Assembly: GCA_000531095.1 (NCBI GenBank)
Contig: HG799465.1
Coordinates: 975,915-1,039,914, forward strand
DNA length: 64,000 nt
DNA from: Gemmata massiliana
GTDB lineage: Bacteria > Planctomycetota > Planctomycetia > Gemmatales > Gemmataceae
Direction of reading: 5' to 3'
Made by a program: the position numbers and the translations under genes. The stretch's first letter is position 1, and the number at the start of each line of letters is the position of its first letter. The notes beneath the pieces were generated by a model. The model had not been told where the DNA came from. It searched no databases and saw only the letters and a list, made by a program, of their open reading frames with translations. Below are positions 1 to 64,000 of the stretch, in pieces.

Positions 1-110
1 CGGCCGACGAGATCGCCGCCGCACGCAACGATTCGCCCAAAGCAGTGGAATCTCTGCTCGCACGCGCCCGACAAGCGTTCCGCGCGATTTACGAGAACGG
101 CCATGAGTGA
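1..110 (+). CDS. ECF-type RNA polymerase sigma factor, C-terminal end (partial)
   Basis: Only the last 35 residues are in the window, read from base 3 to a TGA at 108-110. The visible end (ADEIAAARN, then SPKAVESLLARARQAFR) matches the last helices of sigma-70 region 4, the helix-turn-helix that reads the -35 element, including the V-x-S-L-L-x-R-A-R pattern typical of ECF sigma factors. The stop overlaps the ATG of the next gene in an ATGAGTGA junction, which implies translational coupling with the membrane protein that follows. Family assignment is inferred from a short fragment. Confidence 0.72.
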   Translation, partial: ADEIAAARNDSPKAVESLLARARQAFRAIYENGHE

Positions 111-675
111 CGCACTACCCCCTGACGACCTCGACGACCTACTGGCGCCCCCACCGCCATCGACCGACATACCTCTGCGAAGCGTGCTTCTGCGTGCCAC
201 ACAGCGCCGCGTCGGTCGAACCAAGTGGGTCCGGCGCGCGGGCAAGGTCGCGGCCGTGGCCGCGGTGTTCGTGGTGGGCGTTGGTGTGGGGGCTCTGCGC
301 ACACCGCCCGAGCGCGAAAAAGTGGTCGTTACCCGTGAAGTGGAAACGGTCGTGGTGACGGTCCCGGTGGTCGTTCCGGTCGTGATCTCCGCGACCGAGC
401 CTCCATCTGTTCCGCCGCCAACCCTCACTGCCGCCCGGCTCGAACTGGACGCGGAACAAGCAGATGGCGCGGCCGCGGCCACGCTCTACCGGCGCGCGGG
501 CGACAAGTATTTGGCCGCCGAACAGGACTACGCGAACGCGGCCCGCTGCTACCGACTGTTCCTCACCCGGGGCGGCGACACCGCGTTGTCGCCGGAACCG
601 GAGGATTCGTGGTTGCTCACGTCCCTCAAGAACGCGGCATTCAAGGAGAAGATCCATGCGACGACTGACGGCTAG
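103..675 (+). CDS. Single-pass membrane protein coupled to the upstream sigma factor
   Basis: 190 residues. A cytoplasmic N-terminus of about 45 residues, rich in Asp/Pro and then basic, precedes one hydrophobic helix (about residues 49-65). A Val-rich strand region and a C-terminal part of paired helices (about 115-190, with a TPR-like DYANAARCY segment) follow. It overlaps the sigma factor stop by 8 bp and its own end is overlapped by the next gene. The topology and the coupling to an ECF sigma factor suggest an anti-sigma-like or signalling role, but no zinc-binding anti-sigma motif (HxxxCxxC) is seen, so the function is inference only. Confidence 0.75.
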   Translation: MSDALPPDDLDDLLAPPPPSTDIPLRSVLLRATQRRVGRTKWVRRAGKVAAVAAVFVVGVGVGALRTPPEREKVVVTREVETVVVTVPVVVPVVISATEPPSVPPPTLTAARLELDAEQADGAAAATLYRRAGDKYLAAEQDYANAARCYRLFLTRGGDTALSPEPEDSWLLTSLKNAAFKEKIHATTDG

Positions 676-1678
676 CGCGCTCTTCGCGCTCACGCTCTGC
701 GCCACAACGATCAGCGCGCAGCCCCAGAATCCCGAACCTCAGCCCAAGGCGCTGGGCGACAAGGCGGACAAGAAGCCGGCCGACCCGACGGACGCGGGAA
801 TTAGCGCCGCGCTCGCGAATGACGCGGACGTGAAAATGGCGAAGGCGAAGATTCAGCTCGCCGAGGCCGAACTCGCCAAAGCGCGCCAAGTCGTCACTCT
901 CAAAGTGCTGACACTGAAGGCCAAAATCGACCAACTCAAGAGCGAACTGGTCGCAGCCGAGGAGCGCGTCAAGGCAACTAAAGGCATGGTTGATAAGGGG
1001 ACGCTCCCTCAAGCACCGCTGCTCGTCGAGCGCGAGAAGCTCGCCACGGCGAAGACCGCCCTCGCACTGGCCGAAGCCGAGTGGAAGCTGCTCACGGGCA
1101 GCGACAGTGACAAACTCACAGCTCGGGTGGTCGATTTAGTGGCGCTCGAAGAACGCCGTATGGCACGCGAGCGAGATGCCGAACTCGAACGCTTGGTAAT
1201 TGCCCAACGAGAACTCTTGATTCGCGCACGCAAAGCCCCGGTCGGCGCGATACCGGACCAAATTCGCGCAGCACTTGATAAGCCCGTGAAGCTCGGCGCG
1301 AAGGGTGAAAGAGTGCCGTTCGAGAAAGCGTTGGAAATGTTCAAGAAGGAGGCCGGATTGGATGTCCCGGTTCGCGGGTTTCCCATAGCGGAATTTGACG
1401 CCGTCACGGGCAGGCAATTGCTCGATTCCACGGGACAACCGCGCACCATCGGGATCATGTCCCAGGGTGAAACGCTTTCAGTCGGCGCCTGGTTCCAGTT
1501 ACTTCAGGATGAGAACCGCGGGGCGTTTTACGTTCGCGAGTACGGATTGTTGTTCGCGACGACGGCTCCCCCGGATGCGCCGACGCTCACCGAGTTCTGG
1601 AAGCAAAAGCCTGTCGCGAAGCCCGAACCGCAATCGGAACCCAAACCCGAACCGAAACCCAAAACCGAACAGAAGTGA
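656..1678 (+). CDS. Secreted coiled-coil protein with a C-terminal STN-like domain
   Basis: 340 residues from ATG 656, chosen because AAGGAGAAG sits 5-13 bases upstream and the translation begins with a clear signal peptide (MRRLTASALFALTLCATT, cut near SAQ). An open frame extends further upstream but looks non-coding. Residues about 50-135 form a Lys/Glu/Ala-rich coiled coil. Residues about 200-315 contain a segment (EKALEMFKKEAGLDVPV, then SVGAWFQLLQ) resembling the short N-terminal domain of secretins and TonB receptors. The C-terminus is a Pro-Lys-Glu tail. It overlaps the preceding membrane protein by 20 bp. Role unknown; possibly the extracytoplasmic partner of the sigma/membrane-protein pair. 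Confidence 0.75.
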   Translation: MRRLTASALFALTLCATTISAQPQNPEPQPKALGDKADKKPADPTDAGISAALANDADVKMAKAKIQLAEAELAKARQVVTLKVLTLKAKIDQLKSELVAAEERVKATKGMVDKGTLPQAPLLVEREKLATAKTALALAEAEWKLLTGSDSDKLTARVVDLVALEERRMARERDAELERLVIAQRELLIRARKAPVGAIPDQIRAALDKPVKLGAKGERVPFEKALEMFKKEAGLDVPVRGFPIAEFDAVTGRQLLDSTGQPRTIGIMSQGETLSVGAWFQLLQDENRGAFYVREYGLLFATTAPPDAPTLTEFWKQKPVAKPEPQSEPKPEPKPKTEQK

Positions 1679-1684
1679 TTCTCC

Positions 1685-1713
1685 CCGCGTGCGCACGAGT
1701 CGTGCGCACGCGG
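1685..1713. terminator. Perfect hairpin between convergent genes
   Basis: Inverted repeat centred on base 1699 (arm CGCGTGCGCACGA and its complement) in the 44 bp between the plus-strand gene ending at 1678 and the minus-strand protease ending at or near 1723. It lacks a long T tract on either side. Placement suggests a shared bidirectional terminator. Confidence 0.55.
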
Positions 1714-1722
1714 AGGTTCTGG

Positions 1723-1884
1723 TTACTGGTAGTCGTAACCGATGTGGAACGTCACGCGACCGTCGGGCAGCCGGCGGATGTTGGTGATGTACACGGTCGA
1801 ACCGCCCCCCAACTGACTCTTACTCGATGGAATCGTGTACGGCGTGAAGCTGTCGTTCGCCGCGCTGGGGTAAGGCACCGAAAC
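1723..1884 (-). other. Detached C-terminal end of the M6 metalloprotease
   Basis: Reading on in frame past the TGA at 1885-1887 gives 53 more codons to TAA at 1723-1725 (VPYPSAAND..., PDGRVTFHIGYDYQ). This looks like the natural end of the M6 protease family. Either the TGA is a nonsense change, or two compensating one-base indels (an extra A in AAA 1881-1883 and a missing G near 1889-1892, plus-strand view) create it. Restoring it gives a protein of about 533 residues. Confidence 0.6.
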
Positions 1885-3324
1885 TCAGGTGAAACGTTTC
1901 GGTCCGCGTGCGCCTTCAACGCCGTGGGACTCTTCCAGCACCGGCTTGTTGTTCACCACGCGCCAAACCAACAGCCCCTCGCCCGGCAGCTTCTCGTCCC
2001 ACCCCGTCTTCTTGCGCACTTCCAGCAGGAAGTATTCGCTCCCGTCGGGCCGCACCTTGATCTTGAAGCACTGCGACGGGTCGTTCTCGATCGGCGACAG
2101 GATCAGCTTCTGCTTCACGCTCGGGTCGATCACGGTCGGCTTCACCCAGCCGAGCACTTCCTTGCTCCACGCGCTGAAGTGCTGCGGGCGCCCGTTGCCG
2201 ATCTGGTTGGACATCGCGCACCACTGCCCCACGCCCTCGCTCCCCGGCAGTTCGGGCCGGGCGTACAGGTCCGGCAACCCGAGCATGTGACCGAACTCGT
2301 GGCAGAACACGCTGATGTCGTTCATCGTGCTCCCGCCCTCCTGCACGATGAAGTACGGGAGGTTGCGCCCGCCGTAGCTCACGTTCGCCCGGTGCGGCCA
2401 GTACAGCCCGCCCCGCGTGGTCTGCACGCGGCCGCCCGCGTACAGGAAGAACACCCCGTCGAACTCCTTGAGCGCGTCCTTCCCGGCCTTCTTCGTGTAC
2501 AGGTCGAGCGCCTCGGTCAGCAGCGCCTTCTTCTCGCCGGCGCTGGTGCCGCTGCCGCTGGAGTAGTCCATCCGCTTCTTGGACGCTTCCACCCACCCCA
2601 CGAACTTCCCGTTGATCTTGAACGTGCCGTAGCTGAGTTCCTTGTAGTAGTCGTTCATGCTGCCGAAGACCTGCTGGCCGGTCGCGTTCTTGTCCTTGTA
2701 CGTCCCCAGGCTGAACATCGAGTCTTCCCAGGACTGGTCCTCGATCTTCGGGTTGTGCTTCACGTCCGGGTACTCGACCCCGATGATGGCGAGGTTGTAC
2801 GTGGGCTTGCGCCACGAGCGCGGCAGCCGGTCGTCCCAGCCCATACCCTTCCCACCTCCACCGCCCGCCTCGGCCGCCATCGGGCTGGTTGCGGCTTTCA
2901 ACTTGGTCGTGATGGTCTTGGGGCTACCGCCACGGGACACGGTGAACGCGACCGAATCGCCGGCCAGCTTGCTCCGCAGTACGTCCCGTACCCACGCGGC
3001 GGTCGTTGCAACTTCGCTACCGAGTTTGAGTACCACGTCGCCTTCTCGTAACCCGGCTTCTTCGGCCGGCGAATCGGGCGCGAGCGCCTCGATCACCGGG
3101 CGCCCGCCCTTCTCGCTCACCATCACGCCGAGGTACCCGGCCGCGAGGTTAAACGAACCTGATGTTGTGGGCGAATCTTTGACCGTCTTGGCGGTTTTCA
3201 CCGTCTTGTAGCCGCCCGGAGTGGGGAACGGCGCGACTTCGGGCTCCGCTCGGCCCGCTCCGGCCAGCAACAAAACCGACAGCGATGCGAACGTTCCGAG
3301 TGTGAGGCAGCGAGTGTGCGTCAT
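1885..3324 (-). CDS. Secreted M6-family metalloprotease with PDZ domain (in-frame stop near the C-terminus)
   Basis: 479 residues as read. Start chosen at ATG 3324, giving a signal peptide (THTRCLTLGTFASLSVLLLA, cut after GRA). A PDZ domain covers about residues 45-130 (YLGVMV, LAPDSPAEEAGLREGDVVLKL), and an immune-inhibitor-A/M6 peptidase domain covers about 165-479. The zinc signature HEFGHMLGLPD starts at His342, with catalytic Glu343, second ligand His346 and Asp352. Expected role: zinc-dependent proteolysis outside the cytoplasm; the PDZ domain may present substrates. The frame stops at TGA 1885, but family-like sequence continues in frame downstream. It is divergent from the TIGR03067 gene at 3487. 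Confidence 0.88.
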   Translation of the reverse strand: MTHTRCLTLGTFASLSVLLLAGAGRAEPEVAPFPTPGGYKTVKTAKTVKDSPTTSGSFNLAAGYLGVMVSEKGGRPVIEALAPDSPAEEAGLREGDVVLKLGSEVATTAAWVRDVLRSKLAGDSVAFTVSRGGSPKTITTKLKAATSPMAAEAGGGGGKGMGWDDRLPRSWRKPTYNLAIIGVEYPDVKHNPKIEDQSWEDSMFSLGTYKDKNATGQQVFGSMNDYYKELSYGTFKINGKFVGWVEASKKRMDYSSGSGTSAGEKKALLTEALDLYTKKAGKDALKEFDGVFFLYAGGRVQTTRGGLYWPHRANVSYGGRNLPYFIVQEGGSTMNDISVFCHEFGHMLGLPDLYARPELPGSEGVGQWCAMSNQIGNGRPQHFSAWSKEVLGWVKPTVIDPSVKQKLILSPIENDPSQCFKIKVRPDGSEYFLLEVRKKTGWDEKLPGEGLLVWRVVNNKPVLEESHGVEGARGPKRFT

Positions 3325-3408
3325 GTGGCACGCGCGAAGAAGGTGAAAATGAGAAACGCGGGGAGTAGTCGCGTTGTAGCCCATGAGATGTGAAGCGGAA
3401 ATGAAAAA

Positions 3409-3423
3409 CGATCGTTACGATCG
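3409..3423. promoter_or_regulatory. Symmetric CGATCG-TTA-CGATCG element in a divergent promoter region
   Basis: Two CGATCG hexamers separated by TTA lie between the protease start (3324, minus) and the GTG start at 3487 (plus). The dyad could be an operator for either gene. No known regulator can be named from the sequence, and chance occurrence is possible. Confidence 0.25.
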
Positions 3424-3486
3424 CTTGTTTTGATCCCCGGCCCGGGTTAAGAATCCCAAACACCGCCCCGAACCCGGAGCCGACAC

Positions 3487-3918
3487 GTGCGCATTCCCTT
3501 TCTCACCGCCCTGGCCACCATCGCCCTCGTACTCGCCCCGGCCCGCGGAGCGGACGATGCCATAGAAAAGGAACTCAAGCGGTTCGAGGGCGAGTGGAAA
3601 GTGGTCGAACTAACGAAAGACGGCGAGACACGAAAGCGCGACAAGCTCAAGGACCAAGTCTGGTCGTTTAAGGGCGATAAACTGGTCCCACTCGACAACA
3701 AAGACGACGTGGCGACGATCAAGATCGACCTGGGCAAAAAGCCGGCGGCGCTGGACATCATCGACAAGAGCGGCGACCGGGTCGAAAGCATTTACAGGTT
3801 CACCGGAGACGACAAGCTCACGATCTGTGGGCAGACGGACGGCAAGCGCCCAACCGAGTTCGCGGCGAAAAAAGGCTCCGGGGCCATGCTGTTCGTGCTG
3901 GAGCGCGTCAAGAAGTGA
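3487..3918 (+). CDS. Secreted TIGR03067-domain protein
   Basis: 143 residues from GTG 3487. An N-terminal signal peptide (MRIPFLTALATIALVLAPARG) is followed by a beta-rich domain with the F-E-G-E-W-K-V-V motif at about residues 34-41 and the conserved end E-F-A-A-K-K-G-S-G-A-M-L-F-V-L-E-R. These are hallmarks of TIGR03067, a lipocalin-like family that is very numerous in planctomycetes. Predicted to be exported; the ligand and function are unknown. A hydrolase gene follows at 4012 in the same direction. Confidence 0.82.
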   Translation: MRIPFLTALATIALVLAPARGADDAIEKELKRFEGEWKVVELTKDGETRKRDKLKDQVWSFKGDKLVPLDNKDDVATIKIDLGKKPAALDIIDKSGDRVESIYRFTGDDKLTICGQTDGKRPTEFAAKKGSGAMLFVLERVKK

Positions 3919-4011
3919 GGCGCGCCGCGGAGCGCCGGGTGGGGGCTTCCTTTTTCGCGCGTCGCCGGTTACGCTCTTCACGTCTCCTACTCACTTCGGG
4001 AACCTCACCCC

Positions 4012-5058
4012 ATGTTGAAGCGCCTCGCGTTACTCGCGTCCGTCGGAGCCGCGTTCGCTGTTGTTGTGTACGCCTCCGCGGACAAAGCGGCCGATGAGTC
4101 CAAGCAGTTGCCCGTACCCGAGATGAAGTTCAACGACGTCAAGGAAATCGCTCCGGGCGTCTTCTTCCGCTACTCGTCCATCGCGGCCAACGACCCGAAG
4201 ATCCCGTTCGGCGGGAGCAACCACACCTGGGTCGTCTTCAAAGATTACGTCGTGGTGATTGATGCGAACTTCCCGAAGGAAGCCGCCGACGTGATCGCGG
4301 ACATCAAAAAGACCACGAAGAAGCCCATCAAGTACGTCCTGGACACCCACCACCACGGCGACCACGCCTACGGCAACACCATCTGGGCGAAGGAGGGCGC
4401 GCAGATCGTCGCGCACAAGAACGCCGCCCGGTTGCTAAAAGCGAACGGCCCGAAGCAGTGGGAGGACGCCGCGAAGGACCGCAAGGACATCAAGGACAAC
4501 GAACTCAAGCAGGTGGACATCTCCTTCGACGACAAGTTCGAGTTGAAGGACGAAACGCAGCACGTCGTCTTCATGCACTTCGGGCACAGCCACACGTCCG
4601 GCGACGCGAGCGCGTACCTGCCGAAGCACAAGATCCTCTGCACCGGCGACGCCTGCGTGAACGGCGCGTTCAACTACATGGGCCACTCCAACTCCGCGAG
4701 CTGGATCAAGTGCCTCGAAGCAATGGGCAAACTGGAAATCGATCTCATCTGCCCCGGGCACGGGAAAGTGGCCCGCAAAGACCTACTCGCAAAGGAGACG
4801 CGGTACTTCACCGAACTCCGCGCCGCGGTGAAGAAGGGGATCGAAGACAAGAAGTCGATCGAAGACATCACGAAGGGCCTGGACTTCCCGTGGTACAAGG
4901 AGTGGACCGGCGTCGGCGTGGCGGAAACCGACATGAACAAGGACAGCGTCAAGCACGTGTACAATGAGCTAATGGGCAAGATCGATCACGACCGGCTCGG
5001 CGCGGCCCCCTCCCCGCTCGACTGGCGCACGGCCCCCACGGGCGTCGCGGCCAAGTAG
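4012..5058 (+). CDS. Exported metallo-beta-lactamase-fold hydrolase
   Basis: 348 residues. A hydrophobic leader (about 1-22) precedes an MBL fold. The metal-binding loop THHHGDHAYG lies at about residues 112-121 (His113, His115, Asp117, His118). Further ligands are likely in the HFGHSHTSGD, CTGDA and CPGHGKV segments. A C-terminal helical part begins near residue 265. This pattern fits exported zinc-dependent MBL-fold hydrolases of broad type; the substrate cannot be named. The next gene, a methyltransferase, begins within about 30 bp and may be co-transcribed. Confidence 0.85.
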   Translation: MLKRLALLASVGAAFAVVVYASADKAADESKQLPVPEMKFNDVKEIAPGVFFRYSSIAANDPKIPFGGSNHTWVVFKDYVVVIDANFPKEAADVIADIKKTTKKPIKYVLDTHHHGDHAYGNTIWAKEGAQIVAHKNAARLLKANGPKQWEDAAKDRKDIKDNELKQVDISFDDKFELKDETQHVVFMHFGHSHTSGDASAYLPKHKILCTGDACVNGAFNYMGHSNSASWIKCLEAMGKLEIDLICPGHGKVARKDLLAKETRYFTELRAAVKKGIEDKKSIEDITKGLDFPWYKEWTGVGVAETDMNKDSVKHVYNELMGKIDHDRLGAAPSPLDWRTAPTGVAAK

Positions 5059-5085
5059 CCCCTACCCTTGCGAGTGAGCGTGGGA

Positions 5086-5886
5086 ATGTCCTACGCTCAC
5101 TTCATGACTCACTGCGTGCTCCCCTCCGCCACCGACCTCGCCAAGTTATTCGCGCTCAAGTACGGCGATCCCGCCACGACGGGACCGAACCCGCGGCGCC
5201 GGCACGCCCACAATTACTTCCTGCCCGCTGACGTGTACGAAGCGACCGTGGCGAACGCCGTGTTTCCCGGCTGCGCCTGGCTCGACGTCGGCGGAGGGGC
5301 GAGCCCGTTTCCCGATAACGCTAAACTCGCGGGCGAACTTGCCGCTCGCACAAGTCATTTCGTGGGAGTCGATCCCAGTGCGAACGTTTTCGACAATCCG
5401 TACACACACGAGAAGCATCAAGCGTTCATCGAAGATTACACCGCCCCCGCGCCCTTCGACCTCGCAACACTCCGAATGGTCGCGGAGCACGTCACCTCGC
5501 CAACGGCAGTTATTAACGCGCTCGCGCGACTCGTGAAACCCGGCGGGCTGGCGATCGTGTTCACGGTCGATCTGTGGTCACCGATTACGGTGGTGTCGCG
5601 TGTAGTCCCATTCGATCTACACTACCCGGTGAAGAAGCTACTTTGGGGCGGTGAGGAGAAGGACACGTTCCCGACCGCGTACCGGATGAACACGCGACGC
5701 GATCTCAAGCGCCTCTTTGCTCGGGGCGGGTTCTGCGAATCGGAGTTCGCGTGGGTCGACGATTGCTCCGCGCTCTCGCGCTTCCCGCTCTTAAACACTG
5801 TGGAATTGGTGACCCGGAGCGCGCTACGAAAAGTGGCACTGCGCTACCCCGAATGCAACTTGCTGGGTGTTTATCGCCGGAAGTGA
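5086..5886 (+). CDS. Class I SAM-dependent methyltransferase
   Basis: 266 residues from ATG 5086. TTG 5068 and ATG 5104 are alternative starts, and no strong Shine-Dalgarno decides between them. Rossmann-fold motif I is seen as WLDVGGGASPFP (about residues 65-76), followed by the acidic strand end HFVGVDPS and the motif IV region LRMVAEHVTSP. The middle part (LVKPGGLAIVFT) is the usual post-IV strand. The substrate is unknown. It follows the MBL hydrolase closely on the same strand. Confidence 0.82.
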   Translation: MSYAHFMTHCVLPSATDLAKLFALKYGDPATTGPNPRRRHAHNYFLPADVYEATVANAVFPGCAWLDVGGGASPFPDNAKLAGELAARTSHFVGVDPSANVFDNPYTHEKHQAFIEDYTAPAPFDLATLRMVAEHVTSPTAVINALARLVKPGGLAIVFTVDLWSPITVVSRVVPFDLHYPVKKLLWGGEEKDTFPTAYRMNTRRDLKRLFARGGFCESEFAWVDDCSALSRFPLLNTVELVTRSALRKVALRYPECNLLGVYRRK

Positions 5887-6012
5887 AGCCAACGGAGTGA
5901 GTGTTTTGTGCGCGGTCCCGCGGCTCATGTCAGCAAACCGCGGAGCGCCTCATTCACCGATTACCGACCGTCCACTTGCGAATCGCACCTGTGTGGAGAA
6001 CGCGCAACCGCC

Positions 6013-6546
6013 TCATCTAAACTCGGTCCAAACGACCTGGTCGTCGTACAACTCCAACTCTTCTCGCAGGATTTCTCCCAGCCGGATGATGTCCTCGAGG
6101 CGGAAATACACGCTGTTGAAAATCAGGTCGGGAGCCGCTGACAGTTTCAGATGGTAGCTCGCCACGCCATTCGCGTCGTGGTGCGTCCAAATAACTTCAT
6201 CAATCTCGGCCCAACGACAAACCTGCGGAGTACCGCGGTAGACGTAAACCAGCCCGTCCCGGAAAACCAACAACCGCCGGTCGCGGCCGATGTATTCCCA
6301 AACGAAGTAAACAACTCCAAGAATCAAAAACAGCACCCCGGCCCCGAGAATGATCCCGCGGGCCGTTGAGGTGATCCCGTCGAAAACGATCACGTCCAGG
6401 GCGATCAACACTGCCAAAACGAACCCGAACAAGCTGCCTGCGGTCAACATGGCCGCGTAGTACAAGTACGCTTGCCGGAAGGGAAGCACGTCCTTCAGTG
6501 GCCCCAAGGTGCGCGCTTCCGGAGGTATTTCCTCGATCTCCGCCAT
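6013..6546 (-). CDS. Two-TM membrane protein with a PH-like domain (DUF6585-like)
   Basis: 177 residues. An N-terminal cytoplasmic stretch is followed by two hydrophobic helices (about 26-50 and 62-86). The C-terminal soluble part contains RRLLVFRDGLVYVYRG and VCRWAEIDEV, the strand pattern of bacterial PH-like domains that sit next to paired TM helices. The DUF6585 assignment is by resemblance. It is divergent from the kinase at 6987. Function unknown. Confidence 0.7.
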   Translation of the reverse strand: MAEIEEIPPEARTLGPLKDVLPFRQAYLYYAAMLTAGSLFGFVLAVLIALDVIVFDGITSTARGIILGAGVLFLILGVVYFVWEYIGRDRRLLVFRDGLVYVYRGTPQVCRWAEIDEVIWTHHDANGVASYHLKLSAAPDLIFNSVYFRLEDIIRLGEILREELELYDDQVVWTEFR

Positions 6547-6986
6547 TCTGCCCCCTCGTGGTATCGGTCGAACGTGTGGCCTACTGGACCGGTCTAAAAT
6601 TTACTCGCTCTCCGATACTAGATCAACACCCTCGCACTCGATCGCAGCCGCGGCCCTGGGACTGCGGCCGCGATCGAGCGCGCGGGGGCGACGGCGACGG
6701 CGGTGCTATCGCCCTACAGTTGACGGGCCGCAACTTTCGTCGCGACCGGCTCGCAGAACCGGGACGCCTCTCCGGTGGAAGAGGCACCGTGGATTTCCAG
6801 TTACCCCCCCCGAATACAGCTCTTCGTAATTTCCGCTACCGTCATTTGTTAGGGTCGATCTCGGCACCAGAAATTTGACAACACCTCAAAGCGCTCCCAG
6901 AGTTCAGGCGGGATTCTACGGCGATTCTCCCTCCGCCCCGAAAGTGGGCCGCCCCAAACGCGCCATAGCACGCGCGGAGCCAGCCT
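6547..6986. other. Divergent intergenic region with a hairpin
   Basis: 440 bp between a minus-strand membrane protein and the plus-strand kinase; it should hold both promoters. The only clear structure is an inverted repeat at 6637-6678 (CTCGATCGC ... GCGATCGAG). No convincing -35/-10 pair or coding sequence was found. Confidence 0.4.
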
Positions 6987-8216
6987 ATGCCCGCGACAGT
7001 CAAAAACGCCCGACTGCCGTCCGTGCCCCGCTACGAGTTCGGCGCCGCGATCGGTTCCGGCGGCATGGGGACCGTGTACCGCGCCCTCGACCGCACCACC
7101 AAAGGGTTGGTCGCGATCAAGGTGCTGCGGACCAAAATCTCCGAGAACCACTCCGTTCACCAGCGCCTGTTCCAAGAGTTTCGCGCCGCGACCCAACTCG
7201 AACACCCGAACATCGTCCGCGCGCTCGACATCGGGATCGACGGCTCCATCAGCTACCTCGTGTACGAACTGGTTGAGGGCGCCAACCTCGGCGACCGGAT
7301 CGTGGCCGCGGGCAAGATCCCCGAGGCCGAAGCGGTCCGGGTCATCACGCAGGTGGCCCAGGCGCTCCACTACGCGCACCTGCACCAGGTCGTCCACCGC
7401 GACATCAAGCCGGACAACATCCTCGTGCTACCGGACGGGCGCGCGAAGCTCACCGACTTCGGGCTGGCGAAGGACTACAACAACGACCTCGACCTGACGA
7501 GCCACGCCAGCGCGCTGGGCACGCCGAACTTCATGGCCCCGGAGCAGTTCGGGAACGCGAAAACCGCCGACGCCCGGTGCGACGTGTACGCACTCGGAGC
7601 GACGCTTTACAACGCGGTGACCGGGAAACTGCCGTTTCACGCGAAATTCCCACTCGCGATCCTCGCGCGCAAAGAAAAAGAAACGCTCTCCGCCCGGTCC
7701 GTGGTGCCCGAACTCAGCGAGCGCGTGGACGCGGCCATTCGGAGCGCACTGCACGTTGACCCGGACCAGCGCCCCCAATCGTGCCTGGAGTTCTTCAAGC
7801 TGCTCACCACGCGGTCGAAGTTCGAGGCGGATGTGCCGGACCTGAGCACGCTCCAGTACAAGAAAACGGCTGGTCCGAGCGACCGCCGCGGCTGCATCCG
7901 GCACGCGCTAGATATGGGTACGTGTGGCGTGATCGATACCTCGGCCACGGGCACCGGGAACCCCGAGAGCGAGGAGATGTGGCCACTGGTGGTTCGTGAC
8001 GTATCAACGAGCGGGTTGGGCGTACTCCTCGCGCGCCGGTTCGAGTTGGGGACCGAACTGACGATCGAGTTTTTGACGGGTGAGTCCGAAGTGGCCCGTC
8101 TCGAAGTGCGCGTGGTGCGCATCGAACCAGAAAAAGCCGGGCACTGGATTCACGGGTGCGTGTTCAAGACCAACCTGAGCGACGACGAACTCGAAGACCT
8201 AATCAAGTTCGCCTGA
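6987..8216 (+). CDS. Serine/threonine protein kinase fused to a PilZ domain
   Basis: 409 residues. A Hanks-type kinase domain spans about 16-275: glycine loop GSGGMGTVY at 23-31, ATP-binding Lys45, catalytic loop HRDIKPDN with Asp139, DFG with Asp157, and APEQF. All catalytic residues are present. No transmembrane helix follows. Instead residues about 295-409 carry a PilZ-like domain with the c-di-GMP-binding pattern R-x3-R (RRGCIR, 300-305) and DVSTSG (from Asp338). Such a protein could phosphorylate Ser/Thr targets in response to c-di-GMP. Each domain is well supported; the coupling is inference. Confidence 0.88.
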   Translation: MPATVKNARLPSVPRYEFGAAIGSGGMGTVYRALDRTTKGLVAIKVLRTKISENHSVHQRLFQEFRAATQLEHPNIVRALDIGIDGSISYLVYELVEGANLGDRIVAAGKIPEAEAVRVITQVAQALHYAHLHQVVHRDIKPDNILVLPDGRAKLTDFGLAKDYNNDLDLTSHASALGTPNFMAPEQFGNAKTADARCDVYALGATLYNAVTGKLPFHAKFPLAILARKEKETLSARSVVPELSERVDAAIRSALHVDPDQRPQSCLEFFKLLTTRSKFEADVPDLSTLQYKKTAGPSDRRGCIRHALDMGTCGVIDTSATGTGNPESEEMWPLVVRDVSTSGLGVLLARRFELGTELTIEFLTGESEVARLEVRVVRIEPEKAGHWIHGCVFKTNLSDDELEDLIKFA

Positions 8217-8222
8217 GATAAC

Positions 8223-8257
8223 CGGTTCGTCGCGCGGATCAGCGGCGAGACGAACCG
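8223..8257. terminator. Hairpin between convergent kinase and glycosylase genes
   Basis: Inverted repeat CGGTTCGTC ... GACGAACCG (9 bp arms) in the short space between the kinase stop at 8216 and the minus-strand glycosylase end at 8271. Probably a shared terminator; no T tract. Confidence 0.5.
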
Positions 8258-8270
8258 AGCACCGACCCCA

Positions 8271-9032
8271 CTACTTCGCGCCCGGCACCGACCGGCCCAT
8301 CGTGCGCAGTAGCAGTTTCATGTCCTCCCACGTCTCGCGCTTCACTCGCTCGGTCGCGTCCTTCTCGATGTCGTTCGGGTGGTGCGTACAAATCAGCGGC
8401 ACCCCGCGGTACTCGTGAACCTGCCCGCGCAGCGCGCTCATCGTGAGGTTCTTTCCGGTCAGTAGCTTCGCTGCCGTGAGCCCCAGCGCAACGACGTACT
8501 TGGGGTTCACCAGCTCGAACTGTCGGCGGAAGAAGTCGCGACAGTTTCCGCACTCCGCCATCGTCGGCGCGCGGTTCCGCGGTGGCCGGCACTTGATGAT
8601 GTTGAGCAGGTACTCTTGCGACGACGGCAACTGGCACGCGGCAATAATGCGCCGAAGCAACTGCCCGCCCTTACCGACGAACGGCTCGCCCTGCGCGTCC
8701 TCTTCGGACCCGGGAGCATCCCCGACGAACGCGACCTCCGGGTCGAGCGGCCCGGCCCCGAACACCGGTTGCGTGCGGACCGCGAACAGTTCGCTGCACT
8801 TGTCGCAGTTCTCGATTTCTTTCGCGAGAACGGTTAGTTCCTGGCGCCGCGTTTCGATCGGGTTGGGTGCGTTCGGCACGGCCTCAACGGGCGCAACAAA
8901 TATCGGCGGTGCAACGAGGCGACGGGGAGCGAGACGCTCGCCACGCGGTACGAGCAATACTCCCGCCGCACGAAGCGATTCGAGGTGCGCCCGCACCTGT
9001 TGAACCAGATCAACCGCACCGTCCGCCGACAT
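8271..9032 (-). CDS. Uracil-DNA glycosylase, family 4 (Fe-S)
   Basis: 253 residues from ATG 9032. Removes uracil from DNA in base-excision repair. The catalytic domain covers about residues 70-250. It shows the N-terminal Cys pair of the 4Fe-4S site (CDKC), motif GDAPGSEEDAQGEPFVG, another Cys in IIKCRPPRNR, a Cys in MAECGNCRDFF, and the second active-site motif as HHPND. The family usually shows GEAPG or GEGPG and HP-A/S, so both motifs are slight variants. The N-terminal 60 residues are poorly conserved linker. Likely monocistronic. Confidence 0.85.
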   Translation of the reverse strand: MSADGAVDLVQQVRAHLESLRAAGVLLVPRGERLAPRRLVAPPIFVAPVEAVPNAPNPIETRRQELTVLAKEIENCDKCSELFAVRTQPVFGAGPLDPEVAFVGDAPGSEEDAQGEPFVGKGGQLLRRIIAACQLPSSQEYLLNIIKCRPPRNRAPTMAECGNCRDFFRRQFELVNPKYVVALGLTAAKLLTGKNLTMSALRGQVHEYRGVPLICTHHPNDIEKDATERVKRETWEDMKLLLRTMGRSVPGAK

Positions 9033-9131
9033 GAAACCACCCCTCAGCACACTCAAACTTCACCCCAACGTACCCCAAATCCCCGCGGCCCAGCAATGTC
9101 GGGATCGTGGGGCCGAAAATCGCACTCTCAC

Positions 9132-9183
9132 GGTTGCAAAACGACTCTGGCCCGGAACTACCATCGGCAGTTCCGGGCCAGAG
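9132..9183 (-). terminator. Rho-independent terminator of the DUF1559/lipoprotein operon
   Basis: A perfect 15-bp stem (CTCTGGCCCGGAACT at 9145-9159 with its complement at 9169-9183) with a 9-nt loop lies 62 bp beyond the lipoprotein stop. It is followed on the minus strand by CGTTTTG. Orientation and T run fit termination of the minus-strand pair. Confidence 0.75.
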
Positions 9184-9244
9184 AACGTCGAGGATTTCTT
9201 CTGAAACATGTCCCAGAAAGAGAACCCGTATCAACTGCCGGTGC

Positions 9245-9679
9245 TCACTTCTTCTTTTTGGTGCTCTTTAACTCGAAGTTCACGTTCTCGTTCACGCCCT
9301 CTTTCAGCGTGATTTTGAGCGTACTCTGCTTGTTGTACTCGTCCGGGACCAGTTCCTGGAGCGTGTCCACTTCCGGACTTTCCTTCGTGTCGAACATCTT
9401 GTGCTTGCCGACCACCTTCGACGCATTGATGGTGACCGTCATTTCACCGACAGAGGCTTCGACCTTGTACTTACCCTTCTCGATACCCCCGCCGACACTC
9501 TGCCCGGCGCCACCCGCCGGGTAGAACTGGATGATCCCGTTCTCGACGGGCACGCCGTCCAGGGTCACGGTACCGGTCACTTCGGCTCTCGGCGTCCCTC
9601 CGCACCCGGCCAGGAACGCGCTGGTCAGGACCGCGGCGGCGAACAGGGCACGGGTCCACATTCGGTTTCGGTTACTCAT
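9245..9679 (-). CDS. Small lipoprotein with a carboxypeptidase-regulatory/transthyretin-like domain
   Basis: 144 residues from ATG 9679. An N-terminal lipoprotein signal ends in FLAGC (Cys26). It is followed by one beta-sandwich of the type [19 protein letters not shown] with a G-x-Y-x-V strand ([10 protein letters not shown]) and a Lys-rich tail. This is the small lipoprotein usually found beside DUF1559 genes in planctomycetes. Its start overlaps the stop of the DUF1559 gene (ATGAGTAA), so the two are translationally coupled. Likely envelope-anchored; exact function unknown. Confidence 0.82.
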
Positions 9680-10598
9680 TGACCATGTCTCCGTGCGTGG
9701 CGGTTCCCAGGGCCTTCCATGCGACCGCGTTGATCCCGTTCGTGTAGAACGCGACCGAGCCGTCACACCGCACGGCGTTCACCCCGCCCGTGTGCTTGCT
9801 CCGGGCGCTCATCAGGTTGTCGCCGGCCTGAACGCAGGGCATCGTCTGGTCCGGGTTCGCGGCCACGCTCGGCCAGCAGACGTTCGAGTTCCGGTCGATC
9901 CCCGCGTTCGGGGTGTTGAGCGTCATGAACCAGTGCGAGTTGCCGTCGTTCATGACGTCCCCGCGGCCGTCGCTGGCGTTGTCCTGGGCGGGGAGCCGCG
10001 TTTCGGACAGCATGAGCGTGTTCGAGGTGCCGTCGCTGATCCCGACCAGCGTCCGGCGGTACGGGACGTAGCCCCCGAACCCGCCGCTGGAGACCCACCC
10101 GAACGGGCCGTCGGCGGGGTCGACGCCGGTGCCCTCGGCGAACAGGTAGTTGCCCCCGTAGTTCGCGACGTAGTTCCCGCGGACGCGGTAGTACGGGTCA
10201 TACGACCACAGGGCGCCCGGCCGGTCGCTCGGGCAGTAGTACATCTTCTGCGGGAGCGCCACGAGCCCGGTGAACTGGTTCATGACGCAGTTCGGCGACT
10301 CGTAGAACCCGCCGTTCCGGTTGTACTGGTTCGCCAGGGCCGTCTGTTCCAGGTACGACCAGAGTTCGACGTAGAACGTCCGGCGCGGGGTGCGCTGGCC
10401 CGCGTAGGGGAGCGTGTTGTTCGCGTCGTGGTAATTGTGCATGGCCAGCCCCCACTGCTTGAGGTTGTTCTGGCAGCTCATGCGGGCCGCCGCCTCACGA
10501 ACCTTTTGCACCGCGGGGAGCAGGAGCCCGATCAGAATGGCGATGATGGCGATGACGACGAGTAACTCGATCAATGTGAATGCGCGGTTCCGTCTCAT
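9672..10598 (-). CDS. DUF1559 domain protein with prepilin-type N-terminus
   Basis: 308 residues. The N-terminus carries a type IV prepilin-like cleavage/methylation motif ([18 protein letters not shown]) followed by [23 protein letters not shown], the invariant start of DUF1559 (SBP_bac_10) proteins. The C-terminus has the family pattern [17 protein letters not shown] and ALGTATHGD. These pseudopilin-like proteins are hugely expanded in planctomycetes; they are thought to be processed by a prepilin peptidase and exported. First gene of a two-gene operon with the lipoprotein. Confidence 0.93.
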
Positions 10599-11023
10599 TC
10601 AAGACTCCAGACCTAGAGGGAGAAATAGATCCGAACGAGCCCACACGCTCGTGTGCCGAAGATTTGAAGTTCTGAAAAATTGCGCGCTCGCGCCGGAGGT
10701 GGGGTACCACCTCGAACGGGGCCGCTCTTTAAAAAGTCCTCAAAACCGGGGCGAGTTAGTAGGCGATCGGCGGCAAGGCGGGCGGGGCGATGGCGGGCAA
10801 CCGAACCGAATTGAGCGAGGTGTGTATTTTACGGACGGGGGTCCGGGAAAAGCAAGGGGACTGGCCAGCTTAAAATAGCTTAATCAATCAAGTAAAATTA
10901 ATAATCAATGTCTATTCCCGGAATGAGCAAGTCGCGAACGCACTCGTTGCACCGGTGAGGCACATTCATATAAGTGCGTTCGCGAACAGAATCCTCTGCT
11001 CATTTATGCGGCACCCGTGCCGC
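10599..11023. other. AT-richer intergenic region upstream of the DUF1559 gene
   Basis: 425 bp between the end of the aldehyde dehydrogenase (minus) and the DUF1559 start (minus). The stretch around 10860-10920 is markedly AT-rich for this window and is a likely promoter zone. It also holds the long inverted repeat described separately. No gene seen. Confidence 0.5.
10923..11003. repeat. Two-part long inverted repeat
   Basis: Perfect 13-bp arms TCGCGAACGCACT (10932-10944) and AGTGCGTTCGCGA (10973-10985) are separated by 28 bp. They are flanked further out by ATGAGCA (10923-10929) and TGCTCAT (10997-11003). It lies just past the stop of the aldehyde dehydrogenase. It could end that transcript, bind a regulator of the DUF1559 operon, or be a small mobile-element remnant. 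Confidence 0.55.
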
Positions 11024-12517
11024 TCACATCGCCATCGTGACCGTCTTCACTTCGGTGTAGAGTTGGAGCGCGTACTGCCCCAACTCGCGCCCGATGCCCG
11101 ACATCTTGAACCCGCCGAACGGCGCGCCCGCGTCGAACACGTCGAAGCAGTTCACCCACACCGTCCCGGCCCGCAGCCCGTTCGCCAGGCGCAGGGCTTT
11201 TTTCACGTCCTTCGTCCACACCGCCGCCGCGAGGCCGTACTGGGTGCGGTTCCCGCGTGCGATCACCTCGTCGGCGTCCTTGAAGCGCAAGATGCTCATC
11301 ACCGGCCCGAAGATCTCCTCTTGTGCGATCTTCATGTCGTCCTTCACGTCGCCGAACACGGTCGGTTGCACGAAGTACCCCTTCTCGCCCACGCGCCCGC
11401 CGCCCGCGAGCATCTTCGCTCCGTCCTTCTTGCCCCGCCGCGATGTAGCCGAGCACACGATCGAACTGCTCCTGGCTCAACTTTGCGGCCCCTGCTCGGT
11501 GTCCGACGCGAACGGGTCGCCGACCTTGCGCCCCTTCGCCTTCTCGACGATCTTGGCGACAAACGCATCGTACACCGAGTCCTGCACGAACAGCCGGCTC
11601 CCGGCGCAGCAGCACTGCCCCTGGTTGAAGAACAGCCCGAAGTACGCCCCCTCGACCGCGGCGTCGAGGTCCGCGTCGGCGAACACGATGTTTGGGGACT
11701 TCCCACCGAGCTCCAGTGACACGCGCTTGAGGTTGGACTGCGCCGCGGCGGTCATCACGATCTTGCCGGTCCCGGTTTCGCCCGTGAACGCGATCTTGTC
11801 CACGTCCATGTGTCCGGAGAGGGCTGCGCCCGCGGTGGGGCCGTACCCCGGGACGACGTTAATCACGCCGTCGGGGAACCCGACTTCCTGTGCAAGTTGC
11901 GCGACACGAAGGGCGGTCAGCGGGGTCTGCTCCGCGGGCTTCAGCACGAGGGTGTTACCGCACGCGAGGGCCGGCCCCCACTTCCAGGCTTGCATCAGGA
12001 GCGGGAAGTTCCACGGGATGATCTGCCCCACGACGCCGATCGGTTCGTGCCGCGTGTACGTGAAGAACGGGCCGTTGATGGGAATGGTCTGGCCGAAGAT
12101 CTTGTCGGCCCAGCCCGCGTAGTAGCGGTAGCACGCGATGCTGAGCGGTAGGTCGGCGCCCATCGCGTCGTTGAGCGGCTTGCCGTTGTCGAGCGATTCG
12201 AGCGCCGCGAGCTCCTCTTTGTGCTCCTCCACGGCGTCGGCGAGCTTGTTGAGCAGTCGGCCGCGTTCGCTCGCGTTCATGCGCGCCCACGGTCCGTTTT
12301 CAAACGCCTCGCGCGCGGCCCTAACCGCGAGATCGATGTCGGCCTTGTCCCCCTCCGCGATGTTGCAGATGACCGACCCGTCCGTCGGGTCGGTGGTGGC
12401 GAACGTCTTGCCGCTGGCGCTGTTCACCCACTTCCCGCCGATCAGCATCTTCTGATCGACGACGCGGGGTTTGGCGCGAGCGTGCTTCGCTGCAGTCGGT
12501 GCGGTGGCGGTGGCCAT
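11024..12517 (-). pseudogene. NAD(P)-dependent aldehyde dehydrogenase, interrupted by two frameshifts
   Basis: Start at ATG 12517 with GGAG upstream. The first part shows the Rossmann/cofactor region ([26 protein letters not shown]), the catalytic Glu in LELGGKSPN and the catalytic Cys in GQCCCAGSR. At 11482-11484 the frame is lost after TEQGPQ (TTT where one T is expected on the plus strand), giving an immediate stop. At 11433-11436 an extra C restores the original frame. The rest ([29 protein letters not shown]) is intact to the stop at 11024. Removing three bases gives about 496 residues, the usual length. Oxidises aldehydes to acids; substrate unknown. Sequence error or a recent null allele are both possible. 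Confidence 0.85.
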
Positions 12518-12807
12518 GAGAGGAACTCCGGGAGAGTGACGGACGGTACCGGTCGCCATTGTCTCCCGGGGCACGTGCGCGTCAAGAAGTTGGTGGCCGA
12601 ACACCGTTCGTACACGCGCCGAGCGATCTTGAGACAGTACCGATCCCGCCGATCATTTTCGCGCCGCTACAAGTCACATATTCGCTTCAAGCCAGTGGAC
12701 CATAAAAGTCGACCACTTCTGAGACAATCAGTTCGGTGCTGTGGTCGGTGTATCCCGGCGGGGGCCGGGATCGCCCAGAGGGGATAGGTAACTCGGGGGA
12801 ATCGCTC

Positions 12808-15800
12808 ATGAGAACGAGACTGCAAAGATTGGGGCGCGGAGCGGCGCTAGCGCTCCCTCTCGCACTGGCGGCGTGTCAGACGCTCATTAAGCCACCGGAG
12901 CCGTGCGGGGACACGGGCGGACTCACGCCCGCGTGTCACAAAGATCCCACCCTCGAAGCGGTGGCCAGTGACATCGATCACATTGAGAAGCACATCGACC
13001 TCTGGGGGAGCATCACCACGAAGCACCCTGACGTGTGGGGCTCAGCCCGCATGACCAAGTACCAACAGGACGTGGAAACCATCTTTGCTCTGGAACTCAA
13101 GAACCCGGCCAAAATCGACGAGAAGGTGACCGCGTTCCAGGGCGCCCGCGCGCGGGCCGATCAGGCGTTCCTCGCGCAGGCTGTCGCGATCAACGCCGCC
13201 TTTTCTGGGCGGCAGGCGGCGCTACTCGACCCGAACCCGGTCACAGTTGTAACGGGCACACGAACGCTAACGTCCAATTCCACCGGTGACTCGACGGGCA
13301 CGGTGGGTATTGGCAACTCTACCGACAACGAGGCGGGCAAAGACCCCGTCGTGAAGAACAACCAGAAGAGTTCGACGGATACCACATCAAAGGCCAATAC
13401 CGGTGATGATTTAAAACAAACATTTAATACGGCCGTACCGAAAACTGTTGAGATCCCCAAGGGCGCGACGATCCCCAGCGATTTCAGGACTTTCGTGGAT
13501 TCTAAGATGGACGTGACGCGGACCGTTCCACGGCTGCCCGAACTACCGGGGTTCACCGGCCCCACGGGTCTTCAGCTCGAACCGACGATCATCCTCGACG
13601 AGAAAAAGCGGTTTCTCGATCACCTGAACCAGATTCGGCGCGTCAACGAGGGGGACGACACCGCCGACTCGCCCGGGTACGCACTGTACCTGGTGCGGGT
13701 GCCGGTCTCGGTGCTCCCGGGCAAGCGGACCGACTCCGGCCACGGGGCGGAAATCATGATGTCGGTCAAGCCCATTATCGGCGACGACCTGCTGCCGAGC
13801 ACGTTCCGCAGCCTCGTCACCAACGACATGGTCGATCAGTTCAGCGAGCTGATGACGGTCGCGCTTAACTCGGATCGCGAGTCTCTGATCGCCGCCCTCG
13901 GCGACAAAGCCGGCATATCGGCCGATAAAGTCGCGGCCGCTCGGGAAAAGTACCCCAAGGCGACGGAGAAGGAATATCTCCAAAAGATGGTATCACGTGT
14001 GCGCCCCAAATACACGGCCGCACGACCGTCGCGCCACGCCGAATACGCGTTCCCGATGAACCACCTCGAGGAGTTGTTCGGCGAGACCTTCGTTCAATCG
14101 CTCGTCGTCGCTGCTATGGCCCACTACAGGGTCGAACTCGAACGGGACCAGGTGATTCACCTGCACGACACCCGCGCAGCGGTCCGCGAACAGGTCGTCG
14201 CGGGGTACCGGTTTCTGACCACCGCCAACCCGCACACATGGGCACTATGCACGCACGACTTGGCCCGGGCCGTTCGCGACGTGAACGGTACCACCGGGGG
14301 TACCACGATTGCCCATTACCGTGCCCAGTACGATAAAATGCTCGCGCGCGAGTCCGGGGGCCAAAAGAGCATCGAGTCCGACCGGCTCGCGATCAAGGCC
14401 CTCGGCTGGGCGGTGCTGCTCGAGTCAGCGCTCCTGAACGATCAACTCGTGCGTGATATCAAGGAGACGATGACCCACAAGGGCGCGGTCCCCACGGCGG
14501 AGGGGTGGCAGGATTACTTCCACCCGGAGCCGAGCCCGACCGCGCGCCGCGCGTTCAACGACTACGTTGCGTGTCGCTGGCCCATGTACACGTTCGCCGT
14601 GGACCCGGTTACGGAGCAGCAGAACGTCCAGGACACGCTCAGCCAGCGCCGGGAACTCCAACTGGCCCTGTCGCTCGCGTTCGCGTCGGGCAACATCTCC
14701 GCGGAGAGCTTCACCCGCTTCGCCCGGCGGCTGGAGGCCGACTACCAAACCATCGATCTGAACCGCACCGTGGTCGGGTTCTCGCACGGGGACAACACGT
14801 TCGGGTGGCGCTTCTACCCGCGGTTCCAGACCCCGGAGATCCCCGGTAACTTGACCGTGCTGACCCGCGACCTGATCGGCGGGAAGGCGTTCTCCAAGCG
14901 GCAGGAGGTCCACCAGCGGCGCCTGGAGCCCGGGCAGCGCGAGTGCGTCGCACTGGTCATCATGCCGTCGTTCGTCCCGTTCGCCGAGATCAACGTGAGC
15001 AGTTCGTGGTTCAATCTGAACGACCCCAAGCACAAGAGCCACAGCACGAAGGAGGCGGTGCAACTCAGCCGCCGATTGCACGCGATCGAAACAGTGTGCC
15101 CCAAGGGCGACCTGGAGCGCTACCAGGCCGGCGAGCTGAACCGCCTGCAGGCCAAGGCCAAGATGCTCTCGGCCCGGCTCCCGCTCCAGGACATGAAGTT
15201 CCCGGTGCCCTATGAGAACACGCTCGGCGGGTTCGAGTTCTTCAACTCGGGTATCACCGACCTGGCCCCGCAGCTCCGCGGCTGGTACGGCGCGGCCGGG
15301 TACGAGGGCAAGGCCGTCGAGCTGTTCCTCATGGGGGACAACTTCAGCGTCGTCAACACGAACATCATCGCCGGGGGCAAACAAGTTACGCCCAGGCTCA
15401 TCAGCCGCCAGGTCGTGAGTGTCACAATCCCAGAGAATGCGGCCGTAAGCGAGGACAAGGCCGGGTTGTACAGCGAGAGCGGCAAGTTCATCGACGTCCG
15501 CCTGGCCACGCCCTACGGGGTGGGCGGGCCGCTGCGCATCCCGGTTCTCGGGCCGCCGCCGGAACCGGCGCCGGCGCCGAAGAACCCGGTCCCGCCCGTC
15601 CTCAACAAGATCGGCGACAAGCAGACGGTCGTCCTTGAGCGCGACACGGATCTCGTGCTCACCGGCACCGACTTCACTGCCGACACCCGTGTGTTCGCCG
15701 GGGGCAAGACCTGTGTGGCAGAGGTGTTGAGCCGTACGGTCGTAAAGGTGACCGTACCCAAGACGATCGTGCCGTTGCGGAAGGACGGAAAACTGTACGT

Positions 15801-16314
15801 GGAGGTCAAGGTCGCGACCCCTTACGGCGCGAGTGACCCGATCGAGGTTCCTGTGGTGCAGATCCCCGCACCGCCCGTGATGGCCACACCCAAACCGCCG
15901 GCGGCGTTCAGCGCCCCGACGCTAACGGTCGCCTTCCGCTACAAGAACCTGGGTATCGAGGCCGTCGAAGAACCGAACCGCCGGCCGGAACTGACGATCG
16001 CAGTGACCGACCCCGACGCAATCAATCTGCTCCAGGGTAAGGGGACTGCAACCATCGAACTTAAAGCCGATGGGATCGGCACGATCTCACTCGACAACGT
16101 GGCTTATAACGCGGAAGGGAAGCAACTGAGTGGCTTCTCGCTGGCCCTGATGACGAAAATCGTGGGTACTTGCGCGGCGCAGTTCGGCCCGGAAAACGTG
16201 AACCCGCCGGTACCCATCAAATTTGCCAGCGCGATCAAGGTGGACGGCAAAGCTCTCGAGATCGCTAACGGCCTCACCGTGAACTGGGTTCGCGTCCCGA
16301 CCGAGAAGAAGTGA
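12808..16314 (+). CDS. Giant lipoprotein of unknown function
   Basis: 1168 residues from ATG 12808; upstream in-frame codons look non-coding. A lipoprotein signal ends in LALAAC (Cys23). The next 200 residues are helical and then Ser/Thr/Asn-rich (low-complexity linker about 155-215). A large globular part follows (about 230-830). The C-terminal third has two similar beta domains (about 835-910 and 930-1015), each with a VELFLMGDNF- or LVLTGTDFT-like strand and a VRLATPYG or VKVATPYG repeat, resembling IPT/TIG folds, separated by a Pro-rich hinge. No enzymatic motif was recognised. Likely anchored in the outer membrane or periplasm. A strong terminator separates it from the sigma factor gene that follows. 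Confidence 0.82.
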   Translation: MRTRLQRLGRGAALALPLALAACQTLIKPPEPCGDTGGLTPACHKDPTLEAVASDIDHIEKHIDLWGSITTKHPDVWGSARMTKYQQDVETIFALELKNPAKIDEKVTAFQGARARADQAFLAQAVAINAAFSGRQAALLDPNPVTVVTGTRTLTSNSTGDSTGTVGIGNSTDNEAGKDPVVKNNQKSSTDTTSKANTGDDLKQTFNTAVPKTVEIPKGATIPSDFRTFVDSKMDVTRTVPRLPELPGFTGPTGLQLEPTIILDEKKRFLDHLNQIRRVNEGDDTADSPGYALYLVRVPVSVLPGKRTDSGHGAEIMMSVKPIIGDDLLPSTFRSLVTNDMVDQFSELMTVALNSDRESLIAALGDKAGISADKVAAAREKYPKATEKEYLQKMVSRVRPKYTAARPSRHAEYAFPMNHLEELFGETFVQSLVVAAMAHYRVELERDQVIHLHDTRAAVREQVVAGYRFLTTANPHTWALCTHDLARAVRDVNGTTGGTTIAHYRAQYDKMLARESGGQKSIESDRLAIKALGWAVLLESALLNDQLVRDIKETMTHKGAVPTAEGWQDYFHPEPSPTARRAFNDYVACRWPMYTFAVDPVTEQQNVQDTLSQRRELQLALSLAFASGNISAESFTRFARRLEADYQTIDLNRTVVGFSHGDNTFGWRFYPRFQTPEIPGNLTVLTRDLIGGKAFSKRQEVHQRRLEPGQRECVALVIMPSFVPFAEINVSSSWFNLNDPKHKSHSTKEAVQLSRRLHAIETVCPKGDLERYQAGELNRLQAKAKMLSARLPLQDMKFPVPYENTLGGFEFFNSGITDLAPQLRGWYGAAGYEGKAVELFLMGDNFSVVNTNIIAGGKQVTPRLISRQVVSVTIPENAAVSEDKAGLYSESGKFIDVRLATPYGVGGPLRIPVLGPPPEPAPAPKNPVPPVLNKIGDKQTVVLERDTDLVLTGTDFTADTRVFAGGKTCVAEVLSRTVVKVTVPKTIVPLRKDGKLYVEVKVATPYGASDPIEVPVVQIPAPPVMATPKPPAAFSAPTLTVAFRYKNLGIEAVEEPNRRPELTIAVTDPDAINLLQGKGTATIELKADGIGTISLDNVAYNAEGKQLSGFSLALMTKIVGTCAAQFGPENVNPPVPIKFASAIKVDGKALEIANGLTVNWVRVPTEKK

Positions 16315-16364
16315 TTGCAACAGAATTCGTGGCACCCAAGCCGTAACCCGTTCTCTCCCTTCTG

Positions 16365-16412
16365 CCCCGGTCGGTGCGCCTCGTGCGCGCCGACCGGGGT
16401 TTCTCATTTTCG
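16365..16412 (+). terminator. Rho-independent terminator after the giant lipoprotein gene
   Basis: Stem CCCCGGTCGG-TGCGC (16365-16379) pairs with GCGCG-CCGACCGGGG (16385-16399) around a short loop and is followed by TTTCTCATTTT. It lies 50 bp past the stop at 16314. Confidence 0.75.
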
Positions 16413-16454
16413 CATCACTGGTAGGAACCGCCGCGGCGCGGGAACCTAGTTGTG

Positions 16455-18581
16455 ATGACGACACTGCTGCACGCGGTCGCCCGCAGAGCCGAGGCGATCA
16501 CCCCGGACGCCGACCTGCTCGCGCGGTTCACGCGCGACCGGGACCACGCCGCCTTTGAAGAACTGGTGCGCCGACACGGGCCACTCGTGTGGGCCGTGTG
16601 CCGACACATGCTCCCCGACCACGCCGACGCCGAAGATGCGTTTCAGGCCGTGTTCCTCGCGCTCGTGCGGTCCGCCGCGACCATCCGCGACGGCCGGACC
16701 GTGCCCGCGTGGTTGCACGGGGTCGCGGTGCGCGTCGCCACCCGCGCGAAGCGCTCGGGCGCCCGCCGGCGTCAGCGCGAACAGGTCGCGTCCCTTCCCG
16801 AATCCGAGCGCCCGGTGGCGTCCGCGACCTGGGACGCGCTCGTCCGGTCCGTTCACGAAGAAGTTCAGCAGCTCCCGGAAGTGGAGCGCACCGCCTTCGT
16901 GATGTGCGACCTGGAGGGCGTGTCGCAGCCGGACGCCGCGGCGCGGTTGGGCTGGCCGCTGGGGTCACTGTCCGGGCGCCTCTGCAAGGCACGTCAGCGA
17001 CTCATGGAGCGACTCAGTGCCCGCGGGGTCGCGCCCGCGGTCGCGATCGGCATCGGAGTAACGGCCAGCACCACCGGCGCGGTGCCGGGCCGACTGTTCA
17101 ACGTGGTCAGAGCCTTTCCCAGCACACCGACCGCGGCCTCGAACGCCGCGGCGGTGCTCGCTCGCGGATTTACCGAGGGTATCACAATGCGCGTGAAACT
17201 GATGATGGCGAGCGTGGTAATCACCGCGCTCGGGCTGACGGGCGGCGCGGCGCTGCTGTCGAAGGCCGACGCCCAACCGCCCGGTGGCGGGACCGGCACC
17301 AGTTCAAGCGGCGGAACGACGAGCGGCACCACGACGAGTAGTTCCGGATCCACAGGTGGTACGACGAGTGGAACGAGTTCCTCCGGTGCGGATGACACCG
17401 GAACGAGTACGAGCACGGCGAGCGGGACCACTAGTTCTACCGGTTCGGGCAGAACAGCCCCTTCGCCCGCATGGGAATACAAGTTCGTGGACGTGAGGAG
17501 CGACCGCAAAGCGTTCGAGTCGGCCATCACGCAGCACGGCAAGGACGGGTGGGAATTCTGTTCGTCCGAGCGCTTCGGTCCGGCGGAACTCGTCCTCGTG
17601 TTCAAGAAATCCAAGGGCGGAGCGAGCGGCTTCAACCCCTTCGGTGGTGGAGGTAGCGGCAGTTTCGGTGGAGCCGGATTCGGTCAACCAGGCGGAGGTA
17701 GCTCCCCGGGCGGCGGGGGCTTCGGCGGTAGTGGAGGCAACTTCCCAGGTGGCGGGGGAGGTAGCGGCGGATTCGGAGGAAACTTCGGTGGCGGGGGCGG
17801 TGGTAGCACCGGCGGTGGCGGAAATCGCGGCGCGTCAGCAGACCCCGAGCGCAGTTGGCAGATGCTCCAACGGCTCACGAACAGCACCGGCGACACCGTG
17901 GATCTCGGTGCGATCCCCCCACAAACGCGCGATTTCCTGAAGAGCATGACCGAACGAACGGGCGGTGTTCCGCTCCCCGAAAAGGGCACGATGACCAAAG
18001 ACGAGTACCTCAAGTACCACGCACGAAACGAGGCCGCTCGCGGTGGAACCGGTAACAAAGGCGCGTCCGGCGGTGGTGGTACGGAAGGCGGTGGCGGCAC
18101 GAACCCATTCAGCCCGCGTGCGAACCCGAGCCCGGGCGCACTCGACCAAAACCTGTTCCGCGTCGCAACACTGAAGAACGCGAAGGCGGACGACGTGGTG
18201 AAGGCGCTTCAGAAGGAATTCGAGAAGAAGGGATTCAAGAGTGTGGCCGATCGCGCTGCGAACGCGGTGGTCATCATCGCGAGCACGCCGGACGACCTCA
18301 CGAGCGCGCTCAAGCGGATCAAGGAACTCGATACCCCCGCAACGCCCCGCGTGAGTGGTTCGGGAACGCCTGGGAAACCGGATGCGCTCGTCAACGTGTT
18401 CACATTAAAGCACGCAAAAGCCGAAGAACTGGTCACGGTGCTTCAAAAGCTGTTCCCGAACGGCACCATGACGGCGGACCCGCGCACCAACTCGATCGTC
18501 CTCAGCGGGGACACGGAAACGCTCGACACGGCACGGGCTCTCATTGCCCGCCTCGACATGGAAGTGGTCAAGCCGAAGTAG
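16455..18581 (+). CDS. ECF sigma factor fused through a TM helix to secretin-N-like domains
   Basis: 708 residues from ATG 16455 (GTG 16452 is the alternative). Residues about 20-185 are an ECF sigma factor: region 2 (FEELVRRHGPLVWAVC, DAEDAFQAVFLAL) and region 4 (LPEVERTAFVMCDLEGVSQ, SLSGRLCKARQRLMERL). One hydrophobic helix follows (about 249-268, ending GGAALLSKADAQ). Beyond it are a Ser/Thr/Gly linker, a DUF4177-like domain (about 340-385, WEYKFVDVRS ... GKDGWEF), a long Gly-rich stretch (about 390-460), and two secretin_N/NolW-like repeats at about 565-635 and 645-708 (FRVATLKNAKADDVV and VFTLKHAKAEELVT). This predicts a membrane-tethered sigma factor with an extracytoplasmic sensor. Confidence 0.9.
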   Translation: MTTLLHAVARRAEAITPDADLLARFTRDRDHAAFEELVRRHGPLVWAVCRHMLPDHADAEDAFQAVFLALVRSAATIRDGRTVPAWLHGVAVRVATRAKRSGARRRQREQVASLPESERPVASATWDALVRSVHEEVQQLPEVERTAFVMCDLEGVSQPDAAARLGWPLGSLSGRLCKARQRLMERLSARGVAPAVAIGIGVTASTTGAVPGRLFNVVRAFPSTPTAASNAAAVLARGFTEGITMRVKLMMASVVITALGLTGGAALLSKADAQPPGGGTGTSSSGGTTSGTTTSSSGSTGGTTSGTSSSGADDTGTSTSTASGTTSSTGSGRTAPSPAWEYKFVDVRSDRKAFESAITQHGKDGWEFCSSERFGPAELVLVFKKSKGGASGFNPFGGGGSGSFGGAGFGQPGGGSSPGGGGFGGSGGNFPGGGGGSGGFGGNFGGGGGGSTGGGGNRGASADPERSWQMLQRLTNSTGDTVDLGAIPPQTRDFLKSMTERTGGVPLPEKGTMTKDEYLKYHARNEAARGGTGNKGASGGGGTEGGGGTNPFSPRANPSPGALDQNLFRVATLKNAKADDVVKALQKEFEKKGFKSVADRAANAVVIIASTPDDLTSALKRIKELDTPATPRVSGSGTPGKPDALVNVFTLKHAKAEELVTVLQKLFPNGTMTADPRTNSIVLSGDTETLDTARALIARLDMEVVKPK

Positions 18582-18602
18582 TCCGCACGCGCCTCCGAGT
18601 CG

Positions 18603-18642
18603 AGCGCACCGGGCTTCCATCCGGTGCGCTCTTTCTTTTTGT
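18603..18642 (+). terminator. Rho-independent terminator after the sigma factor gene
   Basis: Perfect 11-bp stem GAGCGCACCGG / CCGGTGCGCTC with an 8-nt loop, then TTTCTTTTTG. It lies 21 bp past the stop at 18581. Confidence 0.85.
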
Positions 18643-18717
18643 TGCAGGGGCGCGCACGCTCGCCGAAAAGCGCCCCGTCAGCGACAATAAACTCGTCCCC
18701 ATTCCGACGAGTTTGTC

Positions 18718-20265
18718 ATGCCACACCGTCCGACGTTCGACGAGTTCACCGCACTCGCGCGCGAGCACACCGTTGTGCCCGTGTACCGCCAGCTCACCGG
18801 CGACACGCTCACGCCCGTGTCCGCGTTCTGCAAGTTGCAAGAAGGGGACTGGTCGTTCCTGTTCGAGAGCGTCGTCGGCGGCGAGCGCGTGGGGCGGTAC
18901 AGTTTTCTGGGCGCCGGGCCGTTCATGACGTTCCAGGCGCGCGGGAAAAACGTGGTCGTCCGGAACGCGGGCGAGCGCGAGGGCCGCGAGTTCACGTGCG
19001 AAGACCCGCTCCGGCTCCTGGAAGAAACGATCGCGCGGTTCCGCGCCCCGAGCGTGTTCGGCTTACCGCGGTTCTGCGGCGGCGCCGTCGGCTACGCGGG
19101 CTACGACACCGTTCGGTACGTGGAGCACCTGCCCAACGCCCCAGAGGACGACCGCAAACTGCCCGACCTGAGCTTCGGTTTCTACGACCGAATGGTCATC
19201 TTCGACCACGCCGCGAAGACGATCCTGGTCGTGGCGCACGCCCGGCTGGACGGGTACCAGGCGTCGGGCTCGGAGTACCGCGAAGACGACCTGCGGGCGG
19301 CGTACCAGGCCGCGTGCCGCGGGGTCGATGAACTGGTCGGGCGCCTCCAGCGTGGCGTCGCGGACATTCAACTGACGGACATCGACCCGAAGCGCCGGGC
19401 CTCCGCCGAGCCCCGGTCGCCGATCCCCGACGCGCGAATCCAATCGAACTTCACGCGCCCCACGTTCGAGGCCGCGGTGGAGAAGGTGCGCGAGTACATC
19501 AACGCGGGCGATGCGTTCCAGATCGTGCTCAGTCAGCGGTTCCGCACCGAAACGCGGGCGCGGCCGTTCGACATCTACCGCTCGCTGCGGGTCGTGAACC
19601 CCAGCCCGTTCATGTTCTTCGTGCGAGCCGGCGAGGTCACGCTCGTCGGGGCGTCGCCGGAAATCATGTGCCGCGTCGAGAACGGCGTCATCACGAACCG
19701 CCCGCTGGCCGGCACCCGGCGCCGCGGGGCGACGCCCGAAGAAGACGCGGCGCTCGCGGCCGAGCTAATCGCCGACCCGAAGGAACGGGCCGAGCACATC
19801 ATGCTCGTGGACCTCGCGCGGAACGACGTCGGCCGCGTCGCGGAGTTGGGCAGCGTGAAGATCAGCGACCTGCTCACGGTCGAGCGCTACAGCCACGTCA
19901 TGCACCTTTCGAGCACCGTCACAGGTAAGCTCCGGCCGGGGCTTACCGCGTTCGATGCCCTCCGCGCAAGTCTCCCGGCCGGCACGCTCTCAGGCGCACC
20001 GAAGGTACGAGCGATGGAAATCATCGACGAACTGGAACCGCACCGCCGCGGGCCGTATGGCGGGGCCGTCGGGTACGTTGACTTCAGCGGCAACATGGAC
20101 ACGTGCATCGCGCTACGCACGATGGTGCTGCTCGGCCAAACGGCTTACGTTCAGGCGGGGGCCGGGTTGGTCGCGGACAGCATCCCCGCGGCCGAGTACC
20201 AGGAAACTGTGGACAAAGCCGCGAGCCTGCTCCGCGCGATCGAGGTGGCCGAGACGCAGCTATAA
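18718..20265 (+). CDS. trpE: Anthranilate synthase component I
   Basis: 515 residues. Converts chorismate plus glutamine-derived ammonia to anthranilate, the first step of tryptophan synthesis. The N-terminal lobe (about 1-200) includes [18 protein letters not shown]. The chorismate-binding lobe (about 240-505) has the family motifs [73 protein letters not shown] and [10 protein letters not shown]. Full length. No trpG glutaminase gene is adjacent. A 71-residue membrane protein follows 16 bp downstream. Confidence 0.93.
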
Positions 20266-20281
20266 CGAGGGACCAGCGCCC

Positions 20282-20497
20282 ATGCTGTTCGCGGACGATT
20301 TTGAAGGGTGGAAGAAGCTCGCCGCACTGATCGCGCTCGCGGTGCTTGTGACACTCGGGTTCGTATTTCGGGATTACGAATCGGGAGCAGCGGCCGGCGA
20401 ACGGCTCCGAAAAAAGCACCCCGTACTCGCCCGTATCGTCGGCCTCCTGATACTGCTCGCGTTCGTCGTCCTCGTCGTATTCGTCCGCTCAAGATGA
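20282..20497 (+). CDS. Small two-TM membrane protein
   Basis: 71 residues from ATG 20282. Two hydrophobic helices (about residues 11-28 and 50-68) are separated by a charged loop (GERLRKKHP). It sits 16 bp after trpE and 13 bp before the next gene, so it is probably co-transcribed. No known family was recognised. Confidence 0.6.
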   Translation: MLFADDFEGWKKLAALIALAVLVTLGFVFRDYESGAAAGERLRKKHPVLARIVGLLILLAFVVLVVFVRSR

Positions 20498-20510
20498 ACC
20501 CGGAGCCGTT

Positions 20511-21569
20511 ATGCGCTCGCGAATCGCGTGTCTGCTGTTGATGGCCACGGCGAGCGGCGTCGCGTTCCCACAGGAACCGCTGGTTTCGGGCGATCCGGCG
20601 CGCGTCGAGCGCATCCGCAAGGCTGCGATGCCGAAGATCGACAAGCCCGTCTCATTCGACACCCCCGAAGCCGACGCGATCCTCGCCGCCCTCGAAGTGT
20701 TCCCGGAAGACAACCCGTGGAACCTCGTCGTCAGCGGCTGGCCGCTGCACCCGAAATCAAAGGAAATCATCGCGTCCATCGGTGCGAGCAAGCCGCTGCG
20801 ATACAACCCGGACATGAGCTTCGTGCTGGTCCCGCCCGGCGAGAAGAAGATCGATGTGAAGCTCGTGAGCTACCCGAAGGAGTCCGATAAGGGGCCGTAC
20901 CCGCTGCCCGACGTCGTGCCGATCGAAGGATGGCCCGCGAGCTACAAACGAAACGCCAAGCTGAAGGACGTCACGCTCGAAGACGTTCAACGCGACAAGT
21001 TGAAAGAGAACGGCGACCGACACGCGATCGTCGTCGACCCGACCAACCGAATGCTGTACGAGTTCTACCAACTGAAGAAGACCGATACGGGCTGGCAGGC
21101 CGCGTGCGAGGCGACGTTCGACCTCAAGAGCAACAAGCTCCGACCGAGCGGCTGGACGAGTTCCGACGCGGCCGGGCTACCAATTTTCCCCGCGATCATC
21201 CGCCACGACGAATTGAAGCGCGGCGCGATCGAGCACGCGATGCGCGTGACCGTGGCGAGGTCGGCCAAATCTTACGTTTACCCCGCGACTCACTTCGCGA
21301 GCCGCCGGACCGAAGCGGACCTGCCGCGCATGGGCGAGCGCATCCGGCTGCGGAAGGACTTCGACGCGTCGAAGTGTACGGCCGAAGTGAAGGTGATTCT
21401 GGAAGCGCTGAAGAAGTACGGGATGCTGGTCGCGGACAACGGCATCGACTGGGCGCTCTCGTGCGCCCCCGACGAGCGCATTCCGGTGCTTCACGAGGAA
21501 CTGCGAAAGGTTAAAGGCTCGGATTTCGAGGTGATCCTGCCCCCAGAGGGGTACAAGCCGGCGAAGTGA
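20511..21569 (+). CDS. Secreted protein of unknown function
   Basis: 352 residues. The signal peptide (MRSRIACLLLMATASGVAF) is followed by a globular region with notable segments DNPWNLVVSGWPLHP, HAIVVDPTNRMLYEFYQ, SDAAGLPIFPAIIRHDEL and YPATHFASRR. The mix of conserved Asp, His and Arg residues suggests an enzyme or sugar-binding fold, but no named family can be assigned. It is in line with trpE and the small membrane protein; whether they are functionally related is unclear. Confidence 0.75.
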   Translation: MRSRIACLLLMATASGVAFPQEPLVSGDPARVERIRKAAMPKIDKPVSFDTPEADAILAALEVFPEDNPWNLVVSGWPLHPKSKEIIASIGASKPLRYNPDMSFVLVPPGEKKIDVKLVSYPKESDKGPYPLPDVVPIEGWPASYKRNAKLKDVTLEDVQRDKLKENGDRHAIVVDPTNRMLYEFYQLKKTDTGWQAACEATFDLKSNKLRPSGWTSSDAAGLPIFPAIIRHDELKRGAIEHAMRVTVARSAKSYVYPATHFASRRTEADLPRMGERIRLRKDFDASKCTAEVKVILEALKKYGMLVADNGIDWALSCAPDERIPVLHEELRKVKGSDFEVILPPEGYKPAK

Positions 21570-21617
21570 CGATTTTGTGGAGTGGGTCCAAGTTTCGCGC
21601 AGGCCCACCTGTTCCGT

Positions 21618-22370
21618 TCATTGTCCTGTTTCAGTTAGTTCGTCGCGGGTCCGGCGCGAGATGCCGTCGAATGCGGCCATGTAGGTCGCTTCGAGCGGAA
21701 CGTTCACGTAAGCACCGGGTTCGAGGAACAGTGGCATCTCCGGGAGCACTTCCCCCACGGCAATTGGTTGAATGTACGCGCGACTCACCACACCCGCTTC
21801 ATAAGAGACGAGGGTGAGCGGTTGGTTCGCGGGTGGCGAGTACGGCTCGTCCCGGAACTCGGACCAGATGACCGGATGCACCCCGTTCGGGTCGCGCGGC
21901 CCCGGCGGGAACAGGTCCACAACCAAAACGTGAATCCCGTGGTCGATGGCCGCGGTCACCTTCCGAACGAACGCCTGAATCCCGTGACGGTTCGACTTGT
22001 TACCCGGCGAAACCAGTTCGATTAGCGCAACGATTCGATCGTCGCGACGAACGGTGATGGTCTTTCGCAACCGCGTGTACGGGTCGCTCGCGAACTCAGA
22101 CGTGAACGAAACCTTCGGCGGAGCAATTGCGACCGTTGATAACCCACCAATTGGCCCCGGATGCGCCCCCTCGCCGTTCCCTCCCAATAGGGAAGTCAGG
22201 CGCAAGGCAAGGACGTCGGGAATACCGTCATCGGTATGTTGCTCGACCTTCGCTTCGTAATCCGGAGGCAACAAACCGTTGTTGAGCGCGGACCGAATTT
22301 GTGGCGCCCAACCCTGATGGAAGTCGTGGAACGTCCCGTGATCGACTCGGGTCCAATCGTGAATCGGCAT
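21618..22370 (-). CDS. DUF4058 family protein
   Basis: 250 residues from ATG 22370, which has GAGGAGGAG directly upstream. The N-terminal signature MPIHDWTRVDHGTFHDFHQGW and LNNGLLPPDYEAKVEQH is diagnostic of DUF4058, a family expanded in planctomycetes and cyanobacteria. A central segment (RIVALIELVSPGNK) resembles nuclease/Uma2-like cores, with alternating acidic residues. Function is unproven. It lies 22 bp downstream of a DUF1501 gene on the same strand and may share its transcript. Confidence 0.88.
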   Translation of the reverse strand: MPIHDWTRVDHGTFHDFHQGWAPQIRSALNNGLLPPDYEAKVEQHTDDGIPDVLALRLTSLLGGNGEGAHPGPIGGLSTVAIAPPKVSFTSEFASDPYTRLRKTITVRRDDRIVALIELVSPGNKSNRHGIQAFVRKVTAAIDHGIHVLVVDLFPPGPRDPNGVHPVIWSEFRDEPYSPPANQPLTLVSYEAGVVSRAYIQPIAVGEVLPEMPLFLEPGAYVNVPLEATYMAAFDGISRRTRDELTETGQ

Positions 22371-22392
22371 CTCCTCCTCCTCTCCTCCCATT

Positions 22393-23841
22393 CTAACTCA
22401 TCACGGAGCAGATCGGCTTGCCGGTGCAAAGTGTATAGGGCTTGTTCTGCGTGTCGTGGAGTTCCGTGGTGGGGTCGATTCCGAGGAGTTCGTAAATGGT
22501 TGCCGCGATGTCTTCGGGGCCGACCGGGTTCTCGCGCGGGAACGCCGCGGTGCGATCCGACGAGCCGTAGATCGTGCCGCCCGAAACGCCCGCGCCCGCG
22601 AAGAGGACCGTGTAGCAGTACGGCCAATGGTCGCGCCCGTTGCTCTTCGACGCCCCGGCGCTGCTCGTCACGAACCCGATCTTCGGCGTGCGCCCGAATT
22701 CGCCCATGACGACCACCAGCGTTTCATCGAGCAGCCCCCGCGCGTCCATGTCCGAGATCAGCGCCGAGAGCGCCTGATCGAACGGCGGGCACAGCGCCTT
22801 CTTCATCAGCCCGAAGTGATCGCGGTGCGTGTCCCACGCCTGATCGATGCGCCGACCGGTCATTACCGTCACGAGGCGCACACCGGCCTCGATCATGCGC
22901 CGGGCCATTAAGAACGTCTGACCGATGTGCGGCAGCCCGCCGAACTTCCGCGCCTCGATACTGCGATCGCTCCCCGGATCTGTGCCGTAGCGCTCGCGCA
23001 ACTCCCGGGGTTCGTGCGTCAGATCAAATGCCCGGCGCGCGTCCGGCGACGTGACCACTTCCACCGCTTGCCGCTGGAAAACGTTCAGCCGCTGAGCCGC
23101 GGCCGAGTCCCCGCGTTTGGCGATTGCCGCATCGAGCGCGTTGCGTAAATCGTCACGCTGATTGAGGCGATCGAGCGGCACTTCCGGGAGCAGATCAAGC
23201 CCCGGCACACTAAAGCTCGGGAGGCTCGGATCGCCGCTCACAAACGGATCGGATTTCGCGCCGAGGAACCCGCCCTTCTGCCCGCCGATGTCGACGCCGT
23301 TGTTCCACTGGTATTCGGGCAGTAGCACGTAGGGCGGAATCGCCTTTTCGACAGGTCGCAGTTTTGCGGCTACTGCTCCAAAAGGTGGAAACGTGCTCGC
23401 GGAGTCGGTCTGCACGAGCTTCGAGCCGTCCGCCGGGTGCTTCCCGGTCAGCATGTAGAAGCTCCCGGCGTTGTGGTCGTTGACGCCGTGGTGGACCGAC
23501 CGCACTTGTGCGAAGTGGTGCATCTCGCGTGCGGTGAGCGGGAGCAGTTCACCCACGGTGACGCCTGTCACGCTCGATCGGATCGGCTTGAACTCGCCTC
23601 GCACCTCGGCCGGTGCTTCGGGCTTCATGTCCCACATTTCGAGGTGACTCGGCCCGCCGTCCATGAAGATGAGCAGGCACGACTTGGCGCGCGGTTTGTT
23701 TTTGTTCGCCGGCTCACCCGCTCGTGCGCGGAGCAATGTCGGCAAGCTCAGCCCGCCAACGGCCAACCCGCCCGCGCGGAGGAACTCGCGGCGCGAAGGG
23801 CCGGAACAGTTACGCGACGGCCGACCGGCAAGTGAGAGCAT
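22393..23841 (-). CDS. DUF1501 (sulfatase-like) protein with Tat signal
   Basis: 482 residues from ATG 23841 (an in-frame ATG at 23853 is the alternative). The N-terminus has a twin-arginine signal (PSRREFLRAGGLAVGGLSLP). The body carries the DUF1501 features: LLIFMDGGPSHLEMWDMKP, the ...VHHGVNDHNAGSFYMLTG segment, LVVVMGEFGRTPKI and GRDHWPYCYTVLFAGAGV. These match the alkaline-phosphatase-like metal-binding fold. Exported folded through Tat. DUF1501 genes often pair with DUF1549/DUF1553 cytochromes, but none is adjacent here. Confidence 0.92.
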   Translation of the reverse strand: MLSLAGRPSRNCSGPSRREFLRAGGLAVGGLSLPTLLRARAGEPANKNKPRAKSCLLIFMDGGPSHLEMWDMKPEAPAEVRGEFKPIRSSVTGVTVGELLPLTAREMHHFAQVRSVHHGVNDHNAGSFYMLTGKHPADGSKLVQTDSASTFPPFGAVAAKLRPVEKAIPPYVLLPEYQWNNGVDIGGQKGGFLGAKSDPFVSGDPSLPSFSVPGLDLLPEVPLDRLNQRDDLRNALDAAIAKRGDSAAAQRLNVFQRQAVEVVTSPDARRAFDLTHEPRELRERYGTDPGSDRSIEARKFGGLPHIGQTFLMARRMIEAGVRLVTVMTGRRIDQAWDTHRDHFGLMKKALCPPFDQALSALISDMDARGLLDETLVVVMGEFGRTPKIGFVTSSAGASKSNGRDHWPYCYTVLFAGAGVSGGTIYGSSDRTAAFPRENPVGPEDIAATIYELLGIDPTTELHDTQNKPYTLCTGKPICSVMS

Positions 23842-23911
23842 GGCAGAACTCACGACGTGCGAGCGACACGGTACTCAGCCTACCGTCCCGCCCGCCCGAC
23901 ACAAGCACCCC

Positions 23912-25639
23912 TTACCACAATGTGCGGCGGCTCTCGGCCAAGACTTCGGGGGGCGCGGGCGGGGCCGTCGCGTGGAACTTCACACGATAGAGCGTGCGCC
24001 GATAGCCGGCGTGCGGTTCGAGGCGCGTCTTCTCGCTCTCCAGGAGCGGTTCCACTGAGCCAATGACCGCGAACTGCTCCGCGTCCTGTCGGCGCGCCAG
24101 AATGAACGCGCTCTCGCGCCCGCCGGATTTTTCCTTCAAATCCCACGGATCGCGCACGAGTGTACCCGGCTGCGGGGTGTGGTACAGCACCCAGAACGTT
24201 TCGAGTGGCCGGAGCCAGTCGTACTGAACGTAAATCGGCGCGTCCGACGGGACGAACTCGGGGGTGCGGTGCAGCATCGCGTTGTCGGGCGCGTAAGCAT
24301 CGCGAGTCGCGGCTCGGAGGTACGTCCATTCGGAATACGCCACCGCGAACACAAGGAGCACGCCCACGATTGCCGCGCGCTGGTTCGGGTGGTTCGCGAA
24401 CCGCACGAACGCGAACGTGAGCACCGGCAACGAAACGGCCAAACTCACAAGCAGCCATTCCGGAGCGCCAATCGCTCCGCGGTACTTCATGGCGGCCCAC
24501 ACCGCCACACACCCAACCAGTCCCGCCCACGCCCACGGGTTCCGCACCCACGCCGGCATGCGCTCGCGTGCGAACGACCACATCGCCACCGCACCACCCA
24601 CGGAGAGGATCGCCCACGGTGCCATGCACTGGAGCAAATAGTGGTGGTGCTTCCCGTCCGACGCGGAGAACACGAGCGGCGGGAGAATGGCCCAGCACCA
24701 CAGGAAACGCTCCGGTCCCGGTCCGGCGAAAGCCGCCCGGCGCGTTTGCCACAGCCCGACGAGCGCGGGGAGCGTCCAGGGCAACAGCACGAACGGCACG
24801 TTGACCGCGTAGTACCACCACGGCTCTTGTAGGTAGCCCTTGTTCAACCGATTGAGGTAGTGGTCGCGCCACAAATCGATGATTTCCGGGTGCCGGGATA
24901 TCACCGCGATCGGCCACGCGAGCGCGACGCCCGCCGCGGCCAACCAGCCCCAGAGCCACACGTAGCGCTTCAGTTGCCCCCACGAGCGGTTCCACAGCAA
25001 GTACCCCGCGACCGGCAACCCCGCCATCACGGTGCCGAAGATCACGCCCTTCGCCAGATTGGTCGCTCCCAGAAGCGCAAAGAACGCGAGCACCAGTAAC
25101 GGGCGCGAGCCGAAGAACGAGCCAGATTCGTTCACGCGACTCGCCCGCGGGCCGAATTCCAGTTGCGCAAACACCGCAACAGTCGCGGTCACGATCAGGC
25201 ACAGGAAGATGTCCGCTTCGGGGTTGCTCGCGTAGCCGTAGAACTCGTGCATCGTGGCGAAGATGCCGCCCGCGGCCAGACCCGCGTTGCGGCCATAGAA
25301 GAGAGCCCCAGTGCGCGCCACGAGCAGCACGAGTGGCACCGCGATCAGCACCGCCGCGAGGCGCGCGACCGCGTCGCTGGTGGACGTGCCCGCGATTGCG
25401 TACACCGCGCAAATGAACCACGCCGACGCGGGCGGGCGCTCGAGCCACGGCTCTCCTCCCACGCGGGGGACGATCCAGTCGCCGCCTGCCAGCATCTCGC
25501 GACTGTTCTGTGCGACTACCGATTCGTGCCCGGTCAGCGTCTTGGCGAAGAGCGCGCAAAACGAGAAGAGCGCGAAACAGAACGCGGCGAGGAGTGCGTA
25601 ATCGCGGCGGGTGAGGCGGCTCGGCGAGTTTTCGGTCAT
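23912..25639 (-). CDS. ArnT-like glycosyltransferase family 39 membrane protein
   Basis: 575 residues from ATG 25639; in-frame sequence upstream of it does not look coding. After a first TM helix the protein has the GT39/ArnT loop signature GHESVVAQNSREMLAGGDW followed by PRVGGEPWLERPP. About a dozen further TM helices and a C-terminal soluble domain (about 470-575) follow. Such enzymes transfer sugars from polyprenyl-phosphate donors to lipids or proteins on the outer face of the cytoplasmic membrane. Donor and acceptor are unknown. Confidence 0.85.
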   Translation of the reverse strand: MTENSPSRLTRRDYALLAAFCFALFSFCALFAKTLTGHESVVAQNSREMLAGGDWIVPRVGGEPWLERPPASAWFICAVYAIAGTSTSDAVARLAAVLIAVPLVLLVARTGALFYGRNAGLAAGGIFATMHEFYGYASNPEADIFLCLIVTATVAVFAQLEFGPRASRVNESGSFFGSRPLLVLAFFALLGATNLAKGVIFGTVMAGLPVAGYLLWNRSWGQLKRYVWLWGWLAAAGVALAWPIAVISRHPEIIDLWRDHYLNRLNKGYLQEPWWYYAVNVPFVLLPWTLPALVGLWQTRRAAFAGPGPERFLWCWAILPPLVFSASDGKHHHYLLQCMAPWAILSVGGAVAMWSFARERMPAWVRNPWAWAGLVGCVAVWAAMKYRGAIGAPEWLLVSLAVSLPVLTFAFVRFANHPNQRAAIVGVLLVFAVAYSEWTYLRAATRDAYAPDNAMLHRTPEFVPSDAPIYVQYDWLRPLETFWVLYHTPQPGTLVRDPWDLKEKSGGRESAFILARRQDAEQFAVIGSVEPLLESEKTRLEPHAGYRRTLYRVKFHATAPPAPPEVLAESRRTLW

Positions 25640-25987
25640 GAGACGGTCCCGTTGCCCAAATTTCGCAGCCCGCCAATAGCAGCTTGGGCGAACCGCGTCA
25701 ACACGATCGCAATCGCCTCCCAATCCTCCGAATCCGCCAATCCATCCCAAATCCACGAAACCAATTGCTCGTCGTTTCCGACACACTCGCTCCAAATCGC
25801 AATCTGCCTCAAGGTCCGTATCTGATCGTGCCGATTGTTCCATGTAGCAGGACGACGTGCGTTGTCCGGGTTGGGGGCGGTGTATCGGGGGATGCCCGCG
25901 GACCACGATTCGGAGTGCCGGAATCTGGGGGAGTGCTCGGCCGCCGGCCGCCTCGTCCCGCCACGGCTGGCAGAGCAGGAGCGTGCC
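25640..25987. other. Divergent intergenic region
   Basis: 348 bp between the GT39-like gene (minus) and the BBP7 barrel gene (plus). It must carry both promoters. No credible small gene, repeat or clear promoter hexamers were seen. Confidence 0.35.
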
Positions 25988-27553
25988 ATGCGAAAAGGCT
26001 TGTTGGGATCGATCGCGGCTCTGGCCGCCGGAGCGGGGGCTGCTTGGGGGCAGTCCCCAGTTGAACCGACTCCTCTACCCGCCGGGGTTCCCGGTGTGGG
26101 CGCGCCGTTGGGCGGATCGCCCGCGGTGGGAGGGGCTGGGGCGGGCGCGCCGGCGCCCGTCATTATGCCGCCGGGCAACTACGGCCCGCCGGACGACCCA
26201 CTGGGCCTCGGCCCGGTCGGTGGGTTCGGGCCGCCGCCCGGCCCGATGTACCCGATGCCCGGCCCCTACGGGGCGCAGTCGTACCAGCCGGCACCGGCCG
26301 GGGGCGGCGCGGGCGAACTCGGGAGCGCGCCACGCTGGTGGGTGGACGGTGAGTACCTGTTGTGGTTCACCAAGGGCCAACCGGTCCGCTACCCGCTGCT
26401 GACCTCCAGCGCCCCGGCGGACCAGGGCGTCCTCGGTGCGGCGAGCACCGTCGCCCTCGTGGACCGCGGGACGCTCGGCTACAACGCCATGAGCGGTATG
26501 CGGTTGTCGGCCGGGTTCTTCGGTGACGCGGACCGACGGTTCGGGTTCAACCTGACCGGGTTCTTCACCGAGAAGCGGTCGAACATTCAGGACTTCGGTG
26601 GCCTCGGGAACTTCTCGGGCATCCCGGTACTGGCCCGCCCGTTCGTGGACGCGAACCAGGTGACGAGCACGATCGTGCTCTCCAGTGCGGACTTCGGCCC
26701 GGCCAGCGTGCAGGTGGGTACCAGCACATCGACGTTCAGCATCGAACCGTCGGCGGTCTGGAACCTGTACCGGTCCGCCCCCGGGGCGCGGCGGTCCTGG
26801 TCGGTCGATTTCCTGGCCGGGTACCGGTTCTTCCAACTCAAGGAAGACCTGTGGATCGACAGCCTCACGGCCCTGAACAGCGGCCTGGTCCTGCCGATCT
26901 TCCAGACCGGTCCGTTCGGGGTCGTCACACAGGTGGGCACGCGGGTCGTCCCGAACCAGACCAACTTCGGCGGGGTCATCATCCAAACGCCGTCGTTCGT
27001 CAACGTTCGCGACTCGTTCCGGGCCACTAACAACTTCAACGGGGCGTCCTTCGGGCTCCGCTCCGAGGCCCGCTGCGGCATCGTGAGCGCCAGTGCGAGT
27101 GCGAAGATCTCGATCGGTAACCTGCACCAGCGCCTGGACGTCTTCGGCGGCAGCTCGTTCATCGACTTCACGGGCGCGTCGGGTTCGCAGATCAGCACCC
27201 CGGTCGTCCGCGGTACCGGCGGCGGGGCGGGCGGGGCCTACGGTGGGGTGCTGGCGAACCCGAGCAACATCGGCACCTACACCGACGACCGGTTCACTTA
27301 CATGCCGGAATTCGGTGGAACCCTCGGCATCGCCCTCACCCGGGGCCTGACCGGGTACGTCGGGGTGAACTTCCTGTACCTCCCGGACGTGATCCGCCCG
27401 GGCAACCAGGTGAACCCGGTCGTCAGCAGCGCCGCGATCCCGTTCGGGTCGAACTACGGGACGGGCGGTGCGGTCCGCGGGCCGGGCGTCTCCCTCCTCC
27501 AGTCTGATTACTGGTTGGGCGGCGTCACCTTCGGCCTCCAGGTCCGGTATTGA
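25988..27553 (+). CDS. BBP7-family outer-membrane beta-barrel protein
   Basis: 521 residues from ATG 25988 with GGAG upstream; an open frame further upstream is non-coding. The signal peptide (MRKGLLGSIAALAAGAGAAWG) precedes a Gly/Pro/Met-rich linker (about 22-100). The barrel domain begins at WWVDGEYLLWFTKGQPVRYP and contains alternating amphipathic strands (RFGFNLTGFFTEKRS, SWSVDFLAGYRFFQLKED), ending in GGVTFGLQVRY with a terminal aromatic. This is the BBP7 planctomycete porin-like family, placed in the outer membrane. Monocistronic, with its own terminator. Confidence 0.85.
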   Translation: MRKGLLGSIAALAAGAGAAWGQSPVEPTPLPAGVPGVGAPLGGSPAVGGAGAGAPAPVIMPPGNYGPPDDPLGLGPVGGFGPPPGPMYPMPGPYGAQSYQPAPAGGGAGELGSAPRWWVDGEYLLWFTKGQPVRYPLLTSSAPADQGVLGAASTVALVDRGTLGYNAMSGMRLSAGFFGDADRRFGFNLTGFFTEKRSNIQDFGGLGNFSGIPVLARPFVDANQVTSTIVLSSADFGPASVQVGTSTSTFSIEPSAVWNLYRSAPGARRSWSVDFLAGYRFFQLKEDLWIDSLTALNSGLVLPIFQTGPFGVVTQVGTRVVPNQTNFGGVIIQTPSFVNVRDSFRATNNFNGASFGLRSEARCGIVSASASAKISIGNLHQRLDVFGGSSFIDFTGASGSQISTPVVRGTGGGAGGAYGGVLANPSNIGTYTDDRFTYMPEFGGTLGIALTRGLTGYVGVNFLYLPDVIRPGNQVNPVVSSAAIPFGSNYGTGGAVRGPGVSLLQSDYWLGGVTFGLQVRY

Positions 27554-27581
27554 TCTCCTGCTTCCGGCCGAACGCACGCTC

Positions 27582-27617
27582 CCGCCCGCGGTCCAAACCG
27601 CGGGCGGTATCGTTTTT
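27582..27617 (+). terminator. Rho-independent terminator after the BBP7 gene
   Basis: Perfect 11-bp stem CCGCCCGCGGT / ACCGCGGGCGG with loop CCAA, followed by TATCGTTTTTC. It lies 29 bp past the stop. Confidence 0.85.
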
Positions 27618-27631
27618 CCGGGGCACGAAGT

Positions 27632-27751
27632 CGTCCGAAACGCGGAGTGCGGAACGCGGAGCGCGGAATAGAAAAGACAGAAAGGTTGCGGCGCACTCGG
27701 ACCGGTTCCGGGCACCGGCTCGCGATCGGTTCACTCTCCGCGTTTCGGACG
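27632..27751. repeat. Palindrome-ended intergenic repeat, copy A (upstream of hisG)
   Basis: 16-bp perfect terminal inverted repeats CGTCCGAAACGCGGAG (27632-27647) and CTCCGCGTTTCGGACG (27736-27751) enclose about 90 bp rich in GCGGA units. Its left end shares the 19-mer CCGAAACGCGGAGTGCGGA with a second copy at 38906-38924. It ends 10 bp before the hisG start codon and so forms most of the hisG leader. Confidence 0.7.
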
Positions 27752-27761
27752 CTTTCGCATT

Positions 27762-28637
27762 ATGAACAACGTGTTGAAGTTGGGGCTCCCGGCCGGCTCG
27801 CTACAAGAGGCCACCGCCGAACTGTTCCGCAAGGCCGGGTACAAGATCACGTTCCCGTCCCGCAGCTACTACCCCGCCATCGACGACCCGGAACTGCACT
27901 GCACGCTCATCCGCGCGCAGGAAATGGGCCGCTACGTCGCCGACGGGTCGCTCGACTGCGGGCTGACCGGGCACGACTGGATCGTGGAGAGCGACGCCAA
28001 CGTCGTGGAACTCAGCGAACTCGTCTTCAGCAAGGTGAGCCGCCGGCCGGTGCGGTGGGTGCTCGCGGTGCCGAACGATTCGCCGATCCAGGGGCCGAAG
28101 GACTTGCAGGGCAAGCGCATCGCCACCGAGGTCGTGAACATCACGCGGAAGTGGCTCGCGTCACACGGCGTGACCGCGCAGGTCGAGTTCAGTTGGGGCG
28201 CGACCGAGGTGAAGCCGCCCAAGTTCGCCGACGCGATCGTTGAGGTGACCGAAACGGGGAGTTCGCTCAAGGCGAACAACCTGCGCATCGTGTGCGATCT
28301 CCTGAAGAGCACGACGCGCTTCGTCGCGAACCCGGACGCGGCCGCGGACCCGTGGAAGCGCCAGAAGATGGACGACCTCATCCTCATGCTCAAGGGCGCG
28401 ATGGCCGCCGAGGGGAAGGTCGGGCTGATGATGAACGTGCGCCGGGCCGATTTGTCCCGCGTGCTCGCGCAACTCCCGGCGCTGAAGAACCCGACGATCG
28501 CGCCGCTGGCCGATCAGGATTTCGTCGCCGTGAACACGATCATCGACGAGGACACGGTCCGGCACATCATCCCGCAACTGAAGGCCGCCGGCGCCAGCGG
28601 GATCGTCGAGTACCCGCTCACGAAGATCATCGACTGA
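27762..28637 (+). CDS. hisG: ATP phosphoribosyltransferase (long form)
   Basis: 291 residues. Catalyses the first step of histidine synthesis, joining ATP and PRPP. Domain I/II motifs are present ([47 protein letters not shown], and the PRPP loop [17 protein letters not shown]). A C-terminal ACT-like regulatory domain (about 215-291, ending [21 protein letters not shown]) marks the long, histidine-inhibited form that works without HisZ. No other his gene is nearby. The leader consists largely of a palindromic repeat. Confidence 0.94.
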
Positions 28638-28657
28638 ACAACGGTTAGTTTCCCACG

Positions 28658-28723
28658 CGGGACGATCGGTGGTAATCAGGCGCTCGCATTCCGCGTGCGC
28701 CCGGGTTACCATTGATCGTCCCG
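28658..28723. terminator. Imperfect long hairpin between hisG and the DUF1501 gene
   Basis: CGGGACGATC-GG-TGGTAA (28658-28675) pairs with TTACCA-TT-GATCGTCCCG (28706-28723) around a 30-nt loop. It lies 21 bp after the hisG stop and 66 bp before the next start. It may end hisG transcripts or be a leader structure. Confidence 0.45.
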
Positions 28724-28788
28724 CCGTCTTTTCAAGACCGATGGCACGTTAGCCCGCCCGAACTCTCCGCGCTGCAGGGCCTCTCCCC

Positions 28789-30219
28789 ATGACCACGCAC
28801 TCGCGCCGCGACTTCCTCTGGTCCTTTGGTGGCGGACTCGGTGGGCTCGCGCTCGCACAACTCATGGCCGAAGCGGGCGAATTGCCCGGCGCGGTGAAGC
28901 CGAAGGCCGAGTTCAACGGCGGGCTGCACCACGCCGCAAAGGTCAAGCGCGTCGTGCAACTGTTTATGAACGGCGGCGTCAGCCAGCCCGACACGTTCGA
29001 CTACAAACCCGTACTGGAGAAAGGGCACGGCAAGCCGTTCGATCCGGGCACGAGTGAGAAGGTCGAGGGCGTCACCAGCACGCCCGGCAACCTGATGAAG
29101 TCGCCGTTCCCGTTCAAGCAACACGGGCAGTGCGGGCGCTGGGTCAGTTCGATGTTCCCGCACCTCGCGACGCAAGTGGATCGCATGGCGTTCCTCATGG
29201 CGGTCGCGTCCAAGTCGAACGTTCACGGCCCCGCCAGTTACATGATGAACACCGGATTCATTCTCCCCGGGTTCCCGTGCATGGGCGCGTGGCTCTCGTA
29301 TGGCCTGGGGCGCCTGACCGATAACCTGCCAACGTTTGTCGTACTGCCGGACGCGCGCGGGCTGCCGTACAACCAGAAGGGCAACTTCGGTTCGGGCTTC
29401 CTCCCGGTCGCGCACGCGGGCACCATTCTCAACGCGGGCGGTAACCCGCCCATCCCGGACCTCGCACCGTCCCCCAAAGAGAAATTCGTCTCCTCCAGCG
29501 CGGACAAGGACGCACTGGAGTTGCTGGGCAAAGTGAACCGTGTCCACGCGGACTCGCGCCCCGGCGATTCGCGGCTCGAAGCGCGCATCGAGAGCTACGA
29601 ACTCGCGGCGAAGATGCAGCAGCACGCGCCCGAAGCGCTCGACCTTAACCGCGAGTCGGAGAAAACGCGCGCGAAGTACGGCCTCGACCAGCCCGCGACC
29701 GCTGAGTTCGGGCGCCGGTGCCTGCTCGCTCGGCGGCTACTCGAACGCGGGGTGCGGTTCGTTCAGGTGTGGAGCGGCGCCGGCGGGCCGACGAATAACT
29801 GGGATAACCACACCGACATCATCCGGGAACTGCCGCCGATGGCGAAATCCGTCGACCAGCCGTCCGCGGCGCTCCTTCAAGATTTGCACGATCGCGGAAT
29901 GCTCTCCGACACACTGGTCGTGTTCAGCACGGAGTTCGGGCGGCAGCCGTTCACTCAGGGCGCAACTGGGCGCGACCACAACCAGGGTACGTCGGTCGCG
30001 TGGTTTGCCGGTGCGGGTGTGAAAGGTGGAGTGAGCCACGGCGAAAGCGACCCGTGGAGCTGGCGCACGGAAAAAGATCGGGCTTACTGCTACGACATCC
30101 ACGCGACGATTCTGCACCTGATGGGCATTGACCACACGCTGCTGTCCGTGCGGCACGACGGCACCGACCGCCGACTGACCGACGTTCACGGACACGTTAT
30201 CGAGAAGATACTGGCGTGA
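28789..30219 (+). CDS. DUF1501 protein with Tat signal (second copy)
   Basis: 476 residues. The N-terminal Tat signal is HSRRDFLWSFGGGLGGLALA. The body has KRVVQLFMNGGVSQPDTFDYKP, ASKSNVHGPASYMMNTG, FVQVWSGAGGPTNNWDNH, LVVFSTEFGRQPF and GRDHNQGTSVAWFAGAGVKGG, and ends with IHATILHLMGIDH. These are the landmarks of the DUF1501 group most often paired with DUF1549/1553 cytochromes. It differs clearly from the copy at 22393-23841. A palindromic repeat separates it from the convergent membrane protein. Confidence 0.93.
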   Translation: MTTHSRRDFLWSFGGGLGGLALAQLMAEAGELPGAVKPKAEFNGGLHHAAKVKRVVQLFMNGGVSQPDTFDYKPVLEKGHGKPFDPGTSEKVEGVTSTPGNLMKSPFPFKQHGQCGRWVSSMFPHLATQVDRMAFLMAVASKSNVHGPASYMMNTGFILPGFPCMGAWLSYGLGRLTDNLPTFVVLPDARGLPYNQKGNFGSGFLPVAHAGTILNAGGNPPIPDLAPSPKEKFVSSSADKDALELLGKVNRVHADSRPGDSRLEARIESYELAAKMQQHAPEALDLNRESEKTRAKYGLDQPATAEFGRRCLLARRLLERGVRFVQVWSGAGGPTNNWDNHTDIIRELPPMAKSVDQPSAALLQDLHDRGMLSDTLVVFSTEFGRQPFTQGATGRDHNQGTSVAWFAGAGVKGGVSHGESDPWSWRTEKDRAYCYDIHATILHLMGIDHTLLSVRHDGTDRRLTDVHGHVIEKILA

Positions 30220-30223
30220 TTTT

Positions 30224-30322
30224 CCTGGGACCGCGGGCGTCCCGCCCGCACGCCCCGCGAGGACAACAAGGGTTGCCCGGGGCCACGAACCCAAAAGCGG
30301 GCGAGACGCCCGCGGTCCCAGG
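30224..30322. repeat. REP-like palindromic intergenic repeat
   Basis: Two 26-bp arms (30224-30249 and 30297-30322), complementary at 25 of 26 positions, contain the core GGGACCGCGGGCGTC. The 47-nt centre is GC-rich. It lies between convergent genes and resembles dispersed planctomycete intergenic palindromes; it may also act as a terminator. A related but degenerate copy lies near 43478-43586. Confidence 0.7.
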
Positions 30323-30329
30323 GAAGATG

Positions 30330-31355
30330 TCACCGCTTGATTTGCTGCTCGTCCACCACGAACTCGTAAGTCCCGCCGCGAATGGTGACGCGGAAGATCG
30401 TCTCCTCAATGTCCTCGGCGCGGCGGTTGCGATAGCTCGTCTCCAGTCGCGCGAGATCCTCTTCTAACCCTTTCGGGAAGAACGCGAAGAACGTCTTCGG
30501 CGTGAAGTCCAACCCCAGCGCGCCGGCTACGCCCTGCACCGCGTCGCGGCGCGTGTCGCTGAACTGGATCTTCTTCGCCAGGTCGCGCAGGTCGGCGTCC
30601 GAAGCCTTGCGCTGCGCGCCCGGGTTGCTGATGTCCTTAATCAGAATACTGTCTGCGGTGCCGGGAATCGGAACGAGAATCTCGGCCTTCATCGCTTGCA
30701 ACTGAGCGAGGTAATCGCGACCGTTGGCGACCTTGAAGCGCAGCACCCACCGTAGTCCCCGCGCGCGGGTAGAATCCGCGCCGGTTCCACCCGGTCCGGT
30801 GCCCGCCGAGCCATCGTTCCCCTTACCACCTTGGTTCCCCTCACCCTTCTGGCCGCCCACGCCGAGTAACTTTTTCCGCAGGTTCTCGTCAATTTCACTC
30901 CACGCAGCGGCATTGGAAGGTGCGATAGGAACCCGCCCATTTGGATCATCCAGCACGATCTTCTGGATGGTCTCTTTGGCGTCCGCAAGCGCTTGCGGGG
31001 TTGGTAGCACCTGCTGCGCGGCCGTGATCGGCTTAACGTCGCGAATGAGATCCGGATCCTCTTGCCCGCCGGAGCCTTCGGAGCCTTCACCGGTGTCGTC
31101 CATTCCTCCGACCGCGGCGATTTGCATCGTCGGGCCAGAGGTGTCCGCGTCGCTCATCAGCCCCACGAGGACGTACACGAGCACTGCGCCCACGAGCACG
31201 TGGAAGAACACCGTCGCGACCGTCGCGAGCGGGAACTCCAGTCGGCGGTTGTAGCGCTCCCAGAATTCTTCGTCCGGTGGCCCCTCGACAACGAACGGCT
31301 CTTTGCCGTTCGCGGGGGCATTTTTGGGAGGAGTTGTGGGTTGTGGTGCCGGCAT
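30330..31355 (-). CDS. Single-TM membrane protein with Gly-rich linker (TolA/TonB-like architecture)
   Basis: 341 residues. A Pro-rich cytoplasmic N-terminus of about 45 residues (with FWERYNRRLEFPLA) precedes one TM helix (about 45-66). A Gly/Ser/Glu-rich stretch and a second Gly-rich linker (about 165-195) lead to a C-terminal globular domain (about 195-341, WVLRFKVANGRDYLAQLQAM). The layout resembles TolA/TonB-type trans-envelope proteins, but no TonB C-terminal motif is seen. It lies 158 bp downstream of dnaK on the same strand with a terminator between them, so it is probably independent. Confidence 0.72.
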   Translation of the reverse strand: MPAPQPTTPPKNAPANGKEPFVVEGPPDEEFWERYNRRLEFPLATVATVFFHVLVGAVLVYVLVGLMSDADTSGPTMQIAAVGGMDDTGEGSEGSGGQEDPDLIRDVKPITAAQQVLPTPQALADAKETIQKIVLDDPNGRVPIAPSNAAAWSEIDENLRKKLLGVGGQKGEGNQGGKGNDGSAGTGPGGTGADSTRARGLRWVLRFKVANGRDYLAQLQAMKAEILVPIPGTADSILIKDISNPGAQRKASDADLRDLAKKIQFSDTRRDAVQGVAGALGLDFTPKTFFAFFPKGLEEDLARLETSYRNRRAEDIEETIFRVTIRGGTYEFVVDEQQIKR

Positions 31356-31435
31356 CGACGGAACCTCTTGGGGACGTGTCCACCAACCCTAACATACCCG
31401 CCCGCCGAGTGTTTGTGAACTTCCGGACCGATCCA

Positions 31436-31487
31436 CCAAAAAACAGCGGTCCGCGGATCGCGCAAACAGGCGCCACCCGCGGACCGC
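31436..31487 (-). terminator. Rho-independent terminator of dnaK
   Basis: An 11-bp perfect stem (GCGGTCCGCGG 31446-31456, CCGCGGACCGC 31477-31487) starts 27 bp past the dnaK stop. It is followed on the minus strand by a T6 run (AAAAAA on the plus strand near 31438-31443). Confidence 0.8.
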
Positions 31488-31513
31488 GTCACCGGGTCAT
31501 TCGACCCACAAGA

Positions 31514-33454
31514 TTATTTCTTCACTTCGTACTCGGCGTCGATCACGTCGTCCGGGCCGTCCTTCTTGCCCTCGGCCCCCGCCGGCGAAGCACCGCCCGC
31601 GTTCGCTTGCATGTGCTGCGACATGGCCTGCGACGACTGTTGCAGTTCCGCGGTCGCGGCCTTCACCGCGGCGAGGTCGTTACGGCCGATCGCTTCCCGG
31701 AGCTTGCCGATGGCCGCGTTGATCGGGGCCTTGTTCGCCTCCGTCAGCTTGTCGCCGGCGTCCGCGAACATCTTCTCGATCTGGTGGATCAGGGTCTCGC
31801 CGCCGTTCTTGGCGTCCGCGAACTCGCGCTTCTGCTTGTCCTCGTCCGCGTGCAGTTCCGCGTCGCGCTTCATCTTCTCGACCTCGTCCTTGTTCATCCC
31901 GGACGAGCCCTCGATGCGGATCTGCTGCTCCTTACCGGTCCCCAGATCCTTGGCGCCGACCGAGAGCACGCCGTTCGCGTCGATCTCGAACGTCACCTCG
32001 ATTTGCGGAACCTGGCGCGGCGCGGGCGGGATGCCGTCCAGGTGGAACTTGCCGATCAGCTTGTTGTCCTGGGCCATCGGGCGCTCGCCCTGGAACACCT
32101 GGATCTCGACCGACGGCTGGTTGTCCGCCGCGGTGGTGAACTTCTCGCTCGCCTTCTTCGGGATCGTCGTGTTCCGCGGGATCATGACCGTGAGCACGCC
32201 GCCGAGCGTTTCCAGCCCGAGCGAGAGCGGGGTCACGTCGAGCAACTGGATGTCGGCCGCGGCCCCGAGGAGCAGTTGCGCCCCTTGAATCGCCGCGCCG
32301 ATCGCGACGACCTCGTCCGGGTTCACGCCCTTGTGCCCCTCCTTACCGAAGATCTCCTTTACCAACTGCTGCACGCGGGGCATGCGGGTCATCCCGCCGA
32401 CCATCACCACTTCGTCGATCTGGGCCGGCGTGAACTTCGCGTCCTTGAGGGCCGCGAGCACCGGCTTCTTGCACCGCTCGATGAGGTGCTCCGCCAACCG
32501 CTCGAACTGGTTGCGGTTGATGGACATCACCAAGTGGAGCGGGTTGCGGTCCGCGTCGGCCGTGATGAACGGGAGGTTGATGTCCACGTTCACCTGCTGG
32601 CTCAGGTCCTTCTTCGCCTGCTCCGCGGCCACCTTGAGCCGCTGCATCGCCATCGCGTCTTTGCGCAGATCGATCCCGTTCTGCTTCTTGAACTCGTCGG
32701 CGATGTGGTCCATCAGCACCTGGTCGAAGTCGTCGCCGCCCAGGTGGGTGTCGCCGTTGGTGCTCTTCACCTGGAAGACGCCGTCCTCGCCCACATCGAG
32801 GATCGAAATGTCGAACGTCCCGCCGCCGAGGTCGAACACCGCGATCTTCTGATCCTGCTTCTTGTCCAGCGCGTAAGCGAGCGCGCCCGCGGTCGGCTCG
32901 TTAATGATCCGCATCCGCTGCTTGACGATCTTGCCGTCCTTCCCGCGGATCTCGTACTCGGTGTCGAACCCGGCGATGGCCGCCGCGTCGATGGTGGCCT
33001 GGCGCTGGGCGTCGTTGAAGTACGCCGGGACGGTGATGACTGCCTTGCGCACGGTGTGCCCGAGGTACGCTTCCGCCGCTTCCTTCAACTTGCGGAGGAT
33101 CATGGCAGAGATTTCCGGCGGCGAGAACTGCTTGCCGTCGATGTCTACCTTCACGAGATCGTTCGGGCCGCCGACGAGCTTGTAGGGAACGAGCTTCTCT
33201 TCGCTCTCCACCTCGTTGTGGCGCCGGCCCATGAACCGCTTGATCGAGTAAATGGTCCGCTTCGGGTTCGTGACCGCCTGGCGCTTCGCCTGGTCGCCGA
33301 CGAGCCGGTCGCCCTTGTCCGTGAACGCAACGATGCTCGGGGTGGTGGCGTTACCGTCCTGGTTCGGGATCACCTTCACCGAGGTGCCGTCCATCACGGC
33401 GACGACCGAGTTCGTGGTGCCCAAGTCGATACCGATGATTTTTTCTTCGGCCAT
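31514..33454 (-). CDS. dnaK: Chaperone DnaK (Hsp70)
   Basis: 646 residues; ATP-dependent folding chaperone. The nucleotide-binding domain begins [18 protein letters not shown] and contains [46 protein letters not shown] and [14 protein letters not shown]. The substrate-binding domain follows from [13 protein letters not shown]. The C-terminal lid ends [13 protein letters not shown] good Shine-Dalgarno (AGGAGA) precedes the ATG. grpE and dnaJ are not adjacent, and no CIRCE element was seen upstream. It is divergent from pheA. Confidence 0.97.
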
Positions 33455-33956
33455 TTTGCTATCTCCTGTTTGTGACGTTAATTTTACTGTTTCCCCCGGT
33501 CACTCGTCACCAAAACCCGCTGTCAGTTTATCCCTCGTTCAGGGCGCTCTGTGACACCGAGTCGGTCGGTCCGGGGTTGTGTCATTTCACCGAGATTGGA
33601 TGCCCCAAACTCTTCAGCGATTCAAAGTTTTTCCCGCTTCCACTGCAATCACCATGCCGACTACCCACTTGCTTCGGCAGCAATCGCACAACAACTGGTA
33701 ATTTCACGACTTGTGACGTTGCTGCAAGACGAGACATGATCGCAACTTTTTCGCCGCCTGCCAAATCAGCAGTCTCGCCGCAACTCCCCGTCAGTGATGG
33801 GATTGCAGCTCGGGCCAATCTCGCACAGGGGTGAGCGGCCATTCACCCGTTTCGAGCCACTTTGGTCACCCGAGTGCCCCCATTTCGTTGACGCACTCAT
33901 ATCACACCGGTAGAGTCACCGCATTCATCAGTGAACTACCGCACGCGGAACCGGAT
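33455..33956. other. Divergent dnaK/pheA intergenic region
   Basis: 502 bp with lower GC than the flanking genes and no credible coding sequence. It must contain the dnaK and pheA promoters. A possible pheA promoter is listed separately. The HrcA operator (TTAGCACTC-N9-GAGTGCTAA) was looked for and not found. Confidence 0.45.
33888..33916 (+). promoter_or_regulatory. Candidate sigma-70-type promoter of pheA
   Basis: TTGACG at 33888-33893, a 17-bp spacer, and TAGAGT at 33911-33916. It lies 41 bp before the pheA ATG. The -35 is a 5/6 match; the -10 is weak. Confidence 0.35.
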
Positions 33957-35090
33957 ATGGCACGCAGCAAAAGCGAACCCAATTCCAACTCCGCGCCCGA
34001 CAAAGGCGCCTCCAACCTAGCGGCACTTCGGGGGCAGATCGACAAGCTCGATCTGAACATTCTCGAACTGCTCAACAAGCGGGCCTCGGTCGCGGCGCAA
34101 ATCGGGAAAGTCAAAGAAGATCAGGGCGGCAACGTGTTTTCCGCCGCGCGCGAGGAAGAGGTTCTCACGAACGTCCTCGACGCGCACAAGGGGCCGCTCT
34201 CCACGATCACCGTGAAGGCGATCTTCCGCGAACTCATCAGCGGGTCGCGTGCGATCCAGAAGCAGCAGAAGATCGCGTACCTGGGGCCGGAGTACAGTTA
34301 CAGCCACCTCGCCGCGATCCAGCGGTTCGGCGAAGCGTCGATCTACAACCGCACGGCCAACATCGCGGCCGTGTTCGAGGAACTGAACCGCAAGCACGCG
34401 GACTTCGGCGTGGTGCCGCTGGAAAACTCGACCGACGGTCGGGTGGTGGACACGCTGGAAATGTTCATGCGGTTCCCGGACCAAGTGAAGATCTGCTCCG
34501 AGATCCGGCTCCGCGTGCGACACCACCTGCTCGCGAACTGCGCCCAGGCCGAAGTGCGCCGCGTGTACTCGAAGGAACAGGCGCTGAGCCAGTGCCGCAA
34601 CTGGCTCTCGAAGAACCTGCCGAACGCGACGTTCCACCCCGTCTCCAGCACTGCGGACGCGGCGCGACTCGTGCAAACCGAGCCGAACGTCGCGGCGGTG
34701 GCCAGCCGCGAGGCAGCCGTGCGCTACAACCTCGGCATCCTGGCGGAAAACATCGCGGACTCGCCGTTCAACGAAACTCGGTTCGCCGTGATCGGCGCCA
34801 CGGACTCGACCAAGACCGGCACCGACAAGACGGCCCTAATGTTCCAGATCGCTCACACGCCGGGGTCGCTGGCCGACGTGCTGACCGCGTTCAAGCAGAA
34901 CAAGATCAACCTCACCTGGATCGAGTCCTTCCCGTTCCGCGAGGCAAAGGGCGAGTACGTGTTCTTCGTGGACTTCGACGGTCACCGCGAGGACACGCGG
35001 GTGAAGAAGGTGCTCGCCGTTCTCGAAGACATGTGCGAGTCCGTGACCGTTCTCGGCTCGTTCCCGTTAGCCCGGGCGGACGGCGAATAA
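33957..35090 (+). CDS. pheA: Bifunctional chorismate mutase/prephenate dehydratase
   Basis: 377 residues from ATG 33957; sequence between an upstream in-frame start and this ATG looks non-coding. Converts chorismate to prephenate and then phenylpyruvate (phenylalanine branch). The AroQ-type mutase domain covers about 20-105 (LRGQIDKLDLNILELLNKRASVA). The dehydratase domain covers about 110-290 (AYLGPEYSYSHLAA, VPLENSTDGRVVDTL, NETRFAVIG with the catalytic Thr). The ACT domain covers about 300-370. Its allosteric motif reads IESFP where ESRP is usual. It precedes the DAHP synthase gene. Confidence 0.94.
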   Translation: MARSKSEPNSNSAPDKGASNLAALRGQIDKLDLNILELLNKRASVAAQIGKVKEDQGGNVFSAAREEEVLTNVLDAHKGPLSTITVKAIFRELISGSRAIQKQQKIAYLGPEYSYSHLAAIQRFGEASIYNRTANIAAVFEELNRKHADFGVVPLENSTDGRVVDTLEMFMRFPDQVKICSEIRLRVRHHLLANCAQAEVRRVYSKEQALSQCRNWLSKNLPNATFHPVSSTADAARLVQTEPNVAAVASREAAVRYNLGILAENIADSPFNETRFAVIGATDSTKTGTDKTALMFQIAHTPGSLADVLTAFKQNKINLTWIESFPFREAKGEYVFFVDFDGHREDTRVKKVLAVLEDMCESVTVLGSFPLARADGE

Positions 35091-35107
35091 ACCCGAAGAG
35101 AAATCGA

Positions 35108-35142
35108 GGGGGCGGGCCGCGCAATTGGTGCGGTCCGCCCCC
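35108..35142 (+). terminator. Hairpin between pheA and aroF
   Basis: GGGGGCGGGCCGC pairs with GCGGTCCGCCCCC (one mismatch) around a 9-nt loop, 18 bp past the pheA stop. A weak T-rich tail (GCATTATTCT) follows. It is a terminator or an attenuator between the two aromatic-pathway genes. Confidence 0.6.
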
Positions 35143-35218
35143 TGCATTATTCTGCTCCGGTTAGTAAGATTATTACACCTGCTCATGCAGTCTCTCCACT
35201 TAACCCTATAGCTCTTTC

Positions 35219-36250
35219 ATGATCCTCGTCATCCGGCCCGACGCGACGCTTGAACAGATCGACCACGTGATCGAGCGGGTGCGCGACCTGGGCTATACCC
35301 CGCACATGAGCCGGGGCGAGAGCCGGACCATCATCGGCGTGATCGGTGACGAAGCGAAGCCCGGCACGGAGAACTTTTCCGCGATCCCGGGCGTCGAGCA
35401 AGTTTTGCGGATCATGAAGCCGTTCAAACTCGCGAGCCGCGAGTTCCACAAGTCGGACAGTTCGGTCTACGTGGGCAAGGTGAAGATCGGCGGCGGCAGT
35501 CTCGCCATGATCGCCGGGCCGTGCGCCATTGAGGGGTACGAAGTCCTCGACACGATCGCGAAGTACGTGAAGGCCGGCGGCGCGAACATCCTCCGCGGCG
35601 GCGCGTTCAAGCCGCGCACCAGCCCCTACGCCTTCCAGGGGATGGGCGAAGACGGGCTGAAGATCCTCCGGGACGTGGGCGACAAGTACGACATGCCCGT
35701 CGTGACGGAAGTCATGGACCCGCGGCAGGTCGACCTCGTGTGCCGGTACGCGGACATGCTCCAGATCGGCGCCCGGAACATGCAGAACTTCGACCTGCTG
35801 AAAGAGTGCGGCAAGGCGATGAAGCCGGTGCTCCTGAAGCGCGGCATGAGCGCGACCGTCAAAGACCTGCTCATGTCGGCCGAGTACGTGTTGTCCGAGG
35901 GCAACAAGGACGTGGTGCTCTGCGAGCGCGGGGTCCGGAGCTTCGAGGACAGCACGCGGAACATGCTCGACATGAGCGCGGTGCCGAACGTGAAGGGCCA
36001 GAGCCACCTGCCCATCATCGTGGACCCGTCGCACGCGACCGGGCGCCCGGACCTCATCCCGAGCATGTGCCGGGCGAGTGTCGCCGCAGGTTCCGACGGC
36101 ATCCACGTCGAGGTCCACAACTGCCCGGAAAAGGCGCTCTCAGACGGACCGCAAGCGCTGCTGCCGCACCAGTTCCTCGACCTGATGGGCGATCTCCGCA
36201 GGCTCGCCGTTGCCCTGGGTCGCGAGTTCTGGGCGCCGCCGGAAAAGTAA
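35219..36250 (+). CDS. aroF: 3-deoxy-7-phosphoheptulonate (DAHP) synthase, type I-beta
   Basis: 343 residues. Joins phosphoenolpyruvate and erythrose 4-phosphate, the first committed step of aromatic synthesis. An N-terminal ferredoxin-like regulatory domain (about 1-70, [19 protein letters not shown]) marks the I-beta subclass. The barrel then shows [62 protein letters not shown] and [18 protein letters not shown], with metal and substrate residues present. It lies 128 bp downstream of pheA. Confidence 0.95.
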
Positions 36251-36274
36251 GCCCGATCCCGGACCGGTGCGGCG

Positions 36275-36711
36275 ATGGAAGATCCCAACGCGCCCGATGA
36301 TTCCGAGTGGTGGCCCGCCGAGGCCGCGCCGGATTATTCGTTCGGCCCCGACGTTGTTCATGAAGAGTCCGAATGGTGGCCGCCCCTCCCCCACCGGACA
36401 CCTGGAACCGGTGGGGGCCGCGTGTGCTCCAGATGCTCGGCTTGCACGCCCTCACGGGCGTCACGAGTTGGCTGTACTGGGTGCGGCGGATTTCACCGGG
36501 AACCGCGGGCGAATTGCTGCTATCGCAAAGCCTGGCAATCGTGCTGGCCTGGTTCGGGCTGATTGTTTACATCGCGGTCCGAATCCGAGAGCGTTTTGGG
36601 ACGCGGGCGGAACGCGGACGTTTGCTGGTGGTCGGACTCGACATTTGCACGGCAATCGTCGCGGTGCTCAGTGCGTTTATTTGGATCGCGATCCTGATCG
36701 GTCCCCGCTGA
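36275..36711 (+). CDS. Small membrane protein with a probable frameshift
   Basis: As read, ATG 36275 (24 bp after aroF) encodes MEDPNAPDDSEWWPAEAAPD..., and a second frame from ATG 36373 encodes a two- or three-helix membrane protein ending at 36711. The break lies in a C-rich run (36383-36392). Adding one C joins the frames as ESEWWPPPPPPDTWNRW, giving about 145 residues with a repeated EWWP motif and hydrophobic helices near 80-102 and 120-142. If not an error, only the 112-residue frame 36373-36711 would be made. No family recognised. Confidence 0.55.
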
Positions 36712-36747
36712 CCAATCGAAATTCTGCTTGCTACGGGAATTAACGCA

Positions 36748-37512
36748 ATGCCGACGCGCAAGAAGTTCGTTGCCGGGAACTGGAAGATGAACACCACGCT
36801 CGCCGAGGCCAAGGCGCTCGGCGCGGCGGTGGCGAAGGGCGTCGGCACCGACACGAACGTGACGGTAGCGGTGTGCCCGCCGTTCCCGTGGCTGGTTCCC
36901 GTCGGCGAGGCGATTAAGGGATCGGCCGTCGCCCTCGGCGCCCAGGACGTCCACTACGAGAAGAAGGGGGCGTTCACCGGCGAGGTCAGCCCCGCGATGC
37001 TCCTCGAAGCCGGGTGCAAGTACGCCATCGTCGGCCACAGCGAGCGCCGGCACATCCTCGGCGAGAGCGAAACGGCCATCAATCACAAGGTCCACACCGC
37101 CCTCGAAGAGGGGCTGAGCGTGATCCTGTGCATGGGCGAAACCCTCGCGGAGCGCGAGCGCAACCTGCAAGAGCGCGTGTTCCAGCGCCAGGTGTTCGCG
37201 GCCTGCGCCGGTCTGACCGACGAGCAGTTCCAGCGGTTGGTGATCGCATACGAGCCGGTTTGGGCCATCGGGACCGGTAAAGTCGCGACGCCGGAGCAGG
37301 CGCAGGAGGCCCACGCCTTCGTTCGCACGAAACTCCGCCAACTTTACGGCGATAAAATCGCCGATACGACTCCAATCCTCTACGGCGGCTCCGTCACCCC
37401 CGAAACCACCGCCGGGCTGATGAGCAAGCCGGACGTGGACGGCGCACTCGTCGGCGGGGCGAGTCTCAAGGCCGACTCCTTCGTCGCGATCGTGAAGGCC
37501 GCGGGCGGGTAG
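36748..37512 (+). CDS. tpiA: Triosephosphate isomerase
   Basis: 254 residues. Interconverts dihydroxyacetone phosphate and glyceraldehyde 3-phosphate. All landmarks are present: FVAGNWKMN with the active-site Lys, the GHSERRH electrophile loop, [12 protein letters not shown] with the catalytic Glu, and the phosphate loops YGGSVTPE and VGGASLK. Complete length. It begins a run with secG 90 bp downstream, an arrangement common in bacteria. Confidence 0.96.
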
Positions 37513-37602
37513 CCTTTTCGACGGGTACGATCGTTACTAGAGTAACAGTTCAACCGGTCAGGCACGGTGGCCGTAGCACCGTTCGGAGTAGGGAGGTTGG
37601 TC

Positions 37603-37899
37603 GTGGATCTTTTCGCCGCCGCTTGGTACTCGCACGCACTCAACGTCATCGTTCTCGCGATCGGCTTCCTGCTGATGCTGCTCGTGCTGATCCAGCGCGG
37701 TAAGGGCGGCGGGCTGGCCGGTGCGTTCGGTGGGGCGGGCGGGTCCAGCCCGTTCGGGTCGCGCGCCGCGGACCAGTTCGTGAAGATCACCCTGTGGCTC
37801 GCGGGCGTGTGGGTGCTGGTCATCATGATCCACGTCAAGGTCGTCAAGTACAACGTGGAAGCCGACAAGAACAGTTCGCAAACGACGATCACGAGCTGA
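37603..37899 (+). CDS. secG: Protein translocase subunit SecG
   Basis: 98 residues from GTG 37603, chosen because GGGAGG lies at 37591-37596; an in-frame GTG at 37567 is less likely. Two TM helices (about 8-30 and 60-80) flank the conserved LLVLIQRGKGGGLAGAFGG loop and SSPFGSRAADQFVKIT. A small, non-essential part of the SecYEG export channel in the cytoplasmic membrane. The position after tpiA is typical. Confidence 0.92.
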   Translation: MDLFAAAWYSHALNVIVLAIGFLLMLLVLIQRGKGGGLAGAFGGAGGSSPFGSRAADQFVKITLWLAGVWVLVIMIHVKVVKYNVEADKNSSQTTITS

Positions 37900-37922
37900 G
37901 TTAGGCGAAAACCGACTTTACG

Positions 37923-37951
37923 CGAACCGCTCCCAACGACGGAGCGGTTCG
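37923..37951 (+). terminator. Hairpin between secG and yicC
   Basis: Perfect 11-bp stem CGAACCGCTCC / GGAGCGGTTCG with a 7-nt loop, 24 bp after the secG stop. The downstream T content is low, so it may only partly terminate or may stabilise the 3' end. Confidence 0.6.
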
Positions 37952-38013
37952 TGCGTTCCCTCTCCCGAACCGTCCCGCCCGTTACCGTGTCCCTTTTCCG
38001 CGAGGCCACCGGC

Positions 38014-38905
38014 GTGTTGCTCAGCATGACCGGGTTCGGCGCGGCCCGCATCGAGACCGACGCCCTCGGTGTGTCCGTCGAAGTGCGAGCGGTCAACAAC
38101 CGGCACCTGAAACTGACCGTCCGCGGCTCGGACCCGTACCCGCTCTACGAGAGTGAACTGGAGAAGGTCGTCCGCCGACACGTCCGGCGCGGCACGCTCC
38201 ACGTTCACATTCGGGTCGAGCGCCAGGGCCACGCAGCGGCCCCCGCACTGAACACCAAAGTCCTGGCCGATTACTGAAGCAGATTCGGACCTCGTGTGCC
38301 GAAGCCGGTACCCCGGAACTGGTTTGCGCCGCTTCTCAGCAGGCGCATTGAGCCTACCGGGAGTGGCGCCAGAAACGCGAAACGGCGGTACGCCGCCCGA
38401 CGACGAATGGCCGGTGGTCGAAAAGGCTCTTGATGCCGCGCTGGTGAAGCTCAACCAGATGCGGCGCGAAGAGGGCAAAGCGGTCGCGGCGGAACTGCTC
38501 GCTCACCACGCTGTTATCGCGGAGCAACTCGCGGCCATTCGCACTTTGTTGCCCGGGGTCGTGACCGAGTACCGCCAGCGCATCCTGGACCGCGTGCGAC
38601 AGGCGGTCGCGGACGCCGGACTCGTGCTGAACGCGGAAACCGTCATCCGCGAGGTCGCGCTGTTCGCCGACCGTACCGATGTGTCCGAAGAGGTGATGCG
38701 ACTGACGAGCCACCTCGATCAGTTCGCGGAACTGATCCGCAAGGGCGACGAGGCCGGGCGCAAGCTCGAGTTCGTCATCCAAGAAATGGGTCGCGAGACG
38801 AACACGATCGGCTCGAAGGCCGGCGACGTGGCTATCAGCCGGCACGTCGTTGAGATGAAATCGACGCTGGAGAAACTGCGCGAGCAGGTCCAAAACGTGG
38901 AGTAG
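38014..38905 (+). pseudogene. yicC: YicC/YloC-family endoribonuclease, interrupted by two frameshifts
   Basis: Start GTG 38014 gives the family N-terminus VLLSMTGFGAARIE; ATG 38026 is an alternative. The frame runs to KVLADY and stops at 38275. One missing C near 38274 explains this, because the next frame continues LKQIRTSCAEAGTPELVCAASQQA. Two extra bases near 38345-38348 shift it again, into LSLPGVAPET and the intact C-terminal DUF1721-type end (GRKLEFVIQEMGRETNTIGSKA). Correcting both gives about 296 residues, the family length. YicC proteins cut RNA in stress responses. Gene order yicC-gmk-rpoZ is widely conserved. Confidence 0.87.
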
Positions 38906-39023
38906 CCGAAACGCGGAGTGCGGAGCGCGGAATGCGGAACGATCCCTCGACAGCCGAGTGCGTGGCCAGCGGACTGCCTACCGGTTCCGAACTCCGCGCT
39001 CCACACTCCACGCTCCGCGCTCC
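38906..39023. repeat. Palindrome-ended repeat, copy B (over the gmk start)
   Basis: It begins with the 19-mer CCGAAACGCGGAGTGCGGA, identical to 27635-27653. The left arm 38915-38940 and right arm 38984-39009 are complementary at about 23 of 26 positions, and more GCTCC units follow. It starts directly after the yicC stop and covers the ATG at 38932 and the first 30 codons of the gmk frame. Confidence 0.65.
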
Positions 39024-39588
39024 TTTGATTGTCGTTTCCGGTCCTAGCGGGGTTGGGAAGACGACCGTCGTGGACCGGCTGCTCGCGGAAACGAAGGCGA
39101 GCTTGCCCCTCAGACGCGCGGTGACCGCGACGACCCGGGGAGAACGTCCGGGCGAAGTGGATGGCACCGACTACCACTTTTGGAGCGAGGACGAGTTCCG
39201 CCGGGCCATTGACGACGACCGGTTGCTGGAACACGCGGTGGTATTCGGGCGCGACTTCTACGGCACGCCCAAGAGCGAAGTGGACCCACACCGGGCGCGG
39301 GGCACCGGCGTGATTTTGGTGATCGACGTGCAGGGCGCGGCGCGCGTCCGCGAGAAGCTCCCGAACGATCACCTGTCGGTGTTCATCGAACCGCCGAATT
39401 TCCCGGAACTGGAAGCCCGACTCCGCGGTCGGAACGACACGAGCGAAGAACGGATCAAGCGGCGCTTGGCTACGGCCCAAGAAGAATTAGCACGGGCCAA
39501 CGAGTTTCAGCACCGGATCGTAAACAGAGAACTTTCCGAAGCCGTCCGCGAACTCGAACGAGTCATCCGCGAGCGCTTCAACACCTAG
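38932..39588 (+). CDS. gmk: Guanylate kinase
   Basis: 218 residues from ATG 38932; TTG 39025 would give 187 residues starting at the P-loop strand. Phosphorylates GMP to GDP. The core begins [20 protein letters not shown] (Walker A), with the GMP-binding segment [21 protein letters not shown] and the lid/base region [23 protein letters not shown]. The first 31 residues derive from repeat DNA and have no counterpart in typical Gmk, so the true start is uncertain. It is followed by rpoZ at 39599. Confidence 0.93.
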
Positions 39589-39598
39589 GGAGAACCGC

Positions 39599-39910
39599 AT
39601 GCTCGACGAACTGAAAGAAGAAGGGATCGTGAACAAGGTGGGCGGGCGGTTCAAACTGTCCACACTCATCCAGAAGCGCATGGTGGCGCTGAACACGGGC
39701 GCCAAGCCGCAAGTGGACGCGCGCGGCATCTCGGACCGCATGGCGATCGTGATCCAGGAGATCCTGCAAGACAAGATCTTCCTCGACGCCTCCGGCGAGG
39801 TGCAGTCGAAGAACCAAACCGTGATGGCGAACCTGCCCGGTGCGTACCCCGGTATGCCCGGCTCCACCCCGCCCGCGCCCGGTTCCACCGCGAAGCCGTC
39901 CGACGAGTAG
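39599..39910 (+). CDS. rpoZ: DNA-directed RNA polymerase omega subunit
   Basis: 103 residues with GGGAGAA upstream of the ATG. The conserved core is [23 protein letters not shown], then a helix with [16 protein letters not shown] Pro/Ser-rich tail of about 25 residues follows. Omega helps assemble the polymerase by clamping beta-prime. Ten bases after gmk, in the conserved yicC-gmk-rpoZ order, which strengthens the call for this divergent protein. Confidence 0.85.
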
Positions 39911-39932
39911 GCGCGGAAGAACCTACCCCCCA

Positions 39933-40005
39933 ACCCCCTCCCTGAAGGAAAGGGGAGGAAGAGCAGTCTACTGTTCTTTCTTCCCCTTCCCTTCAGGGAG
40001 GGGGT
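39933..40005. repeat. CT/GA-rich inverted repeat after rpoZ
   Basis: The left arm (ACCCCCTCCCTGAAGGAAAG, from 39933) and right arm (ending CTTCAGGGAGGGGGT at 40005) form a long, imperfect hairpin with a short loop near 39966-39978. It may terminate the tpiA-to-rpoZ run. Its sequence style, purine- and pyrimidine-pure arms, is that of a dispersed intergenic element. Confidence 0.55.
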
Positions 40006-40047
40006 ATGCTTTTTCATACCCCGCACGCTCCTTCTGCGAGGTTTGAT

Positions 40048-41814
40048 ATGCGCCCCCTCTTCGCACTCATGTTCGCACTCCTCTCGGTTCACACAGCGCG
40101 CTCAGAAGACGCAGTGAAGACCGGTGCCCGCGTCGACAAACTCAAGTTCACAGACACGCGATCGCTCCCTCGCACCTCGACCGACTTCGGCACGAAGAAG
40201 GCGTTCGTGTTCGTGTTCACCAACACGACATGCCCGGTCGTTCAGCGGTACTTACCCACGCTCCAGGCGCTCGAAACAGAATACCGCCCCAAAGGGGTCC
40301 AGTTCGTCGCGGTCAACGCGGCCGACGAAGACACGCTCATCGCGATCGCCACGCAGTCGGTAAAGTACGACGTCGAGTTCCCCTTCGTGAAGGACTTCGA
40401 CAGCTCGGTCGCCCGCGCACTCGGGGTGAAGCGCACGCCGGAGGTGGTCGTGCTCGATGCCGATCACGCGATCCGTTACCGCGGGCGCATCGACGACCAG
40501 TACCGGCTCCGCGGGAACCGCGCGAAGCCCACAACCCACGAACTCAAAGACGCGCTCGACGCGATACTCGCGGGCCAAAAGGTCGCAACGCCCGAAACCG
40601 AGGTCGACGGCTGCCCGATCACGTTCCCCCGGTCGACGAAACCAAAGGATGTGAACTTCGCCGAGCACGTGGCGCCGATTCTCCGGAAGCACTGCGCGGA
40701 GTGCCACAAGGCCGGCGGGTCGGCGCCGTTCGCGCTCACGACCTACAAGCAAGCGTCCGCACGAGCCGCTGCGATCGCGGAAGTCGTCCGGGACCAACGA
40801 ATGCCGCCGTGGTTCGCGAGCCACGACTTCGGGCCGTTCGTGAACCGGCGCGGATTGTCGGACGATGAGCGTGCCGTCCTCACCGACTGGGCACGAACCG
40901 ACGCCGCACCGGGCGACCTCACGAAAGTGCCCGCGCCGCCGAACGAGTCGAAGGACAAATGGCTCATCGGGAAACCGGATCTGGTGCTGGAGTCAACGAA
41001 CTTCGAGCTGCCCGCCAAAGGCGACATCCCGTACAAGTACGCGATCTTGCTACACAACTTCACCGAAGACACGTGGGTGCAGGGGGTGCAAATCACGTCC
41101 GACAACCCGCGCGTGCTGCACCACGCCAACCTCGCGTTCGGTAGTCTCGTTTCGGGCTTCAAGGAAGAGAATTTCATCACCGGGTACGTGCCCGGCGGCG
41201 AGCCGATGGCCCTCGACGACGGCACCGCGTTCCGCATCCCGAAGGGATCGGTTCTCGCGCTGCAAATTCACTTCGTTTCGACCGGCAAAGAGGAGAAATG
41301 CCGTTTGTCGGTCGGACTGCGGTACCCACGCGCGGTCGTGCAGCAGCAACTCCGCAACATCCAATTCACGAACAGCAAGTTCGCGATCCCGCCCGGCGCG
41401 CCGGCGCACAAAGTGACCGCGCGCCGCGTGCTCGATACCGACGTGGTGGGAATCGGTCTGTTCGCTCACATGCACCTTCGCGGGAAGGACATGACGTTCA
41501 CCGCGCACGCGCCCGACGGCACGCGCGACCCGCTGCTCGTCGTCGCGAACTACAACTTCTCGTGGCAGGTGCCGTACCGCTGGGAGCCGGGCAAAAAGGT
41601 GCTCCCCAAAGGCACGCGCCTGGAGTGCGTGGCCCGGTACGACAACTCGGCGTTCAACCCGTACAACCCGGACCCGCAAGCGACCGTGCGCAACGGCCCA
41701 CAGACGCACCACGAAATGATGTTCGGGTTCTTCTTCTACACCAACGCGAACGAGAAACTGAACCTGCGCATCAACCCGGAAACCGGTGCCGAGATGAAGG
41801 AAAAGACGCGGTAG
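40048..41814 (+). CDS. Exported redoxin / cytochrome c fusion with a monooxygenase-like C-terminal region
   Basis: 588 residues from ATG 40048, which starts a signal peptide (MRPLFALMFALLSVHTARS). Residues about 30-190 form a thioredoxin-fold redoxin domain with FTNTTCPVVQRYLP in the position of the peroxidatic or attacking Cys. A c-type haem site CAECHK is at about residues 218-223 within a short cytochrome segment (APILRKHCAECH). The C-terminal 320 residues are beta-rich with conserved His (VLHHANLAF, LFAHMHLRGKDMTF, HHEMMFGFFFYT), resembling copper type II monooxygenases. Probably periplasmic redox enzyme; partners unknown. Confidence 0.82.
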   Translation: MRPLFALMFALLSVHTARSEDAVKTGARVDKLKFTDTRSLPRTSTDFGTKKAFVFVFTNTTCPVVQRYLPTLQALETEYRPKGVQFVAVNAADEDTLIAIATQSVKYDVEFPFVKDFDSSVARALGVKRTPEVVVLDADHAIRYRGRIDDQYRLRGNRAKPTTHELKDALDAILAGQKVATPETEVDGCPITFPRSTKPKDVNFAEHVAPILRKHCAECHKAGGSAPFALTTYKQASARAAAIAEVVRDQRMPPWFASHDFGPFVNRRGLSDDERAVLTDWARTDAAPGDLTKVPAPPNESKDKWLIGKPDLVLESTNFELPAKGDIPYKYAILLHNFTEDTWVQGVQITSDNPRVLHHANLAFGSLVSGFKEENFITGYVPGGEPMALDDGTAFRIPKGSVLALQIHFVSTGKEEKCRLSVGLRYPRAVVQQQLRNIQFTNSKFAIPPGAPAHKVTARRVLDTDVVGIGLFAHMHLRGKDMTFTAHAPDGTRDPLLVVANYNFSWQVPYRWEPGKKVLPKGTRLECVARYDNSAFNPYNPDPQATVRNGPQTHHEMMFGFFFYTNANEKLNLRINPETGAEMKEKTR

Positions 41815-41854
41815 CGAACAGCGCTACACGAGCGCGCAACTTCGATTGCTAGCA

Positions 41855-42202
41855 TCAAGCGAGATCGGGCACAGCCACCGCGGGTTCAATCTGAATCCGT
41901 TTACCGCACGAATCGAACGCGAGCCAGCGGGTCACGTTCCCGGGCGGAAGCAACGACGCCCAATCGATCTCGTCCCGCGAACCGATCGGACGTGGTAAAA
42001 AGAGCGTGAACTCCCATTTGTCCTGTTTATCGCCGTTGCAAATCCACACGTGCCCGGTGATGCACGGCTCGGAATCGCCCAGATGGTAGTGCTCTGGGCC
42101 GAAACCGTCGCACCACAAGTACCGGAGATGGAGGTCCGCCATTCCAGCGAACTCGCTGCAAAGGCGGAACTCCAAACGCAACCAGAAGTCGGCTTCGTTC
42201 AC
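41855..42202 (-). CDS. Small protein of unknown function
   Basis: 115 residues from GTG 42202. The start is well set by AGGAGG five bases upstream. The protein (NEADFWLRLEFRLCSEF, RYLWCDGFGPEHYHL, WICNGDKQDKWEFTLFL) is Trp-rich, has no signal peptide or TM helix, and is likely cytosolic. It follows the esterase by 14 bp on the same strand and is probably its operon partner. Planctomycete genomes contain similar short proteins, but no function can be given. Confidence 0.78.
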   Translation of the reverse strand: MNEADFWLRLEFRLCSEFAGMADLHLRYLWCDGFGPEHYHLGDSEPCITGHVWICNGDKQDKWEFTLFLPRPIGSRDEIDWASLLPPGNVTRWLAFDSCGKRIQIEPAVAVPDLA

Positions 42203-42216
42203 GCAAACCTCCTCAC

Positions 42217-43464
42217 TTACTTCCCCGCGCCGACGGTTACTTCCACTTCCGCGTCGAAGATCAGCCCGAGGTCGCCGCGGCCGTTGAGCGTCTTCACCAG
42301 CGTACCCACAGTGCGCGGGGCGGTACCGGTGAAAAGCGTTTTGCCTGCGTGCTTCACTTCCACGGGTTTGTCGAGATCGGCCATCCGGTCGTCGAACCGC
42401 ACCAGGAGCTTCGACACCTTCTCCGCGTCCGTGATCTCGACCACCTGCCCCGCGTGCTTCGCGATCACGAGTGAATCGCCCTTCGCTTCGGCCGTTGGCA
42501 CCGCGAGCCAGTACGAGCGGTCGTGCGCGGTACCGGTTTGCTTCCACACCACGCGATCGGGGACCGGGTTGCGCGTGAACTTCGCCATCCACGGCAGCGC
42601 GGCCTTGTCCTCCAGGTTCATCCAGTGGCCCTTGCCCTCGTGGATCTTCACGAAGTGCTCGTAGCCCTTCGGGTCGTCCTTCTGGAGCTTGTCGAGTTGC
42701 TCGCCGTACTCCTTCCCGACCTTGTGGCGGTTGTACGCCGTGTCGTTGCCGCCCACTTGCAGCGCGAACGGCACGTTCCGCAGTGAGAGCAGCGACACGC
42801 CGTTGGGGTGCCCCGCCATCATCGCGGCGCCGGCCCAGTAATCGGCCATGCGCGGCCCCATCTGGTACACGCCGTCGCCGCCCGCCGAATACCCGAGCAC
42901 GTACACCCGATTCGGGTTCACGTCTTCGAGCACAATGAGGTCTTCGATGAGCCGGCCGAACATGCGGTCGATGTGCCCCTCGTGCCACAAGTTCCACGTG
43001 TTGGTGGGCGCACGCGGCGCGAGGTAGATCCCCTCCTCCACCGTGTAGAGTTTCTTCTGGTTCTCCCACTGCTGATCGTTCACCTGCTTCGGCGCCCCGC
43101 CCCCGCCGTGAAGCGAAATCCACAGACTCCGGCCGCCCTTGGGTTTCTCGCCGAACGTCTTCATGAAGAACGGCATTTCCAGTTTGCCGTCCTTGATGAC
43201 CAGATCCTTCACCTCGACCGCGCGATCCTTCTTGATGGTGGCCGCGTGGGCCTTCCACAGCAACTCGCGTGCGGTCGCGGCGTCTGCCTTCGTCAGCGGG
43301 ACTTTTGCGAAATCCTTGTCCGCGAGATCCGCGAGCGCGGCCGGTTTCGCGTCGAGTGCTGATTGCAGTTCCTTGAGAGCAGCCGCAGACTTGGCCGCGT
43401 CCGGTGCCGCAAATGCGGGCGCCGTGAACGCGACGAGGAAAAGTACGGGAGCGAAAACGCGCAT
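42217..43464 (-). CDS. Secreted alpha/beta hydrolase (PHB-depolymerase/esterase-like)
   Basis: 415 residues. The signal peptide (MRVFAPVLFLVAFTAPAFA) is followed by a helical N-terminal part, then an alpha/beta hydrolase core: oxyanion region ISLHGGGGAP, nucleophile elbow GYSAGG, acid candidate in VGGNDTAYN and His in HEGKGHWMN. A C-terminal beta domain (about 310-415) follows. Similar proteins are annotated as poly(3-hydroxybutyrate) depolymerase-like; the natural substrate is unknown. A small gene follows immediately. Confidence 0.82.
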   Translation of the reverse strand: MRVFAPVLFLVAFTAPAFAAPDAAKSAAALKELQSALDAKPAALADLADKDFAKVPLTKADAATARELLWKAHAATIKKDRAVEVKDLVIKDGKLEMPFFMKTFGEKPKGGRSLWISLHGGGGAPKQVNDQQWENQKKLYTVEEGIYLAPRAPTNTWNLWHEGHIDRMFGRLIEDLIVLEDVNPNRVYVLGYSAGGDGVYQMGPRMADYWAGAAMMAGHPNGVSLLSLRNVPFALQVGGNDTAYNRHKVGKEYGEQLDKLQKDDPKGYEHFVKIHEGKGHWMNLEDKAALPWMAKFTRNPVPDRVVWKQTGTAHDRSYWLAVPTAEAKGDSLVIAKHAGQVVEITDAEKVSKLLVRFDDRMADLDKPVEVKHAGKTLFTGTAPRTVGTLVKTLNGRGDLGLIFDAEVEVTVGAGK

Positions 43465-43477
43465 TGAAGCTCCTCAA

Positions 43478-43586
43478 TCCCGGGACGCGGGCAGCTCGCC
43501 CGCACGTCCGAAGTGTGGTTATTGTTTGTGGTGGTGAATTATCAGGGGATGGAAATGCGAGCGGGCCACCCGCACTCCCAGAGGAA
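43478..43586. repeat. Degenerate REP-like palindrome
   Basis: CCCGGGACGCGGGCAGCTCG (left) and the complement of CTGGGAGTGCGGGTGGCCCG (right) form a loose inverted repeat between two minus-strand genes. The arms resemble those of the element at 30224-30322, with several substitutions. Probably the same repeat family, older. Confidence 0.45.
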
Positions 43587-43590
43587 GCAA

Positions 43591-44739
43591 TTACTTTTGG
43601 ATCTCGACCAGCGTTTTCTCGCCGGCCGCACCGGTCTTCACGGTCTTCGTCGCGGTACCGACTTTCACCACGAATTCCGCGTTCGGCGGAAGCTCAAATG
43701 TAAGGAAGTCGTTCGTGTCGGCTGTTTCGCCGCGTGAGGTGCCGTCGAACGCCTTCTTCGCGTCGGCGGTGGCGGTCACGGTGACCTTCTCGGCGACACG
43801 CTTCTTGTTCGCATCAATCACCTTCACTTCGAGGCGGAACGCCTCCGCTTTGGGAGCGGGTTTCGCGTAGTGATCGGTGACGTTCTCGGCGGGCACGTTC
43901 TTGTTCTTCATCGCCCACACGAGCGGGAAGTGCTGTTGGCTCTTCTTGAAACTCGCGGCGTAGATCGCGTGCTCGAAAACATCTTTCTTGGCCTGCGCTG
44001 CGGCACCGACGAACCACCCGCGGTCGAGACCACTCGGGTCGGGTTCACACGCCCCGGTGAAGTGCCACCCCTTATCCCAGATCTCTACCCAGGTGTGGTT
44101 CCCGCGCTTATCAGACCACAGCGGCGTGCCGACGAGTCGCGCCGGGATTCCCACGGACCGCGCCGCGTCGCTCAGCACGATCGACAGCCCCGTGCAGGAC
44201 GCCTTCCCCTGCTCGATGGACTCCTTCGGGCTTTGATTCGGCGCCTTGCGCTGCGTCGAGTAGCCGAGTTTGAGCTTCTTGAACAGTTCGGCGTTGAGCA
44301 CCTGCACGGCCTCGATCGGCGTCTTGCAGTTCTTCACCATCGGCACGCACAGCTCGTAGAACTCCTTGCGCCACGCATCGCGCTTCTCGTCCACGTTCGC
44401 GTAAGGCAGCACGTCGTTCAGGAAGATTTCCTCGGGAACGTCCTTCCCCCACAGCATCTCCTTGCGCGCCTTGTACGCCAGTTCCACGTTGGCCAGAAGG
44501 AACTCGGCCTTCAGCGCTTTCAAATCCCCGTCCGGCATGTTCGCCACCAGGAACGCCATCCCCTTGCGCTGGTCCTTCGGTACATCGGTTAGGGCGCGTT
44601 CCAGTTCCGGGCGGTTCTCTTTCGCGCTCTTGAGCGCCTGTTCGACGTCTGCGTCCCACCACGCGGCGGGTTCGGCAGCAGCACCGGGAACACACGCGGC
44701 CAGCAACGCGACCGCGACAATGGGGGCACGGAGTAGCAC
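43591..44739 (-). CDS. Secreted transglutaminase-like protein
   Basis: 382 residues with a signal peptide (MLLRAPIVAVALLAACVPGAAA). The central transglutaminase-like (papain-fold) domain carries the triad in order: Cys in GKASCTGLSIVL, His in GNHTWVEIW and Asp in ACEPDPSG. A C-terminal beta domain (about 300-382) resembles a carboxypeptidase-regulatory fold. Likely cleaves or links peptides outside the cytoplasm. It follows a palindromic repeat and is divergent from the TPR gene at 44877. Confidence 0.84.
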   Translation of the reverse strand: MLLRAPIVAVALLAACVPGAAAEPAAWWDADVEQALKSAKENRPELERALTDVPKDQRKGMAFLVANMPDGDLKALKAEFLLANVELAYKARKEMLWGKDVPEEIFLNDVLPYANVDEKRDAWRKEFYELCVPMVKNCKTPIEAVQVLNAELFKKLKLGYSTQRKAPNQSPKESIEQGKASCTGLSIVLSDAARSVGIPARLVGTPLWSDKRGNHTWVEIWDKGWHFTGACEPDPSGLDRGWFVGAAAQAKKDVFEHAIYAASFKKSQQHFPLVWAMKNKNVPAENVTDHYAKPAPKAEAFRLEVKVIDANKKRVAEKVTVTATADAKKAFDGTSRGETADTNDFLTFELPPNAEFVVKVGTATKTVKTGAAGEKTLVEIQK

Positions 44740-44876
44740 GGCAGCGACCCTTAATAGATGAGGAGTGAACCGAGTCGGGAGGAGTGGATCATTCTAACGA
44801 AAGCGGCCCGCGCAGAAGCACACATTCCCGGGCCGGGCCGCTACAATGACGGGCACCACGTTCTGAGACCCGCACC

Positions 44877-46056
44877 ATGCCTCGACGGAAGCCGACCACC
44901 CTCCCGCCGTCAAAAAAGGCTGCGCCCGTTCCCAAAGCGCCTCAACCGCCCGCGAAGTCAAAACGGCAGCGCAAACTCGTGTTCGGCCTCGCGCTGGTGG
45001 GGTTCCTCGTTGGAGTCGCGTGGGGCGCGTGGGAAGTGCTCGGCCCGAACGCGCTTCGTGACGCGCGGACCGCGCTCGATCAGCGCGATTTCCACGCGGC
45101 CGATGAGATCCTGACGAAGTACCTGTCCAAGAACCCCGATTCCCCTCAAGGATTGCTCCTGGCCGCACGCGCGGCGCGGCGCGCGGGCGAATTCGCGCGG
45201 GCGAAAGAGCACCTGGGCACCTACTTGCGGAAGAACCCGGCGAACGAAGCTTACGAACTCGAATCGAACCTGTTGGCGGTGCAGTCCGGCAACCTCACCA
45301 ACGCGGACCGATTGTTCGAGTCGTTCGTGGGGCGCCCGGACGCGCCCGAAACGCCGTTCGTCATGGAAGCGTACTTAGAAGGCAAACTCAAGGTTCTCGC
45401 GCCGAACCACACGGCCACGATCGACACCGAACGCGACGATCCTGCCGTCGTAACGCGGCTCCACAAGGCCGCGGACACGTGGTTGGCCCAGCGCTCCGGT
45501 CGGGCCGATCAGGTGCAGGGGTTGACGTGGAAGGGGCGCGTCTACGCTTACGCGCGCGATCAAGCGCAGAGCATCACAGCGCTCCGCGAAGCGCTCGCGC
45601 TCGATCCGGATCACTTCGATGCCCGGTTGTACCTGGCACTGGGGATCAGCCAGGTACAACCCCAGGAGTGCGTTCGGCACCTCGAAATTTTGCGCGAGAA
45701 GAAGCCCGACGACCGCCGACTGCGGTACCTCGTGGCCACCGGTCAGCGCACGCTGGGGAACTTCGCCGAATCGCGCAAGCTCCTGGATCAGATGCTCGCC
45801 GACGATCCGAACAGCCTCTCCGCGCTGGTCGAACTCGGGCTCCTGAATCTCGACGAGAGCAAACTCGCGGACGCCGAACCGATGCTCCGCAAGGCGCTGA
45901 AACTGGCCCCGAGCATCCCCGAAACCAACAGCGCGATGAGCCGGTGCGAGGGCGCTACTGGGCCACCCCGCCGAAGCCGCCCAGTACCGGAAGCGGTTCG
46001 AGGAAATCACGGCCGAGCGGAACCGCCCCCGAACGCCCCCGGCCCCGAAACCGTAG
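44877..46056 (+). CDS. TPR protein with N-terminal membrane anchor (frameshift near the 3' end)
   Basis: A Lys/Pro-rich N-terminus and one TM helix (about 34-53) precede a series of TPR-like helical pairs from about residue 60 (ALDQRDFHAADEILTKYLSKNP, AREALALDPDHFDARLYLALG). At 45950-45952 an extra G in GAGGGCG breaks the frame after MSRC. The shifted frame continues ALLGHPAEAAQYRKRFEEI and stops at TAG 46054-46056, giving about 392 residues. As read, an unnatural frame runs to 46139 and overlaps the next gene. TPR plus CRTAC1 pairs are common in planctomycetes. Confidence 0.83.
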
Positions 46057-46096
46057 TTCCACCAGTCCGTCGCTTCTACTGGCGGTGCCACCCAAT

Positions 46097-47887
46097 ATGC
46101 GAGCGCCTCTCTCCCCTTCGCGCATCACGGCAGCCCTGACCGGAGCGGGTGCGCTCGTCGGCACGGTCGCGCTCATTCTCGCTACCAGCGCTTGCGGGTC
46201 GCGCGTACCAGATACCAAGCCGACCGACCTCTCACCCACCACCGAACCAACTGAAACTTACACCGGCACGCCGTGGTTCCGCGACGTGACCGGGGCGTCC
46301 GGGGTCCGCGCTACGTGTCGCAACGGCGAAGAAGCGGACCAATTCACCATCCTCGAGTCACTCGGAACGGGGGTGGCGCTGTTCGACTTCGACGGGGACG
46401 GGCGACTCGACATCTTCGTGGTCGGCGGCGGGTACTTCGACGGCCCGACGAAGACCGATCTGAAGGGCCACCCCTGCAAGCTATACCGGAACCTCGGGAA
46501 CATGAAGTTCGAGGACGTGACGAGCGCGGCCGGGCTCGCGGGCGACTGGTGGTACACGCACGGGGTCGCGGTCGCGGACTACGACCGTGACGGGTTCCCG
46601 GATTTCGTCGTCACGGGTTACGGCCGCATCGGGCTGTTCCACAACGAACCCAACGATAGAGGCGGGCGCCGGTTCGTGGATGTGAGCGAAAAACTCGGTC
46701 TGCGCGATTCCTTGTGGGGCACGAGCGCCGCGTGGGGCGACCTCGACGGCGACGGGTACCCCGAACTCTACGTGTGCCACTACACCGATTGGTCCTTCAC
46801 CAACAACCCGATCTGTAAGGGCACGTCGGCCAGCGTTCCGCGCGACGTGTGCGTGCCGCAGAGGTTCAAACCGCTCGTCCACTCGCTGTTCAAGAACGAT
46901 CGGGGCCAGAAATTCCGCGACACCGCATCCGAGCAGCACTTCAAACCCGACGGGTACGGGTTGGGGGTCGTGATCGCGGACCTGAACGCCGACGGGCGCC
47001 CCGACGTGTACGTTGCGAACGACGCCGCCCGCAACTTCCTCCTTTTCAACCGGGGGGGGGCGCTCGAAGAGAAGGGAGTGGCGTCGGGCACCGCGGTCGA
47101 TGACGGGGGCCAGTTCAACGGCAGCATGGGCGTGGACGTCGTCGACTACGACGGGAGCGGGCGCGCGGCCCTCTGGGTCACGAACTACCAGGGCGAGTTA
47201 CACGCGCTCTACCACAACCTCGGGGCGGAAATGTTCGACCACCGGTCGCGGCTCCTGGGGGTCGGCTCGATCGGCGTCCACCGTGTCGGGTTCGGCACCG
47301 CGTTCACGGACCTCGATCACGACGGCTGGGAAGACGTGGTCGTGGCGAACGGGCACGTTCTGCGCAACCCCGCCGGGAGTTCGCCGAAGCAGCAACCCGT
47401 ACTGTTCCACAACACCGATAAAGAGGGCCGGCGGTTCTTCCGCGACATCAGTAACCGCGGCGGCCCGTACTTCCAGGCACAAAATATGGCCCGCGGACTG
47501 GCGCTCGGCGACCTCGACAACGACGGGCACCCGGACCTCGTGGTGACGCAAAATAACGGCCCGGTCGTGATTCTGCGTAATGAAGCGCCCGGGCCGCACC
47601 CGTGGGTCGGCATCAAACTCGTTGGTAAAGGGAACCGCGACACCGTTGGCTCGACGGTCACGGTCGAGTTGGACGGCCGGAAGCTCACCCGGTTCGCGAA
47701 GGGCGGCGGCAGTTACCTTTCGGCCAACGACCCGCGCCTGCACTTCGGCTTGGGCGGTGCCAAGCTCAAGCGCGTAACGGTACGATGGTCGTGGGGCGAG
47801 TCGCAATCCTGGGAGAACATCGACGCGGGCGCGTACTGGGAACTGACCGAGGGCCAGCCGACCGCGAAGCGCTTACCCGCCTCGTGA
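46097..47887 (+). CDS. CRTAC1-family FG-GAP/ASPIC lipoprotein
   Basis: 596 residues from ATG 46097. The lipoprotein signal ends LATSAC (Cys33). FG-GAP/VCBS-type repeats with Ca-binding Asp loops (FDFDGDGRLDIFV, DYDRDGFPDFVV, DLDGDGYPELYV, DLNADGRPDVYV, DLDHDGWEDVVV, DLDNDGHPDLVV) form a predicted beta-propeller. The C-terminal ASPIC/UnbV domain follows (about 490-575, GNRDTVGSTVTVELDG). Surface or periplasmic, probably for protein or carbohydrate contacts. It sits 40 bp after the corrected end of the TPR gene. Confidence 0.92.
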   Translation: MRAPLSPSRITAALTGAGALVGTVALILATSACGSRVPDTKPTDLSPTTEPTETYTGTPWFRDVTGASGVRATCRNGEEADQFTILESLGTGVALFDFDGDGRLDIFVVGGGYFDGPTKTDLKGHPCKLYRNLGNMKFEDVTSAAGLAGDWWYTHGVAVADYDRDGFPDFVVTGYGRIGLFHNEPNDRGGRRFVDVSEKLGLRDSLWGTSAAWGDLDGDGYPELYVCHYTDWSFTNNPICKGTSASVPRDVCVPQRFKPLVHSLFKNDRGQKFRDTASEQHFKPDGYGLGVVIADLNADGRPDVYVANDAARNFLLFNRGGALEEKGVASGTAVDDGGQFNGSMGVDVVDYDGSGRAALWVTNYQGELHALYHNLGAEMFDHRSRLLGVGSIGVHRVGFGTAFTDLDHDGWEDVVVANGHVLRNPAGSSPKQQPVLFHNTDKEGRRFFRDISNRGGPYFQAQNMARGLALGDLDNDGHPDLVVTQNNGPVVILRNEAPGPHPWVGIKLVGKGNRDTVGSTVTVELDGRKLTRFAKGGGSYLSANDPRLHFGLGGAKLKRVTVRWSWGESQSWENIDAGAYWELTEGQPTAKRLPAS

Positions 47888-47906
47888 AGCACAAAGAACT
47901 ACTCGC

Positions 47907-48887
47907 GTGAACCAATTCCTTGTGCGCCCGCCCCAAGCCGTCACCGAGCACTTCGGCCCGCTCACCGCGGGACGCACCTGGCACCGGGCGTCCGAGGGTT
48001 TTAGCGGCGCGATTGTGTGGCGCGGGGATGATGCCCCCGGTACGCCGCTCGTCGCGCTAAAAGGCTGGCCGCCCGATGTGAGCGCGGAGCGCGTTCAGCA
48101 AATCCACTACTGGATGTCGCAAGCCGCGCGCTTACCCTTTGTGCCGTCCGTGTTTGTAGGAACGCACAGACGCACCACAGTATTCGCGGACGGGCGACTC
48201 TGGGACGCATGTCGCTGGGTGCCTGGCGCCTCACTCACTCAGCCCACGGAAGCAGAAATACGGGCGGCGTGCGAAGCAATCGCGCAATTGCACCTGTGCT
48301 GGCCCCTCGCTCTGGACCGCCAACCGTGCCGCGGCGTCTCAAATCGTATCGATGTACTTACCGCGTACCGACGGCAACTTAGTGACTGGAATCGCGACAT
48401 CCCGCCCGTCGCGCCGGAACTCGATCCGCTCCTGCGCCGAGCCGTCTCCGTCGTTGCCCGCAACACGGATGCCGCAATCGTAGCGCTGCGCCCGTGGGCG
48501 AGTCGCCCGCTCCCGTCGCGCCCTTGTCTGCGCGACCTGCGCGGCGAACACGTTCTCTTTCACGCCGGCTCGGTCACCGGGGTCATCGATTTTGGCGCGA
48601 TGATAATCGATCACCCGGCTATTGATCTGGCGCGATTTCTCGGCGATTTTTCTGCGCTCCGGGAATCAGTATTCAGCGAAGGCCTCAATGCGTACCGGGC
48701 GACTGGAGGTGCACTTGACGTGCCCGACGACTTCATCCGGCTCCTCGCGCGCAGCGGGTTCATCTGTTCGCTCCTCGGCTGGCTCGTCCGCCTCGTAGTG
48801 CGTCACGAACCGACAGTTCGGGCGACGGCGATCGCGGCGCGGCTGACTCATCTGCTTGAATGCGCCGAGCAAATTACGCACTTTTAA
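47907..48887 (+). CDS. Phosphotransferase-like (APH family) protein
   Basis: 326 residues from GTG 47907, 19 bp after the CRTAC1 gene. The N-lobe contains VALKGWPPD. The C-lobe holds CLRDLRGEHVLFHAGSVTGVIDFGAMIIDHPAIDLARFLGD, split here as the catalytic loop RDLRGEHVLF and the metal motif VIDFG. These match aminoglycoside/choline kinase-like phosphotransferases. The loop's usual Asn (HxDLHxxN) is His, so activity is uncertain. The small-molecule substrate is unknown. Confidence 0.75.
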   Translation: MNQFLVRPPQAVTEHFGPLTAGRTWHRASEGFSGAIVWRGDDAPGTPLVALKGWPPDVSAERVQQIHYWMSQAARLPFVPSVFVGTHRRTTVFADGRLWDACRWVPGASLTQPTEAEIRAACEAIAQLHLCWPLALDRQPCRGVSNRIDVLTAYRRQLSDWNRDIPPVAPELDPLLRRAVSVVARNTDAAIVALRPWASRPLPSRPCLRDLRGEHVLFHAGSVTGVIDFGAMIIDHPAIDLARFLGDFSALRESVFSEGLNAYRATGGALDVPDDFIRLLARSGFICSLLGWLVRLVVRHEPTVRATAIAARLTHLLECAEQITHF

Positions 48888-49187
48888 GCCATTTTCCAAC
48901 GCTCCGCACACCGTCGGATTTCTCGGCAAAGGCCGCGAAAATAGCCGAACCGGTCATTTGACACCCTCCGCGCGCGTTCTACTGTTCCGTTGTGAACGGG
49001 TCGTCTGGTAACGCAGGCTCGGTTCTAAAGACGGCCCGGTGGTTCGAGTTAAACCGGTTCGGGGGCTACGAGAACGAGTTCTTGTTCCGAGCGCCCAACG
49101 GACCGGGAAAACGAGAAGCGCCAGTGGCGACGTCCGCGTGAACGGGGGCGGCACCCAGTTGACCCGCGCAGCACACGGAGAGAAGCC
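48888..49187. other. Intergenic region before the Tad locus
   Basis: 300 bp with no credible gene. It should carry the promoter of the Tad/Flp genes; one candidate is listed at 48958-48985. Confidence 0.45.
48958..48985 (+). promoter_or_regulatory. Candidate promoter of the Tad locus
   Basis: A perfect TTGACA (48958-48963), 16-bp spacer and weak TACTGT (48980-48985). It lies about 200 bp before the first pilin gene. Confidence 0.35.
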
Positions 49188-49388
49188 ATGCTCGGCCGGT
49201 TCACACGAGGGGTCGTGAACTTCCTGAAAGCGGAAGACGGCCCGACCGCAGTCGAGTACGCCGTTATGCTCGCGCTCATCATCGTGGTGATCGTCGCAGC
49301 GATTGGAAACATCGGCGCAACGACTAATGGTATGTATAACAATTTGAGTCTCCAGGGCGTGAAGCCGCCCGGCGGCTCGGGTTCGTGA
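49188..49388 (+). CDS. flp: Flp-family type IVb pilin, copy 1
   Basis: 66 residues. A short basic leader ends at KAEDG; cleavage after Gly gives the mature start PTAVEYAVMLALIIVV, with the Glu5-Tyr6 pair diagnostic of Flp pilins, then one hydrophobic helix and a Gly/Pro tail. Shine-Dalgarno GGAGAG is upstream. It forms the fibre of the Tad pilus after processing by the CpaA-type peptidase at 49809. It is a near duplicate of the next gene. Confidence 0.92.
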   Translation: MLGRFTRGVVNFLKAEDGPTAVEYAVMLALIIVVIVAAIGNIGATTNGMYNNLSLQGVKPPGGSGS

Positions 49389-49471
49389 CGACGGCGCGGG
49401 GCCGGGCGGGGAAACCCGGCCCCACGCGAAGTGCTCTCTTTTTCAGTTCCTTCACAACGGGAGATCGGATC

Positions 49472-49660
49472 ATGCGCAGTCTGACCAAGAGTTTGGTGTC
49501 GTTCCTGAAGGCGGAAGACGGCCCGACGGCCGTCGAGTACGCGGTGATGTTGGCCCTGATCGTCGTGGTGTGCATCGCCGCCATCACGACCCTCGGCTCC
49601 AACGCCAACAGCACCTTCAGCTTCGTCGGCTCGTCCATCAAGCCGACGTCCTCGAGCTGA
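49472..49660 (+). CDS. flp: Flp-family type IVb pilin, copy 2
   Basis: 62 residues from ATG 49472 with GGGAGA upstream. The KAEDG/PTAVEYAVMLAL core is identical to copy 1, with a different tail ending SSIKPTSSS. The strong match over the leader and helix codons indicates tandem duplication and divergence of the exposed tail. The two copies may form separate or mixed fibres. Confidence 0.92.
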   Translation: MRSLTKSLVSFLKAEDGPTAVEYAVMLALIVVVCIAAITTLGSNANSTFSFVGSSIKPTSSS

Positions 49661-49808
49661 GTACCCTCCGTTCGTGTCTGACACGAACAGCGATACGGGC
49701 CGAGCCGCACTGCGGCCCGGCCCGCGTCGCGCCGGAGCCGCGCCCGCCCACGGACCCCGACACGGATTCCGACCCGTACCCGAACCCGCGAACGAGGTGA
49801 CTCCCCCG

Positions 49809-50609
49809 ATGAGCAACGCAGCCCCTGTGCTCCCCCAACCCCCTGTTACCGCCCCCGCGACCGACGACTCGCTCGGCATCGACCGCGCGTTCGTGCTCCA
49901 GATGGCCCGGATGCCGCTCCTCGCGCTCCTGTGGCTCGGGGCCGCGATCGCGGCGCACCAGATCTGGGCCGCGCTCTGGCCCGAGGGCCTGAACGCCGGT
50001 CCGCTGGTCGTCATCAGCTTCGGTATGATCCTGGCCGCGTTCATCGACGGCTGGGCCCTGAAAGTTCCCAACTGGATCACCTTCCCCCTGGTCCTGAGCG
50101 GCTGGGCGCTCGGCGCGCTGCACGACTTCAACGTCCACGTGGACGCGGGCACCGGCGGCTTCGCGCTCGCGGTCCTGGGCACCGTGTTCGGGTTCGTCCT
50201 GCTCCTCCCGATGCTCGCGATCGGCGGCGTCGGCGCCGGCGACGTGAAGATGCAAATGGGCTTCGGGGCGTGGGCCGGCGCGTACTTCGGGACCGGCGCG
50301 ACCACGGCCGACGCCGGTGGCGCGGCCCTGCACGGGATGGGCGTCGTGTTCTGGGCCTTCTGCTTCGGTGCGATCGCGGGCGGGGCGTTCGGCCTCGTCA
50401 TCATCCTGATCCGCCGCCAGTTCGGTCAGAACGCCGGAATCGTCCGCGAAATCATGAGCGACTTGCAGATGTTCGGCACCGGCCAGGTGAGCGCCGCGAG
50501 CAAGCGGGCGCACGACCGCCGCAGCCGGTGGACCAAGTTGCCCTACGGGATCCCGCTGTGCGTCGGGTTCCTCCTGTACCTGGCCTACATGCTGATCCTG
50601 GTGGGCTGA
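49809..50609 (+). CDS. cpaA: Prepilin peptidase, CpaA/TadV type
   Basis: 266 residues from ATG 49809. An A24 aspartic protease embedded in the membrane; it cleaves Flp prepilins after the leader Gly. About six TM helices. The first active Asp is in AAFIDGWALKVPNWITFPL and the second in the GxGD motif GVGAGDVKMQMGFGAW. The extra N-terminal 45 residues and a long C-terminal loop (about 205-245) are unusual for the short CpaA class. It follows the pilins by about 150 bp. Confidence 0.9.
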   Translation: MSNAAPVLPQPPVTAPATDDSLGIDRAFVLQMARMPLLALLWLGAAIAAHQIWAALWPEGLNAGPLVVISFGMILAAFIDGWALKVPNWITFPLVLSGWALGALHDFNVHVDAGTGGFALAVLGTVFGFVLLLPMLAIGGVGAGDVKMQMGFGAWAGAYFGTGATTADAGGAALHGMGVVFWAFCFGAIAGGAFGLVIILIRRQFGQNAGIVREIMSDLQMFGTGQVSAASKRAHDRRSRWTKLPYGIPLCVGFLLYLAYMLILVG

Positions 50610-51184
50610 GACCGGTCCCAAAAAGATCCCGCGCCCACGGAGCGGGCGCGGGCCTGGGGGCTCGCACCTCAAGGCCCGCCCGACGATTTCCGCCCCTCGA
50701 ATTTTCGCCTCAATCAGAAAAATCCGGTAACTCGCAACAACCGGGCCATCTGGGGTGAGCTATAGAACTGGCAAACTGCGAGTTCTCCGCACGCTCCGGA
50801 AATTCCGAAACATTGAAGGAACCCGACCCGCCCGACCGATTCAGAGGGCGGGGAGAAAAGGCGTCACACAACACCACGCTGGCAAACTCGGCAAACTTCG
50901 AGCGATCGGCACCTCCGAAGGTGCAACGGTCCCGGGGCCGGGGGCAGACTTGGTGGTGGCGCTGCGGGTCGCGACCAACAGCGGGCTTTACGGCCCCGGT
51001 CCCACCCACCCCGGGACGACCGAACCGAGGCGCGGCCGCGTGAGGCCGACGCAGGCGCCGCACCGTTAGACGCGGTGCCGCCCGGGAACCCGGTCGTCTC
51101 TTTCCCCTTGGGGACGAGGTACGGGCTGACCGCCGCTGGCAGTTGGACCATTTTGTCTCCTTTGTCTCCGAGGGGTTAGCACCC
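50610..51184. other. Long gap inside the Tad locus
   Basis: 575 bp between cpaA and cpaB, large for this compact locus. It begins with a GC hairpin (50628-50652) and contains an 8-bp inverted repeat (AACTCGCA 50729-50736, TGCGAGTT 50777-50784). No frame with plausible protein composition was found. It probably holds a second promoter for cpaB onward. Confidence 0.4.
50628..50652 (+). terminator. GC hairpin after cpaA
   Basis: Perfect 9-bp stem CCCGCGCCC / GGGCGCGGG with a 7-nt loop, 18 bp past the cpaA stop. No T tract. It may separate expression of the pilins from the assembly genes. Confidence 0.55.
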
Positions 51185-52534
51185 ATGAAGCAGAAAAACA
51201 TCGTTTTGATGGTGGTGGCGGTGGGGTGCGGCCTCGTGGCCGCGTTCCTCACCTCCCAGATGAGCGCCAAACAGGTCGACCAGGTGGACGTGGTGGTCGC
51301 TGCCAAGGATCTCGCGGTCGGCACGACCCTGACCCGCGACGAACTGAAGGATCTGGTGAAGATCGTCAAGCGGCCGAAGGACGGGTTGCCCGTCACGGTC
51401 GTCCTCAACCCGGAAGACCTGGTGGAGAAGCGGCTCTCGCGCCCGCTGCGGGCCGACGAACCGATCACCACCCAGGACCTGGGCAAGGGGCCGGTGGTCA
51501 CGCTGCCCGAGGGGTACCACATGATGTCCCTCCAGGTCAACGCGGCCCAGGCCGCGGCCGGGTTCGTCGGGCCGGGGAGCCGCGTGAACGTGAACGCGAC
51601 CCTGAAGCTGGGCACCAAACTGGAAGCGTTCCCGCTGCTGGTGAACATGCTCGTGGTCGCGGTGGACACGAACATCGCCTACGCCAAGGACAGCAACGGC
51701 ACGTTCCCGAGCATGAACACGGTGTCGTTCGCGGTGAAGGAAAAGGAAGCGCTGCTGCTGTCGCTCGCCAAGAGCCGCGGGTGCACCATCGAGTTGCTCC
51801 TGCGCAACCAGAACAAGACCCTGGACTCGGACAAGAAGTACAACATCGACGAGGTCATCAAACTGCTGTCCGACGACAAGGAGAAGTCCAACATCGCCGG
51901 CGCGGTCGGCGGCGACACCAGCGAGAAGAAGCCGGAACCGACCGAACCGAAGGTGGGCGAGAAGACCCCCGAAAAGGTGGTCGAGAAGGTGGTCGAGAAG
52001 CCCGTGACGCCCGTCGCCCCGGCGCCGTCCGTCGCGATGGTGAAGGTGCTCGTGGCCAAGCAGGACATCGCCCCGAACACCGAGATCACGAAGGACCTGA
52101 TCGCCGAGGCGTTCGAGGAAAAGGCGCTGCCGAAGGAGTTCGCCGGGAGCGCGCTGGGCGACCTGAGCGAGGCGCTCGGGCAGGCTCTGAAAACGGGGGT
52201 CTCGAAGGGCCAGTGGGTGACGCCGGGCATGGTCGGCATTCAGACCCCGAAGACACCCCCGCAGGAGTTCTTCCAGCCGTCGAAGCCGCCCGTCGAGGGG
52301 CCGAAGGCGCCGGTGGAACCGCAACCGGTGGCGCCGGTGGTGAAGAAGAAGACGCTCGACGTCGCGGTCCACACCGCCGGCGGGTCGATGATCCACCGGT
52401 ACGAAGAAACGGCGCCGGGCAAGTGGAAGAAGATCGCCGAACTGACCCCGGAACAGGCCGCGAAGGGGGACCAGGCCGCCCCGGCGCCCCAGGACGAGAA
52501 GAAAGCGGAACCGGACAACAAGTTCCGCGATTGA
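51185..52534 (+). CDS. cpaB: Flp pilus assembly protein CpaB
   Basis: 449 residues from ATG 51185. One N-terminal TM helix (about 5-22) is followed by an SAF domain (about 35-100, VVVAAKDLAVGTTLTRDEL, LRADEPITTQDLG) and a CpaB/RcpC domain (LPEGYHMMSLQVN, GFVGPGSRVNV). A second SAF-like segment (VLVAKQDIAPNTEITKDLI) lies near 290, and a Pro/Lys-rich C-terminal extension follows. Periplasmic component thought to stabilise the secretin. It is longer than usual CpaB (about 260-330). Confidence 0.88.
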   Translation: MKQKNIVLMVVAVGCGLVAAFLTSQMSAKQVDQVDVVVAAKDLAVGTTLTRDELKDLVKIVKRPKDGLPVTVVLNPEDLVEKRLSRPLRADEPITTQDLGKGPVVTLPEGYHMMSLQVNAAQAAAGFVGPGSRVNVNATLKLGTKLEAFPLLVNMLVVAVDTNIAYAKDSNGTFPSMNTVSFAVKEKEALLLSLAKSRGCTIELLLRNQNKTLDSDKKYNIDEVIKLLSDDKEKSNIAGAVGGDTSEKKPEPTEPKVGEKTPEKVVEKVVEKPVTPVAPAPSVAMVKVLVAKQDIAPNTEITKDLIAEAFEEKALPKEFAGSALGDLSEALGQALKTGVSKGQWVTPGMVGIQTPKTPPQEFFQPSKPPVEGPKAPVEPQPVAPVVKKKTLDVAVHTAGGSMIHRYEETAPGKWKKIAELTPEQAAKGDQAAPAPQDEKKAEPDNKFRD

Positions 52535-52751
52535 CGAAGCAACCCGGTCCACGGGCGGAGGCGAAGGCCGCCCGCGGACCGAACCCCGCGGGGCACCGGC
52601 GGTCACGAGGACCAACGGCGACCGCGGACGCCCCGGCGGCCCTCAACGGCCGCCGCGACTATGGACCCGGCCGGTGGCCCGAACCGGCCGGTCGGTGAAA
52701 ACGTGCAGCCGGGCCGGGGTGACCCCGCCCGCTTTAAGGAGAGGTGACAGG

Positions 52752-54482
52752 ATGCACCGTAACCGTACCACCCGACGGCTGCTGCCGTGGGCTTGCATTT
52801 TAACGCTCGGACTCGCGGTCACCACCACGACGTCCCGGGCCCAACAACCGGCCGACACCAAGAACCCGCTCCCGGCCACGATCGACCGGACCGGCGCGAT
52901 CATCGTCCCGCTCGGCGGCCTGGTGACGTTCTCCCCCGCCGATCTGAAAGACCCGCCGACCGACATCCTCGTGAGCAACGACGCCGCCCTCGGGGTGCGC
53001 CTCGACCCGGCGGACCCGAAGCGGCTGCTCCTGACCGGGCGCTCCTCGGGCGTGAGCCAACTGACCATCGTCCGCAAGGACCTGCCCCCGCTCAAGTTCG
53101 ATGTGATCGTGCAGACCGATTTCGCCCTGCTCCGCACGATCATCAAGCGGACCGTCCCGACGGCCAGCGTGGACGTGCAACCGGGCCTCAACAACTCGAT
53201 CGTGCTGAGCGGGTACGTGACCAGCCCGCAGGACGCGGACACCGTGGCCCGGCTCGCGAACAGCGCGGTCGGCGGGGCCAACGCCAACGTAATCAACGCG
53301 GTCCAGATCGGCGGCGTCCAGCAGGTGGAAATCGACGTCGTGGTCGCCTCGGTGGACCGCAACCAGCTCCGCAGCCGCGGGTTCGACTTCTCCGCCCCGG
53401 GCCGCGGGAGCTTCGGGTTCAGCAGCCTCGTGAGCGGGCTCATCGGCGTGCAAACCGGGTCCGGCGCGATCCCGACGTTCGGCACCGACGCGAACTTTCA
53501 GGCGGCCGTCGTACCCAACCGGTTCTTCGGTGCCCTCCGCGCCCTGCGGACCGAAGGGGTCGCAAAGTTCCTGGCCGAGCCCCGGGTCGTGACCCAGACC
53601 GGGCGCCCCGCGTTCTTCCGGGCCGGCGGTCAACAGGCGATCCTCAGCAGCACCTCCGGCATCACCGGCCCCGGCGTGACCCTGGTGCCGTTCGGGACCG
53701 AACTCGAGGTGGTGCCGATCGTGTACGGCAACGGGTCGATCTGGCTGGACATCAACCCGCGCATCACCGCGGTGAGCCAGGCCCTCGGGATCACGGTCGC
53801 CGGGGCCAGCAGCCCGGGCTTCACGGAACAGAGCGTCCGATCCACGGTGCTGCTCGAGTCGGGCCAGACGTTCGCCATCGGCGGGCTGATCCAGAACAGC
53901 GTGGGTGCCACCACGCAAAAGGTTCCGTTTCTGGGCGACCTGCCGTTCTCGGGCACGCTCTTCAGCCGGGTGGACTACACGGTCCGCGAGAGCGAACTCG
54001 TGATCCTGGTGACCCCGCGCCTGGTCCACCCGATGGACCCGTGCCAGGCCCCGAAGCGGCTCCCGGGACAAGAAACCCGCACGCCCGACGATTATGAACT
54101 ATTCTTGGAAAACGTTCTCGAAGCGCCCCGCGGCCAGCGGAAGGTGTGGAACGGGAAGTGCTACAACGCCCCGTACAAGTGCGACCCGACCCTCGGCAAG
54201 TACCCGTGCATCGGCGGCGTCTGCAACGGCCCGAACGGAACGTGCCTGCCCGGTAACGCGGCCGGCGCCCTGATCAACCCGCTGTCCAGCTCGCAGGGCA
54301 GCTCGACGGTACCGACCGCTCCGGCCCTCGGGGGCGCGGCAGCAACGGTCCCGATGCCCGTGACCCCGGTCGCGCCGACGACAGAAGTTCCCGCGTCCCT
54401 GCCCCCGGTGACCGGCGGCGGGACCACGGAGCCGGCCCCGGTGCCGCTCCCGCCCGTCGGCGGACTTCCGGTACCGCAATAA
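52752..54482 (+). CDS. cpaC: Tad outer-membrane secretin, CpaC/RcpA
   Basis: 576 residues from ATG 52752 with AAGGAGAGG upstream. A signal peptide (ends TTTTSRA) is followed by an N-terminal domain (ITIVPLGG-like strand, LLLTGRSSGVSQLTIV), a BON/N1-type part (NNSIVLSGYVTSPQDADTV) and the secretin domain (VAKFLAEPRVVTQTGRPAFF, VPFLGDLPFSGTLFS, ELVILVTPRLV). Forms the outer-membrane channel for the pilus. The C-terminal 110 residues are a Cys-containing segment and a Pro/Thr/Gly-rich tail not typical of CpaC. Confidence 0.92.
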   Translation: MHRNRTTRRLLPWACILTLGLAVTTTTSRAQQPADTKNPLPATIDRTGAIIVPLGGLVTFSPADLKDPPTDILVSNDAALGVRLDPADPKRLLLTGRSSGVSQLTIVRKDLPPLKFDVIVQTDFALLRTIIKRTVPTASVDVQPGLNNSIVLSGYVTSPQDADTVARLANSAVGGANANVINAVQIGGVQQVEIDVVVASVDRNQLRSRGFDFSAPGRGSFGFSSLVSGLIGVQTGSGAIPTFGTDANFQAAVVPNRFFGALRALRTEGVAKFLAEPRVVTQTGRPAFFRAGGQQAILSSTSGITGPGVTLVPFGTELEVVPIVYGNGSIWLDINPRITAVSQALGITVAGASSPGFTEQSVRSTVLLESGQTFAIGGLIQNSVGATTQKVPFLGDLPFSGTLFSRVDYTVRESELVILVTPRLVHPMDPCQAPKRLPGQETRTPDDYELFLENVLEAPRGQRKVWNGKCYNAPYKCDPTLGKYPCIGGVCNGPNGTCLPGNAAGALINPLSSSQGSSTVPTAPALGGAAATVPMPVTPVAPTTEVPASLPPVTGGGTTEPAPVPLPPVGGLPVPQ

Positions 54483-54514
54483 CACGGCGGCAAAAGGTGT
54501 GCTAGTTTTCCTCT

Positions 54515-54540
54515 GCCGCGGAACTCACGGGTTCCGCGGC
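54515..54540 (+). terminator. Hairpin between cpaC and cpaE
   Basis: Perfect 10-bp stem GCCGCGGAAC / GTTCCGCGGC with a 6-nt loop, 32 bp past the cpaC stop. It lacks a T tract, so it more likely tunes expression than ends the operon. Confidence 0.5.
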
Positions 54541-54593
54541 GGGGCACCCGACACGAACGACCCCTACGCGACACAACAGACTCGGTGGTGGCT

Positions 54594-55817
54594 ATGCAAC
54601 GCGTCGCGATCGTAGACCCGAACGAATCGACCCGCGAGTCGCTCCGCACGCTGTTGCTCGGGGTCGACTTCGTGTGGCTCGAGGCCGAGTGCGCCCGGTA
54701 CGAGTACTTTTTTGAAGTGATCCAGGCGTCCACGCCGGACCTCGTGATCGTCACCCTCGACGCGGACAAGAACAAGGCCCTTCAGATGATCGGGCAGCTC
54801 TCGGTGGAGCACCCGAAGCTGCCGATCCTGACCATCAGTCACGACCACCAGGCCCTGCTCCAGTCGCTCCAAAAGGGCGCGAAGTACTTCCTGACGCACC
54901 CGGTCGGACTGGAAGACATGCTCGCCGCCCTGCGGCGGGCGCTGGGCGAGAGCGGCGGCTCCGACGCCCCCACCGCGGGCGGGAGCGCCTCGGCCCGGCA
55001 GACCGGCTCGTCCTCGATGATCGCGGTCCTCGGGTCCCGGGGCGGCGTCGGCACCACGACCCTCGCGGTCAACATGGCCGCGACGCTGGCCGCCGACCCG
55101 ACCCACCAGGCCGCCCTCATCGACCTCGACCTGACGCTCGGGGACGCGGACATCGCACTGGAAGTGAACGGGTTCGAGAACATCAGCATCGCGGACCTGG
55201 CCCGGAACATCGAGCGCCTGGACATGAACTTCCTGCGCCGCGCGATGGCCAAGCACGAACCGACCGGGCTCGCGATCCTGCGCCACCCGCTCGAGATCGC
55301 CGAGGTCGGCGCGATCCACGAACAGCACGTGGAGCGCATCCTCAACCTGTTGAAGATCAGCTACACGCACCTGGTTCTGGACCTGAGCAAGTGCCTGCTC
55401 CCGACGGACCTCATGGCGCTCCGCATGGCGGACGTCATCATGCTGGTCGCGCAACTGGAGCTGAGCAGCCTGCGGAACGTGGTGCGCCTGATCCACTGCA
55501 TGAGCGGCGAAGAGGGCCTCGCGGACAAGATCCGCGTGGTCATCAACCGCCAGGGCTCGGACTCGGTCGAGGAGGGGATCAGCCCGAAGAAGGCCGAGGA
55601 GGTCATCGGCAAGCCGATCTTCTGGCAGGTGCCCAACGACACGAAGGCCGTGATCGGCGCCCGCGTCGCGGGGCACCCGCTCGTGAAGCACGCGCCCAAG
55701 AGCCGCGTCCAGCAGAGCATCTACGGCCTCACCCAGGCGCTCTACGGCAAGCCGGTCGGCGCCCCGGGCGAGCAGAAGGGCAGCAAGGGCGGCTGGGGGT
55801 TCTTCGGAAAGCGCTAA
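54594..55817 (+). CDS. cpaE: Pilus assembly ATPase-like protein CpaE/TadZ
   Basis: 407 residues from ATG 54594; GTG 54585 and 54588 are in-frame alternatives. An N-terminal receiver-like domain (about 1-120, VAIVDPNESTRESLRTLLL) lacks the phospho-acceptor Asp (PDLVIVTLD has Thr there), as in other TadZ proteins. The ParA/MinD-like ATPase part has a deviant Walker A GSRGGVGTTT (147-156), lacking the first Lys, and DLDLTLGDADIAL as the switch region. Localises the Tad machine at the cytoplasmic membrane. It precedes cpaF by 105 bp. Confidence 0.9.
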   Translation: MQRVAIVDPNESTRESLRTLLLGVDFVWLEAECARYEYFFEVIQASTPDLVIVTLDADKNKALQMIGQLSVEHPKLPILTISHDHQALLQSLQKGAKYFLTHPVGLEDMLAALRRALGESGGSDAPTAGGSASARQTGSSSMIAVLGSRGGVGTTTLAVNMAATLAADPTHQAALIDLDLTLGDADIALEVNGFENISIADLARNIERLDMNFLRRAMAKHEPTGLAILRHPLEIAEVGAIHEQHVERILNLLKISYTHLVLDLSKCLLPTDLMALRMADVIMLVAQLELSSLRNVVRLIHCMSGEEGLADKIRVVINRQGSDSVEEGISPKKAEEVIGKPIFWQVPNDTKAVIGARVAGHPLVKHAPKSRVQQSIYGLTQALYGKPVGAPGEQKGSKGGWGFFGKR

Positions 55818-55922
55818 GTGTTCGCCCGGAGCCCGCGGTCCGTCGTCCCCGGGGCACCCGATACTCACCGCGCCGGACCGGCGCGCCACCGACCCTGGGA
55901 CCGATCCAAGGACTGATACACC

Positions 55923-57314
55923 ATGAGCCGACTTCAGCAAGGGATCTCGAAGCTCAACAGCCTCAACGGGCCGAGCGGCGGCGCGAGCAGCATCTCGCGC
56001 CTGTCCAGCCCGAGCATGGGCGGCGGGCCGGGGGGCGGGAAGAACTTCGACGAGCTGAAGCGCCAGATCCACTCGAAACTGGTGGAGCGGCTCGACTTCA
56101 CGCGCGTGAAGGACCTGTCCAGCGAGGCCATGCGGCGCGACATCCGCCGCGTGATCGAGCACCTGTGCGACACCGAGAACCCGCTCCTCAACCGGATCGA
56201 GCGCGAGAAGCTGATCGAGGAGGTGCTCGACGAGACGCTCGGGTTCGGGCCGCTGGAGATCCTGCTCAAGGACCCGACGGTCAGCGACATCCTGGTGAAC
56301 GGCCCGCACAAGTGCTACGTCGAGCGCCGCGGGAAGCTCGAGAAGACGGAAGTGAAGTTCCGCGACAACGACCACCTGATGCAGATCATCGACCGGATCG
56401 TGTCGAAGGTCGGGCGCCGCGTGGACGAGACGAGCCCGATGGTGGACGCGCGCCTCCCGGACGGCTCCCGCGTGAACGCGGTAATCCCACCGATCTCACT
56501 GGACGGGCCGAGCCTCAGCATCCGGCGCTTCGGGGCCAACCCGCTGAAGCTCGAGGATCTGCTGAACTACAAGGCGTTCACGCCCGAAATGGCGATGCTC
56601 ATGGAGGCGTGCATCAAGGCCCGGCTCAACGTGCTCATCAGCGGTGGGACCGGGTGCGGTAAGACGACGCTCCTGAACACGCTCTCGAGCTTCATCCCCG
56701 GCGACGAGCGGGTGGTGACGATCGAGGACGCGGCCGAACTGCAGCTCCAACAGGACCACGTGGTGCGCCTCGAAACGCGCCCGCCGAACATCGAGGGCAA
56801 GGGGGCCGTGAGCACCCGCGACTGCGTGCGGAACGCCCTGCGCATGCGGCCCGAGCGGATCATCATCGGTGAGGTCCGCGGGTCCGAGGCCCTGGACATG
56901 CTCCAGGCCATGAACACGGGCCACGGCGGGTCGCTGGCCACGCTCCACGCGAACACCCCGCGCGAGGCCCTCACGCGGCTGGAAACGATGATTATGATGG
57001 GCGGGTTCGAGCTCCCGGTGAAGGCGATGCGGCAGCAGGTCAGCTCCGCCATCGACGTCATCATCCAGGCGAACCGGCTCCAGGGCGGCCCCCGGAAGAT
57101 CACCCACATCACGGAAGTGATGAACATGGAGCAGGACATCATCATCATGCAGGAAGTGTTCCGGTACAAGCAGCTCGGCATCGACCAGAACGGCCGCGCC
57201 TACGGCCAGTTCGAGGCGACCGGGGTCCGGCCCTCGTTCATCAACCGGCTGGAGTCGAAGGGCGTGAAACTGCCCTCGAACATGTTCGCCGAGCGCGTCC
57301 TGATGCGCGACTGA
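55923..57314 (+). CDS. cpaF: Tad secretion ATPase CpaF/TadA
   Basis: 463 residues. Hexameric traffic ATPase powering pilus assembly. The N-terminal domain has a Gly/Ser-rich lead, then [20 protein letters not shown]. The ATPase core has [10 protein letters not shown] (Walker A, Lys247), [11 protein letters not shown] (Asp box), [14 protein letters not shown] (Walker B), a His box [18 protein letters not shown] and the C-terminal region [10 protein letters not shown]. All motifs are intact. Shine-Dalgarno AAGGA is upstream. Confidence 0.95.
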
Positions 57315-57542
57315 TCCGGCGGCCGCGGGGCGCGGAGCGCCGGGCGCGGCTACGAAGAACGGAAGAACGGGTGGAAAGTGCGCGAACGGGAATCGTTCGC
57401 GCGGCGCCCGGTGCCGACTCGCCCGATACACACGCGGACCCGAAGGGACTGGGTTTGCTCGACGCGGCCACGGACGGCGGGACTCGTACACACGCACCGG
57501 GCGCCCGCGCCCGGCCAGGGCGCCCGCGCCAGGTGGACTCCG

Positions 57543-58501
57543 ATGAACCCGATTCTCCTCCCGATCCTGATCGGCGGCTTGGTGATCGCGATGGTCGCCA
57601 TGATGTACCTCGCGCTCCTGCGGGCGACGAGGGCGCGGCCGCGGACCGGCTCGACCAGCTGGTCGGGCGGAACTCGCGCAAGGACTCCTCGGCCGACATG
57701 CTGCTGAAGCAGGCGCTCCAGGAGGTGGACCGCAAGACGCTCATGGACAAGCTGATGCCGGAGGCCTTCAACCTCACGAAGACCTTCGAGCAGGCGGACT
57801 GCAACATCAAGCCCAGTGCCCTGTTCGGGATCTCGCTCGGGCTGGGCGTGCTGGGCGCGGCCCTGAGCATCTGGCTCGTGAACATGTACGTGCTGCCGCT
57901 CGGCGCGGTGCTGTTCTTCGCGCTCCCCTGGGTGTGGCTGTACACCAAGCGCGCCGGGCGCCTGAAGAAGTTCGCGGCCCAGTTGCCCGACGCGATGGAG
58001 CTCGTCGCCCGCGCGCTGCGGGCCGGGCACTCGCTGGCCGCCGGGATGCACGTGGTGGCCGAAGAAATGCCGGCCCCGATCTCCAAGGAGTTCGGCCGGG
58101 TGTACGAGGAGCAGAACCTGGGCATCCCGCTGGAAGAGGCCCTCAAGGGGATGTGCGACCGGGTGCCGAACCTGGACCTCCGGTTCTTCGTGACCAGCGT
58201 CGCGATCCAGCGCCAGACCGGTGGCGACCTGGCCGAGATCCTCGACCGCATCGGGCACGTGATCCGCGAGCGGTTCAAGATTTTGGGCCAGGTGAAGGCC
58301 CTGACCGCGGAAGGGCGGCTCTCGGGCATCGTGCTCATCGCCCTGCCGATCGGCCTGTTCATCATGATGCTGTGGATGAAGCCGGACTACGTGCAGACGC
58401 TCTGGAAGGACCCGATGGGGATCAAGATGTCGATCGGGGCCATCGTGCTCATGCTGATCGGCTCGTTCGCCATCAAGAAGATCGTGGACATCAAGGTCTG
58501 A
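57543..58501 (+). CDS. tadB: Tad inner-membrane platform protein TadB (frameshift near the 5' end)
   Basis: ATG 57543 encodes MNPILLPILIGGLVIAMVAM..., a first TM helix, up to LALLR. One G appears to be missing in the GGG run at 57622-57624; the next frame continues DEGAAADRLDQLVGRNS and stays open to 58501, giving about 319 residues. Later helices lie near 95-140 and 265-315. The T2SF domain contains LPDAMELVARALRAGHSLAAGM and VAIQRQTGGDLAEIL. Cytoplasmic-membrane platform, paired with TadC. As read, translation would need an internal start and would lose the first helix. Confidence 0.88.
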
Positions 58502-58597
58502 CGAAGTGTGAGTCGGCGGAACCGGCCCGGTTCCCCGCACGCCCCGCACGAGTCACGCGCACCCATACTCACACTGCTTCGCACCGGAGACACACCT

Positions 58598-59560
58598 GTG
58601 GAACTGTTCGCGCTCCTGTCCGCCTCCGAACTGGCCCCGCTCCTCGTGTTCGTCGCGATCATGGCGGGCACGTTCTGGGTGCTCTCGCTGATCTCCAACC
58701 GCAACAGCCAGGCGGAGGAGCGGCTCGAGCGCATCGGCCGGCCCAAGTCGCTGGTCGAGATCGAAATGTCGCAGGCCGAGTCGCGCGGCCGGTTCAAGGG
58801 GCTCAAGGACGCCTTCAGCAACCTCGGCGGGGTAATGGAGCCCGGGACCGAGCTGGAAAAGAACTCGCTCCGGATCAAGCTGGCCAACGCCGGGTTCCGG
58901 AGCGAGAACGCGGCCGGCGTGTACCAGGGCATCCGCGTAGTTTGCCTAGTCGCGTTCCTTCTTCCGGCCCTTTTCTTTTTCTTGCTCAAAGACGGGTTCA
59001 CCGTGAAGTCGATTGAATGGACTGTGGGGCTCGCGGGCATGGGGTTCTACTTCCCGCAGCTCGCGCTCTGGCACCTGCGGACGAGCCGGCAGAAGGAGAT
59101 CTTCCTCACCCTGCCGGACGCGCTCGACCTCTTGGTGGTGTGCGTCGAGTCCGGGCTCGGCCTGGACGCGGCCCTGCGGAAGGTGACCGACGAGATGAAG
59201 GGGCACGCGAAGACCATCTGCGAGGAGTTCTCGCTCGCGAACCTGCAGTTGCAGATGGGGCGCCCCCGGCGCGAGGTGCTCCACGACCTCGGCGTGCGGA
59301 CCGGGGTGGACGACGTGCGGAGCCTGGCGGCGATCCTGATCCAGGCCGACCGGTTCGGTTCGAGTATCGCCCAGGCGCTCCGGGTCCAGTCCGATTCGAT
59401 GCGGACCCGGCGGCGCCAACTGGCCGAGGAAAAGGCGGCGAAGACGGCGGTGCAACTGATCTTCCCGCTGGTGCTGTTCATCTTCCCGGCGATCTTCGTG
59501 GTTCTGGTCGGCCCCGCGGCCATCCAGATCCAGAAGAATTTGTTGAGTAAGGGTGGTTAA
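58598..59560 (+). CDS. tadC: Tad inner-membrane platform protein TadC
   Basis: 320 residues from GTG 58598 (ELFALLSASELAPLLVF), preceded by GGAG. An N-terminal TM helix (about 9-28), an amphipathic region, then helices near 110-160 and a C-terminal one (about 285-312). The T2SF domain contains LPDALDLLVVCVESGLGLDAAL and SSIAQALRVQSDSMRTRRRQ, the signature of TadC/GspF-type proteins. Works with TadB as the platform for CpaF. Confidence 0.92.
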   Translation: MELFALLSASELAPLLVFVAIMAGTFWVLSLISNRNSQAEERLERIGRPKSLVEIEMSQAESRGRFKGLKDAFSNLGGVMEPGTELEKNSLRIKLANAGFRSENAAGVYQGIRVVCLVAFLLPALFFFLLKDGFTVKSIEWTVGLAGMGFYFPQLALWHLRTSRQKEIFLTLPDALDLLVVCVESGLGLDAALRKVTDEMKGHAKTICEEFSLANLQLQMGRPRREVLHDLGVRTGVDDVRSLAAILIQADRFGSSIAQALRVQSDSMRTRRRQLAEEKAAKTAVQLIFPLVLFIFPAIFVVLVGPAAIQIQKNLLSKGG

Positions 59561-59613
59561 TTAGCCCGATCCCGGGCAGGACGCCCGGTTCGGTTCTCAA
59601 GGAGGAGAGTGCG

Positions 59614-60294
59614 ATGACCAAGATGATGCGCGCGGCCGCGGCGGTCGCGATTCTGACGAGCGGGATGGGGTCCGTCGGGTGCGTGGGCGCCGGGGCCAGC
59701 GGGCGCCCGACCCTCGACGACCGCGCCCGGAACGTTTACGACCCGTGCTACCCCGAGCGGTACAACCACGCGGCCCGGCAAGCGGTGCTCGCGCCCTTCG
59801 CCCAACAGGTCCACAACGGGCAGGTGCTGAACCAGACCATCTTCACCTACTACTTCGAGACCGGCTCCGACAAGCTCACGTCCGCCGGGGTGGAGAAACT
59901 GGACTCGATCGCCCGGACGCGCCCGGCACCGGACCCGAAGCTGTACCTGCAAACGGCGATGGACGTCCCGGTGACCGACGCGACCGCGGGCAAGATCACC
60001 GAGCTGCGAGCCGATCTGGACGCGAAGCGCGCCGCGGCCGTCCAGAAGTACCTGGCCACGGTCCCGTCGTTCGCGCCGGTCAGCTACGAAATCTTCGTCC
60101 ACAACCCGGCGACCCCGGGCATCAACGCCGAGTTCAGCGCCAACCCGTTCCGGTCTTCCGGCCTGGGCTACCGCGGCGGCATCACGGGCATGACGGGGAC
60201 CGGCGGGGCCGTCAGCACCGGCGCCACTCAGGGCACGAGCCTGAGTTCGCCCGCGGGCGCCGGGGGCGGCACCGGGGCCGTCGTCCCGCGCTAA
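59614..60294 (+). CDS. Lipoprotein with OmpA-like segment (possible CpaD/RcpB counterpart)
   Basis: 226 residues with a very strong Shine-Dalgarno (AAGGAGGAG). The lipoprotein signal ends SVGC (Cys23). The segment FTYYFETGSDKLTSAGVEKL resembles the start of OmpA-like/CpaD domains (a strand then F-x-x-x-S-x-x-L). A helix with ELRADLDAKRAAAVQKYLAT matches the family's second helix. A Gly/Ser/Thr tail follows. In Tad systems an outer-membrane lipoprotein (RcpB/CpaD) stabilises the secretin; position and features suggest this role, but identity is tentative. Confidence 0.65.
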   Translation: MTKMMRAAAAVAILTSGMGSVGCVGAGASGRPTLDDRARNVYDPCYPERYNHAARQAVLAPFAQQVHNGQVLNQTIFTYYFETGSDKLTSAGVEKLDSIARTRPAPDPKLYLQTAMDVPVTDATAGKITELRADLDAKRAAAVQKYLATVPSFAPVSYEIFVHNPATPGINAEFSANPFRSSGLGYRGGITGMTGTGGAVSTGATQGTSLSSPAGAGGGTGAVVPR

Positions 60295-60408
60295 ACCGCA
60301 CTCGTAACGCCCGAACGACGCACGGGGTCGGGAGCCGTTTGTCGGCGCCCGGCCCCGATTTCGTGTCCTACACTACGGTGCGCCCGCTCGTAGCCGAGAC
60401 CCGCACCG

Positions 60409-60633
60409 ATGACGCTCCGATCACCCGCGCTCTTCGCCCTCGCGCTCTGCACCGCGGCCCTCTTCGCGCGCCCCGCCGGGGCGTCCGATACCCCACTCAT
60501 CGCGGGCTACTGGACCGATTTTTACGACCACTGGGCCGGCGTCTTCCAGCAACAGAACGGCGTCGTCATGGGCGCGCTGGTGTTCGGGGGCGTGTGCCTC
60601 TTCATCATCACGCGCGGGAAGTGGCGGAAGTAG
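60409..60633 (+). CDS. Small exported membrane protein in the Tad locus
   Basis: 74 residues. The signal peptide (ends RPAGAS) precedes a short periplasmic segment (YWTDFYDHWAGVFQQQNG) and one C-terminal TM helix (about 51-68), ending GKWRK inside. No family recognised. Its place between the lipoprotein and the AAA ATPase suggests a Tad accessory role. Confidence 0.65.
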   Translation: MTLRSPALFALALCTAALFARPAGASDTPLIAGYWTDFYDHWAGVFQQQNGVVMGALVFGGVCLFIITRGKWRK

Positions 60634-60772
60634 CGCGCCACACGTCGCCCGGCATACCAAAGCCGCAAGAAATTACGGGCCATAGAGTTGGGTACCGCCC
60701 GCTCTGGTTCAGTTTAACGGGCGCGCGCCCGGTCGGCCCTAAAGCGAAACACGCACCGAACGCGAGGGAACC

Positions 60773-62119
60773 ATGTCACTGAGCCGGCAAGCGATGGCGG
60801 ACTGGGACGGCAACCCGGCACCCGAGGCCCCACTGTTGCCGGAGTCGCTCAAGGAATCCGGGCTGACGCTCGGGTTCATCTGCGACATGCTGCTCCGCAC
60901 GATCTACACCCGCGGGGTGATGGTCGGGCGCGACCTGGGCCAGTACCTGTGCCTGCCGTTCAAGGTGATCCGCGAACCGCTCAAGTTCTTGAAGGACGAG
61001 AAGTTAATTCAGGTGGACGGGGGTGATCTCGTCGGCGAGGTGAGCTACCGGTTCAGCCTCACGGACCTCGGGCGCGAGCGCGCGAAGGCCGCGATGGAGC
61101 AGTGCGCGTACATCGGCCCGGCCCCGGTGCCGCTCGAGGACTACGTCGAGCAGTGCTACCGCCAGACCGTCACCGGGTTGCAGTGCTACCCGGAGGCGCT
61201 GAAGGCCCCGTTCGGGCACCTGGTGCTCAAAGAGGAGATGTTCAACAACATCGGGCCGGCGATCATCAGCGGCCGGAGCGTGTTCATCTACGGTCCCCCG
61301 GGTAACGGGAAGACCGCGATGGCCCGGGCCATCGGCGACTTCATGAACACCGCCGGCGGGTCGATCTACATTCCCTATGCGTTCGTCGCCGACAACAACA
61401 TTATTACGGTATTCGACCCGTCGCTCCACGTCATCGACGACACCGCGACCGAGTACGGCGACGACGCCGACGCCACCGTGCGCAAGCTGCTCTCGACCGG
61501 CGCGGTGGACCAGCGCTGGGTCCGCGTGCGGCGCCCGGTGATCGTGACCGGTGGTGAACTGAACTTGCAGATGCTCGACCTCCGGTACAACTCCGAGGCG
61601 AAATTCTACCAAGCCCCGATCCACTTCAAGGCCAACGGGGGCGTGTTCCTGATCGACGACTTCGGGCGCCAGCTCGTCAGCCCGAAGGACTTGCTGAACC
61701 GGTGGATTCTGCCCCTCGAGGACCGGCACGACTTCCTCACCGTGGCGAGCGGGAAGAAGTTCCAGGTGCCGTTCGAGCAGCTCATCATTTTCAGCACGAA
61801 CCTGGACCCGAAGGCCCTGGTGGACGACGCCTTCCTCCGCCGCATCCGGCACAAGGTGGGCATCCAGGCCCCGCAGCGGGACGTGTACGAGCGCATCTTC
61901 TCCGCGAACTGCAAGCGCCTCGGGATGAACTACGACGGGGCCGCGGTGGACTTCCTGTACGAGCGCTACTACTCCCGCGGGCGCGTGCCGCGCGCGTCCG
62001 ACTGTCGCGATTTGCTGGAAACGGTCCAGTCGATTTGCCGATACAGACGGCAACCCGTGCATCTTACGCGCGACCTGATGGCGGAGGCGTCGGCGAGCTT
62101 CATCGCCGAATTCACCTGA
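60773..62119 (+). CDS. AAA ATPase with an N-terminal winged-helix-like domain
   Basis: 448 residues. The N-terminal 110 residues (FICDMLLRTIYTRG, LPFKVIREPLKFLKDEKLIQV, SLTDLGRERA) look like a winged helix. The ATPase core has Walker A YGPPGNGKTAMA (Lys180), a Walker B-like GGVFLIDDFGRQ, sensor 1 LIIFSTNLDPK and arginine-finger candidates in AFLRRIRHKVG, followed by a helical lid. It is not CpaE or CpaF. Such ATPases accompany Tad-like loci in planctomycetes and deltaproteobacteria, to my knowledge without a defined role. Regulator or remodelling factor are possible. Confidence 0.83.
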   Translation: MSLSRQAMADWDGNPAPEAPLLPESLKESGLTLGFICDMLLRTIYTRGVMVGRDLGQYLCLPFKVIREPLKFLKDEKLIQVDGGDLVGEVSYRFSLTDLGRERAKAAMEQCAYIGPAPVPLEDYVEQCYRQTVTGLQCYPEALKAPFGHLVLKEEMFNNIGPAIISGRSVFIYGPPGNGKTAMARAIGDFMNTAGGSIYIPYAFVADNNIITVFDPSLHVIDDTATEYGDDADATVRKLLSTGAVDQRWVRVRRPVIVTGGELNLQMLDLRYNSEAKFYQAPIHFKANGGVFLIDDFGRQLVSPKDLLNRWILPLEDRHDFLTVASGKKFQVPFEQLIIFSTNLDPKALVDDAFLRRIRHKVGIQAPQRDVYERIFSANCKRLGMNYDGAAVDFLYERYYSRGRVPRASDCRDLLETVQSICRYRRQPVHLTRDLMAEASASFIAEFT

Positions 62120-62155
62120 TCGGCCGGGGCGCGAACATATATCCGAGGAAGGCCA

Positions 62156-63028
62156 ATGGACGGCCGATTTTGTCTCAAGTGGTTCGCGCTCGGCTTCGCG
62201 CTCGCCGGCGCGGTCGGGTGCAACCGGAACAACGTACAACCGGGTCCGTTCGGTCAGATGCCGAACACCAACGGCGCCCCGAACCCGCTGACGCCCACCG
62301 GCGGCAAATCCATGTGGGGCGGGAGCGGGTCCAACGCGCCGCCCCCCTCCGTTCCGGTCGAATTCACTCCCGCCGCTTCTAACAAGCCGGCCTCAGCGGA
62401 CGCGCTGGTCGCGATTTCGGACGTGCGCCTCGACGCCGCGTTCGACGAGAAGACCGTGCCCGGGAGCAAGGAGTCACTGCTCGACCTGGCCCGCGAGGGG
62501 TACCAAAAGGCCCTGAAACAGGAGCCGAAGAACAAGAGCGCGCTGCTCGGGATCGCCCGGTTCTACGGCCGGGTTGGTGAGAAGGAAAAGGCGATCGAGG
62601 CGTACAAGAAGTACCTGACGATGTACCCGAACGATGCGAGCGCGGCCCACGAGGTCGCCGTCACCCACGCCCGCTGGAAGGACTGGGCCGGTGCGTGCTC
62701 GTGGTGCGAGTTCACGCTGAAGATCGACCCGGAGAACCGCAACGTCAAGAAAACGCTCGGGTTCTGCATGGCCCGTGCCGGGAAGTGGGACGAGGCGTTC
62801 ACGATGCTGTGCCAGATCATGCCGGAAGCCCAGGCCCGCCACAACCTCGCGGGACTGCTCGACCACATGGGCCACGCGGACGCGAGCAAGTCGCAGTTGC
62901 AGCTCGCGGTGAAGGCCGACCCGAACTACGCCCCGGCCCGCGATTTCCTCGCCGAACTCGACCAACCGCGACTCGGCACCACGGACCCGAGCGTGCGGCA
63001 AACCGGCGACCTCCAGCCCGCGCCATGA
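62156..63028 (+). CDS. TPR lipoprotein, TadD-like
   Basis: 290 residues with GAGGAAGG upstream. The lipoprotein signal ends AGAVGC (Cys22). An Asn/Pro/Gly-rich linker (about 23-80) leads to TPR units (YQKALKQEPKNKSALLGIARFY, EKAIEAYKKYLTMYPND, GACSWCEFTLKIDPENRNVKK, QLQLAVKADPNYAPAR). TadD-type TPR lipoproteins assist secretin assembly in Tad systems. It lies 36 bp after the AAA ATPase and appears to end the locus. Confidence 0.85.
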   Translation: MDGRFCLKWFALGFALAGAVGCNRNNVQPGPFGQMPNTNGAPNPLTPTGGKSMWGGSGSNAPPPSVPVEFTPAASNKPASADALVAISDVRLDAAFDEKTVPGSKESLLDLAREGYQKALKQEPKNKSALLGIARFYGRVGEKEKAIEAYKKYLTMYPNDASAAHEVAVTHARWKDWAGACSWCEFTLKIDPENRNVKKTLGFCMARAGKWDEAFTMLCQIMPEAQARHNLAGLLDHMGHADASKSQLQLAVKADPNYAPARDFLAELDQPRLGTTDPSVRQTGDLQPAP

Positions 63029-63050
63029 TCGCACGAACGATTCACCAAAC

Positions 63051-63083
63051 GACACCGCCCGGCGAGAAACGCCGGGCGGTGTC
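63051..63083. terminator. Bidirectional terminator hairpin at the end of the Tad locus
   Basis: Perfect 14-bp stem GACACCGCCCGGCG / CGCCGGGCGGTGTC with loop AGAAA, between the convergent TPR lipoprotein and peptidase genes. No T run, but the stem is very stable. Confidence 0.75.
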
Positions 63084-63107
63084 GTCGCGTTTGAGTGGAA
63101 TTTCAAA

Positions 63108-64000
63108 TCACTTCGGACCGGCGGGGAGATTGTCGTTGAGGTACCGCGTCAGCAGCGAGTACAGGTGACGGCTCGTGTTTTTCCCCTCGTTGATCGAGTG
63201 ACTGCGGTTCGGGTACGCCATTAGCGTGAACGGCTTGTTCAACTCGATCAGCTTGTTCGCAAGCTTCTCCGCGCCCTGATAGTGGACGTTGTCGTCACCG
63301 GTGCCGTGAACCACGAGCAAGTTCCCCTTCAGCCCGGCCGCGTGGGTGATGGGCGACCCGCGTGCGTAGTCCTCGGAGTTATCTTGCGGCAGCCCCATGT
63401 ACCGCTCCTGGTAGATCGTGTCGTACAGGCGCATGTCCGGTACCGGGGCCACCGACATCCCCGTGCGGTACAGTTCCGGATGGCGGAACAGCAGGTTTAG
63501 TGTCATCGACCCGCCGCCGCTCCAGCCCCACACGCCGACGCGATTCGCGTCCAGGTACGGGCGCTGTTTCAGCAGGTCGCGTGCGGCGGCGGCCTGATCC
63601 GCCGAAGCGACTACGCCGATCTTCCGGTACACCGACTTGCGCCAGTCGCGCCCGCGCGGGGCCGGCGTCCCGCGGTTGTCCACGCACGCCACTGCGTACC
63701 CCTGCTGCGTCAGCATCAGGTGCCACAAGTGTTGACGCCCGCCCCAGCGATCGACCACCAGTTGCCCCGCGGGTTCGCCGTACACGTGAAACACGAGCGG
63801 GTATTTCTTCGTCGGGTCAAAGTTTGCCGGCTTCATCAGCCACCCGTCCAACTTCACGCCGTCGCCGGCATCGGCCTGGAAGAACTCGACTGGCGTTTGG
63901 GCCAGTTTCGCGACAGTTGCGCGGAGCGCGTCGTTGGTCGCGAAGGTGCGGACGACCTTGTGCTCGGGCAACGCGACCAGTTCCACTCGCGGGGGCCGGC
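63108..64000 (-). CDS. Prolyl-oligopeptidase-family (S9, DPP-IV-like) peptidase, C-terminal part
   Basis: The frame runs off the right edge, so the 5' end is missing; about 297 residues are visible. This is the alpha/beta hydrolase domain of S9 peptidases: PLVFHVYGEPAGQ, the nucleophile elbow GVWGWSGGGSM, the acid in VHGTGDDNVHYQ and the catalytic His in YPNRSHSINEG. The missing N-terminal part should be a beta-propeller. Cleaves peptides, often after Pro, probably outside the cytoplasm. Confidence 0.9.
   Translation of the reverse strand, partial: RPPRVELVALPEHKVVRTFATNDALRATVAKLAQTPVEFFQADAGDGVKLDGWLMKPANFDPTKKYPLVFHVYGEPAGQLVVDRWGGRQHLWHLMLTQQGYAVACVDNRGTPAPRGRDWRKSVYRKIGVVASADQAAAARDLLKQRPYLDANRVGVWGWSGGGSMTLNLLFRHPELYRTGMSVAPVPDMRLYDTIYQERYMGLPQDNSEDYARGSPITHAAGLKGNLLVVHGTGDDNVHYQGAEKLANKLIELNKPFTLMAYPNRSHSINEGKNTSRHLYSLLTRYLNDNLPAGPK

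Follow-up and report, generated by a model that had tools for sequence, protein, structure and literature searches.

The locus raises the question of why a sigma factor should be encoded in one frame with domains that belong on the far side of the membrane, and whether such a frame yields one protein or two. The window is the whole stretch of 64,000 nucleotides of Gemmata massiliana DNA that was analysed. Planctomycete genomes encode dozens of sigma factors with extracytoplasmic parts attached to them, and the preliminary description read this gene as an ECF sigma factor joined through a membrane helix to a DUF4177-like and two secretin-N-like domains, one that, if made as a single chain, would stay at the membrane until cleaved or remodelled. 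We consider it rather probable that the gene is self-regulated from an ECF-type promoter and yields two products through two starts and a signal peptidase I cut, a sigma factor tethered to the membrane and a secretin-N-like cargo that is secreted.

Domain architecture and its conservation

The frame as read in the window is open throughout its 708 codons (Table 1), and the domains assigned earlier were borne out by Pfam, phmmer and a structure model. The Pfam scan of the protein matched Sigma70_r2 (residues 37-104, 6.8e-15) and Sigma70_r4_2 (132-183, 1.1e-10); regions 2 and 4 of sigma70 are present and region 3 is absent, as in ECF sigma factors. DUF4177 (PF13783) was matched at 340-385 with 9.6e-5 and 23 bits, against a Pfam cut-off of 25. 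Secretin_N (PF03958) was matched by two stretches (4e-25, best 647-701), and the C-terminal part, whose secretin-N assignment had been left to a profile search, matches it at 5e-27 when residues 553-708 are scanned alone; the same residues matched GspD chains in phmmer (best 3.1e-8). The Secretin pore domain PF00263 is absent at E up to 1, and neither WD40 nor any anti-sigma domain is matched in the protein by Pfam; a short anti-sigma helix in the linker is possible. The AlphaFold model, based on 13 sequences (mean pLDDT 64.9, good in the domains only), contains the sigma part, a strand-helix-strand-strand unit at 339-387, a mostly helical module at 464-530 and two secretin-N-like domains. In VIA-align the sigma folds at 14-191 resemble sigmaE/SigW (Z up to 13.5), and residues 562-704 superpose on the GspD N domains (Z about 11-12). 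The extra helical module gave nothing below E 0.49 against solved structures with phmmer. A single hydrophobic stretch is present, at about residues 249-268.

Table 1. Features of the sigma fusion gene and its flanks (window positions; residue numbers in brackets)
Feature	Position	Strand	Remark
Terminator-like hairpin, 16-pair stem	16364..16400	+	between upstream gene and fusion gene
Promoter-like element GTAGGAACC-N10-GGGAACCTA	16421..16448	+	putative promoter
Sigma-TM-DUF4177-Secretin_N gene	16455..18581	+	708 aa, ATG start
ECF sigma regions 2 (37-104) and 4 (132-183)	16563..17003	+	
Internal Shine-Dalgarno core GAGG	17175..17178	+	
Internal ATG, Met245	17187..17189	+	probable second start
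Signal-peptide-like stretch (245-273) ending ADA/Q	17187..17273	+	predicted cleavage
DUF4177-like domain (340-385)	17472..17609	+	
Extra, mostly helical module (464-530)	17844..18044	+	common to secreted protein on L248
Secretin_N-like domain 1 (about 566-625)	18150..18329	+	Pfam and structure model
Secretin_N-like domain 2 (645-701)	18387..18557	+	Pfam and structure model
Terminator-like hairpin, 12-pair stem	18602..18631	+	directly 3' of fusion gene

A frame break between the sigma and membrane parts, named earlier as an objection to the fusion, was looked for in relatives. Sixteen genes were aligned, nine in the genus (including the present one) and seven in four other genera; they were chosen for closed frames and visible tails, after the tails had been seen. 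All 16 form one closed frame from sigma to end, in the order sigma, helix, low-complexity linker, DUF4177-like domain, linker, Secretin_N. Since the closed frame is kept across five genera, a frameshift or assembly artefact behind the fusion is ruled out. When eight later-scanned relatives are added, both sigma domains are found in 24 of 24 genes, Secretin_N in 18 and DUF4177 in 12 (E up to 0.01); six of the eight have the sigma part and no Secretin_N match. Several other relatives' genes end at contig ends, and two are broken in frame (L018, L049). In L049 / L037 (genome G087) the Secretin_N part lies out of the sigma frame, owing to a frameshift or a sequencing error within the Gly-rich linker. 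Of the 19 genomes of the genus, 11 contain a match at E ≤ 1e-60; in the family, 25 of 95 genomes and 6 of 39 genera do so at E ≤ 1e-55. Many of these matches rest mainly on the sigma part.

The genome itself (9.27 Mb, 22 contigs) contains 100 places that match the protein at E ≤ 0.001. The 59 genes analysed were the present gene, L002 and 57 others fetched mainly in list order from its upper part; fragments and short sigma genes were left out, as were some full-length genes (e.g. L006, L010). Both sigma domains are present in 59/59. The two cysteines C49 and C151, one per sigma domain, do not vary among the 16 aligned genes and hardly vary among the 59. The statement that C-terminal extensions are known on planctomycete sigma factors and a secretin-N-type end is unusual agrees with these data: a hydrophobic helix follows the sigma part in 56 of the 57 paralogs examined (mainly top of the list), and 14 of the 59 genes match the propeller model found most often. 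Secretin_N has 18 matches (E ≤ 0.01) in six open frames of the genome, three of them sigma fusions, namely the present gene, L002 (61% identity, residues 2-438) and L105 (40% in residues 12-275, 24% for the full alignment). As the sigma part of L105 is no nearer to the present one than are many paralogs, Secretin_N may have been joined to sigma factors on two separate occasions. L105 (265-2574) carries no GTAGGAA element upstream. The closest paralog, L002, forms a divergent pair with a second sigma-TM gene, L140 (C4:542700-547100 of the same genome). Elsewhere in this genome L108 encodes a stand-alone Secretin_N protein with a signal-peptide-like start, and a Secretin_N frame of 2280 aa lies at C4:905000-913500; an ORF listing gave none of 1200 aa there.

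The upstream promoter-like element

The gene is preceded, at window positions 12736-16314, by a gene for a protein of 1192 aa with, by eye, a lipoprotein-like N-terminus and IPT/TIG-like repeats. The terminator-like hairpins flanking the fusion gene belong to a region with three of them, against 3.1 in shuffles, i.e. no excess. No sigma70-type promoter was found in 15900-19000.

The promoter-like element consists here of GGAAC (16424-16428), a spacer of 16 nt and CCTA (16445-16448). Close relatives have GTAGGAA-N12-GGGAACYTA in common upstream of the start codon, and members that are less closely related retain the 12-nt spacing, followed by CGTA, CATA or other letters. The pattern TAGGAA-N12-GGGAACYTA has 14 exact matches in 95 genomes, compared with three for a reversed-pattern control; all 14 precede genes of this sigma family, one of them in another genus. 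Among the 14 genes, three run off a contig end and two are broken; their C-terminal parts are therefore partly out of view. The short form GTAGGAA-N12-GGGAAC gave 37 matches against 26 for a control that is a total count only, so the signal is the location of the matches and not their number: 26 of the 37 are followed within 900 nt by a sigma homolog (22 among 30 loci inspected, three among loci already identified and one added later) and 11 are not. One of the 26 sigma-linked genes, L075, is only 30% identical. L048 has the element and lacks a Secretin_N match, which indicates that the element tracks the sigma clade rather than the cargo.

Read as GGAAY-N16-CNTA, the element is of the ECF promoter form. 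In most members 9 nt separate GGGAAC from the start codon, in others 18-59 nt (159 nt in L045 is an artefact of a misplaced start); the longer distances imply a leader in those members, and the mRNA of the present gene would be nearly leaderless. By eye, the sister-clade genes L176, L180, L182 and L183 have another element (GCAGAAC, then ACAAT or ACATT) in a similar place, as would be expected if promoter and sigma factor diverge together. Standing just ahead of the start codon, and with all 14 exact matches in front of genes of this family, the element is probably an ECF-type promoter on which the product of the gene itself acts; as a private element it offers a direct reporter for one such sigma factor. 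Searches with the element gave no convincing target beyond sigma-family genes in the same genome. Two candidates there with the full element and one mismatch (L026, L027) were rejected, as they lie inside longer open frames with no sigma gene; the 11 short-form matches away from sigma genes were likewise rejected as a regulon, being fewer than the 26 of the control. In a related sigma subfamily another motif was seen by eye upstream of L110, L112, L114 and L115, GCGCGACGCGC followed by a GGGGA-TA-like stretch, which suggests private promoters in other subfamilies too.

Internal start signals and the signal-peptide-like stretch

The hydrophobic stretch had been described as a TM helix. The stretch stands; that reading is incomplete, as its form is that of a cleavable signal peptide with start signals of its own. 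It is preceded by M-R-V-K and followed by ADA/Q (the slash marks the expected cut, after residue 273), and GAGG lies 8 nt ahead of the Met245 ATG, with its first letter at -12, within the range of most gene starts. A273 and Q274 hardly vary across the 16 aligned genes within an otherwise divergent linker (the site is altered in L015 to ADD/Q), and AxA after the hydrophobic stretch, a feature of signal peptidase I substrates, is conserved, so that cleavage is predicted. A loose AxA motif follows the helix in 53 of the 59 genes of the same genome, a count with no null model. Given the signal-peptide form, the conserved AxA/Q and the internal start signals, the cell probably also makes the extracytoplasmic half as a secreted protein in its own right.

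Among the sigma-TM genes, Met was searched for within 18 residues before the helix and a Shine-Dalgarno core (AGGA, GGAG or GAGG) at -16 to -4. In the genome itself 45 of the 59 genes have Met in this zone, and the core is present at 33 of these 45 sites, where synonymous codons would give 10.4 (sd 2.6, maximum 20 in 5000). This motif-based test was devised after a duplex-energy test and is thus a post hoc choice for this genome. The core occurs at 35 of 348 other internal Mets and at 35 of 59 predicted gene starts. The Gly of a Gly-Val pair at the sites is encoded by GGA in 20 of 26 cases compared with 34 of 264 elsewhere (9e-12). A set of relatives (26 genes, 23 sites) has the core at 19/23 versus 9.5 expected (maximum 17), with a GGA enrichment that is non-significant (3/11 vs 10/111, p 0.09).

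The same core test was repeated on a second set, obtained in a separate search of another collection and comprising 80 loci, of which 7 were not long enough and 10 lacked a Met in the zone. The loci are mostly titled Gemmataceae, Gemmata or Fimbriiglobus, and some genes repeat earlier ones (e.g. L165 = L013). The core is present at 55 of 63 sites versus 16.9 expected from synonymous codons (maximum 29 in 3000), or 55/62 without near-duplicates, compared with 48/426 other internal Mets and 39/80 predicted gene starts; Gly codons near the site are GGA in 38/48 versus 260/2554 elsewhere (4e-28). Predicted local structure of the mRNA is weaker than in synonymous versions by +1.9 kcal/mol in the same genome (p 7e-7; 51 sites, including six GTG sites picked post hoc) and by +2.8 kcal/mol in the second set (p 4e-10), and controls 60 and 100 codons upstream have the opposite sign. 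The 24 genes with no Met in the zone (14 in the same genome, 10 in the second set) have, on post hoc inspection, GTG in 8, CTG in 1, Met outside the zone in 3 and none of these in 12; in L130 the start codon is one residue off the spot.

The proposed circuit and its alternatives

From the architecture, the conserved element, the internal start signals and the AxA/Q site, all read in the sequence, we infer promoter use, two products, cleavage and sigma release as follows. The gene would form a separate transcription unit, with its ECF-type promoter read by its own sigma domain. Initiation at Met1 would give a sigma-TM-cargo chain held in the membrane. From Met245 only the cargo would be made, as a DUF4177/Secretin_N protein that carries an ordinary signal peptide and is secreted. 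Both forms would be cleaved behind ADA by signal peptidase I, which would leave a remnant signal peptide on the tethered sigma factor; a site-2 protease could remove it, and the freed sigma factor would transcribe its own gene. M50 proteases are encoded by six open frames in this genome. Precedents for single steps are reported in three papers: the anti-sigma factor RsiP is cut by signal peptidase as site-1 protease (PMC8844934), RseP clears signal peptides from the membrane (PMC8144685), and in IutY, Prc and RseP release the sigma factor from a fusion protein (PMC8999054). Against a cut in both forms, the AxA/Q site may serve the short product only.

The main rival to the two-start reading is a programmed elongation pause, in which the internal Shine-Dalgarno-like sequence would slow the ribosome before the TM helix for folding or membrane targeting and only the full-length protein would be made. 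Such pauses have been described in the targeting of E. coli membrane proteins (PMC4359368). The spacing is long in many paralogs, where the 4-mer mostly begins at -15 or -16 compared with -13 to -8 for the majority of predicted gene starts, and the duplex-energy test against synonymous codons was non-significant (median p 0.31 and 0.36), whereas duplex energies differ strongly from those at other internal Mets. Against a pause, a start codon is retained at the spot, ATG in 45 of the 59 genes and, post hoc, GTG or CTG in 9 of the 24 that lack Met in the zone, and the distance from Shine-Dalgarno to Met varies less than that to the TM helix (sd 3.2 vs 5.3 nt). GC3 is low both before and after the Met, which also speaks against a pause, although other stretches of the same-genome set reach -0.10 as well. 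Mets before TM stretches carried the core in 12 of 40 cases, a control that read stop-to-stop frames and so includes true gene starts; ORFs of polytopic proteins were used instead and gave just 1/16. We consider a pause possible but doubtful.

Two further explanations concern other parts of the proposal. An intact, full-length tethered sigma factor might sense the state of the envelope or of a secretin through its periplasmic Secretin_N part and be released by regulated proteolysis, as in IutY (PMC8999054). The continuous frame in all 16 aligned genes agrees with this, as does the positive charge ahead of the helix in the sequence, from which the C-terminus should face out; the conserved signal-peptidase-type site, the internal start signals and the lack of an anti-sigma match in Pfam leave such a sensor rather doubtful. 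The upstream element could alternatively serve some other regulator as its operator, or act at the RNA level, instead of being the promoter of this sigma factor. Here the conserved GGGAAC within the spacer, which the ECF promoter form leaves unexplained and which would be unusual for it, and the empty regulon searches count in favour. We nevertheless find an operator or RNA element unlikely, given the element's ECF promoter form, its position 18-59 nt upstream with a leader in some relatives, and the different element seen by eye in a similar place in several sister-clade genes. Rfam gave no match in 12000-22000, and a hairpin within the element, considered as a candidate, is not conserved by eye.

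The proposed two-product gene may be set beside known systems. ECF57-like planctomycete sigma factors share with it an ECF sigma factor with a large C-terminal part and the two cysteines, which in sigma2 and sigma4 are typical of ECF57 (PMC8999054); the present gene differs in having DUF4177 and Secretin_N instead of the WD40 extension, prevalent though not universal in ECF57, and in its private promoter-like element, and perhaps also in its internal start signals. IutY (ECF243, a sigma/anti-sigma fusion released by Prc and RseP) also has its sigma factor fused via a membrane helix to an extracytoplasmic part, whereas here no anti-sigma domain is matched and a signal-peptidase-type site and a predicted second start are present. 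RsiP-type systems likewise have a signal-peptidase-type site beside a membrane helix controlling an ECF sigma factor, but there the cut falls on the anti-sigma factor, while here the sigma chain itself bears the site. The Secretin_N fold is that of the GspD/PilQ N domains, from which the protein differs by lacking the pore domain. The literature found on planctomycete sigma genes consisted of reviews and WD40-type extensions, with neither an internal start nor a Secretin_N fusion, and an earlier mention is possible; of the terms secretin, ECF sigma factor, planctomycet and DUF4177, at most two occurred together in one paper.

We would extend the proposal only tentatively to planctomycete sigma-TM fusion genes as a dual-start class, in which export of the cargo, through signal peptidase and a site-2 protease, would free the sigma factor for its own gene. 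If true, this would be a one-gene, secretion-coupled feedback circuit with dozens of copies per genome and varied cargos. From the internal starts one would expect many sigma-TM genes to yield a second product that is secreted. Secretin_N domains are part of secretin rings, so it is possible that the present cargo docks on a secretin or self-assembles. A protein encoded on L248 (570-2072; C2:1001400-1004600 of the same genome, minus strand) has 66% identity to residues 399-550, a likeness that may reflect shuffling of a cargo module among secreted proteins. The L248 protein is Gly-rich, has a signal-peptide-like start and, by eye, continues into EF-hand-like repeats.
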